NCBI GenBank assembly: GCA_022844565.1
Contig: JALHLK010000044.1
Location: 1 to 40,831, forward strand
DNA length: 40,831 nucleotides
Direction of reading: 5' to 3'
Source: Saprospiraceae bacterium
Lineage (GTDB): Bacteria > Bacteroidota > Bacteroidia > Chitinophagales > Saprospiraceae
The stretch's first letter is position 1, and every line of letters begins with the position of its first letter. Under the pieces are notes generated by a model. It was not told where the DNA came from and ran no database searches. It was given only the letters and a program-made list of their open reading frames with translations. Of the stretch, positions 1-40,831 are shown in pieces. Made by a program: the position numbers and the translations under genes.

Positions 1-109
1 TCTTTCAGATTCTCAATTACTCGAGACACCCTTGCATTAAGCTAATGATTCCCGTTGGCTGGCTCATTGAGGACTTTCACCTCTTAGGTTTTAGACATGC
101 ATGGCACAC
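1..109 (-). ncRNA. Group II intron, 5' end only (runs off the window)
   Basis: Read on the minus strand from position 109, the sequence opens with GTGTGCC, the conserved 5' boundary of bacterial group II introns. It continues with domain-I-like text: GGTGAAAGTCC near 68-78, GGGAATCATTAG near 44-53, GCAAGGGTGTC near 25-35 and GAATCTGAA near 4-12. This combination recurs at the start of many bacterial group II introns (family knowledge). The intron would run leftwards out of the window, so its RT/maturase reading frame and 3' end cannot be seen. It begins 4 bases past the hairpin at 113-144. Insertion just after a terminator stem-loop is the habit of class C group II introns, so class C is inferred here. 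It could also be a truncated intron remnant. Confidence 0.72.
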
Positions 110-112
110 AAT

Positions 113-144
113 AAAAAAGAGATACCATGAGGATATCTCTTTTT
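113..144 (-). terminator. Rho-independent terminator after the acyl-CoA ligase gene
   Basis: The arms AAAAAGAGATA (114-124) and TATCTCTTTTT (134-144) are perfect 11-bp inverse complements around a 9-base loop. On the minus strand the stem ends in a run of T. It lies 43 bases past the stop codon of the acyl-CoA ligase gene and just before the group II intron boundary, so it is probably also the intron's insertion target. Confidence 0.75.
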
Positions 145-160
145 GAATCATTTCCTTTTT

Positions 161-190
161 ATAAATTTTGTTATCAAAAACAAAATTTAT
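161..190. repeat. AT-rich perfect hairpin overlapping the stop codon
   Basis: ATAAATTTTGTT (161-172) and AACAAAATTTAT (179-190) are perfect 12-bp inverse complements with a 6-base loop. The right arm overlaps the stop codon of the acyl-CoA ligase gene (187-189). It may help 3'-end formation or RNA stability. The stem is almost pure A/T, so it is a weak terminator on its own. Confidence 0.5.
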
Positions 191-1860
191 AAGTCGTCTC
201 TTAATTTTCTTCTAAGTATTTTTCCAACATTGGTTTTTGGTAATTCATCCTTAAATTGTACATGTTTTGGAACTTTATAACCTGTTAAACAAGTTTTGCA
301 ATGACTAATAACTTCCTCAACGGTAAGTGAATCATCTTTTTTTACTACAAAAACTTTAACTGCTTCTCCAGACTTTTCATCAGGTACACCTATTGCCGCT
401 ACTTCAAGAACTTTCGGATGTTTGATAACTTCATCTTCTATTTCATTAGGGTAGACATTAAATCCAGATACAAGAATCATGTCTTTTTTGCGATCTACTA
501 TTTTAAAAAATCCATTTGGTTCCATTACCGCAATATCTCCCGTATACAACCAACCATCTTTTAGCACTTTTGCTGTTTCCTCAGGTTTTTCATAATAACC
601 CAGCATGACTTGAGGGCCTTGAACAATGAGTTCACCTCTTTCTCCTACAGGTACGTCTATACCTTCGTCGTCTACTATTCTAACATCTGTGCTAGGTACT
701 GGTATTCCAATTGTGCCATTTCGAGCAGTTCCATCCATTGGATTGACTGTCACGACGGGCGAGGTTTCTGTCATTCCAAATCCCTCAGCTATTCTTACAC
801 CTGTAGCTCTTTCCCATCTTTCACTAACAGCAACTTGCATTGCCATACCACCTGCGACGGCTATCTTTAAATGACTAAAATCGCTAGTAGGGAAATCAGA
901 ATGATTCATCATACCATTATACAAGGTATTAAGGCCCGACATTAAAGTAATTTTATTGTTTTTAAATTCCGACAGTAACGACTTAATATCTCTTGGATTA
1001 GTAACTAAAACAGATTTGGCTCCAAAAGTAGTCATTGCAAGCCCAGTAACGGTAAACGCAAAGATGTGATACATAGGAAGGGGATTTAAATTAATCTCTT
1101 CTCTTTCTTTGAGGCTAATGTGCATAAATGCCCTCATCTGATTGAGATTGGCAACCATGTTCCTATTTGTAAGCATTGCTCCTTTTGACACTCCTGTTGT
1201 CCCACCTGTATATTGGTGAATTATTACGTCATCAGGTTCATTTACAAACTCTTTGATGGTAAATTTCTTTCCTTCCTCCAGTGCGTGATTGAATAAAACT
1301 ATATTTGGAATGTCGTATTTTGGTATCATCTTCTTGATATATCGCAATACGGTATTTACAATAAAACCTTTTAGAGGTCCCAACATTTCGCCGAGATTGG
1401 TAACTATCACCGTAGTTATGCTGGTTTGTTTTATTATTTCTTGAAGATTGGCAGCAAAATTTTCTATTATTAAAATACCTTTTACTTTACTATCATTAAA
1501 TTGATACAGCATTTCCCTAGGGGTGTATAGCTGATTGGTATTGACTAAAACAAGACCTGCTCTCAGTGCTCCAATGATCGCAACGGGGTATTGTAAACAA
1601 TTAGGCATCATTATAGCAAATTTATCTCCAGGCTGTAATCCGCGCGAATGTAGGTATGCTCCAAAATCTCTTGAAAGCTTGTCTAACTCCTTATAGGTAA
1701 TCGTTTTACCCATATTTTCAAAAGCAGGTAAATCTGCGTATTTTACTAAGTTTTCATCGAAAAAATCTACCAAATTTTTATGACTATCTGGATTTATATT
1801 TGCTGGAATACCTTGTGGATACACCTTTGTCCACGGCCTACTTTGATACATGTTTGCCAA
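187..1860 (-). CDS. Long-chain fatty acid--CoA ligase (AMP-binding, FadD-like)
   Basis: This 557-residue enzyme would activate fatty acids to acyl-CoA through an acyl-adenylate, for beta-oxidation or lipid synthesis. The ATP/AMP P-loop motif YTGGTTGVSKG is at residues 217-227. The later motifs GFGMTETSP, GWLYTGDIA and DRKKDMILVSGFNVYPNEIE follow in the order usual for the ANL superfamily. The C-terminal catalytic lysine lies in PKTNVGKILRRKL. The length matches bacterial FadD (about 560). The gene is monocistronic in appearance, with 136 bases to recQ upstream. It is a different subtype from the 608-residue ligase at 10951-12777, which resembles the eukaryote-like long-chain group. The chain-length preference cannot be read from the sequence. 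Confidence 0.92.
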   Translation of the reverse strand: MANMYQSRPWTKVYPQGIPANINPDSHKNLVDFFDENLVKYADLPAFENMGKTITYKELDKLSRDFGAYLHSRGLQPGDKFAIMMPNCLQYPVAIIGALRAGLVLVNTNQLYTPREMLYQFNDSKVKGILIIENFAANLQEIIKQTSITTVIVTNLGEMLGPLKGFIVNTVLRYIKKMIPKYDIPNIVLFNHALEEGKKFTIKEFVNEPDDVIIHQYTGGTTGVSKGAMLTNRNMVANLNQMRAFMHISLKEREEINLNPLPMYHIFAFTVTGLAMTTFGAKSVLVTNPRDIKSLLSEFKNNKITLMSGLNTLYNGMMNHSDFPTSDFSHLKIAVAGGMAMQVAVSERWERATGVRIAEGFGMTETSPVVTVNPMDGTARNGTIGIPVPSTDVRIVDDEGIDVPVGERGELIVQGPQVMLGYYEKPEETAKVLKDGWLYTGDIAVMEPNGFFKIVDRKKDMILVSGFNVYPNEIEDEVIKHPKVLEVAAIGVPDEKSGEAVKVFVVKKDDSLTVEEVISHCKTCLTGYKVPKHVQFKDELPKTNVGKILRRKLRDDL

Positions 1861-1996
1861 CTTTAACGATTATTGAATATAATATAATCTACAATTATAA
1901 GAATAAAAAATTCTTTTTACAATGAACTTGATACCAAATATTATTAAATTTATAGAAATCGCTATTTGCTAAATGACCAAAGGACTTGACTCCATT

Positions 1997-4147
1997 TTAA
2001 GAAATATGGTTTTTTGTATATTTAGCTAAAGCTATTTTAATTTCATCATAACTGTGTTGTTCTTGTAAATGATCATAAATGGGCTTCATTTTATCGAATG
2101 AATCAATTTCTTTGGCAGTATTGATTATTCTTTCATAAATAGAATCTTCTATGAGTTCATCTATAGATTCAATTTTACCTTCTTTAAAGTTCTTGATCAC
2201 ATGCTCAGTGACGGTGCCTATGTTGATTTCTCTTATTTCTGCAATTTTTTGCAAACTATGTCCTTCATTGTACAATTTTAGTGTTTCTGAAAATGTATCT
2301 TTAGACTTCTTCTTCTTTATTTCCGAAAATTCAGATATTATTTCAAAAACCTCATGACCGTATTTTTTAAATTTGACTTGTCCTATACCAATAATACCCT
2401 CAAGATCTCCAATTGCATCAATCTTAGTATTTGATAGTGCTTGTAAAGTATTATCGTTAAAAATGATATAAGGTGGAACACTTTCGGATTTTGCTTTTTC
2501 TAGTCTCCAAGATTTCAACCGATCGAGTAATGTTTGATTAGTTTCCTTTTTGACCAGTAATTCGGTAACCTTCTTCTCTGTTTTTTTAGATGGAACAGCG
2601 TATAAAGGAGCAACTAACTGTAACTTTTGGCCATTATAAAGCACTGCATGCGCTAGAGATGTAAGTCTAAGTTTGTAACCATTGGAATAATCTAAAGAAA
2701 TATATCCTTTGTGCAGAAGTTGTACTATATACTCTCTCCATTCAAATTGGGTATTATTTCTCCCAACTCCATAAGTCTTTATTTTATCATAACCTGCCTC
2801 TAATACTTCTGCTTTAGCGCTCCCTCTCAATACATCAATCAACATTTGTATGGTTAGTTGCTCTTTGGTTCTAAAAATAGCAGAAAGGGCCATTTGAGCA
2901 ATAATTGTTCCGTCAATTTTCTTCGGTGGCTCGAGGCAATTATCACAATGACCACAAGGTACATCTCTATATTCTCCAAAATAATTGAGGATGACATTGG
3001 TGCGACATTCATTGCTATTAGAAAAATCCCAAACCCTGTCAATCTTATCCAATTGAACATTTTTGAATTCTTGATTAGAATCACTATCTAATACAAAACT
3101 TTTCAATACCTCAATATCTTGGTAGCTATGAAAAAGTAAACTTGTGGCAGGCAAGCTATCTCGACCAGCTCTGCCGATCTCTTGATAAAATGATTCTATA
3201 TTTTTTGGCATATTGTAGTGAATCACCCATCGTATGTTTGGTTTATCTACACCCATTCCAAAAGCAATGGTAGCACACATGATGCTCACTTTGTCATTTA
3301 TAAAATCATGTTGAACTCTTTTTCTAGTCTCATTGTCCATACCAGCATGATAATAGGAAGTGTCATATCCTTTTAGTGACAGACTTTCGGCCAAAGATTC
3401 AGTACTTTTTCGACTCAAACAATAGATGATACCACTTCCTTCATTTTCATCTATGAAGTTCATGATTTGTTCCAATCGCTTCTGCCCACCTCTGACTTTG
3501 ATGGTTATATTTTTTCTTTCAAAAGAAGAAATAAAAATTTTATCATCTTTAAGATGGAGTTGTTTACAAATGTCTTGTTGTGTGACTCCGTCAGCAGTGG
3601 CGGTTAAAGCTATAAATGGAACATTATAAAAAGTATCTCGAAATTGAGAAATTGCCAAATAATCACTCCTGAAATCATTACCCCAAATCGAGACACAATG
3701 GGCCTCATCCACGGCCACTAGTGACAGCTGAATTTCCTTGATAAAGTCATAAAAACTTGGTGTATTTAGTCTTTCGGGAGAAACATACAATATTTTAAGC
3801 TCTTTATTCCTTGCCTTGATCCTAAAAGCACTCAACTCTGCCTCAGTTGCCATACTATTATATGCTTCTGCGTCGATCCCGATGGCCTTTAGGTTGGTCA
3901 CTTGATCTTGCATTAGAGCTATAAGTGGAGAAATTACTAAGGTCAAACCTGGTAAACACATTGCAGGCACCTGAAAACAGACTGATTTTCCTCCACCAGT
4001 TGGCATGATGACCAATGAGTCTTTACCACTTAATACATGGTCAATAATCTCTTCTTGATTATCTCTAAAAATATCATAACCATAGTATTCGGATAAAATC
4101 TGTTTGGGTGTTTTCATCATTGTATCATTTGTCATTGTCGAAATCAT
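1997..4147 (-). CDS. recQ: ATP-dependent DNA helicase RecQ
   Basis: This 716-residue superfamily-2 helicase unwinds DNA 3'-5' in recombination and fork repair. The Walker A motif MPTGGGKS is at about residues 48-55 and the DEAH box at 147-150. The helicase C-terminal half contains QEIGRAGRD. Zinc-binding cysteines (CGHCDNC) are followed by the RQC wing, an HRDC domain, and a C-terminal helix-turn-helix extension (SLQKIAEIREINIGTVTEHVI) of the kind seen in long Bacteroidota RecQ proteins. In the aromatic-rich loop, the usual WGHDFRPEY reads WGNDFRSDY, so the conserved His is Asn157. Alternative starts exist at Met5, Met10 and Met11, and family alignment starts near residue 13. radC and the ssb array follow upstream on the same strand, which suggests a DNA repair cluster. 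Confidence 0.95.
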   Translation of the reverse strand: MISTMTNDTMMKTPKQILSEYYGYDIFRDNQEEIIDHVLSGKDSLVIMPTGGGKSVCFQVPAMCLPGLTLVISPLIALMQDQVTNLKAIGIDAEAYNSMATEAELSAFRIKARNKELKILYVSPERLNTPSFYDFIKEIQLSLVAVDEAHCVSIWGNDFRSDYLAISQFRDTFYNVPFIALTATADGVTQQDICKQLHLKDDKIFISSFERKNITIKVRGGQKRLEQIMNFIDENEGSGIIYCLSRKSTESLAESLSLKGYDTSYYHAGMDNETRKRVQHDFINDKVSIMCATIAFGMGVDKPNIRWVIHYNMPKNIESFYQEIGRAGRDSLPATSLLFHSYQDIEVLKSFVLDSDSNQEFKNVQLDKIDRVWDFSNSNECRTNVILNYFGEYRDVPCGHCDNCLEPPKKIDGTIIAQMALSAIFRTKEQLTIQMLIDVLRGSAKAEVLEAGYDKIKTYGVGRNNTQFEWREYIVQLLHKGYISLDYSNGYKLRLTSLAHAVLYNGQKLQLVAPLYAVPSKKTEKKVTELLVKKETNQTLLDRLKSWRLEKAKSESVPPYIIFNDNTLQALSNTKIDAIGDLEGIIGIGQVKFKKYGHEVFEIISEFSEIKKKKSKDTFSETLKLYNEGHSLQKIAEIREINIGTVTEHVIKNFKEGKIESIDELIEDSIYERIINTAKEIDSFDKMKPIYDHLQEQHSYDEIKIALAKYTKNHIS

Positions 4148-4198
4148 CGCAAATATATCATTTAAAGAATTAGCAAAATATTTATCAAAAAAGAAAAG

Positions 4199-4876
4199 TT
4201 ACAATTGATCGGAATCCCTAAAACTAAAAAAAGTATTTCCTCCAAGTATGATGTGATCAATTAAAGTGATCTCAACGCATTTAGCTACCGTAGCAAGGGA
4301 TTTTGTTAAATTGATGTCTGATTGGCTTGGTGATAAGGAGCCACTAGGATGATTATGCGCACAAATGAATGAATTAGCTTTTACATCAATAACAAGAGTC
4401 ATAATTTTCTTTTGTTCTACCAAAACTTTAGTGTCAGTTCCCTCACCGATTTTATACTTAGAGATTACTTCATTACGTCTATTGAGACATACGATCCAAA
4501 ACTCTTCTCTTTCTAAATTAAAGAATATTGGCTTAAAATAAGCGAATGCCTCTTTACTATCAGTAATTTTGGTAGGTGTTTTATTACTGTCCGTGACAAT
4601 CCTGGATGATAACTCAAGTGCTGCTTTTATGGTAATCGCTTTTGCCAGACCAATACCCTTTACTTTCTGAAAATCTTTTATTGACATGTTTGATAAACAC
4701 AATAAATCCTTACCTGAGAGTTCGTATAAGTCACGCGCTAAATCCTGAGCTGTTCTATTAACCGTTCCATTACAAATGATGATGGTTAAGAGCTCAATAT
4801 CTGTCATATTGCGTGCTCCAAATCTTTGTAGCCTCTCTCTTGGTCGATCTTCCTCTGGCCAATGATTGATGGTCAT
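4199..4876 (-). CDS. radC: RadC family JAB/MPN-domain protein (DNA repair-associated)
   Basis: An N-terminal helix-hairpin-helix region (FQKVKGIGLAKA) is followed by the RadC/JAB domain with the JAMM metal motif HNHPSG and a downstream Asp (SPSQSD). Family members are metalloprotease-fold proteins. The original assignment to DNA repair is uncertain, and many are linked to mobile or competence functions. The frame extends to 4951, adding 25 residues. I chose the ATG at 4874-4876 because MTINHWPEEDRPRERLQRFG is the canonical RadC N-terminus and an AAAGGAAG sequence lies about 14 bases before it, while nothing resembling a ribosome site precedes the upstream ATG. With this start the length is 225 residues, normal for the family. 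Confidence 0.9.
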   Translation of the reverse strand: MTINHWPEEDRPRERLQRFGARNMTDIELLTIIICNGTVNRTAQDLARDLYELSGKDLLCLSNMSIKDFQKVKGIGLAKAITIKAALELSSRIVTDSNKTPTKITDSKEAFAYFKPIFFNLEREEFWIVCLNRRNEVISKYKIGEGTDTKVLVEQKKIMTLVIDVKANSFICAHNHPSGSLSPSQSDINLTKSLATVAKCVEITLIDHIILGGNTFFSFRDSDQL

Positions 4877-5008
4877 TTTGTTTAAAAAAACTTCCTTTTT
4901 GACAGCGGTCTCCAATCCTGGAAGAGGATTTAAAATTTTGATAGCACCCATATTAATGATTTTAAATAATGATTTTGAATTTGTCTAAATAGGATCTTGA
5001 AAGTTTTA

Positions 5009-5377
5009 CTATTGAGGCATTTCTGTGTCAATAGTTGCTGACTTTTTGTTATTTACTACTATAAATTCGTCAACTAATACTTCCGTAATTTTATTGGTTT
5101 TACCAGACTTATCTTGATAATCACGGTACTGAAGCCTTCCCTTTATAGCGATCATATTTCCTTTTTGCAAGACTTTTGACATAGAGTCAGCTTGGACACC
5201 CCATGCAACAATGTTATGCCATTGAGTGTCTTTTTGTAATTCGCCTTTTGTGTTTTTGAAGTAAGAAGTTGTTGCAAGAGAGGTGCTTGCTCTTTTATTT
5301 CCTGATTCAAATGTTTGAAGGTTGACATCTTGGCCAAGGTTTCCGATTAGGTTGACGGTGTTGTTCATTGATTTCAT
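5009..5377 (-). CDS. ssb: Single-stranded DNA-binding protein, divergent copy without acidic tail
   Basis: This 122-residue OB-fold SSB is the most diverged of the five tandem copies. The N-terminal 75 residues follow the other copies closely (MKSMNNTVNLIGNLGQDVNL, TQWHNIVAWG). The C-terminus, however, ends in SATIDTEMPQ, while copies 2-5 end in a short acidic stretch plus PLPF. SSB proteins normally recruit partners such as RecQ, RecO and PriA through an acidic tip ending in PF. This copy should therefore still bind ssDNA but may not recruit partners. It is last in the array on the transcribed strand. A longer spacer with ten octamer repeats separates it from copy 2. Confidence 0.9.
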   Translation of the reverse strand: MKSMNNTVNLIGNLGQDVNLQTFESGNKRASTSLATTSYFKNTKGELQKDTQWHNIVAWGVQADSMSKVLQKGNMIAIKGRLQYRDYQDKSGKTNKITEVLVDEFIVVNNKKSATIDTEMPQ

Positions 5378-5400
5378 TTTTGTAAAATTTTAATGTTTTT

Positions 5401-5480
5401 GAATGATTGAATGCAAGAATGCTTTAATGCGAGAATGCAAGAATGCTTGAATGCTTGAATGCTTGAATGCGAGAATGCAT
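5401..5480. repeat. Octamer microsatellite GAATGCNN, ten units
   Basis: Ten uninterrupted 8-base units fill the spacer between ssb copies 1 and 2. Most read GAATGC followed by AA, TT, GA or AT; the first reads GAATGATT and the fourth TAATGCGA. Shorter runs of the same unit occur in the other ssb spacers (about 5926-5959, 6404-6437, 6891-6919) and again at about 27957-27981. They are non-coding. Slippage could change the spacing between genes. Confidence 0.8.
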
Positions 5481-5499
5481 GAATAATATTGATAAAGGA

Positions 5500-5901
5500 T
5501 TAAAAGGGAAGGGGTGCTTCGACATCTTCGACTTCGAGATTAGCATTGGCATTTACAACCGAAGTTTTTTTGTTGTTGACGACGATGAAGTCTTCTGCTA
5601 CGATTTCGGTGATTTTGACAGGTTTTTCATTTTTGTCTTGATAGTCACGATATTGTAGGTGACCTTTTACCGCGACCATGGATCCTTTTTGCAATGCTTT
5701 GGTCATGAGTTCTGCTTGGATACCCCATGCGATGATGTTGTGCCATTGGGTTTCTTTTTGAAGCTCGCCTTTTGCATTTTTATAATACGTGGTAGTAGCG
5801 AGTGATGTGTTGGCTTTTTTGTTGCCGGAGTTGAAAGTGATAAGGTTGACATCTTGGCCAAGGTTTCCGATTAGGTTGACGGTGTTGTTCATTGATTTCA
5901 T
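5500..5901 (-). CDS. ssb: Single-stranded DNA-binding protein (tandem copy 2)
   Basis: This 133-residue SSB has a single OB fold (residues about 5-105) and a short acidic C-terminus ending DVEAPLPF, the partner-docking tip. It binds ssDNA during replication, recombination and repair. It differs from copies 3 and 4 by a two-residue Asn-Ala insertion in the linker and by PVKITEIVAEDF in place of AVKVTEIVVEDF. In the linker it matches copy 5, which suggests copies 2 and 5 are older sister types or were homogenised by gene conversion. The start at MKSMNN is shared by all copies. No classical Shine-Dalgarno is seen, only the AT-rich leader typical of this phylum. Confidence 0.93.
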   Translation of the reverse strand: MKSMNNTVNLIGNLGQDVNLITFNSGNKKANTSLATTTYYKNAKGELQKETQWHNIIAWGIQAELMTKALQKGSMVAVKGHLQYRDYQDKNEKPVKITEIVAEDFIVVNNKKTSVVNANANLEVEDVEAPLPF

Positions 5902-5983
5902 TTTTGTAAAATTTTAATGTTTTTGAATGATTACATGCTTGAATGCAAGAATGCAAGAATGATTTAATTAATATGATTTTAGA

Positions 5984-6379
5984 TTAGAAAGGAAGGGGTG
6001 CTTCGACTTCTTCGACTTCGAGATTAGCATTTACAACCGAAGTTTTTTTGTTGTTGACGACGATGAAGTCTTCTACTACGATTTCGGTGACTTTGACTGC
6101 CTTTTCATTTTTGTCTTGGTAGTCACGATACTGTAGATGACCTTTTACCGCGACCATGGATCCTTTTTGCAATGCTTTGGTCATGAGTTCTGCTTGGATA
6201 CCCCATGCGATGATGTTGTGCCATTGGGTTTCTTTTTGAAGTTCGCCTTTTGCATTTTTATAATATGTGGTTGTAGCGAGTGATGTGTTGGCTTTTTTGT
6301 TGCCAGAGTTGAAGGTGATTAGGTTGACATCTTGGCCAAGGTTTCCGATTAGGTTGACGGTGTTGTTCATTGATTTCAT
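5984..6379 (-). CDS. ssb: Single-stranded DNA-binding protein (tandem copy 3)
   Basis: This 131-residue SSB has the same OB fold and PLPF tip as copy 2. It is identical to copy 4 except for two Tyr/Phe exchanges (TTYYKNA versus TTYFKNA; QYRDYQ versus QYRDFQ). Its start is exactly 478 bases from that of the next copy, and the 3' flank with octamer remnants is also duplicated, which indicates recent tandem duplication of the whole gene-plus-spacer unit. All copies read the same way, so they could be one transcript or individually expressed. Confidence 0.93.
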   Translation of the reverse strand: MKSMNNTVNLIGNLGQDVNLITFNSGNKKANTSLATTTYYKNAKGELQKETQWHNIIAWGIQAELMTKALQKGSMVAVKGHLQYRDYQDKNEKAVKVTEIVVEDFIVVNNKKTSVVNANLEVEEVEAPLPF

Positions 6380-6461
6380 TTTTGTAAAATTTTAATGTTT
6401 TTGAATGATTACATGCTTGAATGCAAGAATGCAAGAATGATTTAATTAATATGATTTTAGA

Positions 6462-6857
6462 TTAGAAAGGAAGGGGTGCTTCGACTTCTTCGACTTCGAG
6501 ATTGGCATTGACAACCGAAGTTTTTTTGTTGTTGACGACGATGAAGTCTTCTACTACGATTTCGGTGACTTTGACTGCCTTTTCATTTTTGTCTTGGAAG
6601 TCACGATACTGTAGATGACCTTTTACCGCGACCATGGATCCTTTTTGCAATGCTTTGGTCATGAGTTCTGCTTGGATACCCCATGCGATGATGTTGTGCC
6701 ATTGGGTTTCTTTTTGTAGCTCGCCTTTTGCATTTTTAAAATACGTAGTTGTAGCGAGTGAGGTGTTGGCTTTTTTGTTGCCAGAGTTGAAAGTGATAAG
6801 GTTGACATCTTGGCCAAGGTTCCCGATTAGGTTGACGGTGTTGTTCATTGATTTCAT
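6462..6857 (-). CDS. ssb: Single-stranded DNA-binding protein (tandem copy 4)
   Basis: This 131-residue SSB has an OB fold followed by a short linker and an acidic tail ending EEVEAPLPF. It is nearly identical to copy 3. Its upstream spacer differs slightly from that of copies 2 and 3: GAATGATT is lost from the leader and the octamer variants read GAATGCGT and GAATGCAT. Tyr-to-Phe changes at two OB-fold positions are conservative. There is no sign of a frameshift or truncation. Confidence 0.93.
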   Translation of the reverse strand: MKSMNNTVNLIGNLGQDVNLITFNSGNKKANTSLATTTYFKNAKGELQKETQWHNIIAWGIQAELMTKALQKGSMVAVKGHLQYRDFQDKNEKAVKVTEIVVEDFIVVNNKKTSVVNANLEVEEVEAPLPF

Positions 6858-6932
6858 TTTTGTAAAATTTTAATGTTTAATTTAATGCGTGAATGCATGA
6901 ATGCGTGAATGATTTGATAATATGTTTTTGGA

Positions 6933-7334
6933 TTAAAAAGGAAGGGGTGCTACGACATCTTCGACTTCGAGATTAGCATTGGCATTTACAACCGAAGTTT
7001 TTTTGTTGTTGACGACGATGAAGTCTTCTACTACGATTTCGGTGATTTTGACAGGTTTTTCATTTTTGTCTTGGTAGTCACGATACTGTAGGTGACCTTT
7101 TACTGCGACCATGGATCCTTTTTGCAATGCTTTGGTCATGAGTTCTGCTTGGATACCCCATGCGATGATGTTGTGCCATTGGGTTTCTTTTTGAAGCTCG
7201 CCTTTTGCATTTTTATAATACGTGGTTGTAGCGAGTGATGTGTTGGCTTTTTTATTGCCGGAGTTGAAAGTGACTAGGTTGACATCTTGGCCAAGGTTTC
7301 CGATTAGGTTGACGGTGTTGTTCATTGATTTCAT
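6933..7334 (-). CDS. ssb: Single-stranded DNA-binding protein (tandem copy 5, promoter-proximal)
   Basis: This 133-residue SSB is first in the array on the transcribed strand. It shares the Asn-Ala linker insertion and the PVKITEIV segment with copy 2 and ends DVVAPLPF, with one acidic residue of the tip changed to Val. Its upstream region (7335 onward) is unrelated to the spacers between the copies. Read on the minus strand, that region has CATCTTTG at 7411-7418, a near match to the Bacteroidota -7 element, about 80 bases before the start codon; no good -33 partner is visible. A single promoter here could serve the whole array. Confidence 0.93.
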   Translation of the reverse strand: MKSMNNTVNLIGNLGQDVNLVTFNSGNKKANTSLATTTYYKNAKGELQKETQWHNIIAWGIQAELMTKALQKGSMVAVKGHLQYRDYQDKNEKPVKITEIVVEDFIVVNNKKTSVVNANANLEVEDVVAPLPF

Positions 7335-7745
7335 GATAAATAAAATTTTAAGTTATTATTAAATATGTTTTTAAAAAGTCGCACAAGTCAGTTTGAAATG
7401 ATTGACGATGCAAAGATGAGAGCACAAAAAAGTTTGATCCGTAAATTAAACCTTTAGTTACGGTTAGATACGATTATATACGTTAATAAACTTTTATAAT
7501 ATTGAATATCAATTAAGTAATAAAAATATTATGAAATGAAATTATTTGATATTTTTACGAGCAATCATAATAATTACTCAATTTTTACTCAGTTATTAAT
7601 GAGTAAGTTATCTACAATTAATCGTTACAACCAAGAAGTAAAATTCATATTGCTGAGATTAACACACTTAATGTCCGCATATTTTGCGGTGATAATTTCA
7701 ATTGAGGAGAATAATACGTATTTTATGTTGCCTAATTTGCGGTGA
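7335..7745. other. Gene-poor stretch between the ssb array and a Fic remnant
   Basis: No credible gene is seen. An AT-rich frame at 7536-7745 (plus) reads into the Fic remnant across a single TGA but resembles nothing by itself. A small palindrome CCGCA-TATTT-TGCGG lies at about 7676-7690, and TTTGCGGTGAT occurs twice (about 7683 and 7735), which suggests local duplication in decaying DNA. Confidence 0.5.
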
Positions 7746-7835
7746 TTGAAGATCTACCTACATATTCAAGATTTAATAAAAAAGGATATTTTGGAAAAAG
7801 AAGCCACTGGAGGCCGAAGCACAAGTTATGATTGA
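7746..7835 (+). pseudogene. Remnant of a Fic-family protein C-terminus
   Basis: Read in frame after the TGA at 7743-7745, this stretch translates to LKIYLHIQDLIKKDILEKEATGGRSTSYD and a stop. The pattern QDLxxKxILEK followed by GGRSTSY is the closing winged-helix segment common in Fic/DUF4172-type proteins of Bacteroidota. The catalytic Fic motif HPFxxGNGR is absent from the window, so only the last ~25 residues survive. The Fic assignment rests on motif memory and is moderately sure. Confidence 0.5.
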
Positions 7836-7881
7836 AAGTAAAATTTTAGATCTCTAACTTCCTTTTAACCCTAAACCAAAC

Positions 7882-8721
7882 TTATTCCCCTTTTTTAACA
7901 GGACGTAGTATGATTACCCCAGTTTGACTCTTTTTGGAAGCTAAATAACTCACCAAAGAATTGGAAGAAACAACAACTTTTTTATAATCGGTAGAAGCGT
8001 GGAGCAATTTTAAGATACCTTTTTCCCATTTGGCAAAACCTACATGAGAAATGTCTAAACCAGAGATATTGGTGGTTATGGCAATGATATCGCCATTTTT
8101 AATATCCTTTTGACAAGCGGCTAAATCTTCTTTAGGAATGAAAGAAAAAGGCAATTGATTTATCTTCGTTTCAGTCTCTTTAATAGCATTTACAAAAGAT
8201 GCATTGCCCTTTAATTGTTTATATTTGTCTGGGTTTTTAGACATAAAGGAGACGCTTACCTTGTAGGGTTTAGCACATGGAAATTGGGAAGTGACGTCCT
8301 TAATTACACCGTTTTTGCTGTTTTCATATATCCATTCGGAGAAGTAATGAATTCTGCTTGTATAATCCTTAATCACACCATTTCGATATCGGGTGGATTG
8401 TACGAATTGGGCTACATCATTTGGTGTATTGCTTTGAGCCAAGACTGTTTCAAGTAAGGTATAGCAATCAAAACCGGTAGTGTCGATGACCAGTTTTTCT
8501 TCTATTTCTTTATCCAGAGTATGTGCCACATAGGGTCTACCTAGATATCGTGAAGCATTTTTTATGATAGTGGTTCCGATTTTTTCTTGAAGAGGCGATG
8601 CACTTGTGATGCTGGTATTAGCAGGCATGGCTTTAAATTCTTTCTTGCTCGACTGGCCATTGCAAGCCCAAACGATGGAAAGAACAGCTGTGTAAAATAT
8701 AAATTTAAGTGCTAGTGACAT
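7882..8721 (-). CDS. DUF1460 lipoprotein, NlpC/P60-like amidase fold
   Basis: This 279-residue protein has an N-terminal lipoprotein-like signal (hydrophobic residues 5-19, then WAC-N with Cys20 as likely lipidation site). The DUF1460 core shows TGFDCYTLLE with Cys86 as the predicted nucleophile, RIHYFSEW near 123-130, and GLDISHVGFA with His226 as the partner His. The family adopts a papain-like NlpC/P60 fold and is linked to cleavage of cell-wall peptide or N-acyl bonds. The exact substrate here is unknown. It is a single gene on the minus strand. The 160 bases upstream show no clear promoter. Confidence 0.82.
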   Translation of the reverse strand: MSLALKFIFYTAVLSIVWACNGQSSKKEFKAMPANTSITSASPLQEKIGTTIIKNASRYLGRPYVAHTLDKEIEEKLVIDTTGFDCYTLLETVLAQSNTPNDVAQFVQSTRYRNGVIKDYTSRIHYFSEWIYENSKNGVIKDVTSQFPCAKPYKVSVSFMSKNPDKYKQLKGNASFVNAIKETETKINQLPFSFIPKEDLAACQKDIKNGDIIAITTNISGLDISHVGFAKWEKGILKLLHASTDYKKVVVSSNSLVSYLASKKSQTGVIILRPVKKGE

Positions 8722-8948
8722 AGATGTTACCTGTTATTTTAAGCAAAGAAAGTAAAAGTTTGAGAACTATCCTTTCAGGCATCTTCAATTTTGCTTTTTT
8801 ATCATATTTTCTAATAACTTATTTCCACAAGTAATAAATTTCGCAATCGATTTTTCATGCTAACTTCTAATAGCTTTTTCTAAGGATAAAACCTCAGATT
8901 GTAGTGTTATCCAAAAGGGTTGTCGTAAACTCTTGCATTGGTAGTGGG

Positions 8949-8993
8949 GTTTTGCTGAGATTTTTGCAGCGTTTGCAATAATCTCAGCAAAAC
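8949..8993. repeat. Long near-perfect hairpin element (14-bp arms plus inner stem)
   Basis: GTTTTGCTGAGATT (8949-8962) and AATCTCAGCAAAAC (8980-8993) are perfect inverse complements. After one T-T mismatch, an inner stem TTGCA/TGCAA continues to a 5-base loop, giving about 19 paired positions. It lies in an intergenic gap between a minus gene and a plus gene region, followed by T-rich sequence (8994-9010). It may be a REP/MITE-like element, or a terminator for plus-strand transcription. Confidence 0.7.
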
Positions 8994-9015
8994 TTTATTT
9001 CAGTTTTTTTAATAG

Positions 9016-9035
9016 CCACGGGTTGAAACCCTTGG
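9016..9035. repeat. Short palindrome around GGGTTGAAACCC
   Basis: GGGTT-GA-AACCC (9020-9031) is a perfect short palindrome. The flanks CCA/TGG pair outside one mismatch. Palindromes of this form are scattered in many bacterial genomes as dispersed elements (general knowledge). The function here is unknown. Confidence 0.45.
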
Positions 9036-9075
9036 TAATTTATGGTTGACTCATATTTGGAAGAAGGGAAAAAAC

Positions 9076-9106
9076 TTCTAAGTTCGAAACTAAAATTGTA
9101 TCTTTG
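9076..9106 (+). promoter_or_regulatory. Candidate promoter for the HEPN/MNT pair
   Basis: TATCTTTG at 9099-9106 is a full match to the Bacteroidota -7 element TAnnTTTG. A partial -33 (TTC, 9076-9078) lies 20 bases before it. It is about 35 bases before the broken HEPN start. Confidence 0.5.
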
Positions 9107-9144
9107 ATTTGTGAATTATCATTTAAATGATTCAAGTGAAATGA

Positions 9145-9507
9145 CAAATTGAATATTGGATAAGTAGTGCGGAAGAGGATATAATCACAGCTTAAATTTT
9201 GTTTAAGCAAAAGAGAATTCTGCATGGTTTGTTTTTTTGTCATTTAGTTATCGAAAAAGCATTAAAGGCTCATGTTGTAAAAGGCACAAATGAAATGGCA
9301 CCAAAAACGCATAACTTATTATATCTAAGTGAATTAGTGGGCTTAAATTTTTATAAAGAAAATGAAATATTTTTAGGAATTTTAATGAAGTATCAGTTGC
9401 AAGGACGTTATCCTGATTACAACCCTTTCATACCAGATAGAGATACAGTGGATGAATATTTTATAAAAACTCAAGAAATATTAAAATGGCTAAAACAGCG
9501 GTTATAA
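9145..9507 (+). pseudogene. HEPN-domain protein, disrupted by an in-frame stop near the N-terminus
   Basis: The reading frame gives QIEYWISSAEEDIITA, then TAA at 9193-9195, then ILFKQKRILHGLFFCHLVIEKALKAH and so on to a stop at 9507. This is the usual N-terminus of PF05168 HEPN proteins, with the stop where Glu (GAA) is expected: one G-to-T change. The likely original ATG (9141-9143) is also out of frame with this text, so a second small indel is probable. The remainder is intact, including KTHNLLYLSEL and GRYPDYNP. HEPN proteins are usually the RNase/toxin half of HEPN/MNT modules; the strict Rx4HxY motif of HepT is not evident. The 3' end overlaps the MNT gene by 22 bases. Restart at the TTG at 9199 is possible but would lose the first helix. 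Confidence 0.75.
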
Positions 9508-9794
9508 AAATAGTAAAAAAGTTTGTAGATGTTCTAAAGTCAGAGGGGATAACCGTACAAAGAGCTTTTTTATTCGGTAGTTATTTATCTAATTCAAATA
9601 ATAAAGAAAGTGATATTGATATTATGATCGTGACAGATAATGAAGATGATTATCTATTTGGTAAAGTTTGGAGTTTGACAAAAAGAGTAAATATAAAAAT
9701 TGAACCGATCCTTGTTGCCAAAACTAGATTTAATGAAACAGATTATTCACTATTGGTAGACTTTGTAAAAAGTAATGGGTTGGAGATAGTTTAA
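9486..9794 (+). CDS. Minimal nucleotidyltransferase (MNT, MntA-like antitoxin)
   Basis: This 102-residue protein has the pol-beta nucleotidyltransferase signature GSx10DxD exactly: Gly31-Ser32, then Asp43 and Asp45 in ESDIDIMIV. In MntA/HepT systems this enzyme adds AMP to the HEPN partner and silences it. The third acidic position appears as Glu in IKIEPILV. The start ATG lies inside the 3' end of the HEPN frame (22-base overlap), the usual translational coupling of these pairs. Here the HEPN partner is broken upstream, so the MNT is an antitoxin-like orphan whose gene remains open and apparently intact. Confidence 0.85.
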   Translation: MAKTAVIKIVKKFVDVLKSEGITVQRAFLFGSYLSNSNNKESDIDIMIVTDNEDDYLFGKVWSLTKRVNIKIEPILVAKTRFNETDYSLLVDFVKSNGLEIV

Positions 9795-9804
9795 TTTACA
9801 GTCG

Positions 9805-9879
9805 CATAAAAAAAAGCCCCACATCCGCAGAGCTTCTTTCATTAAAATATTTTACTTTATTCAAATCCTATCAAACATT
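9805..9879. repeat. Duplicated terminator/3'-end sequence, copy A
   Basis: These ~75 bases match 10886-10959 at nearly every position. The core AAGCCCCACATCCGCAGAGC is identical, and the only clear differences are AGCTTCTTTC/AGCTTTTTTC, TCAAACATT/TCAGACATT and one A in the A-run. The last 9 bases correspond to the final codons of the acyl-CoA synthetase gene at 10951, so this copy carries a displaced piece of that gene's 3' end. It lies between the MNT gene and the nuclease gene. Confidence 0.88.
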
Positions 9880-9996
9880 ATTTCAATTGCAAGAAAGTAC
9901 TTTTAGATTAAGGCCAAGGCAGGTGTATTTGGGGTAAAGAGGTTGATTTGATACGAATTTCAATAACTGAATTGTTGTAAAAAGGTAAAAGTTCTA
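9880..9996. other. Short unique spacer between repeat copy A and the nuclease gene
   Basis: Non-coding on both strands. It has no counterpart next to copy B, so it marks the left limit of the inserted unit. Confidence 0.4.
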
Positions 9997-10857
9997 TTAT
10001 TTTTCTCCCGAAATATCTATACTTTTTGATACAAGTCTATGAATCACCCCATTTTCAAAGGAAGAGTTTTCAAAATCAGTTTCGAATATTCCTACGAATT
10101 TATATAATTTAAAACCTAGGTTATCAATACTTCTCGGGAATACAATTCTTTTGACATCATGTGAAAATACTCCCTTATACCATTCTTCAAATTTTTCAGG
10201 ATTTTTACATTTTTCTATGATCATATTTCCATCCTCACTAATTCTATTATCCCATTCTTCGTTGATGTAAAATTTGGGAAACCATAAAAAATGATTTGGG
10301 TAGATTTTGCTTTTAAACCACCCACGCTGTACTGCTTCGTAATTTTGACCAAGACAATTACAAGCATCGATTATTTTTCTAAAAGCCGGATTTTCATCTA
10401 CGTGTAAATATCCTTTTTTTATGAAGTAAGATGGTTGAAATTCTTTTTCTAAATCCCATGGTTCCCATTTTTGTTCATTCTCAATTGTTTCAATTTTAGA
10501 CTTAATCAACATTAATAACTGGTCTATTTGATCATTAATCTCTTCTAAACTTTCTTTAATAATAATTCTGAAAAACTCATGATTGGTAGCTTGAATAATA
10601 TCTGTCTCTCTATCAATATCTAAAAGCTCCTGCTTTTTGTGAAATGGCTCATCAATCTCAACATGAAATCTCAATTGAGGAAAGTATAAATCTGTAAGTG
10701 CGTGCCCTTTTCCTTCAGGTCTGTTTACGTATTGTTGCGTGATAAATTTCACATCACTTCTATTTAGTCGATGATAGATTCTTGTTACAACATAGTTCTC
10801 ATAATTTTTTTTATTGGTCTTAGATATCTGCTTTATAGTATATTCTCTTTTTGTCAT
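9997..10857 (-). CDS. PvuRts1I/AbaSI-like modification-dependent endonuclease
   Basis: This 286-residue protein resembles PvuRts1I/AbaSI, enzymes that cut DNA near 5-hydroxymethylcytosine or its glucosylated form and restrict modified phages. The N-terminal Vsr-like PD-(D/E)xK nuclease domain shows TDLYFPQ (Asp56) and HVEIDEPFHKKQ (Glu67-His73), then IDRETDIIQATNHEFFRI. The C-terminal SRA-like reader half carries the family-typical ACNCLGQNY (165-173), HFLWFPKFY (189-197), EWDNR (201-205) and DNLGFKLYKFVG (245-256). It stands alone, with no methyltransferase, as expected of type IV restriction. It is bracketed by two copies of a terminator sequence, a sign of insertion. The recognised base is inferred from the family and not shown by the sequence. 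Confidence 0.85.
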   Translation of the reverse strand: MTKREYTIKQISKTNKKNYENYVVTRIYHRLNRSDVKFITQQYVNRPEGKGHALTDLYFPQLRFHVEIDEPFHKKQELLDIDRETDIIQATNHEFFRIIIKESLEEINDQIDQLLMLIKSKIETIENEQKWEPWDLEKEFQPSYFIKKGYLHVDENPAFRKIIDACNCLGQNYEAVQRGWFKSKIYPNHFLWFPKFYINEEWDNRISEDGNMIIEKCKNPEKFEEWYKGVFSHDVKRIVFPRSIDNLGFKLYKFVGIFETDFENSSFENGVIHRLVSKSIDISGEK

Positions 10858-10885
10858 AATTTATAGTTTATTTTATTTACAAATA

Positions 10886-10959
10886 CATAAAAAAAGCCCC
10901 ACATCCGCAGAGCTTTTTTCATTAAAATATTTTACTTTATTCAAATCCTATCAGACATT
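10886..10959 (-). terminator. Terminator at the 3' end of the acyl-CoA synthetase (repeat copy B)
   Basis: AAAAAAGC and GCTTTTTT form an 8-bp stem around the 14-base loop CCCCACATCCGCAGA region (about 10890-10919), with T-runs on both strands, so it can act in either direction. It follows the stop codon (10951-10953) of the synthetase. It is the presumed original of the duplicated pair with 9805-9879. Confidence 0.72.
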
Positions 10960-12777
10960 GTAAATTTCCTTGATTTGTGCATCGTATTTTTGTAAGATCA
11001 CACGCCTTTTAAGTTTCATCGTAGGGGTGAGTTCTGACTCTGTACCATCATTGCGCACCGGTTCCCAAGAATCAGGGATCAATGCAAATTTTTTGACCTG
11101 CTCTATGTGACTAAAGTTTTGATTGACGGCGTCTACGGCTTCCTGATATTTTGCGATGACTTTATCGTTGTGTAGGATATCAGCTAAGGAGGTCCATCCT
11201 ATTTGATTTTCTTCGCACCAAGCTTTTAAAGCATCTGGTGCAGGCACCAATAAAGCTGCTGTAAATTTCTGATTGTCACCTATTATCATAGCTTGCTCTA
11301 TAAGAAAATCTTCTTTTAGTTTACTTTCAATCGGAGCTGGTGCTACATATTTTCCTCCTGAAGTTTTGAGTAATTCTTTTTTACGATCGGTTATTTTTAA
11401 GTATTGCTTGTTGTTAGGTCCATCTACAAATTTTCCGATATCACCCGTTCTAAAATAATTTTTACCATCTATTTCTTTAAAAACAGCGGCTGTTTGCTCG
11501 GGCTGTTTGTAATAACCTAACATAACTTGTGGACCATGTACTAAAATCTCTCCTTCGCCTTCATTATAGTCACCTTCTGATCTATCAATATGTACATGAC
11601 AAATATCTAAAACCACACCTACTGTACCTATTTTGTTGTTGCCACCATAAAACTGATTGAGCGAAATAACGGGAGAGGTCTCTGTAAGTCCATATCCTTC
11701 TGTGATGATAATACCTGCTGCTGAAAAAACTCGTGCTATTTTTGATGGACATGCAGCAGCTCCAGTAGCAATTGCTCTGACATTACCACCTAGTGCATCT
11801 CTCCATTTGCTAAAGATCAATTTATCAGCAATTTTTCTTTTTATACCATCTAAGCCCGAGAATTTTTTGCCATGCTCAAATTGATCAGTTAAACTGAGTG
11901 CCCAAAAGAAAAGTTTTTTCTTAGCACCTGTCAGAAGCAATCCTTTGTTATAAATTTTTTCGTATACTTTTTCCAATAACCTTGGTACGGTAGTAAAGTA
12001 ATGAGGTTTGACAGTGGCCAAATCTCCAGTTTCGCCCCCTAGATTATCCGTACCAGTAAAGTATACGGTAACCCCAACTCTTGTATAAATATATATTACC
12101 GCTCTCTCAAAAATATGACACAATGGTAAGAATGATAAAACTTTTTCACCTCGATTTACAGGTAATATGTCTTTGCATTCCTCGATGATGCTAATGATAT
12201 TATTATGAGCTAACATCACACCTTTTGGATTGCCTGTGGTACCTGAAGTATAAATTATGGTAGCTAAATCTTCACCTTTTACTTGCTGGCTGAGTTCATC
12301 TACTTTTGATAAGTTATTGTCATTCATAAATGATTCCCAATATGGTCTACCACCTTGCTTGTCAAAAGTAATAATTTCTTTCAAAGAATTTACACTGGCT
12401 TGAGCACTTGATACTTTGTCATACAAGTCTCCCACACCTACAAAACATACTTTAATTTCTGCTTCGTTCATAATGTATTCATACTCTCTTGAGCTTATGG
12501 TGGCATACATAGGTACCCCTATGGCTCCTAAATATTGAATGGCCAAGTCTGCAATAACCCATTCAGGACGGTTTTTATAAACCACTATCCCAACCTTGTC
12601 ACCAGGCCCAACTCCTAGATCGATAAGACCAGAAGCTAATTGTCTAGATTTTTCAATAACTTCTTTGGTACTGTAAAAATTCCACTCTCCATTTTCATTT
12701 CTCGAGCCTACAAATTTGTCAATATTGCCCCCTTCGATTTGATGAGTGATATAATCAAATAAACGATTGATTGCCAT
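10951..12777 (-). CDS. Long-chain acyl-CoA synthetase (FAA1/ACSL-like AMP-binding enzyme)
   Basis: This 608-residue AMP-dependent synthetase has the P-loop YTSGTTGNPKG at 176-186. Other motifs are ITEGYGLTETSPVISLN, KNYFRTGDIG, ITDRKKELLKTSGGKYVAP (the GGKYVAP form typical of the long-chain ACSL-like branch) and a C-terminal TPTMKLKRRVILQKY. The length of about 600 also fits that branch and distinguishes it from the 557-residue FadD-like enzyme at 187-1860. It would activate exogenous or membrane-derived long-chain fatty acids. A good promoter match lies 40 bases upstream. Its 3' end has been partly duplicated at 9805-9879. Confidence 0.92.
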   Translation of the reverse strand: MAINRLFDYITHQIEGGNIDKFVGSRNENGEWNFYSTKEVIEKSRQLASGLIDLGVGPGDKVGIVVYKNRPEWVIADLAIQYLGAIGVPMYATISSREYEYIMNEAEIKVCFVGVGDLYDKVSSAQASVNSLKEIITFDKQGGRPYWESFMNDNNLSKVDELSQQVKGEDLATIIYTSGTTGNPKGVMLAHNNIISIIEECKDILPVNRGEKVLSFLPLCHIFERAVIYIYTRVGVTVYFTGTDNLGGETGDLATVKPHYFTTVPRLLEKVYEKIYNKGLLLTGAKKKLFFWALSLTDQFEHGKKFSGLDGIKRKIADKLIFSKWRDALGGNVRAIATGAAACPSKIARVFSAAGIIITEGYGLTETSPVISLNQFYGGNNKIGTVGVVLDICHVHIDRSEGDYNEGEGEILVHGPQVMLGYYKQPEQTAAVFKEIDGKNYFRTGDIGKFVDGPNNKQYLKITDRKKELLKTSGGKYVAPAPIESKLKEDFLIEQAMIIGDNQKFTAALLVPAPDALKAWCEENQIGWTSLADILHNDKVIAKYQEAVDAVNQNFSHIEQVKKFALIPDSWEPVRNDGTESELTPTMKLKRRVILQKYDAQIKEIYNV

Positions 12778-12816
12778 TCTATATGATATTTAATTTTAAT
12801 GATGCTTTAACGGTGG

Positions 12817-12846
12817 TAAATATATATACCAAAGAAAGATTTTCAA
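12817..12846 (-). promoter_or_regulatory. Promoter of the acyl-CoA synthetase gene
   Basis: On the minus strand, TTG (12846-12844) is followed by exactly 19 bases and TATATTTA (12824-12817), one mismatch from TAnnTTTG. It lies about 40 bases before the ATG. Confidence 0.6.
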
Positions 12847-13377
12847 AATAAAATATGAAAAAAACATTGCGTAGTAAGCAAAGGCAGCAAAATGGCATAA
12901 AAAAATGTATTGTTTAGGTCAACTCGACTGTAAAAGTGGTAACGACAAAACAGATTGCCTAGGTCGCAATGAAGCCCATTATATATACTTTTTATTCTTT
13001 GCAAATCTAAAGAAAGTTTCCCGCTGTTTCATACAAGATTAATGCAAATTCGAAACTTCTTTTAGCCAATCTGATTAACTTAAAATCGATAATGAAGCTA
13101 ATCAAGTAGGCTATATTTTATTTATCACACACAATATACCAGATTTATGTTATTCTTTTAATTTGTTTAGTTTCATCATCAATTTTATGGATTGTGTTTA
13201 AATCCATTTAGTTTTCTAATTTTTGGAAACATTCTAATTGCCATTCAAGTAAATAAATTTTAGGAGAGAAAGATACATTCAAAAACACTTAATATTCAAT
13301 ACAAAATATCCACATGTTGTCAATTAGTTATCAAATGCTACAAAATTTGAGTACTTTTGTGGATAAATATTGTAAAT
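12847..13377. other. Long intergenic gap with one imperfect hairpin
   Basis: No gene is supported. An imperfect inverted repeat spans 13064-13111 (AGCCAATCTGATTAACTT against AAGCTAATCAAGTAGGCT, 14 of 18 paired). TACTTTTG at 13352-13359 is a -7-like element for the next gene, without a clear -33 at the right distance. Confidence 0.45.
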
Positions 13378-13851
13378 ATGTTCAACCCGAAATATGTGTC
13401 AGATACGGATTTAATTGATATGATGGATCAATTAGACCAAAAGGAACAACTCTTTTTTGACACACAAAATGAAATTTTAGAATCTCAACCGGCTGTAGCA
13501 GCTATGTTTGGTGATGACGAACTTACCCTTTTGTCAGATGATGAATTTGACCTTTTATGGTTTGTAGTAGTAACGGTCTACTTCGCTCTATCTCAAAAGT
13601 ATAGAGTTCCCATCGCAGATATTAACAAGTTAGGCTTAGCAGAAGAAAAGAATTGGGAGGTATTAGGAAAAGATCCTGGCCAGCCATGGCGAAAAAGATT
13701 AGACCCATTTTATGAAGGTTACCCTCAAGAGGATCTTTTATCATTTTTAGAAGATAGTATTGATTCTGATGAAGACCTTCAAATTTCTGGTGCTGCTAAA
13801 GAAGTGCTTTTTGTAACGGCAAAGAGTATATTGGATGTTTGGTCAATGTAG
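13378..13851 (+). CDS. Acidic hypothetical protein
   Basis: This 157-residue protein starts at the ATG at 13378. A TTG at 13357 would add seven residues, but it lies inside the likely -7 element. I do not recognise a family. It is strongly acidic, with clusters DDELTLLSDDEFDLL and SIDSDEDLQ, and has a hydrophobic stretch LWFVVVTVYFALSQ that could be a buried helix. No signal peptide or catalytic motif is seen. The following gene begins 48 bases downstream, so the two may be cotranscribed. Confidence 0.75.
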   Translation: MFNPKYVSDTDLIDMMDQLDQKEQLFFDTQNEILESQPAVAAMFGDDELTLLSDDEFDLLWFVVVTVYFALSQKYRVPIADINKLGLAEEKNWEVLGKDPGQPWRKRLDPFYEGYPQEDLLSFLEDSIDSDEDLQISGAAKEVLFVTAKSILDVWSM

Positions 13852-13899
13852 CTTTAGTGATAAACTCATAAATTTAATCCTAAAAATATCTTCTAGCCA

Positions 13900-14379
13900 A
13901 TGGTGGAAATGCATGACGAAATAAGTAGAGAGGACATAAAGTATATTATCTCAAATCCATGGAGTATTTCTATCAAAGAATGGCAGCTCGACGATCCTTC
14001 AACGCATGATACTACTAAGCAGACAATTGACCAAAGACTTGAAGTGGCAAAGACGGACGGATTTGCGAAAATATGGAAGAATGAAGAACAATTGCCGATA
14101 GCAATACTGGGATTCTATAATGTAGGATATAATGTATACGAAACATTTTTTATAGCCAGTACACACATGGATACGAATGGTAGGAAGGTAACTTTAGATT
14201 TAAGAAAACTATTACAAGAAAAGGAAGCTACAGATTATAGGAATTGCAGATGTCGATTATATTCACAATCCGATCATCCCAAACAAATTGAATGGTTTAA
14301 ATTTATTGGCTTTGACTATTTCCCGAAGTACAATAGAGGAGATGTGCATTATTTTGAATATGTGTCGAAATACAAATAA
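13900..14379 (+). CDS. GNAT-like hypothetical protein
   Basis: This 159-residue soluble protein has a layout that suggests a GNAT acetyltransferase fold. An N-terminal charged region is followed by beta strands KIWKNEEQLPIAILGFY and YNVYETFFIAS, a helix (GRKVTLDLRKLLQEK), and a C-terminal strand pair around EWFKFIGFDYFPKYN, where GF-D-Y resembles the GNAT 'lGF' strand. The acetyl-CoA Q/RxxGxG/A loop is not clear, so activity is uncertain; phage-encoded GNAT-like proteins are a similar case. It follows the acidic hypothetical protein by 48 bases. Confidence 0.65.
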   Translation: MVEMHDEISREDIKYIISNPWSISIKEWQLDDPSTHDTTKQTIDQRLEVAKTDGFAKIWKNEEQLPIAILGFYNVGYNVYETFFIASTHMDTNGRKVTLDLRKLLQEKEATDYRNCRCRLYSQSDHPKQIEWFKFIGFDYFPKYNRGDVHYFEYVSKYK

Positions 14380-14458
14380 ATTATAGCCTAAAAATTAATT
14401 TAGTATTAATTTAAATATGAATAATTAAAAAATAATTATTAAATGTTTTGTAAATATT

Positions 14459-14487
14459 TTGAAATTTTATAAAAAAAGGTATATTTA
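14459..14487 (+). promoter_or_regulatory. Candidate promoter of paralogue 1
   Basis: TTG (14459-14461), 18 bases, then TATATTTA (14480-14487). This is a near match to TTG-N19-TAnnTTTG and lies 27 bases before the start codon. Confidence 0.5.
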
Positions 14488-14514
14488 CAACTTTAATCAT
14501 AAAAATAATTAATC

Positions 14515-14955
14515 ATGTGCAATAGTCAAAGCCAACCTGATAATCCGACAGCAAGCGTGCCAAATATAGTGACGATTACTATTAATGCTACAACTGCTGT
14601 ACCTAAGCCTCCTATCATTACCGATAGCGAAGGCCATAAAGGTACTACAAAGGCAGGTGACGAAGCTTTGATCACTTTTGCAAGTCGAGGGGATACGATA
14701 AGATGGGATAGAACTGGAGACATTACAGCAATTTGTATTCGACAGACAGGTGGAGTAAATTTATTTAGCAGACTAACCCCTGGTAGTCATGATCCTTTAC
14801 CAGCAACATGGGTAGGTATTATCTCTGACGCTGTAACTCCTGGTCAAGAAGAAGAGTACACAATAGATTATTTTGTAAAAGGTCAAAATGAAGGTGGGAA
14901 GCCTATAAAATTTAGTCAAGACCCTAGGATTCAAATTAAACCTGAAGATAAATAA
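14515..14955 (+). CDS. Tandem paralogue 1 of an unrecognised family (DPRIQIKPED ending)
   Basis: This 146-residue protein has no signal peptide and begins Met-Cys. Elements shared with the next two genes are INATTAVP with a following I-x-D/Q-S/G block, a GD(T)I..GDITAI strand (GDTIRWDRTGDITAICI), WVGIISDA, YTIDYFVKG and the closing QDPRIQIKPEDK. The pattern of alternating strands suggests a compact beta-sandwich. There are no catalytic residues I can identify, and I do not recognise a named family. GDTIRW and a terminal DP-I-I-P recall PixA/AidA-type inclusion proteins, but the rest does not fit well. It is the first of three copies ahead of a TPR histidine kinase. Confidence 0.8.
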   Translation: MCNSQSQPDNPTASVPNIVTITINATTAVPKPPIITDSEGHKGTTKAGDEALITFASRGDTIRWDRTGDITAICIRQTGGVNLFSRLTPGSHDPLPATWVGIISDAVTPGQEEEYTIDYFVKGQNEGGKPIKFSQDPRIQIKPEDK

Positions 14956-15208
14956 TAGACTCCACAATTGATTTGCTTGAAATTAAAGTTTAAGTTGGAT
15001 TTAATCAGGTTTAATTGGTCTACCTTATTTTAAGCGATTTAAAATTTATTTTTATTTTTAATATAGGTCAAAGTACAGATAATTGTAATCTTAAAATTTA
15101 TGTATAACCAATAATATTTTCGTTATATTTCAAAAATAAATAATTTAAATTTGTAAAGTAATTTAAATTTACTATATTTGAGTTTTTAATCATTTTAAAT
15201 CATTAACA
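14956..15208 (+). repeat. Duplicated spacer, copy 1 (between paralogues 1 and 2)
   Basis: These ~250 bases align along their whole length with 15713-15962. A block of more than 40 bases near 14979-15020, including TTTAAGTTGGATTTAATCAG and TTTAATTGGTCTA, is identical. The 3' part holds the promoter of the downstream paralogue. Confidence 0.85.
15151..15180 (+). promoter_or_regulatory. Consensus promoter of paralogue 2
   Basis: TTG (15151-15153), exactly 19 bases, then TATATTTG (15173-15180): a full match to the Bacteroidota consensus. The start codon is 28 bases downstream, so the leader is short. Confidence 0.72.
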
Positions 15209-15712
15209 ATGTGTGGTGGAAACAATCAATTTATTAATACCGCTGGATTACCCCATATAGATTGGAAAAATGTTCAATTTCCGCTTATACCAGCAATTTC
15301 TATTAATGCTACTACAGCAGTTCCTTGGCCAGTTACTATTTCTGATGGACCAGACCATAAAGCTAGTACTGAAAAAGATGATGATGAATTTACAACTATT
15401 GTAAAAAAAGGAAGTGTTATTTATATCTTTGGTAAAGGAGACATTACCGCAATCAGAATATACAAAGGGAATGCATCCGATCCTGATGTATTTAGTAGCC
15501 TCAAAAGCATAGATGCTAATAGCAAACCTCATGATGATAATGGTAAGCCGCAAAATAATATTTGGGTGGGTACGATCTCTCCTACTGCTAAACCAATTCA
15601 AATGGAGAATTATTTAATAGATTACTATGTTGCAGGTCATAATAATCCCGATAAATCACCAATAAAATTTACTCAAGATCCAAGGATTCAAATTAAACCT
15701 GAAGATAAATAA
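15209..15712 (+). CDS. Tandem paralogue 2 of an unrecognised family
   Basis: This 167-residue protein begins MCGGNN, again with Cys at position 2. The N-terminal 25 residues are unlike paralogue 1. After that come AISINATTAVPWPVTISDGPDHKA, GSVIYIFGKGDITAIRIYK, an insertion rich in Asp/Asn/Lys (about residues 96-118), IWVGTISPTA, YLIDYYVAG and TQDPRIQIKPEDK. The last ~12 codons match paralogue 1 almost base for base. No signal peptide or transmembrane helix is present. It has its own consensus promoter, so the copies can be expressed separately. Confidence 0.8.
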   Translation: MCGGNNQFINTAGLPHIDWKNVQFPLIPAISINATTAVPWPVTISDGPDHKASTEKDDDEFTTIVKKGSVIYIFGKGDITAIRIYKGNASDPDVFSSLKSIDANSKPHDDNGKPQNNIWVGTISPTAKPIQMENYLIDYYVAGHNNPDKSPIKFTQDPRIQIKPEDK

Positions 15713-15962
15713 TAGATTCCTCAATTGCTTTTCTTAAAATTAAAGTTTAAGTTGGATTTAATCAGGTTTAATTGGTCTATATTAATTTATGCGATTTGAA
15801 ATTTATTTTTATTTTGAATATGGGTCAAAATACAAATAATTGTAATCTTAAAATATTTTTTATAACCAATAAAATTATTTTATTTCAAAAAAAGTAATTC
15901 TAATTTAGAAAATAATATAAATTTACTATATTTTAATTTTTAACCATTATAAATAATTAACA
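15713..15962 (+). repeat. Duplicated spacer, copy 2 (between paralogues 2 and 3)
   Basis: This is the counterpart of 14956-15208. The promoter region is degraded relative to copy 1: TTA (15905-15907), 19 bases, TATATTTT (15927-15934). Paralogue 3 may therefore be transcribed more weakly. Confidence 0.82.
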
Positions 15963-16436
15963 ATGAAAGAAGAAAAAACACCTGGATGGGGATACCTAGA
16001 CCCGTCAAAATATAATGAACAGATTGTTTTTAGTGCTTCAAAAGAAGATCCTTTTCCACCATCGATTTCTCAGGGCCCAAAAACTGTTCATAGTTTAAAA
16101 GATGATGTAGATTTTTCATCTGACTTAAAAGAAGGGAGTCAACTAATTTTCAAATGCGGAGGAGATATTACCGCAATCAGAATAGTCAAAAAGGCCGATT
16201 CCGATAAAGATTCCGATCTATTTACTATTCTCACAAGTTTAGATGCTGACGGGAACATGCGAGGTGATAATGATTTTCCACAAAATACAAGATGGATTGG
16301 TATTGTCTCTTCTTCTGCTGAAAAAGGTCAAATAGAGCATTACAATATAGAATATTATGTTGACGGTGTCATTGAAGGAGGCAAACCTAAATTATTTATA
16401 CTAGATCCAAGGATTCAAATTAAACCTGAAGATTAA
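15963..16436 (+). CDS. Tandem paralogue 3 of an unrecognised family
   Basis: This 157-residue protein starts MKEEKTP and lacks the Met-Cys start of the other two. Conserved blocks are ISQGPKTVHSLKDD, GSQLIFKCGGDITAIRIVKK, FPQNTRWIGIVSSSAEKGQ, YNIEYYVDG and LDPRIQIKPED. It resembles paralogue 2 more than paralogue 1 in the centre, including a shared D-x-D-x-LF...SLDAD region. It ends two codons differently (KPED-stop). The gene is followed by a 356-base gap and then the histidine kinase on the same strand. Confidence 0.8.
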   Translation: MKEEKTPGWGYLDPSKYNEQIVFSASKEDPFPPSISQGPKTVHSLKDDVDFSSDLKEGSQLIFKCGGDITAIRIVKKADSDKDSDLFTILTSLDADGNMRGDNDFPQNTRWIGIVSSSAEKGQIEHYNIEYYVDGVIEGGKPKLFILDPRIQIKPED

Positions 16437-16792
16437 CAATTGAAGCCTCAATTGTTTGACTTGTTTTTAGTTGAAAAAAGTATCAAAAAAGGTATTTTAA
16501 TTTTAACGAAACTTTTTTGATTTAAAAACAGCTCTTAACTAAGGTCGGCAATAGAAACTGACGAAAAAATACTGATCACCGATAAAAATTGATCATTAAG
16601 CTTGGGAAGAATTGATATCAATATATTTTAAGATTTAAAGGCAAGTCATCCGTCATGGTGTTCGTTGAATAATGTTTTTTAATATGTAATCTTTAAAAAA
16701 TAACAATTGTACATTTAGTATTTTACCAAAAATATTTTTATCATCACATTCTGAAACATAAAAAAGTAAACAATAAAATTTTTGAAAAAATA
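16437..16792. other. Gap between paralogue 3 and the histidine kinase
   Basis: AT-rich and non-coding in both directions as far as I can see. Only the first ~15 bases resemble the 3' flanks of paralogues 1 and 2 (CCTCAATTG). No terminator and no exact promoter were identified. Confidence 0.45.
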
Positions 16793-18766
16793 TTGAAATA
16801 TTGTTTTTTATCAATTCTGATGTTGAATTGTATCTTGTCATTTTCTCAAGATAGCAAGGTAGCTGATAGCTTATTGCTAATATATAACAAAGAGCAACTT
16901 TTAGGAATAAATAAACTAGAACTGTTACTTGATTTATCTTTTAATACAGCTAATAATGATGAAGCCTTAAATTTTGCTAACGAGCTCATAAAGTCATCAC
17001 ATTCGCTTAATAATGATTTGTTTTTATACAAAGGTTATAGTTTAAGAGGTCAAATTTACCAAAGAATCGGAGATCTTCCAGCCACTTTAAAAGACTATAT
17101 AAAGGCAAGTGAAATAGCATCAAAAATAAAAAATAAAAAATACGAAGGTGCGACGATCATTCTGATTGCAGGTTTATATTCACAGATGGGTAACACCCCA
17201 TTATCAAGGAAATATTATGATGAAGGGATAAGCATCTTACGTGAGACTAAAATATCACTTACCTTAGCCTCTGGTTTGTTAAATGCAGGGGATTTAGAAT
17301 TTAACACTGGTAACCACAACGCTGCAATAAAGTTTTTCAAAGAGGCACAATCTTTATTCCAACAATTAAACTACGAATCAGGTATTGCCTACTCTTACGG
17401 TAATTTTGGAAAAGTCTATGCTGCACAAGGCAGATATGAGTTGGCAGAACAAGAACTCAATAAATGCTTAAAAATTTTAGAAGAACAGGAGGATTATTAT
17501 GGCATATCAGACTATTTGAAATCAATGTCTGAAATATATATAAAAAGGAAAGAATATCCAATTGCCATTTCTTATGCTCAAAGAAGCGTTAAATTAGCTC
17601 AGGAATATAATTTAGTCGAACAATTGAGTTCTACTAATGCGATACTAGCTCAACTTTATGAAGATATCAATCAAAAGGACTTGGCCTTAAAGTATTACAA
17701 AGACCATATTACCTATCGGGACAGCCTAATCAATCTAAAAAATGTGCAAGAAGCTGCTGATTTGCGGACTAATTTTGAAGTATCTCAAAAACAAAATGAA
17801 GTAAATCTACTTACTCAAACAAAGAAAAATCAGCGATTAATTAGTTTTGGAATTGGCATTTTAACGCTGTTATTGGGGATAATTGCTCTATTGTGGTATA
17901 GACGTTACTTGTTTTCACAAAAAACGAATCAAATTATCAAAGGTGAACGTGATCGAGCTAACCAAGCTTTTTCTGAGTTAAAATCGACACAAGAACAATT
18001 GATACAACAAGAGAAACTAGCAAGCCTTGGGCAACTTACTTCAGGTATTGCACATGAAATGAAAAACCCATTAAATTTTATCAATAATTTTGCTGACCTA
18101 TCAAGCGAATTGATACAAGAAGCTTTGGATGAAATAGAAAAATCAAATAAGGATAACCATATTGATGAAGCGCTAGAAATCCTCTCAGATGTTAAAGTCA
18201 ATATCAAAAAAATATTAGAGCACGGCAAAAGGGTAGACACCATAGTTAATACCATGTTACTTCATGCAAAGCCAGGCAACATAAATAATCAAAATACCGC
18301 AATAAATGATTTAATAAAAAATTATATCCACATCTGCTACCAAGGCATGCAGGTTAGCAAAAACCCAATTGATGTAAAGATTGAAATGGACCTTGAAGAA
18401 AACCTGCCGAATGTATTATTGAATATGGAAGAGTTTTCAAGAGTAATCATCAATCTATGTAATAATGCATTTGATGCCATGAAAACAAAAAAAGCCAAAA
18501 TCGGACAATATACCCCAGTACTTAGTATAAAAACCCTCATGAAAAACAATTTTTTAAGCCTTGCAATACAGGATAACGGTTGTGGGATTTCGGACGCTAT
18601 TAAAGATAAAATTTTTCAACCTTTTTTTACTACTAAACAAGGGAATGAAGGTACAGGACTGGGCCTAAGTGTCACACACGAAATAATCAGAAGACATGGA
18701 TTTGAGCTAATAGTGGACTCAGAAGAAGGCATTGGTACTGAGTTTATTATAAAAATTCCATGTTAG
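16793..18766 (+). CDS. TPR-repeat sensor histidine kinase
   Basis: This 657-residue kinase has a signal sequence (residues 1-19, ending FSQ), about seven tetratricopeptide-like helical pairs (40-330) predicted to lie in the periplasm, and one membrane helix (349-369). A coiled coil (380-408) precedes the HisKA region with His421 in GIAHEMKNPLNF. The ATPase domain has N box NLCNNAFDAM (Asn557/558), G1 DNGCGIS (594-600), F box IFQPFFTTK and G2 GTGLGLSVTHE. There is no receiver domain, and no response regulator is adjacent, so the partner is elsewhere. The start is a TTG at 16793; the first ATG (16820) would cut the signal sequence in half. It follows three paralogues that could be its target or its ligand; this link is inference. 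Confidence 0.9.
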   Translation: MKYCFLSILMLNCILSFSQDSKVADSLLLIYNKEQLLGINKLELLLDLSFNTANNDEALNFANELIKSSHSLNNDLFLYKGYSLRGQIYQRIGDLPATLKDYIKASEIASKIKNKKYEGATIILIAGLYSQMGNTPLSRKYYDEGISILRETKISLTLASGLLNAGDLEFNTGNHNAAIKFFKEAQSLFQQLNYESGIAYSYGNFGKVYAAQGRYELAEQELNKCLKILEEQEDYYGISDYLKSMSEIYIKRKEYPIAISYAQRSVKLAQEYNLVEQLSSTNAILAQLYEDINQKDLALKYYKDHITYRDSLINLKNVQEAADLRTNFEVSQKQNEVNLLTQTKKNQRLISFGIGILTLLLGIIALLWYRRYLFSQKTNQIIKGERDRANQAFSELKSTQEQLIQQEKLASLGQLTSGIAHEMKNPLNFINNFADLSSELIQEALDEIEKSNKDNHIDEALEILSDVKVNIKKILEHGKRVDTIVNTMLLHAKPGNINNQNTAINDLIKNYIHICYQGMQVSKNPIDVKIEMDLEENLPNVLLNMEEFSRVIINLCNNAFDAMKTKKAKIGQYTPVLSIKTLMKNNFLSLAIQDNGCGISDAIKDKIFQPFFTTKQGNEGTGLGLSVTHEIIRRHGFELIVDSEEGIGTEFIIKIPC

Positions 18767-18942
18767 GTTGATACCATACTTATTAACTCATCTTTAATTT
18801 GTTAGTTAACATTCGACAAATAACTTTTGGATCCCTCAAAATTGATTTTTTATTAGGGCATCTTATGAAGAGAATATACCCCTAAAATAGTAAAAAAATG
18901 AGTTATTATATTATTAAAAATAAAAATATATCTGCTTATTTA

Positions 18943-18972
18943 TTGGCTTTATCCACAATATTTCTACTTTTG
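18943..18972 (+). promoter_or_regulatory. Consensus promoter of the DUF2723 gene
   Basis: TTG (18943-18945), exactly 19 bases, then TACTTTTG (18965-18972). The start codon lies 35 bases downstream. Confidence 0.78.
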
Positions 18973-19007
18973 TAGTGTTTTGTAAAAAATAATCAAAAAT
19001 AATAACA

Positions 19008-22000
19008 ATGTCATTTAAGAGAGCTGTTAACATCTCAGGTATACTTGTTTTTTTAATATCCATGTTTGTGTACTATCAATCTGCTGAAAGAACAGGTAGT
19101 TTGTGGGATTGTGGGGAGTTTATATTGGGAGCATATAAGTTGCAAGTAGTTCACCCACCGGGTGCAAGTTTGTTTTTATTAGTTGGTAGATTGTTTACGG
19201 CAGTAGCTGAGGCGGTCTCAGACAATCCTTCTAATATTGCCTTTGCGGTGAATCTTATGTCATCCATGCTTAGTGCTTTTGCGGCAGTTTTTTTTGGTTG
19301 GATAGCTATGATATTTGGTAAAATTTCCTTAGTAGGAAGGGACAACGAAACAGACTTCAATCAAAATATTGCGTTGATATTTGTAGGATTGGTCACAGGT
19401 CTAGCTAGTGCATTTAGTACGACGATGTGGTTTAGTGCGGTAGAGGGTGAAGTTTATGCTACATCTACCTTCTTTACTGCTTTGACCGTTTGGGCAGCTG
19501 TCAAATGGTATAATTTACCCAATGAATCAACCCACGATAGATGGTTGGTACTTGCGTTATTTTCTGCGGGTCTTTCTACAGGAGTTCACTTATTAAGTTT
19601 GCTTACACTTCCAGCTTTAGCGGCACTTTATTATTTCAAAAAATATGAAAAAAGAACAATCGTTGGTCTGGGTACTGCCATATTAGCAAGTTTGGCTATC
19701 ATTTATTTTGTTATGAAGACGGTAATAGTTGGCATACCTACTTTGTGGAGTAAATTTGAAATCTTCACTGTTAATACACTAGGGTTACCAGTTCATAGTG
19801 GTTTAGTGCCTACCATTTTATTAGTTGGGGCCATTAGTTTCTTTGCCCTAAGGTATACGCACCAGAAAAATAATCAACTTCTGCAAACGATATTTTTATC
19901 TATGGTACTGATTGTTATTGCATCTACTACGGTAGGGGTTGTAGTGATAAGAGCTAATGCAGATACTCCGATTAACATGAATACACCAGACAATGTAATG
20001 CGATTGATACCTTATCTCAATAGAGAGCAATATGGTGAACGTCCACTTTTGAAAGGTCCACATTTTGATGCTAAACCAGTAAGTGTTAATAGAGAAGCCA
20101 GATATGGACTTGTTGGCAAGTCCTACAAAAAAGTAGATGAAAAATTGGATTATGTCTGGAATCCTAGGGATAACATTTTCTTACCTAGAATCGGACACCA
20201 AGACAGACCCGAGATACACAATATGTGGAAAGAAGCATTAGGATATAGTACAGGAAAACAGAGTATGTCGAGTTACAACTGGGCATTTTTGTTTAAATAT
20301 CAGGTCAATTGGATGTACTGGAGATATTTTATGTGGAATTTTGTTGGTCGACAAAATGCTGATCAAGGGTACATGCCTTGGAATGTAAAGGATGGCAACT
20401 GGCTGAGTGGTATCAAAGCGATTGATGAAGCAAAATTGTACAATCAAGATAAGCTACCTGATGCAATAAAAGACGAAGAGTCAAGAAATACCTATTATTT
20501 TCTTCCACTTATTTTTGGTCTGATTGGGTTGTTATATCACTTTAGAAAGTCAAAAGACGAATTTTTGGTACTTGTCTCGTTGTTCTTAATAACAGGGCTT
20601 GGTATTATAATTTATTCTAATCAGCCTCCAAATGAACCAAGAGAAAGAGATTATGTACTTGTAGGTTCTATTCTTACTTTTTGTGTATGGATCGGATTGG
20701 CAGTGCTAGCGATATACGAATTGGTTTCTAAAAAAATGAAAAGTATGTCGTTGGTTGGAGGTGTTTTAGGTGGTCTGTTGGTACTTACAGCTCCATTGAT
20801 AATGGGTTTTAAAAATTATAACGACCACAGTAGAAAAGACCATACGGGAGCTAGAGACTATGCAAGTAATTTTCTAAATTCTGTAGAAAAAAATGCCATT
20901 ATATTCACTTATGGAGATAACGACACTTATCCTCTATGGTACGCTCAAGAAGTAGAAAATATAAGAAGAGATGTGCGAGTGGTGAATTTAAGTCTTATAG
21001 CTGTAGATTGGTATATCAATAAACTGCGCAATAAGGTAAATGACTCACCTCCTATCAAATTATCTATTCCTGCAGATCAATACCTATATAAAAATCTTAA
21101 TCAAGTGATGCTTCCGGATGCTAACCAATCACAATTCGGCTCACTAAGTGTCAAAGATGCGTTGAATATGGCAGCAAATGGTCAAAAATCCTCTAATGGT
21201 TTGGCCTATCTAAGCTCTTCAAATCTTTTTCTTACCATAGATAAGCAAAAGTATATTGCTTCAGGCATGTTAAAAGATGATCCATCGACCTTTGTAGAAA
21301 ACCTTCCAATCAAAGTGCCTAACCCACAATATTTAACAAAAGATGATATTGCGATACTTGACATATTAGCTACTAATATTAATGAGCGACCGATCTACTT
21401 CTCTGTAACTTGTAAAAATGACAAATTGATGGGGCTCAATGACTACATGCAGTCAGAAGGTCTTGCTTTAAGAATTGTTCCTATCAAATCTGTTTCCGAC
21501 GTAAACTTAGGAATCTATGGGTCAGGGAGAGTAGATACAGAATTGGCCTATAACAATATCATGACCAAATGGAAATGGGGTGGATTTGATAAAAAGAAGA
21601 TGTTTGTTGATCGCAGTTACTTAGCAGCAGTACAAGCGAAGAAGTATGCTATGCTTCGGACTGGATTTAGCCTTCTTAATCAAGCAGATACTACGAGAGC
21701 TGTCAAAATAATCAATAAGTATTTTGAAGCATTTCCTAATATGAATTTTAGATATGATGCATCAACAGCCTCGTTTATAAACATACTTGTAAGGGCTAAT
21801 GCAATGGAAGATGCAAAAAAACACATAAGAATTTTGGCAGAAGAAACTAGGCAACATTTAGAATTTTATGAATCCTTAGATGCAGATGATTTAAGTGGGT
21901 CTTTTTCTCAAGATTATTCATATTTTAATAGGTGTGTATCAGAAATTAAACAGCTTTTACCACAAATCAATGATCCTAAGTTTACAATGGAAATTGATAA

Positions 22001-22052
22001 ATCACTTGGTAAATTTAGTGCAGCAAATCCAGCCACAAACTTACCTAACTAA
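19008..22052 (+). CDS. DUF2723 (GT117-type) multispanning membrane protein
   Basis: This 1014-residue protein has about ten or more membrane helices in the N-terminal and central parts and a large soluble C-terminal region. The DUF2723 signature TGSLWDCGEF (29-38) and HPPGASLFLLVGR (49-61) lies in the first extracytoplasmic loop, the layout of GT-C glycosyltransferases where acidic residues there are catalytic. The eukaryotic relative TMEM260 is a protein O-mannosyltransferase (GT117). Bacteroidota homologues are widespread, and a role in glycosylating exported proteins is inferred. Later motifs include NQPPNEPRERDYVLVGS and TYGDNDTYPLWYAQEVE, both typical of the long bacterial members. It is monocistronic, with its own promoter and a strong terminator. 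Confidence 0.88.
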   Translation: MSFKRAVNISGILVFLISMFVYYQSAERTGSLWDCGEFILGAYKLQVVHPPGASLFLLVGRLFTAVAEAVSDNPSNIAFAVNLMSSMLSAFAAVFFGWIAMIFGKISLVGRDNETDFNQNIALIFVGLVTGLASAFSTTMWFSAVEGEVYATSTFFTALTVWAAVKWYNLPNESTHDRWLVLALFSAGLSTGVHLLSLLTLPALAALYYFKKYEKRTIVGLGTAILASLAIIYFVMKTVIVGIPTLWSKFEIFTVNTLGLPVHSGLVPTILLVGAISFFALRYTHQKNNQLLQTIFLSMVLIVIASTTVGVVVIRANADTPINMNTPDNVMRLIPYLNREQYGERPLLKGPHFDAKPVSVNREARYGLVGKSYKKVDEKLDYVWNPRDNIFLPRIGHQDRPEIHNMWKEALGYSTGKQSMSSYNWAFLFKYQVNWMYWRYFMWNFVGRQNADQGYMPWNVKDGNWLSGIKAIDEAKLYNQDKLPDAIKDEESRNTYYFLPLIFGLIGLLYHFRKSKDEFLVLVSLFLITGLGIIIYSNQPPNEPRERDYVLVGSILTFCVWIGLAVLAIYELVSKKMKSMSLVGGVLGGLLVLTAPLIMGFKNYNDHSRKDHTGARDYASNFLNSVEKNAIIFTYGDNDTYPLWYAQEVENIRRDVRVVNLSLIAVDWYINKLRNKVNDSPPIKLSIPADQYLYKNLNQVMLPDANQSQFGSLSVKDALNMAANGQKSSNGLAYLSSSNLFLTIDKQKYIASGMLKDDPSTFVENLPIKVPNPQYLTKDDIAILDILATNINERPIYFSVTCKNDKLMGLNDYMQSEGLALRIVPIKSVSDVNLGIYGSGRVDTELAYNNIMTKWKWGGFDKKKMFVDRSYLAAVQAKKYAMLRTGFSLLNQADTTRAVKIINKYFEAFPNMNFRYDASTASFINILVRANAMEDAKKHIRILAEETRQHLEFYESLDADDLSGSFSQDYSYFNRCVSEIKQLLPQINDPKFTMEIDKSLGKFSAANPATNLPN

Positions 22053-22079
22053 TAAAGAGTATACAAACATTCGACATTT

Positions 22080-22123
22080 AGCCAAATCTTAATATATTTA
22101 GTGTATTAAGATTTGGCTTTTTG
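22080..22123 (+). terminator. Strong rho-independent terminator after the DUF2723 gene
   Basis: AGCCAAATCTTAATA (22080-22094) and TATTAAGATTTGGCT (22104-22118) are perfect 15-bp inverse complements with a 9-base loop, followed by five T. The stop codon is 28 bases upstream. Confidence 0.9.
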
Positions 22124-22220
22124 TTTGCCTAATTTAAACTGTATTCCTTCATTTTGCGACCGATCAACCATTCCAAGACGGCTCTTTTAACGAAGATTTA
22201 TTTTTATACGATTGTTAATT

Positions 22221-22250
22221 TTGTCTTGTTGGTATAATTTATTAATTTTG
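22221..22250 (+). promoter_or_regulatory. Consensus promoter of the 43-residue gene
   Basis: TTG (22221-22223), exactly 19 bases, then TAATTTTG (22243-22250): a full match to the Bacteroidota consensus. The start codon is 20 bases downstream. Confidence 0.72.
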
Positions 22251-22270
22251 CGTTTCAAAATAATTTTAAA

Positions 22271-22402
22271 ATGGGTGGAAATATAAATTACAGCAAGCAA
22301 GGTGTTACTTTTGGTAAAATAATTGTTGCAATACTAGTTTTTATAATCTTAGTTATTTACGTCTATCATCATAACGCTAACGGGTTGGTATTTCCTCAAT
22401 AA
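22271..22402 (+). CDS. Small single-pass membrane peptide (43 residues)
   Basis: ATG at 22271 opens a 43-codon frame ending in TAA at 22400-22402. The peptide begins MGGNINYSKQ, then has one hydrophobic helix (VTFGKIIVAILVFIILVIYVY) and a short tail HHNANGLVFPQ. Support comes from a perfect consensus promoter 20 bases upstream and from isolation behind the strong terminator of the previous gene, so it forms its own transcription unit. I do not recognise the family. Small single-span proteins often act as subunits or regulators of membrane complexes. The His-His after the helix is notable. Confidence 0.65.
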   Translation: MGGNINYSKQGVTFGKIIVAILVFIILVIYVYHHNANGLVFPQ

Positions 22403-22569
22403 TAAGGAATATCAAAATATTGCCAATTGTTGTTTAGCCATATATCCTGTAGTTTTTCTAAATAAGTAAAGATTTAGGATTATAACCTGAAATTACAATA
22501 TTATTTAAATCTAGCTTAAATTCCTTAAAGTAGGCTATTTCGTGCCAGTAACACATTTTTTATAAAACT

Positions 22570-23625
22570 TTATTCCAGCTTACTCTTAAATGAATTAAGA
22601 TTAGTGCTAATACTCAAATGATTTGTACCACCAGCCAAATGGTGGTATCCTACACCGTAATCGATACGAAATTTGTTGATCTTTAATCCAAATCCTAAAC
22701 TAAAACCTGCTGAACTTCTAAATTGGGATAAAGACAATTCAGCTCTTCTTAAATGATTGTATCCTGCTCGCAATCTTAAATTTTCATTTTTGCCCAGTAG
22801 AAATTCTCCATTGATGATGACGTGCCTAAAAAAGTTGTCAACTCCTGCTTTGAAAGCTGATGTACCTTCATCATTTCCTCCAAGATTTGTTTCTTCTGTA
22901 AAATTTGGATCGTCGTACCGGATACCCCACTGATATAATCGATGTAGTATCACAGAAAACCTAAAAGGCATATATTTTAGCCTATTCGAAAATCCAACTT
23001 GAAAGTCAAAGGGGGTACCATATCTTTTGCCATTCAAAGTAGTTAATTCTGTGCCGAAATTTTGAAATACAGCTGCAAATTTTGTTCGATTTTCATTTGT
23101 AGAATACATACCACCGAGATCAAGAAGCATACCATTCGCCCGATATTGTTCAAAAGCGGAAATGGCAAATTTGATATTAGAGCCAATAGTAATTCTTTCA
23201 TTTATTTGTTTAGAAGACCCAAGTGTAATTGCTGATTCTGACGCTGTAAAATTTCCATTTTGCTGGCCTAAATCGTCAGCTGCTATAAATTCTCCGTAAT
23301 TAATAAATGTGGCTGCTATGTGATTGTTTAAACCCAGTTTTTTTAATCCAAAACCATAAGCAATATGTCCCTGACTTATCCCAGTAAAATGAAAATTATA
23401 ATTAAATGCTACTGATCCTGAGGTCTTTTCATTAAGTGATGCTGGATTTGCTAGCGCAATATTTACATCATCATCTGCGGTGGCGATCATATTACCACCC
23501 AAAGCGGTAATTCTCGAACTTGCAGGTAATCTTAAGAACTCAAAACTTCTTCGACCACCTATTTGTGTAAATGCCATGGTGGTATAAAATATCAACAGGA
23601 ATGCAAAGCAGAATTTTTTATTCAT
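22570..23625 (-). CDS. porQ: Type IX secretion system protein PorQ
   Basis: This 351-residue outer-membrane beta-barrel of the PorQ/PorV (FadL-like) group has a signal peptide (1-20, ending AFTQ). It then shows GGRRSFEFLRLPASSRITALGG and DDDVNIALANPASLN, the classical N-terminal signature of PorQ, and closes with RIDYGVGYHHLAGGTNHLSISTNL. In the T9SS, PorQ works with PorU, PorV and PorZ in the cell-surface attachment complex that processes cargo carrying a C-terminal sorting domain, such as the giant protein at 33357-38930. The start codon overlaps the 3' end of the MORN gene by 8 bases, so the two are probably cotranslated. Confidence 0.9.
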   Translation of the reverse strand: MNKKFCFAFLLIFYTTMAFTQIGGRRSFEFLRLPASSRITALGGNMIATADDDVNIALANPASLNEKTSGSVAFNYNFHFTGISQGHIAYGFGLKKLGLNNHIAATFINYGEFIAADDLGQQNGNFTASESAITLGSSKQINERITIGSNIKFAISAFEQYRANGMLLDLGGMYSTNENRTKFAAVFQNFGTELTTLNGKRYGTPFDFQVGFSNRLKYMPFRFSVILHRLYQWGIRYDDPNFTEETNLGGNDEGTSAFKAGVDNFFRHVIINGEFLLGKNENLRLRAGYNHLRRAELSLSQFRSSAGFSLGFGLKINKFRIDYGVGYHHLAGGTNHLSISTNLNSFKSKLE

Positions 23626-24232
23626 CGTTTACGGTTTCCTTTTTCCAAATCGTGCGGCATATGCCCAAAGTATCACAATTCATTTTTTTTATGAGCGCTC
23701 CCTTTTCATCAAACTGTTCTAAAAGGCCAAATTCTTTGTTGCCATTTCTATATGTTCCTTTCCACTTGATTACTTCGTTCGTATAATATTCTTCAAAAGG
23801 TCCATTTTCTAGGTCATTGACAAAATTAAGATATAAACGCTTTTTGCCATTGTCATAATAGGAAAGATATTTGCCTTCTAATTTATTTTCTACATTAAAA
23901 CATTTAAATTTTAGAACACCATTTTCATGATAACCTAATTGTTCACCCTTTAATTTTCCTTTTTCAAACATTTGAATCTCCTCAATCTTTCCATTTTCAT
24001 AATAAAAATATCTTTTGCCCTCCAAAAGGCCATTTTTGTATTCAGATTTCTCTAGAATTTTACCATTTTCATAAAAAGACTCAAATTTGCCGTGCTTTTC
24101 TCCTTTAGCATTAAGTTGAAAAATTTCTTTAACCTTTCCATTGTCGTAGTAAATCTTTTCTCTTTTTTGACACGAGATAAGTGTTAAAGCGAGTAATAAT
24201 ATAACTATATAAAGTCTATACATAGATGACAT
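23618..24232 (-). CDS. MORN-repeat lipoprotein (YwqK-like)
   Basis: This 204-residue protein has a lipoprotein signal (residues 4-21, LISC with Cys21) and about seven repeats of the MORN_2 type, each near YYxNGKxxxxxxYKNGxxxGK. Databases often call such proteins 'YwqK family antitoxin', but the name does not establish an antitoxin role, and no toxin is adjacent. The likely role is a surface or periplasmic repeat protein. Met4 is an alternative start with a better-placed signal. The gene overlaps porQ by 8 bases and follows the membrane protein gene by 17 bases, so the three form one operon. Confidence 0.82.
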   Translation of the reverse strand: MSSMYRLYIVILLLALTLISCQKREKIYYDNGKVKEIFQLNAKGEKHGKFESFYENGKILEKSEYKNGLLEGKRYFYYENGKIEEIQMFEKGKLKGEQLGYHENGVLKFKCFNVENKLEGKYLSYYDNGKKRLYLNFVNDLENGPFEEYYTNEVIKWKGTYRNGNKEFGLLEQFDEKGALIKKMNCDTLGICRTIWKKETVNDE

Positions 24233-24249
24233 CTCTTTTAATTATTTCT

Positions 24250-24750
24250 TTATAAAGCTTTTTTAAATAAATACCTAATCACAATAAAGATAACGATTAA
24301 AAGAAATAAAAATTGATAAAAGGGCATGAAAGTAAATACATAAATGTTGGTTTTTTCTAGTACCCACATAGCAATCAAAATAATTGCAATCATGGAAAGT
24401 AATGATGATATTTTTCCAAATCCTGGTACCAAATCCAGACTTATATTACTTTTTACAAGGCCCAAAGTAAGAAACATGCTAATTATGGGTAAAATCTGTG
24501 TATAAATATTAGCATCCATGATACTTCCTCTTTCAAAAAGGAATCTGTAAATGCTTAAGGTAATTGAAAAAATACCTGGAATACATACTGCGTAAATTAA
24601 AAATGTATAAAGATAATTCCATGGTACGAGGTGCCCTTCTCCCTTCCCAAACCATTTTGCCAATGCTGCCGTCAAAGGCAACAATGCAAAGTACATAAGC
24701 ACCATTTCTTGTTGAGTTGAGCAAATTTCAAAAAACTGTCCAAGCGTCAT
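24250..24750 (-). CDS. Small multispanning membrane protein, unknown function
   Basis: This 166-residue protein has four likely membrane helices at about 18-34, 45-68, 84-98 plus 112-130, and 139-161. It has no catalytic motif and ends in a basic YLFKKAL. I do not recognise a named family. It is the first gene of a minus-strand operon with the MORN lipoprotein and porQ, and it is divergent from the M28 peptidase gene, with 90 bases between the starts. On the minus strand TACTTTTA upstream is a possible -7 element, but its -33 TTG is 22 bases away. Confidence 0.78.
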   Translation of the reverse strand: MTLGQFFEICSTQQEMVLMYFALLPLTAALAKWFGKGEGHLVPWNYLYTFLIYAVCIPGIFSITLSIYRFLFERGSIMDANIYTQILPIISMFLTLGLVKSNISLDLVPGFGKISSLLSMIAIILIAMWVLEKTNIYVFTFMPFYQFLFLLIVIFIVIRYLFKKAL

Positions 24751-24840
24751 TTTTATAATATTTACTTAAAATGTAAAAGTAATATATGATTATCGTAATT
24801 ATACAATATATTTGAGTTCAATATAAATATTTTAAAGAAG

Positions 24841-26457
24841 ATGATGAAAGGAAAATTGGTATTATTGTTAGTGTGTTTCATGGCAATTAATAGTATAAAT
24901 GCCCAATATGTTGGGGATGTTATTACAGCAGATCCAACCAAAAGGATTAGTAAATCAATGGACAAACCCATGCTCAAATTTAGCGATGAAGTAAAATTAG
25001 ATGAATTAAAGACACATTTATACAAAATTGCATCTGCCGAAATGGGCGGTCGAGAGCCAGGAAGTGAGGGAATGAATAAGGCTGAAACATACATCACTGA
25101 TTTGTTGAAAAAACATAAAGTTAGTTTTGCACCGGGCTTAAATAGTTATTATCAACCAGTCGAGTTTACCTTTTCAAGTTGGGAAGATCCAAAAATCACA
25201 GCTGGGGACAAAGAGTTTAAACATCTTTGGGATTTCGCATCTTTTCCAAATAAGACAAATGAAGTACTAGGGGCAAACATCAATAAAGTACATTTACTTG
25301 GTTATGGTATTGAGCATAAATCAATTAGTAATTATCCTAAGAAAACAGCTGATTTGAAAGGCTCCACTGCCATCGTATTGCACGGAGAACCAAAAGATAG
25401 TGATGGTAACAGTATGGTTGATAAAAGCGTAAGTGAGTCAGATTGGACGACTAATATTGATTTAAAAATTGGTGTTGCAAAAAAATACGGAATTCAAAAT
25501 CTACTTGTAGTAATTGGTGATGTAAGAGATTTTGTAGCTAAAAATAGAGGAGGGTTGCTAAGACCAAGCTCCGAAATGAAAAATACAATAGGTAAAAAAT
25601 TCGATACACCGAATGTAATTTACATTTCTAAAGCTATGGCGGCAGCAATACTGGGTCAGACAGAAGAAGAGGTATCAAACTTTATAGAAAAAGGTACATC
25701 TTCTGAAACCAATTTTGTTTTGAATCTTAAGAAAAAGCAATATTTGATCAAAGGAAATAATATAGCGGCTTATTTCAAGGGTTCGAAAAAGGCAGATGAA
25801 GTAGTAGTATTGAGTGCGCACCATGATCACGTAGGTCAAAAGGGAGAAGAAATATTTTACGGTGCCGATGACAACGGAACAGGTACAGTCGCATTGATGG
25901 AAATAGCCGAATCTCTAGCTTTGGCAGAGAAAGCTGGTAAAATGCCTGAAAGGTCTATTTTAGTATTATGGGTAACAGCTGAAGAAAAAGGGCTTCTTGG
26001 TTCAAAATACTATGTTGAAAACCCAATATTGCCGATTGAGAAAACGGTTGCTGATATCAATATCGATATGATTGGTAGAAATGATAAAAAATATACGGAA
26101 GCTGGCAATACAAACTACGTTTATGTCATTGGAGCAGATAGGATATCAAAAGAGCTACATGAAGTGAATGTGCAGTTAAATGATCAATACTCGGATTTAA
26201 CACTTGATTACACGTACAACAGTGATAGTGATCCCAATCGTTTTTATTTTCGTGCAGATCATTACAGTTTTGCAAGTAAGGGAATTCCAGCAGTATTTTT
26301 CTTTACCGGAGTACATGATGACTATCACAAGACTACAGACACACCTGATAAAATTGACTTTACAAAGTATACAAAGATCACTCAACATATATTCAATGTA
26401 GCATGGGAAATAGCTGATCGAAAAGAAAGACTTAAGATTACAGAACAAGTGAAGTAG
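24841..26457 (+). CDS. M28 family zinc peptidase, exported
   Basis: This 538-residue peptidase has a signal peptide (1-21, ending INA). A PA-like inserted domain occupies about 140-270, followed by an M28 catalytic domain with the full set of ligands: His327 and Asp329 in AHHDHVG, Asp343 in GADDNGTG, Glu381/Glu382 in TAEEKGLLGS, Asp409 in NIDMIGR and His496 in DYHKTTDTPDK. Such enzymes are periplasmic or surface aminopeptidases. Translation may begin at Met1 or Met2. TATATTTG (24807-24814) is a full -7 match 26 bases upstream, without a clear -33. The PBP4 gene follows after 4 bases, so the two form an operon. Confidence 0.92.
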   Translation: MMKGKLVLLLVCFMAINSINAQYVGDVITADPTKRISKSMDKPMLKFSDEVKLDELKTHLYKIASAEMGGREPGSEGMNKAETYITDLLKKHKVSFAPGLNSYYQPVEFTFSSWEDPKITAGDKEFKHLWDFASFPNKTNEVLGANINKVHLLGYGIEHKSISNYPKKTADLKGSTAIVLHGEPKDSDGNSMVDKSVSESDWTTNIDLKIGVAKKYGIQNLLVVIGDVRDFVAKNRGGLLRPSSEMKNTIGKKFDTPNVIYISKAMAAAILGQTEEEVSNFIEKGTSSETNFVLNLKKKQYLIKGNNIAAYFKGSKKADEVVVLSAHHDHVGQKGEEIFYGADDNGTGTVALMEIAESLALAEKAGKMPERSILVLWVTAEEKGLLGSKYYVENPILPIEKTVADINIDMIGRNDKKYTEAGNTNYVYVIGADRISKELHEVNVQLNDQYSDLTLDYTYNSDSDPNRFYFRADHYSFASKGIPAVFFFTGVHDDYHKTTDTPDKIDFTKYTKITQHIFNVAWEIADRKERLKITEQVK

Positions 26458-26461
26458 TTTT

Positions 26462-27784
26462 ATGAAAAGTATTAATGATCTTGGTTTTCTTAAAAGTGTA
26501 GTTCTTTTGTTGTGTCTTTTGTTCTTCGCGTCTTGTAAAACTAATAAATTGGATGGACAAAAGAAGACAGAACCTATTATAGATATTGATCAGATTGAGG
26601 CTTTTAGCTCCAGTTTTCATGGATTAATGATTAAAGACTTAGCAAACGGTCAAGTTATCTATGCAAAAAATCAAGATAAATATTTTACCCCTGCTTCCAA
26701 TACAAAAATATTGTCCCTTTACACAGCTTTAAATTGTTTTAGAGATTCTATTCCTGGCTTAAAATATAGTGAAACAGATTCGACAGTGACAATAAGTGGT
26801 TTGGGTGACCCTACATTATTACATAGATTGTTTTCTCAAGATCAATATCATGCATTTTTTACTTCACGCAAGCATAAAAAGTTTTATCATTATTATAATT
26901 TCCCTCAAAAGAGACTAGGCCTAGGTTGGATGTGGGACGACTCACAATATGCATATCAAGCAGAACTGAGCGGTATGCCTATCTATGATAATTTGGTTGA
27001 GATCAAGACAGGAAATGGTAGTGTAAGTGTCGTGCCAAAGTTTTTTATAGATAAAATAAGGGTTAAGGATACGACATTGACAGAAATCTACCGAATGAGT
27101 AATAATGAGTTTATCATTCCAAAATCTTTGGCAACAGGTTATGAGATAACAGAAGAATTAAAGCCTTTTGCAAAAGATCAATATACTATTATTCAATTAT
27201 TAAGAGACACTTTCAAAATTGACATAGTTCCTACTCAAATTGCTCCATCAAATCCTTTAATTTTATATTCACAACCATTGGATACGGTGATGCGATTGAT
27301 GATGCAAGTAAGTGATAATATGATCGCAGAGCAGACCATGATTATGGCGGCGGGATTGCTTAGGGATACTTTGAGTACAGAGGTGGGTATTAATTATATG
27401 GTGAATACTTATTTGTCGGATATGCCTCAACCCTTCAAATGGAGAGATGGATCAGGCTTGTCGAGGTATAATATGTTTACTCCAGCTAGTTTGGTAACCG
27501 TGCTTGAAAGAATGTACAGAGACTATTCTAAGGATCGGCTTTTTTCTTTGATGGCGATAGGTGGTGGTAACGGGACACTAAAGAATATGTTTAATGGCGA
27601 CAAACCGTATATCTTCGCAAAGACAGGGTCTCTGAATGGTGTATACGCCCTCAGTGGATACTTAATTACTAAATCAGGTAAGACTTTTGTATTCTCTTTT
27701 ATGAATAATAATTTTGCCCAGCCTACTTCTGTGATAAGGAGAGAGGTACAGAATGTATTGAAGACGGTTAGGGATAGGTATTAA
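26462..27784 (+). CDS. dacB: D-alanyl-D-alanine carboxypeptidase/endopeptidase (PBP4, S13)
   Basis: This 440-residue penicillin-binding protein trims or cleaves peptidoglycan peptide crosslinks. All three active-site motifs are present: SxxK as Ser79-Asn-Thr-Lys82 in TPASNTKI, SxN as Ser284-Asp-Asn286 in VSDNMIAEQ, and KTG at 387-389. The N-terminus is a lipoprotein signal (FFASC, Cys25), whereas E. coli PBP4 is a soluble periplasmic enzyme. The WRDGSGLSRYN motif near 327-337 is typical of the S13 family. It lies 4 bases behind the M28 peptidase gene. Confidence 0.92.
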   Translation: MKSINDLGFLKSVVLLLCLLFFASCKTNKLDGQKKTEPIIDIDQIEAFSSSFHGLMIKDLANGQVIYAKNQDKYFTPASNTKILSLYTALNCFRDSIPGLKYSETDSTVTISGLGDPTLLHRLFSQDQYHAFFTSRKHKKFYHYYNFPQKRLGLGWMWDDSQYAYQAELSGMPIYDNLVEIKTGNGSVSVVPKFFIDKIRVKDTTLTEIYRMSNNEFIIPKSLATGYEITEELKPFAKDQYTIIQLLRDTFKIDIVPTQIAPSNPLILYSQPLDTVMRLMMQVSDNMIAEQTMIMAAGLLRDTLSTEVGINYMVNTYLSDMPQPFKWRDGSGLSRYNMFTPASLVTVLERMYRDYSKDRLFSLMAIGGGNGTLKNMFNGDKPYIFAKTGSLNGVYALSGYLITKSGKTFVFSFMNNNFAQPTSVIRREVQNVLKTVRDRY

Positions 27785-28031
27785 TGCTAAATGACCGAAT
27801 GGTGCGTAGCAATTTTGATTACGAAGGAACCGAGCAAAACCTTGCGAGGCTACTTCAAATGCTAATCAGAATAAAATAAACCTTGCGAGGCTACTTCAAA
27901 TTCTAATCAGAACAATAATAAACTTTGCGAGGCTACTTTTGGAATAATTGAATGCAGGAATGCAACAATGCAAGAAAAATGTGAGAACTTTTCCAGCTAA
28001 AAGCTAATCTATAAGTGCTAAAAGCTTGTAA
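27785..28031. repeat. Tandem 41-42-bp repeats plus octamer run after dacB
   Basis: The motif TTGCGAGGCTACTT occurs at 27842, 27883 and 27925, periods of 41 and 42, each followed in the first two copies by CAAAT-CTAATCAGAA. Upstream lie GTAGC (about 27826) and ATTTTGATTA (about 27831), which can pair with GCTAC (about 27848) and TAATCAGAAT (about 27863) in an interleaved order. A short run of the GAATGC octamer occurs at about 27957-27981. No gene is seen. Confidence 0.7.
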
Positions 28032-28069
28032 TAAAAAAAAGCGATTCCTAATCTTTATTAAGAATCGCT
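28032..28069 (-). terminator. Terminator of the LolA-like gene
   Basis: AGCGATTC (28040-28047) and GAATCGCT (28062-28069) pair perfectly. After one mismatch, TAAT/ATTA extends the stem around a CTTT loop. On the minus strand the stem is followed by eight T (28039-28032). Confidence 0.82.
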
Positions 28070-28108
28070 AGGTCGATAAACTGAGAAATTTGTTTAATGG
28101 TCCTAATA

Positions 28109-28831
28109 TTAATCAACTCTCAGATCTTCTATATGTACCCCAGGGTACTTACTCGCTTTAAAAGCGAAGACATCATTTGGATAAGTCTTATTGTAAAAGA
28201 CATCTTTAAAAACCAGTGTAAAGGTACTACTATTTTTTGAAAATACCTTGATATAATTTGGGTTATCTGATTTGTCAATACCCATTCTTATCTTTGAATA
28301 TTCACTATTTTTTGATTTCGGCATAAATTCTATATTTATAATACTCTTGTTACCAATCATTTCTTCTCCTGTGATAGCATAAATGTATTGGCCTGTTTCG
28401 TACAGATTGATGATTTGTTGATGGGACATGATCTCATTTGTGGCAGATGGGTCAAAACGGTCTATTTGCACTTCATTGGCATCTTTCAGATAAACCCAGA
28501 CACTTTTACCATCACAAAATACTTCTTGATCAGTAGAAGATGCAAAGTACTTTTTACCCGCCTGAATCAATTTTCCTTTTTGTTTTTCAGTCTTTTGGCC
28601 AACTAAATCTATTATCAAGTCAAAGTTGACCTCTGATGTTTTATTTTTTAAAAAACTTGTTTTGAGTCTTTCTAAAATCACTTTTGCTTTTGGATCAGAT
28701 TTATCAAGTGTGTTCTTTGGTTGAGCAAAAGTGAAGTTAAAACTTGTAAAAATTAATAGACAAGTAATAAAAGTTAAACTGAAAAACGAAATCTTATTTT
28801 TTATTCCTCTAAATTTTATAATTCTATACAT
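28109..28831 (-). CDS. lolA: LolA-like outer-membrane lipoprotein carrier
   Basis: This 240-residue periplasmic protein has an N-terminal signal (from Met at 28831, basic RIIKFRGIKNK followed by a hydrophobic stretch, ending FAQ). The body shows the LolA/LolB-like open barrel features of Bacteroidota members: DPKAKVILERLKTSF, NFDLIIDL, GKLIQAGKKYFASSTDQEVFCDGKSVWVYLKDANEVQI and a final DVFAFKASKYPGVHIEDLR. LolA would ferry lipoproteins from the inner to the outer membrane. The frame also runs to an ATG at 28855, but that adds eight residues (MCYIFNFN) before the basic start of the signal. It follows clpX, with 55 bases between the outermost possible starts and stops. Confidence 0.82.
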   Translation of the reverse strand: MYRIIKFRGIKNKISFFSLTFITCLLIFTSFNFTFAQPKNTLDKSDPKAKVILERLKTSFLKNKTSEVNFDLIIDLVGQKTEKQKGKLIQAGKKYFASSTDQEVFCDGKSVWVYLKDANEVQIDRFDPSATNEIMSHQQIINLYETGQYIYAITGEEMIGNKSIINIEFMPKSKNSEYSKIRMGIDKSDNPNYIKVFSKNSSTFTLVFKDVFYNKTYPNDVFAFKASKYPGVHIEDLRVD

Positions 28832-28858
28832 ATTGAAATTGAATATATAACACATTAA

Positions 28859-28912
28859 AGACGTGTTGTATTCTTTAGATGTTGTTAAACTATTGTTAAT
28901 CTAAATACGTCT
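28859..28912. terminator. Possible weak terminator at the clpX stop
   Basis: AGACGT/ACGTCT (28859-28864 and 28907-28912) and TTTAGAT/ATCTAAA (28874-28880 and 28899-28905) are complementary arms, but with unequal spacing on the two sides. The right arm overlaps the stop codon of clpX. No strong T-run follows. Confidence 0.35.
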
Positions 28913-30155
28913 AAGCTACATAAAGCTTATTTAGGTTTGTTTTTGACAGGTTGCCCTCTGCCAAATCTTTAGTGACTACAAATTCTTTTACATTTTTATC
29001 AGAAGGGAGGGTGTACATCGCATCGGTAAGTATGGCTTCACAAATAGACCTTAAGCCCCGAGCGCCCAATTTATATTCTAATGCCTTTTCAGCAATAAAC
29101 TCGAGGGCTTCTTCTGTAAAAATAAGTTTTATTCCTTCTAGGTCAAATAATTTTGTGTATTGTTTGACTAGAGCATTTTTAGGAGCCACAAGTATGTTGA
29201 TCAATGTCTCCTTATCTAATGGCTCAAGATAAGTTAATACAGGTACTCTACCTAAAAGCTCAGGAATCAAACCAAAAGACTTCAGATCTTTATGAGTTAC
29301 ATACTTAAGAACATTTTCTTTCTTAAGTTCTATTTTGTCACCATTACTATATCCGATAACCTGAGTGTTCATCCTTCTAGATATAATTTTGTCAACTCCA
29401 TCGAAAGCACCTCCACAGATGAAGAGGATGTTTTTAGTATCAACTTTTATCATCTTTTGTTCAGGATGTTTTCTACCTCCTTGTGGGGGTACATTTACAT
29501 CTGTACCTTCTAACATTTTGAGCATACCTTGCTGCACCCCCTCTCCACTCACATCTCGTGTGATAGATGGGTTGTCACCTTTTCTTGCTATTTTGTCTAT
29601 CTCGTCAATATAAACGATACCTTTTTCAGCAAGCTCTACATTGTAGTCACATGCTTGTAATAATCGAGTTAACATTGACTCTACATCCTCACCCACGTAT
29701 CCTGCCTCTGTAAAAACGGTAGCATCAACTATTGCAAATGGAACTTCTAGAAACTTAGCAATTGTTTTGGCCAAGAGGGTTTTACCGGTACCAGTTTCCC
29801 CTACAAACATGATATTAGATTTCTCGATTTCTATATCGTCTTTCATGTTTTGCCCAAGTCTTTTGTAGTGATTATAAACAGCTACAGAAAGAAACCTCTT
29901 CGCTTCTTCTTGACCGATTACATATTGATCAAGAAAGTTTTTAATGTCTATAGGCTTATAATTATGTCTAATATTTGTGGTCTTTTTAATCGGATTATTT
30001 GGACCATGAGCCTCTACTTCATCATTGATTATACTATGTGCTTGTTCTACACAAATCTCACATATATGCGCGTCGATACCAGCAATCAAGATGAGCGCCT
30101 CACTTTTGTCACGTCCGCAAAAGCTACACTTGATATTATTTTTAAATTTAGCCAA
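28911..30155 (-). CDS. clpX: ATP-dependent Clp protease ATP-binding subunit ClpX
   Basis: This 414-residue AAA+ unfoldase feeds substrates into ClpP. The N-terminal zinc-binding domain has Cys10, Cys13, Cys32 and Cys35. Walker A GETGTGKT is at 119-126, pore loop GYVG at 152-155, Walker B IVYIDEID at 180-187, the GGRKHPEQK loop near 226-234 and sensor-2 GARGLRS near 364-370. The ClpP-docking loop, IGF in E. coli, reads IGY (267-269), a conservative change that should keep the aromatic contact. clpP lies directly upstream with no gap (30155/30156), so the two are cotranslated. Confidence 0.97.
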
Positions 30156-30854
30156 TTATTGTATCTTTTTTGGATTTTTTCTATCTAAAACCTCATCTAC
30201 TAAGCCATATTCTTTTGCTTCATAAGAAGTCATCCAGTTATCCCTATCTGAATCTTTCTCAATTTCTTCAAAAGTTTTTTCAGTGTGGAATGCAATGATA
30301 TCATACAATTCTTTTCTCAATTGTTTGATCAATTGATAACTGATCTCCATGTCAGAAAATTGTCCTTGCATACCTCCTGAAGGCTGATGTATCATCACTC
30401 TCGCATGTGGTAGACACGTTCTTTTGCCTTTATTACCAGCACACAACAATACAGCACCCATAGAAGCCGCCATTCCTGTACAAATAGTAGCTACGTCAGG
30501 AGCAACGTACTGCATCGTGTCATAAATACCCATACCATCTATCACACTTCCTCCTGGGCTATTGATAAACATTTGGATATCTCTTTTATTATCCGTAGAC
30601 TCTAGGAATAATAATTGTGCTTGTATCACATTCGCTACATAATCATTGACAGGTACACCCATGAAGATGATTCTATCCATCATTAATCTAGAGAATACAT
30701 CCATACCCACGATGTTCATCGTTCTTTCTTCTATAACTTGCGGAGTAAATCCTGTAATATTTGGAGCTGTAGCATTCATGTACTTTTCTAAATGCATAGA
30801 ACTCATACCAAGATGCATAGTAGCATATTTCTTAAACTCGTCTTTTGAATACAT
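30156..30854 (-). CDS. clpP: ATP-dependent Clp protease proteolytic subunit ClpP
   Basis: This 232-residue serine protease forms the tetradecameric chamber of ClpXP. The catalytic triad is Ser131 in GMAASMGA, His156 in MIHQPSGG and Asp205 in DRDNWM. The N-terminal ~30 residues (MYSKDEFKKYATMHLGMSS) precede the conserved core and probably include a propeptide. NSPGGSVIDGMGIYD (98-112) is the family signature. It lies 38 bases after tig and abuts clpX, so tig-clpP-clpX is a single protein-quality operon. Confidence 0.97.
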   Translation of the reverse strand: MYSKDEFKKYATMHLGMSSMHLEKYMNATAPNITGFTPQVIEERTMNIVGMDVFSRLMMDRIIFMGVPVNDYVANVIQAQLLFLESTDNKRDIQMFINSPGGSVIDGMGIYDTMQYVAPDVATICTGMAASMGAVLLCAGNKGKRTCLPHARVMIHQPSGGMQGQFSDMEISYQLIKQLRKELYDIIAFHTEKTFEEIEKDSDRDNWMTSYEAKEYGLVDEVLDRKNPKKIQ

Positions 30855-30892
30855 TTCTTACGATTTTTTATCTTAATAATTACATAAAACAA

Positions 30893-32272
30893 TTAACCAA
30901 CAGTTTCAGTCTCCGATTGTTCAGGCTGTAACATTTTATTAAAAGACTCCAAGGTAATACTTTCTTCTATCTGAGTGATGTCTTTTATGATTGAACTAAA
31001 AATTTTACTGTTGAGAATTACATTTTGGGCATTGTAGACCTCCTTTTTGTCGGCAATTAATTTGTTGTAGACTTTTTCAAAAATAGAATTATCATAATAT
31101 CCAAATTGCCCCATGAAGTCATTGGCTTTTTGTCTCAAGAAGTCGTCTACTTCTTTATAATCTAACTTGACATTGTATTTATTTTGAAGTTCTCCTTGAA
31201 TGATCGTCCATTTTAAGTCTTTTTTGAAATCTTCAAATATTTCTTCAATTTTAGTATCCTCCATTTGTTCGCTTTCCTTCAACCACCTTTTCACAAAAGA
31301 GTCAGAGAAGGATAGGGTAGATTCTTCATTAATTCTTTTGTGTAAATCTTGGTACAATTTACCTATTGTAGAATCCTCATTTTTAGCGGATAGGTTTTCT
31401 TTAAGTCTGGTTTTTAATTCATCGAGTGTATTTAGACCGTGCTCACCAAAAGTAATACTAATTTTTTCGTCGTCTAATTCTGCAGGCAAGTGTCTTTCTA
31501 TCGTTTCAATAGTATATCTAAATTCATCTCCAATTACTCTTTCATCATCTGCTTCCACACCCAACCATTCTTTTCGGATTTTATCAATATCCATCCTTGT
31601 AAGTTTAGATATTGGAGCATCAACAGTATCCTTTAGATTTTTTCCTATGAACAAAGTTTTCATTTCTTCATCAGGGATGGAGCTAATATAAATATCAAAT
31701 GAAGACTGCCACCCATCTTTTTTGGCACTTCCATCTTCTAATTCAACCGCAGACACCGTTATTTTGTCAAATTCTTCTACAGCGCTATCTACATTACTGT
31801 ATCCACCTAATTGTTTAGCCAAGGCGTTTAATTCTGTTGCAACCTCTTCGTCATTTGTCTCTATCTTATATCTTACATAAGTGTCCTCAGGTGAGATGCC
31901 TTTGATGTCAAGATTATCTACCAAACCAACTTCATAATCCATAGAATATACTCTTTCTTTATCAGAAGGATTAAGCTCTATTTGCTCTTGATCTTCAGAC
32001 ATCATCGGTTGGCAGACATAGACGATTTTATTATCGGCTATATGATGCTCAAGAGATTGTTGGAAAGATTTGTTAAGCACATCTGCCAATACTTGCTCAC
32101 CATACATTTTTGAGACAACGTGATCAGGGGTTTTACCTTGTCTAAAGCCCTTAAGAGAAACTTTAGATTTTACCTTATTTAATTCTACTTTGTATTTAGG
32201 TAGGTAGTCAGAAGGCTCTATAGAAATACTAATTTTTGCGATTAAGTCCGTGTTGGATTGGTCTATCTTCAT
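30893..32272 (-). CDS. tig: Trigger factor (ribosome-associated chaperone)
   Basis: This 459-residue chaperone binds the ribosome at the exit tunnel and shields nascent chains. The ribosome-docking signature GFRQGKTP is at 42-49. The central peptidyl-prolyl isomerase region is divergent, as in many Bacteroidota, and does not show a clear FKBP core. The C-terminal helical arms are long and charged, and the protein ends in an acidic tail QSETETVG. It is first in the tig-clpP-clpX cluster. Confidence 0.93.
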   Translation of the reverse strand: MKIDQSNTDLIAKISISIEPSDYLPKYKVELNKVKSKVSLKGFRQGKTPDHVVSKMYGEQVLADVLNKSFQQSLEHHIADNKIVYVCQPMMSEDQEQIELNPSDKERVYSMDYEVGLVDNLDIKGISPEDTYVRYKIETNDEEVATELNALAKQLGGYSNVDSAVEEFDKITVSAVELEDGSAKKDGWQSSFDIYISSIPDEEMKTLFIGKNLKDTVDAPISKLTRMDIDKIRKEWLGVEADDERVIGDEFRYTIETIERHLPAELDDEKISITFGEHGLNTLDELKTRLKENLSAKNEDSTIGKLYQDLHKRINEESTLSFSDSFVKRWLKESEQMEDTKIEEIFEDFKKDLKWTIIQGELQNKYNVKLDYKEVDDFLRQKANDFMGQFGYYDNSIFEKVYNKLIADKKEVYNAQNVILNSKIFSSIIKDITQIEESITLESFNKMLQPEQSETETVG

Positions 32273-32376
32273 TCTTTTGTATAAAGTTTATATTTTTTAA
32301 GTTCAGTTTTTATATACAATTGGTTGATTGATAGATTATTATGTAAATCAAGATCAAAATTGTATAAAAATGACTG

Positions 32377-32406
32377 CAAAGATAAAAATTATTCATAAAA
32401 GGGCGA
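32377..32406 (-). promoter_or_regulatory. Candidate promoter of tig-clpP-clpX
   Basis: On the minus strand TATCTTTG (32384-32377) is a full -7 match. The -33 position 19 bases before it reads TCG (32406-32404) and not TTG. It would give a leader of about 100 bases before the tig ATG. Confidence 0.45.
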
Positions 32407-32511
32407 AATATTTGTTGGTTTAAAGGGGGTATTAAGGTAGAATGTTATAGAATCTTTTGTTGATTAGTAAAAATGCATGATTGGGATTTGATAAAATTAA
32501 TGCGGTAGGAT

Positions 32512-32601
32512 ATGGAGTACGGTAGCGGTAATATTTTATTTAACGGAAATCCAGTTATAAAATCAAAAATATCAGGTAGCGGAAAGATCAAGAAGTTATA
32601 A
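32512..32601 (+). pseudogene. DUF2807 (GIN/auto-transporter head) C-terminal fragment
   Basis: The frame from 32512 reads MEYGSGNILFNGNPVIKSKISGSGKIKKL and stops at 32601. GSGxIxFxGNPxIxxxISGSGxIKK is the closing repeat of DUF2807 proteins, which are exported beta-helix-like proteins of about 230 residues. A TAG lies two codons before the ATG, and nothing upstream extends the domain. Its end overlaps by 6 bases the opposite-strand ATPase fragment. Confidence 0.72.
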
Positions 32602-32742
32602 TAAATTCTGATCAAAAATTAGTCGGCCACAGAAAGTTTTTCCAATTCTCCTCATACCCAATACTGCTACAAGTTCAGCCTTGTCTGATTTTATGATTTT
32701 CTCAAGTTTTTCTTTCTCATTATCTCTGCAAAGAAAATTCAT
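32596..32742 (-). pseudogene. N-terminal fragment of a P-loop ATPase (archaeal-ATPase/DUF234 type)
   Basis: ATG at 32742 opens 48 codons: MNFLCRDNEKEKLEKIIKSD, then KAELVAVLGMRRIGKTFCG, then a short unrelated tail and a stop at 32596-32598. The text matches the start of the widespread 'FxxRexEl...YGRRRvGKT' ATPases, with Walker A GMRRIGKT. The normal continuation (FLIREFF and the rest of ~370 residues) is missing, so the gene is truncated right after the P-loop. Confidence 0.75.
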
Positions 32743-32814
32743 ATTTTTTTAAATTGGAAAATTCTGCAACTATATATAAATCAGTTATTTAAATCAAATT
32801 TATTAGTAATTAAT

Positions 32815-33016
32815 TTGTCCATAAATCAATTTTAATAGTACTTATGGACAAAACGTATGATTTTTAGATTTGTCCATAAGTCATTTATAAAAGTACTTAT
32901 GGACAAAACGATCTATCATTAGTTATGTCCACAAGTCATAAAATACGATACTTATGGACAAAACGTTTGATCGTTAAAATTGTCCATAGCTAATTATATT
33001 TAGCACTTATGGACAT
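32815..33016. repeat. Array of four palindromes at exact 55-bp period
   Basis: Each unit has a left arm TTGTCCATAAGT and a right arm ACTTATGGACAA, perfect inverse complements in unit 2, with a 13-base centre. Left arms start at 32815, 32870, 32925 and 32980, right arms at 32840, 32895, 32950 and 33005; every step is 55. The centres (for example 32827-32839 and 32882-32894) are variable and AT-rich. The 18-base linkers share only AACG at their start. Unit 3 has ATGTCCACAAGT and unit 4 TTGTCCATAGCT / ACTTATGGACAT as arms. No gene lies between the units. Confidence 0.9.
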
Positions 33017-33068
33017 ATCTATTTTATATTTTCAACAAAGATTACAAGTCTAACTTTTTGCTAAAATT

Positions 33069-33245
33069 TTATAAATCGATAATTAACAGCACTCTATTTA
33101 AAAATTGGAGCTTTGCACCTGTATCCAAATCACTATTATGCCAAATCACTTGAGCATTACCTCCATGTTTTTTGACCTGACCTATTAGATATTCGATCAC
33201 TCGATATTGATTGTCGTAATCTATATCAATTCCTAGGCAGGACAT
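33069..33245 (-). pseudogene. Probable polysaccharide deacetylase C-terminal fragment
   Basis: ATG at 33245 opens 58 codons with YRVIEYLIGQVKKHGGNAQV and IWHNSDL, then a stop at 33069-33071. KKHGG-x-x-x-x-IWHNSxL is the usual last motif of Bacteroidota polysaccharide-deacetylase-like (NodB-fold) proteins. The catalytic N-terminal part is missing, so this is a remnant. The family call is moderate. Confidence 0.5.
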
Positions 33246-33356
33246 CGCTTTGGTGGGAAATCAGCATTAATATTATTAATTTTTTGCTTTTAAAATCAAA
33301 TTAGGATATTTCTATTTGAAAATAGATTTTACATTTATATGCCCAATAAGCGTTAT

Positions 33357-36300
33357 TTATTCAATCACAATCATTTTTCTTTGTTCACTATAATTTCCTG
33401 ATTCTATCTTATAGATGACGGTACCCCTAGCTCCATTCAGTTGTTCACGAGTGATTCTAAATACGTTTTCGCCGGCTTCCTCGTTTGACGCATAAGTTCG
33501 TATTATTCTGCCATATGCATCCATTAATGTTAATTTCACTGCTCCAGATTGCGGCAATGTGTAGTTGATCATTGTACTTGCTTTCCATGGATTTGGCTCG
33601 TTTTGGCTTAATTTGAAAACGTTAGGTCGAATATCTTTGCGCATTTCCAATATGATTGTAGTTCGCTCCATCTTTGTTCCTATATATGCTTCTGCCCCTG
33701 TCACTTCGCTTGTGATTTGTAATGCATTTGATAATTGCTGATCCTTTGTAGCTCTGAATTTCATTCGCATTACTTCACTACCTTGTGCCACTGTTGTACC
33801 ATTTGCAGATGCCCAGCTCATTGTGGTCTTGACTTTGCTGATTTTACCTATGTGGTCAGCTGTCATCTCTATCGCTCTACCGTCTATGCTTACTAACTCC
33901 ATACCTTCGTGGCTTAAGGTCAGCTGCATACCGTGTACTTCGTTGAATTGTTCTGCAGTGAGCGATATTTCTATTTCTTCACCTGCTTTCATTGCTCTAT
34001 CTTCCACACTTAGTCTCAATCCTGCACTTCTGGGCTGTGTAAATATACTGGTCAAATTAGCACTCGCTGTACCGTCTACATCTCCAATTTTTACTCCAAT
34101 AAAGTTATTATTTGTGGATGATGTAGTTAAGGATGTATGGCTGATCTCATCTTTGAACGGCCATGGGCTGTTAGTAATACTATACTTTCCGTCCACAAAA
34201 ATCCAGCTAGGCATATTCTCAAATTTGGTCGCCATGCCTAATACTAACTTTCTGATTTCTACAATATCACTAACTCTGATCGTTTGATCTCCGTTTGCAT
34301 CAGCTGCAATCAACTTATATGGACTATCTAATTTTTTAATGCCCAAAATATGCCTTTGAATCTGTACTAAGTCCAAGGTATTGACTCCATTAATATGATC
34401 AGTGTCTTTTTTGGGTGTCATGGCATAATTCACACCAATTGGCATGTTAGTAAATACATAGTTACCTTCCTTGTTAGTTGTCGATACTATTGGAAATTCG
34501 GGCAAATCTGCCTTTAAAATTACTTCTACTTCTTGCATCACTAGCGAGGCTGCTGTAGCGATAGAACCGCTTATGGAAACTAAGGAACCTACTCCACATC
34601 CGCCTTGATTATCGATCAATGTCAATCTTGTACTGCAGAAGTCACTGCCTTGTGTTGTTCCTGACTTGAAGCTTCTAAGATCCCATACACGCATTTCAGC
34701 GTTAATTGGTTGACCAATTCTATTGCCTGCCTTGCATCCAAAATTCATTCCAGAAGTACCTCCTAACAACTCTCGTAAATTAGGTTGTACTGTTCCATTT
34801 GGAAGAGTAGGTCTTTGCGTTACCTTTACCTGCGGATACCATAGTTGTGCCTTTCCCTCTTCATAGAGTTTTTTTGCGGCTTCTTCTCCCGAAGAGGTTC
34901 CTGATACTGTTTTCATAGCTAAAAAATTGCCAAACCCCGTGAAGTAATGCTCAAACGTCAAGTGATTTTGATCCACGCTTGGGTGCTCTGCTTGACCTCC
35001 TCTGTTAAATGTGAATAGCATCACACCTGTCCCACAATTGGTAAAAGAACCCTTGTCAAAATCTTTTGCCCACAACTCTACTAAACCATTCTTCATCACA
35101 GCACTACTTAAGCTTATGCAATATGGGGTAACTGCCTTCGCCCTTATTGTTATATTGGCGTTACATTCACTCAAGTTGCCACAATCATCTTTTACAGAAT
35201 ATCTAACAGTGTATAGTCCAGGTGTAAGCGGAGCTTTCAAACCTATGCCGTTAAAGATAAAAACAGGGTTGGATCCCTTCAAATTGACTATTTCTCTAAT
35301 AGGTGAAGTCACTGGAATGTTCCCAATATTTTGTCCTTCATAAATTCTTGCCCTCCAAATTAATGCTTGGCCATCATCACACAATTCATCAATAGCTGAC
35401 GGACTTAATGAAATAGGTAAAGTACAAGAAGATGACTCGATTTCAATATCTGTATCAACACATTTAGTAATAACAGGTGCAGTAGTGTCTTCAAATTTGT
35501 AAATTGTCTCTCTACAGCCAGCATTAGAGTTATCACACCAATTGATATAATCCCATCTTACCAACCATTTTTTGCAACCATCACCTATATTGTACTCTTC
35601 TATTAAAAGTTTTTTACCGAATACAGAGCATCCAACATTTTTGTAGTTGGTGTTAAATCTCGCTTGACTTCTCAAATTTTCAGCCAATGGTCCACTAGTA
35701 GGGGTAAATCCGTTAGAGGTAGCGGCCATCTTTTCTGAAGTTGCCATGGTACTGTTAGTCGCGGGCTCATTTAGATTATATTTATCGCATCCCTTATACA
35801 TATCAGCCCTTACAAGTGGTGAAAGTCTAACCGTATTTTCTAAAACATCTGCCTCGGTCAATGTGCATTTATTCCATATATGCAAACTAATCGGATGCTC
35901 CAATATTGGTTTCTGAACTAAACCTGAGAGTGTAATAATTTGTGTGCAAGTCACTGATGGAAAATTCTTAACCCTATATGTCCTTGTAAACGAACCTATA
36001 TTGCATGAATTTAAACTTCCAATATCTCTAAACTCTAATTCATATCCTCCACAAACACCCATAACTTCAGGGAGTAGTGCTTTAGATACTTTTCCTTTTA
36101 CATCGCTAAAAGGCCCAGTTGTTGATTGTATATTAAACTCTGTGATCTTACTATTATCATTTTCACAATTAAGTATTACATCAGGGCTACATGAAATCTT
36201 TGGGGTAATCTTGTCTTCAACCGAGACCGTTGTCCAAGTTTCATTAAAGTTGTCTCCCATATTGCCAAAAATCCCGTCACAGCTTGCATCATCCCACACT

Positions 36301-38930
36301 CTTAGCCATACTTTGACTTCTTTACCTACATCTTCACAACAAAAATTGACAAATTGCCCTTTGTCTGTATCTAGTATACTATCATTCAAATGAAGTGGCA
36401 CATTTTGATCAAGTCCATTAATATTTCCATTATAGGTAATATTATTATTCCAAGGCAGACCCTCAACAGTAGTATTTCCCAAATTTAAACAATGGGGTGC
36501 CATATCTTCTCTTCTGACCTCTAAATAAACATTGCCACAATTATCATAGGACCCATTGTCAACGTCTTTTGCTTTTAATGCCGCATAACCTTTTACGCTT
36601 GATGAAGACGTTAGGCTTAACACGATTTTACTTTTTACAATTGCAACAGGGGGTGTGATGTCTTTTACGTTGATATTTATATCTTTTTTAGTTTTATTTC
36701 CATTACAATCCTCTACTATATATGTTAGGGTATGATTCCCCTTTGTAAATCCTTGTACTACATATTCTGGTTGTAAGCCACTGACTGATAGGCCTCCAGG
36801 AGGAATAACATACCATTTTAATTTTGAAACATCAGAACAATTATCTGTTATTTGCGAAGGTGAAGGAACCTTTAAATTTAAGGAACATTCATGTGCTTGC
36901 AGAGATGTCTCAATAGAAACAACATTAAAATTAGGACCTGTTGTATCTCTTAGGATAATAATTTGATTAAAAAATTTGAACTCATTCGTACAGTCATCTA
37001 AAATTGTCCATTTCCTTATTATTTTTCTTTCTTTTTCACATCCATTCTCATTTATGACGATTACTTCATCGCTATGTTTTGTAATGATGTTACAAGTCTT
37101 GTAGTCGATTAGCTGAGCATGTAAAGCTCCGTCAAGCCCCTTTGCTAAATAGGTAAAACCTCCATAAACTGACCCTTCATTATTTTCAACTACCCATTTA
37201 GATTTTAGACTGCCTAATGTATTGCGATTGTCAAATAATAACTGAATGTCTGTAGGCTCAAATTTACTATTACAATCTATTATTACTTTAGCCAAAGGTT
37301 CCTTTAAATCAGAAAGCTTCAAAGGTGAGAATTTAAAAACTTGCTTACAATTTGATTCATTGCCAAATTGATCTTTAAAAATCCATGATCTTGTGATTTC
37401 AGTTTCGCCGCAAACTTTGATAGTTTCTACATCTTTAAAATCTGCTTGAAAAACAACACAGTTTTCATAAACAAAAGGAGGCCTAGAAACTACATGCATA
37501 CTCGGGTTGGAGAAATGGTCTCTTGGTTTTTCATTTCTTACAGCATCAAGTTCATGACAAGCAAAGATTTGATTTTCAAAACAATTTTCAATTATAGGAG
37601 GTAACTTGTCCTCTACAATCATATATCCCCAGCAAGAATTATTAGAACACTTTTCCTTGATAGAGACCTTATATTTTTGCTTTCCAATTACTTTCTTTAT
37701 TGGATTATTTACTACGGTTCCATTTATATCAGTAATCAAAACCTCATAAAACTCCGAGTCATTTATATTATCAATTAAGAACAATTTAGGGTCTACATAA
37801 ACTTCACAATTTCTATCTGCCGAAACATTAATTGTACCCAAACATGCAATGCTATTTGGTTTATATGAATGTAATATAAACTCATTACTCCATCTTACAC
37901 AAGTCCCAAAATTTATTCTTACCCGATATTTTACCTCAGGCGCATTATCAGGAAGGCCAAATATATTAAAAATACCGCTAGTATTAGGTCCATCAACATC
38001 AATCCAAGTATTACCATCAAATCTTTCCAAAGTGAAGTCAGGAATATATGCTGCACCATCAAGCATCACATTCACATCTATAGTTTTTATCTCGTTTTTA
38101 CACAAATAAAGGTCATCAGGAATACCAGAGAAAGTAATATTTATAAGATCACACGAAACAGCAAACGTATATGCCGTATACGTATTAGGTATAATAGCGG
38201 CAGTAGTTGTCAATGATCCTGAAGTCAAATTAGCACCAGCATCAATCGTGCTCGGTATATCTACCCATTGACTTCCATTCCATCCCACGATACGCAGACC
38301 CATGAGCATAGCGTTGGTCAAAGTTGCGATTTGTGACACACTTCGCCAGTGAAAACTCAGACGTGTTGGCACTGAGCCATCTACATCCCAATATTCTATG
38401 GAACTCACAGCAGATATTCCTGTTTCGCGCAAGCTTCTATTGAAAGGACCACCCAAGGGAAGAGGAGGCTCGTCACCGCCCAACAAAGATGTCGTAATCG
38501 CATTGTCTGGATTGGTGAAAAAATAAGCTGCACTGATAGGATTGGTAACATTCAAAGGACTGGCAGCCATCATGGTCACTGGACCGTAAACGCCATTGTC
38601 CCCTACAGGAAAAGTAAAATTCTGATTTACATAATTTTTGACATACCCATCGACATGGGCTGCATCAGACACAACTGCTACACTCGATGTGCCTGCAAAA
38701 GAAAAATATGTCGGTATGTTTCGTTTAGTACCAACTATACCAGGAAGTACTCCACTGCCACCATTGATAAAGTGGTGTGCTCGAAATACAGCTGTCTCTC
38801 GTGGGCCGTGGATGAAGGTATTACCTAAAGTTTTACTTTGAGAATATATTGGATACAAATAACTCATAATAACACATATCAATATTGTATTAGTTATTTT
38901 TAAGAAATTATTTACCAACTTATTAGACAT
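33357..38930 (-). CDS. Giant T9SS-exported surface protein (HYR-like, CnaB/dockerin-like, cohesin-like domains)
   Basis: This 1857-residue protein has a signal peptide (about 1-30, ending YSQ) and an N-terminal domain found in this phylum's surface proteins (PTYFSFAGTSSVAVVSDAAHVDGYVKNY). Next come many Cys-rich beta modules resembling HYR or ig-like repeats (TTAPVITKC, TPPVAIVK, CTLPISLSPSAIDELCDD). A carboxypeptidase-regulatory/SdrD-B-like domain (GSIATAASLVMQEVEVILK...GNYVFTNMPIG) is followed by a dockerin-like segment (ADANGDQTIRVSDIVEIRKL) and a cohesin-like domain (LRLSVEDRAMKAGEEIEISL). It ends with a T9SS sorting domain (LSQNEPNPWKASTMINYTLP...YSEQRKMIVIE). PorQ is encoded 10 kb away. 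GC content of sampled 100-base blocks is higher at both ends than in the middle, which suggests a mosaic. Confidence 0.9.
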   Translation of the reverse strand: MSNKLVNNFLKITNTILICVIMSYLYPIYSQSKTLGNTFIHGPRETAVFRAHHFINGGSGVLPGIVGTKRNIPTYFSFAGTSSVAVVSDAAHVDGYVKNYVNQNFTFPVGDNGVYGPVTMMAASPLNVTNPISAAYFFTNPDNAITTSLLGGDEPPLPLGGPFNRSLRETGISAVSSIEYWDVDGSVPTRLSFHWRSVSQIATLTNAMLMGLRIVGWNGSQWVDIPSTIDAGANLTSGSLTTTAAIIPNTYTAYTFAVSCDLINITFSGIPDDLYLCKNEIKTIDVNVMLDGAAYIPDFTLERFDGNTWIDVDGPNTSGIFNIFGLPDNAPEVKYRVRINFGTCVRWSNEFILHSYKPNSIACLGTINVSADRNCEVYVDPKLFLIDNINDSEFYEVLITDINGTVVNNPIKKVIGKQKYKVSIKEKCSNNSCWGYMIVEDKLPPIIENCFENQIFACHELDAVRNEKPRDHFSNPSMHVVSRPPFVYENCVVFQADFKDVETIKVCGETEITRSWIFKDQFGNESNCKQVFKFSPLKLSDLKEPLAKVIIDCNSKFEPTDIQLLFDNRNTLGSLKSKWVVENNEGSVYGGFTYLAKGLDGALHAQLIDYKTCNIITKHSDEVIVINENGCEKERKIIRKWTILDDCTNEFKFFNQIIILRDTTGPNFNVVSIETSLQAHECSLNLKVPSPSQITDNCSDVSKLKWYVIPPGGLSVSGLQPEYVVQGFTKGNHTLTYIVEDCNGNKTKKDININVKDITPPVAIVKSKIVLSLTSSSSVKGYAALKAKDVDNGSYDNCGNVYLEVRREDMAPHCLNLGNTTVEGLPWNNNITYNGNINGLDQNVPLHLNDSILDTDKGQFVNFCCEDVGKEVKVWLRVWDDASCDGIFGNMGDNFNETWTTVSVEDKITPKISCSPDVILNCENDNSKITEFNIQSTTGPFSDVKGKVSKALLPEVMGVCGGYELEFRDIGSLNSCNIGSFTRTYRVKNFPSVTCTQIITLSGLVQKPILEHPISLHIWNKCTLTEADVLENTVRLSPLVRADMYKGCDKYNLNEPATNSTMATSEKMAATSNGFTPTSGPLAENLRSQARFNTNYKNVGCSVFGKKLLIEEYNIGDGCKKWLVRWDYINWCDNSNAGCRETIYKFEDTTAPVITKCVDTDIEIESSSCTLPISLSPSAIDELCDDGQALIWRARIYEGQNIGNIPVTSPIREIVNLKGSNPVFIFNGIGLKAPLTPGLYTVRYSVKDDCGNLSECNANITIRAKAVTPYCISLSSAVMKNGLVELWAKDFDKGSFTNCGTGVMLFTFNRGGQAEHPSVDQNHLTFEHYFTGFGNFLAMKTVSGTSSGEEAAKKLYEEGKAQLWYPQVKVTQRPTLPNGTVQPNLRELLGGTSGMNFGCKAGNRIGQPINAEMRVWDLRSFKSGTTQGSDFCSTRLTLIDNQGGCGVGSLVSISGSIATAASLVMQEVEVILKADLPEFPIVSTTNKEGNYVFTNMPIGVNYAMTPKKDTDHINGVNTLDLVQIQRHILGIKKLDSPYKLIAADANGDQTIRVSDIVEIRKLVLGMATKFENMPSWIFVDGKYSITNSPWPFKDEISHTSLTTSSTNNNFIGVKIGDVDGTASANLTSIFTQPRSAGLRLSVEDRAMKAGEEIEISLTAEQFNEVHGMQLTLSHEGMELVSIDGRAIEMTADHIGKISKVKTTMSWASANGTTVAQGSEVMRMKFRATKDQQLSNALQITSEVTGAEAYIGTKMERTTIILEMRKDIRPNVFKLSQNEPNPWKASTMINYTLPQSGAVKLTLMDAYGRIIRTYASNEEAGENVFRITREQLNGARGTVIYKIESGNYSEQRKMIVIE

Positions 38931-39023
38931 TAAAAAATTATTTCTATATCATCTATTTGAAACTATGTAAATGAAGTTATCCAAACTTAAAAACTAGCTA
39001 CATCAAACAATATTCTTTTCAAA

Positions 39024-40831
39024 TTAATCCAACTTTTCAATATTCAGTCCTGTACATGAAGGTACTGTATTCATATTTATAGTATTGACCCTTTGCATTC
39101 TAATTCTAATCACATCATTAGCTGAAAATTGAATAATTATACTCCTACTTGAACAAGTAGTTGACCCCCCATATGCATGAATAATTATATTAGAATTAGT
39201 TATTTCAGTTGCATTATTTTCCAACCAAAACCTACTAGATAACTCATTCAGTGAACCAATGTTTACTCCAACATTATAAGTTATTCTGTAAGTTCCAGCT
39301 TGCAAAACAGTAATTTGATTAGCAGCTAAAGTATATGCAGTACCTAAATTTATTCTTACTGTTGTTAAATCAAGCGTAGCTACCGCAGCAGTAATTGCTT
39401 GTACTCCTCCAGTTGAAAAAACATCAATAACCTTGGTTTCCAATCTCGATGAGGAGATTCTTTTCAATTGTCCTGTGGTTGGGTCTATTACTACAATGCT
39501 ATCCGTTGTAGAACCACTAGTCAGTCCTGTGATTTTCAATTTATTGCCGCCAGTTGCAAAGGTTAAGCTGTCTTTAGCGGCGACTTGGGTGATGGTGGTA
39601 GCACGATTGAGTGTTCCTCCTAATAGAATGCTATCACCACTTACGCCATTGCTCACTCCATTTGCACCTATCGTTGCCAATCTAGATGAGGAGATTCTTT
39701 TCAATTGTCCTGTGGATGGGTCGATTACTGCAATGCTATCCGTAGTAGAACCCGATACCAGACCTGTGATTTTCAATTTATTTCCGCTTGTTGCAAAGGT
39801 TAAGCTGTCTTTTGCCGCTGCTTGGGTGATGGTGGTAGCACGATTGAGTGTACCTCCTAATAGAATGCTATCACCACTTACTCCATTGCTCACTCCATTT
39901 GCACCTATCGTTGCCAATCTAGATGAGGAGATTCTTTTCAATTGTCCTGTGGTTGGGTCGATTACTGCGATGCTATCCGTAGTAGAACCCGATACCAGAC
40001 CTGTGATTTTCAATTTATTTCCGCCCGTTGCAAAGGTTAAGCTGTCTTTTGCCGCTGCTTGGGTGATGGTGGTAGCACGATTGAGTGTACCTCCGAATAG
40101 AATGCTATCACCACTTACGCCATTGCTCACTCCATTTGCACCTATCGTTGCCAATCTAGATGAGGAGATTCTTTTTATTTGTCCTGTGGTTGGATCTGTA
40201 ACTACAATGCTATCCGTTGTAGAACCCGATGCCAATCCTGTTATTTTCAATTTATTTCCGCCCGTTGCAAAGGTTAAGCTGTCTTTTGCCGCTGCTTGGG
40301 TGATGGTGGTAGCACGATTGAGTGTACCTCCTAATAGAATGCTATCACCACTTACTCCATTGCTCACTCCATTTGCACCTATCGTTGCCAATCTAGATGA
40401 GGAGATTCTTTTTAATTGTCCTGTGGTTGGATCTGTCACTACAATGCTATCCGTTGTAGAACCCGATGCCAGTCCTGTTATTTTCAATTTATTTCCGCCC
40501 GTTGCAAAGGTTAAGCTGTCTTTTGCCGCTGCTTGTGTGATCGTAGTCGCGCGATTGAGTGTGCCACCTAATAGAATGCTATCACCACTTACTCCATTAC
40601 TCACTCCATTTGCACCTATCGTGGCCAATCTAGATGAGGAGATTCTTTTCAATTGTCCTGTGGTTGGGTCGATTACTGCAATGCTATCCGTAGTAGAACC
40701 CGATGAAAGACCTGTGATTTTCAATTTATTTCCGCTTGTTGCAAAGGTTAAGCTGTCTTTTGCCGCTGCTTGTGTGATCGTAGTCGCGCGATTGAGTGTG
40801 CCACCTAATAGAATGCTATCACCACTTACTC
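39024..40831 (-). CDS. Repeat-fibre protein with C1q/TNF-like C-terminal domain (5' end outside window)
   Basis: The frame is open to the window edge at 40831, so the start is not visible. The visible part is a chain of 79-residue repeats: LKITGLxSGSTTDSIxV, then DPTTGQLKRISSSRLATIGA, then NGVSNGVSGDSILLGG, then TLNRATTITQAAAKDSLTFA. The periodic hydrophobics suggest a fibrous beta-helix or trimeric stalk like tail fibres. The last ~135 residues (VIDVFSTGGVQ...NIEKLD) resemble a C1q/TNF jelly-roll head (LQAGTYRITYNVGVN, SSRSIIIQFSANDVIRIRMQR). There is no T9SS sorting domain at this end. A role in adhesion or in a contractile-injection/phage-like fibre is possible; neither is proved. The intergenic gap to the giant gene is 93 bases. 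Confidence 0.85.
   Translation of the reverse strand, partial: VSGDSILLGGTLNRATTITQAAAKDSLTFATSGNKLKITGLSSGSTTDSIAVIDPTTGQLKRISSSRLATIGANGVSNGVSGDSILLGGTLNRATTITQAAAKDSLTFATGGNKLKITGLASGSTTDSIVVTDPTTGQLKRISSSRLATIGANGVSNGVSGDSILLGGTLNRATTITQAAAKDSLTFATGGNKLKITGLASGSTTDSIVVTDPTTGQIKRISSSRLATIGANGVSNGVSGDSILFGGTLNRATTITQAAAKDSLTFATGGNKLKITGLVSGSTTDSIAVIDPTTGQLKRISSSRLATIGANGVSNGVSGDSILLGGTLNRATTITQAAAKDSLTFATSGNKLKITGLVSGSTTDSIAVIDPSTGQLKRISSSRLATIGANGVSNGVSGDSILLGGTLNRATTITQVAAKDSLTFATGGNKLKITGLTSGSTTDSIVVIDPTTGQLKRISSSRLETKVIDVFSTGGVQAITAAVATLDLTTVRINLGTAYTLAANQITVLQAGTYRITYNVGVNIGSLNELSSRFWLENNATEITNSNIIIHAYGGSTTCSSRSIIIQFSANDVIRIRMQRVNTINMNTVPSCTGLNIEKLD
39451..40831 (-). repeat. 237-bp coding repeats (79 codons), about six units
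   Basis: The string GAGGAGATTC recurs at 39451, 39688, 39925, 40162, 40399 and 40636, every step 237. Copies differ by a few bases and fall into sub-types: the two units nearest the window end read TGTGATCGTAGTCGCGCG near 40540 and 40780, the others GGTGATGGTGGTAGCACG. The last unit toward the gene's 3' end branches into the head domain after RISSSRLE. Confidence 0.93.

Follow-up and report, generated by a model that had tools for sequence, protein, structure and literature searches.

What is a row of four palindromes, repeated with a period fixed to the base, doing in the genome of a Saprospiraceae bacterium? The palindromes lie in a stretch of 40,831 nt (the window), which is one whole contig of a draft genome of 5.59 Mb in 102 contigs. 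Their eight arms start at 32815, 32840, 32870, 32895, 32925, 32950, 32980 and 33005, in alternating plus and minus orientation; the steps alternate between 25 and 30 bp and the period is exactly 55. A first-pass annotation had put all eight arms on a 55-bp grid: position and phase are exact, as claimed, but only four of the eight arms spell TTGTCCATAAGT perfectly (the other four have 1, 2, 2 and 1 mismatches), and to that extent the claim was slightly overstated. The 13-nt centres were said to vary freely and do so (mean pairwise identity 0.46, against 0.88 for the arms); the same was said of most of the 18-nt linkers and holds less well, these being 0.65 identical with an AACG start in common. 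That shared start makes it probable that the units arose by duplication. A simple recent tandem duplication without function, which the annotation had named as one refutation of its own reading, would also account for the shared start, but its probability is negligible: centres that are 46% alike between arms that are 88% alike contradict it, and so does the recurrence throughout a gene family, described below, of the same geometry in other letters.

The eight inverted arms are far beyond chance. A description-length score for arrays of inverted arms, which rewards repetition of such arms over chance, reaches 77.1 in the stretch 32800-33030; the highest value among 500 dinucleotide shuffles is 13.8. 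The signal is one of clustering and grid, not of abundance: single loose arm matches (up to 3 mismatches) are not in excess in the window (63, with 60.3 expected). (A technical aside: an earlier word-count score could not separate arrays from AT-rich chance--for one locus, L014, 48 of 100 shuffles were as good--and the description-length score replaced it.) The array had been held not to be a CRISPR, correctly so: its arms are inverted and its gaps are 13 and 18 nt, and the direct repeats, unique spacers of ~25-40 nt and adjacent cas genes of a CRISPR were not found at it.

Which gene travels with the array? The annotation had posed that question and missed the truncated ATPase gene that adjoins the array. 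The features are as follows.

32599-32742, minus strand: truncated ATPase gene of PDC-S27 type (it opens with the ATG at 32742 and keeps ~46 homologous codons, the Walker A region among them; beyond these the reading frame stops)
32743-32814, minus strand: 72-nt spacer from the proximal arm to the ATG (leader/promoter region)
32815-32851: palindrome 1, nearest the ATPase start (arms 32815-32826 and 32840-32851, 13-nt centre; inner gap of 15 in the common frame defined below)
32870-32906: palindrome 2, both arms exact
32925-32961: palindrome 3, an inverted arm pair on the same grid
32980-33016: palindrome 4, farthest from the ATPase start

The 47-aa product of the gene fragment finds its best blastp match, among the family relatives collected, in L047 (52% over 46 aa, E 6e-11); its best Pfam E value is 0.019, the fragment being too short for Pfam cut-offs. 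By sequence it is a member of the PDC-S27 family, and the array is, on the same footing, the upstream region of a truncated PDC-S27-type gene. With ~46 codons left, the intact architecture (ATPase, winged helix, PD-(D/E)XK) is absent from the window; it is seen in a relative, the Pedobacter miscanthi protein L055. No promoter was identified in the 72-nt spacer. Other ORFs near the array are, judged by eye, presumably tig, clpP, clpX and a gene for a large secreted-type protein; of five sister genomes, four have a match to tig (L110-L113) and one gave none.

PDC-S27 is described, in the accessible part of PMC12988326, as an ATPase domain fused to a member of the PD-(D/E)-X-K superfamily with ~8,000 instances; most PDCs are said there to await validation, S27 not being singled out. 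PDC-S27 is a candidate single-gene antiphage system, in which an AAA+ ATPase resembling ORC/Cdc6 is combined with a winged helix and a PD-(D/E)XK nuclease-like domain. Residues E355, D396, E410 and K412 are invariant, and we take them to fit the PD-(D/E)XK nuclease motif. The genome that harbors the remnant also encodes six full-length homologues above the ATPase_2 cut-off (one also above the DUF234 cut-off). All six match the PADLOC PDC-S27 model PDLC04984 almost end to end (E 2.5e-175 or better) and belong to PADLOC's PDC-S27 (Pfam ATPase_2, in part DUF234), of which the window holds a remnant; none matched an NCBIfam model. Each of the six has its own array just upstream (scores 18-64, in every case above all 40 of its own shuffles, the largest shuffle of any being 16.6), and the arm letters of all six differ. 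The arm pair of one of them, L016, occurs three times in the genome, always at L016's own gene; the exact arm of the window occurs six times in the draft genome, four of these in the window array, and the exact arm pair, searched for throughout the draft genome, is found in the window array only. This privacy explains why a search for TTGTCCATAAGT arrays in relatives, which had been proposed as a check, comes back empty: the pair pattern is present in 1/199 genomes of the family and 1/395 of the phylum, and both are this genome. What is conserved is architecture and gene family, not the letters of the arm. Active avoidance of shared arms is not in evidence, since identical 8-base cores occur in 3/230 same-genome pairs of paralogues and in 74/3684 other-genome pairs.

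How common is this arrangement? Two sets of loci were scored. In a set with record titles (the best 80 of 576 loci, 78 of them scored, L048 and L064 having been dropped for short upstream sequence), 58/78 upstream regions reach a score of 15 or more and 53/78 a score of 18 or more, against 14/164 and 7/164 upstream regions of other genes and 1/156 and 0/156 shuffles. In a set from genomes of the family (30 initial loci and 99 further ones chosen among the matches listed), the corresponding numbers are 109/125 and 89/125, against 1/125 and 0/125 shuffles and 3/125 and 0/125 internal coding segments. (The 125 derive from the 130 loci L114-L243: L140 and L242 were set aside, L201 and L223 could not be parsed, and L234 was too short.) Shuffles of both sets pooled reach 15 in 2/281. 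The two sets partly overlap (L041 and L181 seem to be one gene), which is why what follows makes use of sequence weights, a 60% subset and held-out prediction.

Most titles of the named set are those of Bacteroidota; arrays are also found under the titles Butyrivibrio, Clostridiales, Oscillospiraceae, Planctomycetaceae and Succinatimonas. Scores fall below 15 in 20/78 named and 16/125 family upstream regions; in the named set these include loci titled Treponema, Ignavibacteriae and Chlamydiae (two), where no array was seen. Record titles may mislead, many being those of MAG contigs. One locus counted as positive, L105, has a 13-bp direct tandem repeat instead of a palindrome array. The family is patchy and multi-copy: it is present in 40/120 family genomes, with at least 12 copies in four genomes. 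Seven of 15 relatives on viral contigs reach a score of 15. Of eight relatives on plasmids, four exceed their own 20 shuffles: L262 and L264, with scores of at least 20, and L263 and L265, which are near 15; two haloarchaeal relatives, one from Desulfosarcina and one from Malaciobacter score only 7.5-12.5. The haloarchaeal and Desulfosarcina loci do not exceed their own shuffles, and the weak 12.5 of Malaciobacter does not look like an array. (The haloarchaeal L267 and L269, without a palindrome array, share TAAGTCATTATCG(C/T)AGTAATCATTA in the last 40 nt before the ATG.)

Aligning the arms of 173 arrays in one frame (L105 included; scores under 15 and identical proteins removed) yields the loose consensus TATA-ATTNGC[C/G]AAA[A/T] and a common geometry. 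The inner gap between 16-nt arms is 15 or 16 nt in 241/276 adjacent pairs with gaps under 40, placing the arm centres of one palindrome 31-32 bp, or ~three helical turns, apart; successive palindromes are separated by 4-6 nt in 109/164, ~two helical turns. Neighbours of the same orientation are 51-55 bp apart in 89/137 cases (60 arrays), with smaller groups at 63-64 and 74-75 (6 each). In this frame the window array has an inner gap of 15 (4/4) and a between-palindrome gap of 8 (3/3). In 93/166 arrays the proximal arm either overlaps the start codon or ends no more than 16 nt from it (in the window it ends 67-72 nt away), and where an array has several units, most of its arms are far 5' of the gene start. 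A row of phased inverted arms could also be a partition or centromere-like site bound by a ParB-type protein, one of the readings that had been offered for the window, and two plasmid relatives do have ParA or ParB genes nearby. As the main function it is nevertheless very improbable: ParA or ParB was not recognised, by eye, among the ORFs of the window, and arrays come several to a genome, each belonging to one ATPase-nuclease gene.

Do the arms resist change where the protein has changed little? Nine of ten orthologue pairs with at least 85% protein identity have arm columns, and in these the arms are 88-100% identical against 60-82% for the rest of the upstream region; the arms are ahead in 9/9, the pairs not all being independent. 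Over all pairs of 70% or more, 1457/2011 arm positions are identical against 2349/4232 of the rest, the order being reversed in 5/47. Arms that drift like neutral sequence, which the annotation had named as telling against its reading, are thus not what the orthologue pairs of the family display (the window array itself has no sister).

If each array is read by the protein encoded next to it, arm letters ought to follow the residues that read them. Arm similarity tracks protein similarity, with the highest correlation for the winged helix region (rho 0.31) and the lowest for the nuclease part (0.13), in a Mantel test on 54 of 60 arrays (dropped: the window array, L105, L079, L085, L080 and L089). 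When 16 arm positions were compared with all protein columns more than 80% filled, in 170 arrays (without the window array and two short proteins; L016 numbering), five pairs came out on top: arm10-279, arm11-279, arm12-307, arm7-282 and arm7-285, with z from 15.8 to 6.9. Residues 279, 282 and 285 belong to the recognition helix and 307 to the wing. The sixth pair, arm15-101 (z 6.1), involves an ATPase-domain residue, and of the 50 strongest pairs no more than 15 map to residues 256-320, a segment with 14% of the columns. After reduction to 83 arrays (non-redundant at 60%), the signal for 10-279, 11-279, 12-307 and 7-285 is equalled in 0/2000 permutations, that for 7-282 in 4/2000, and that for 6-282 in 1/2000. 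In a model of L055 (pLDDT 93.6, pTM 0.90; numbering is that of L016 plus one), the code residues sit where helix 282-293 begins and in the loop that connects strands 297-300 and 311-314.

The code can be written out: 1) at residue 279, S or T is paired with C at arm10 (46/49 and 10/11) and with A at arm11, D with G at arm11 (37/45), and N with T at arm10 (27/38); 2) at 307, R goes with T at arm12 (32/44) and K with A (86/101); 3) R at 285 goes with G at arm7 (29/43). It predicts held-out loci, relatives of 60% or more being excluded: residue 279 yields the correct arm10 in 120/165 (nearest protein 90, commonest base 70) and the correct arm11 in 130/162 (92 and 97), and residue 307 the correct arm12 in 137/155 (110 and 113). 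Rules for arm7 and arm6 are weak when held out (64/156 and 76/156; 109/160 against 102/160 by the commonest base). There are exceptions in the genome itself: L013 combines D279 with AT at arm10-11, and L017 combines K307 with T at arm12. Among 11 further loci with readable residues, outside the derivation set and with arms placed by eye, the code holds for L263 and L244 (D279/K307, with GG followed by A). It also holds at 307 and arm10 for L245 and L246, which are nearly identical, and at 279 for L262; the viral locus L248 fits at 307 and breaks the 279 rule; in the remainder arm or residue could not be placed safely. The covariation of arm bases with recognition-helix and wing residues, together with the place of these residues in the model, is the strongest line of evidence here and makes it most likely that the PDC-S27 protein binds the array at its own gene; such binding is a prediction from sequences and a model. 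The same covariation bears on another reading offered earlier, that the palindromes form RNA hairpins one after another. Folding as RNA is conceivable for inverted repeats, but bases that follow DNA-binding residues, the upstream position of most arms in multi-unit arrays and the lack of an Rfam match at gathering score in the window leave hairpins scarcely probable as the main function. (A tRNA scan of the window also came up with nothing.)

What, then, would read the array of the window? Its arms have CA at arm10-11 and T at arm12, for which the code predicts S or T at 279 and R at 307, a combination found in none of the six intact PDC-S27 proteins of this genome. The gene next to the array being lost past about codon 46, and no intact paralogue having the predicted residues, the array looks orphaned and seems to be without a remaining reader. 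A second decayed PDC-S27 copy (L242; contig C41, 40800-43200), with an internal deletion and arms on both sides, has an arm spelling close to that of the window array; judged by eye, its residue aligned with the wing position is still R, and its arm12 is T.

These lines of evidence converge on a private operator of a PDC-S27 gene, of which the window would hold a remnant; with binding and repression as its predictions, we regard this as very probable. An operator array was among the first suggestions made for the locus, together with selection on paired arms and phase, and both have gained: considerably more than a hundred homologous genes have an array of this geometry in front of them, and arm bases covary with the winged helix of the neighbouring protein. 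The mechanism might be pictured as follows. Each palindrome would present two half-sites ~three helical turns apart, with the next palindrome ~two turns on, spacings that allow a row of dimers to load on one face of the DNA; the encoded protein would bind the arms cooperatively; the bound protein would repress its own promoter, so that little is made of an ATPase-nuclease that may be harmful; and repression would be relieved by a cue, for instance infection or the state of ATP. Autoregulation by a cooperative row of dimers is suggested by arms at the start codon and by their private spelling. Its promoter side can be probed with the Bacteroidota-type -7 motif, which we take to be a promoter marker: the motif lies wholly between proximal arms in 17/103, with 5.5 expected (none was identified in the window), which argues only weakly for repression by promoter overlap. 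A looser version gave 56/166 against 6.8 expected, with bounds that took in parts of the arms.

Simple autorepression does not need arms on the far side of the gene. However, in 8/79 PDC-S27 genes a copy of the gene's own arm (16 bits or more) is found 3' of the stop codon within 300 nt, against 2/395 with swapped arms, so that these genes are bracketed by arms. (The copies lie 4-99 nt past the stop codon, at L093, L097, L046, L033, L072, L098, L137 and L069.) Might the arms be repeats that end a mobile cassette, or sites of recombination, with the ATPase-nuclease acting on them? The bracketing, the decayed copy with arms on both sides and a distant similarity to TnsC speak for it. On the other side are the 71/79 genes without a downstream copy within 300 nt, the frequent placement of proximal arms at the start codon, the tracking of arms with DNA-reading winged-helix residues, and the absence of a transposase or integrase domain from the six intact proteins scanned; the combination of arms at both ends with a transposase that marks a transposon or IS end was not found. 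We consider this reading decidedly improbable, and a recombination-site cluster, which had been suggested for the window, is not supported as the main function.

The fold of the protein raises a different possibility. Foldseek finds 2qen (PAB2304) as the best solved relative, followed by Aeropyrum ORC2 (E 5.6e-9) and eukaryotic ORC subunits, with Avs3 and TnsC further down; 2qen and the distant TnsC similarity also appear in sequence searches. We know of no upstream array for PAB2304 or for SSO1545 (the latter reportedly the subject of work by Xu et al. in 2009). ORC/Cdc6 initiators share the AAA+ and winged-helix fold, and archaeal orc1/cdc6 genes also lie beside inverted origin boxes. Could the protein be an initiator and the array its private origin or loading site? 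Fold, origin boxes and the two plasmid relatives near ParA or ParB genes (though both are without a clear array) point that way; many divergent copies per genome and a conserved nuclease-like motif point the other, PDC-S27 differing from the initiators precisely in its added nuclease-like domain and its many private arrays per genome. We think an origin improbable. Less improbable, although doubtful, is an elaboration of the operator: PDC-S27 and PDC-S01 as ORC/Cdc6-like, DNA-bound guards, the protein polymerising on the private array at its own promoter and phage disturbance of the filament (titration, unwinding, loss of ATP) inducing the gene and unleashing the nuclease. If that were true, the array would be operator, self-marker and infection sensor in one, and the many mutually insulated copies per genome would be explained. 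Avs3, an antiviral STAND ATPase (Foldseek rank 23, E 3.1e-7), is a known phage sensor; it has a related ATPase region and is far larger than PDC-S27 (2004 residues in the chain).

Some DUF4143 genes have arrays of their own. DUF4143 genes were tried as a negative control and rejected: repeat arrays reach 15 or more in 17/28 and 18 or more in 14/28, and the controls are consequently other-gene upstream regions, shuffles and coding segments. (A DUF4143-type gene scored earlier, L018, gave 11.8.) In part of these genes the upstream arrays are 22-bp direct iterons (about ten in L283) or 32-bp units; by autocorrelation, 16/29 upstream regions exceed all 30 of their own shuffles, 13 of the 16 at lags of 22, 32 or 66. 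Loci with such arrays include L283, L286, L281, L280, L290, L305 and L292. The two DUF4143 genes tested are PDC-S01; this related family carries iteron arrays in part. By frequency across prokaryotes, PDC-S01 ranks fourth among defences according to the accessible part of PMC12988326.

As kinds, repeated operators and iterons are known. In autoregulatory operators with several sites, and in the iterons of plasmids, helically phased repeats likewise precede the gene whose product reads them; PDC-S27 differs in half-sites ~three turns apart that are repeated ~two turns on, and in arm letters diversified between paralogues. What appears to be new, relative to the open-access literature, is a class of palindrome arrays, private, diversified and helically phased, that belongs to a widespread candidate defence family and comes with a protein-DNA code that can be read, and the presence of iteron arrays at another such family: no description of arrays at PDC-S27 or PDC-S01, or of a recognition code, was found in the accessible portions of that literature (including PMC12988326, PMC13356809, PMC1913061 and PMC5760070). 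The arrays suggest a role for the PDC-S27 winged helix and furnish each gene with a ready-made binding substrate on which the residue-to-base code is directly testable; they also provide a marker for decayed PDC-S27 copies and a natural set of differently spelled DNA-binding pairs.

Three other regions of the window deserve mention. Just beyond the array, a fragment at 33087-33245 (minus strand) matches a portion of a 462-aa open frame of contig C47 at 75% identity; L274, more weakly related, has the similar stretch at its C-terminal end and reads by eye as what we take to be a polysaccharide-deacetylase-type protein. At 5500-7334 (minus strand), four neighbouring ORFs of 131-133 aa share a 12-mer at 477-478 bp steps, which looks like a tandem gene duplication. 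At 39024-40724 (minus strand), a 566-aa ORF consists largely of near-identical repeats (LKITGLASGSTTDSIVVTDPTTGQ...).
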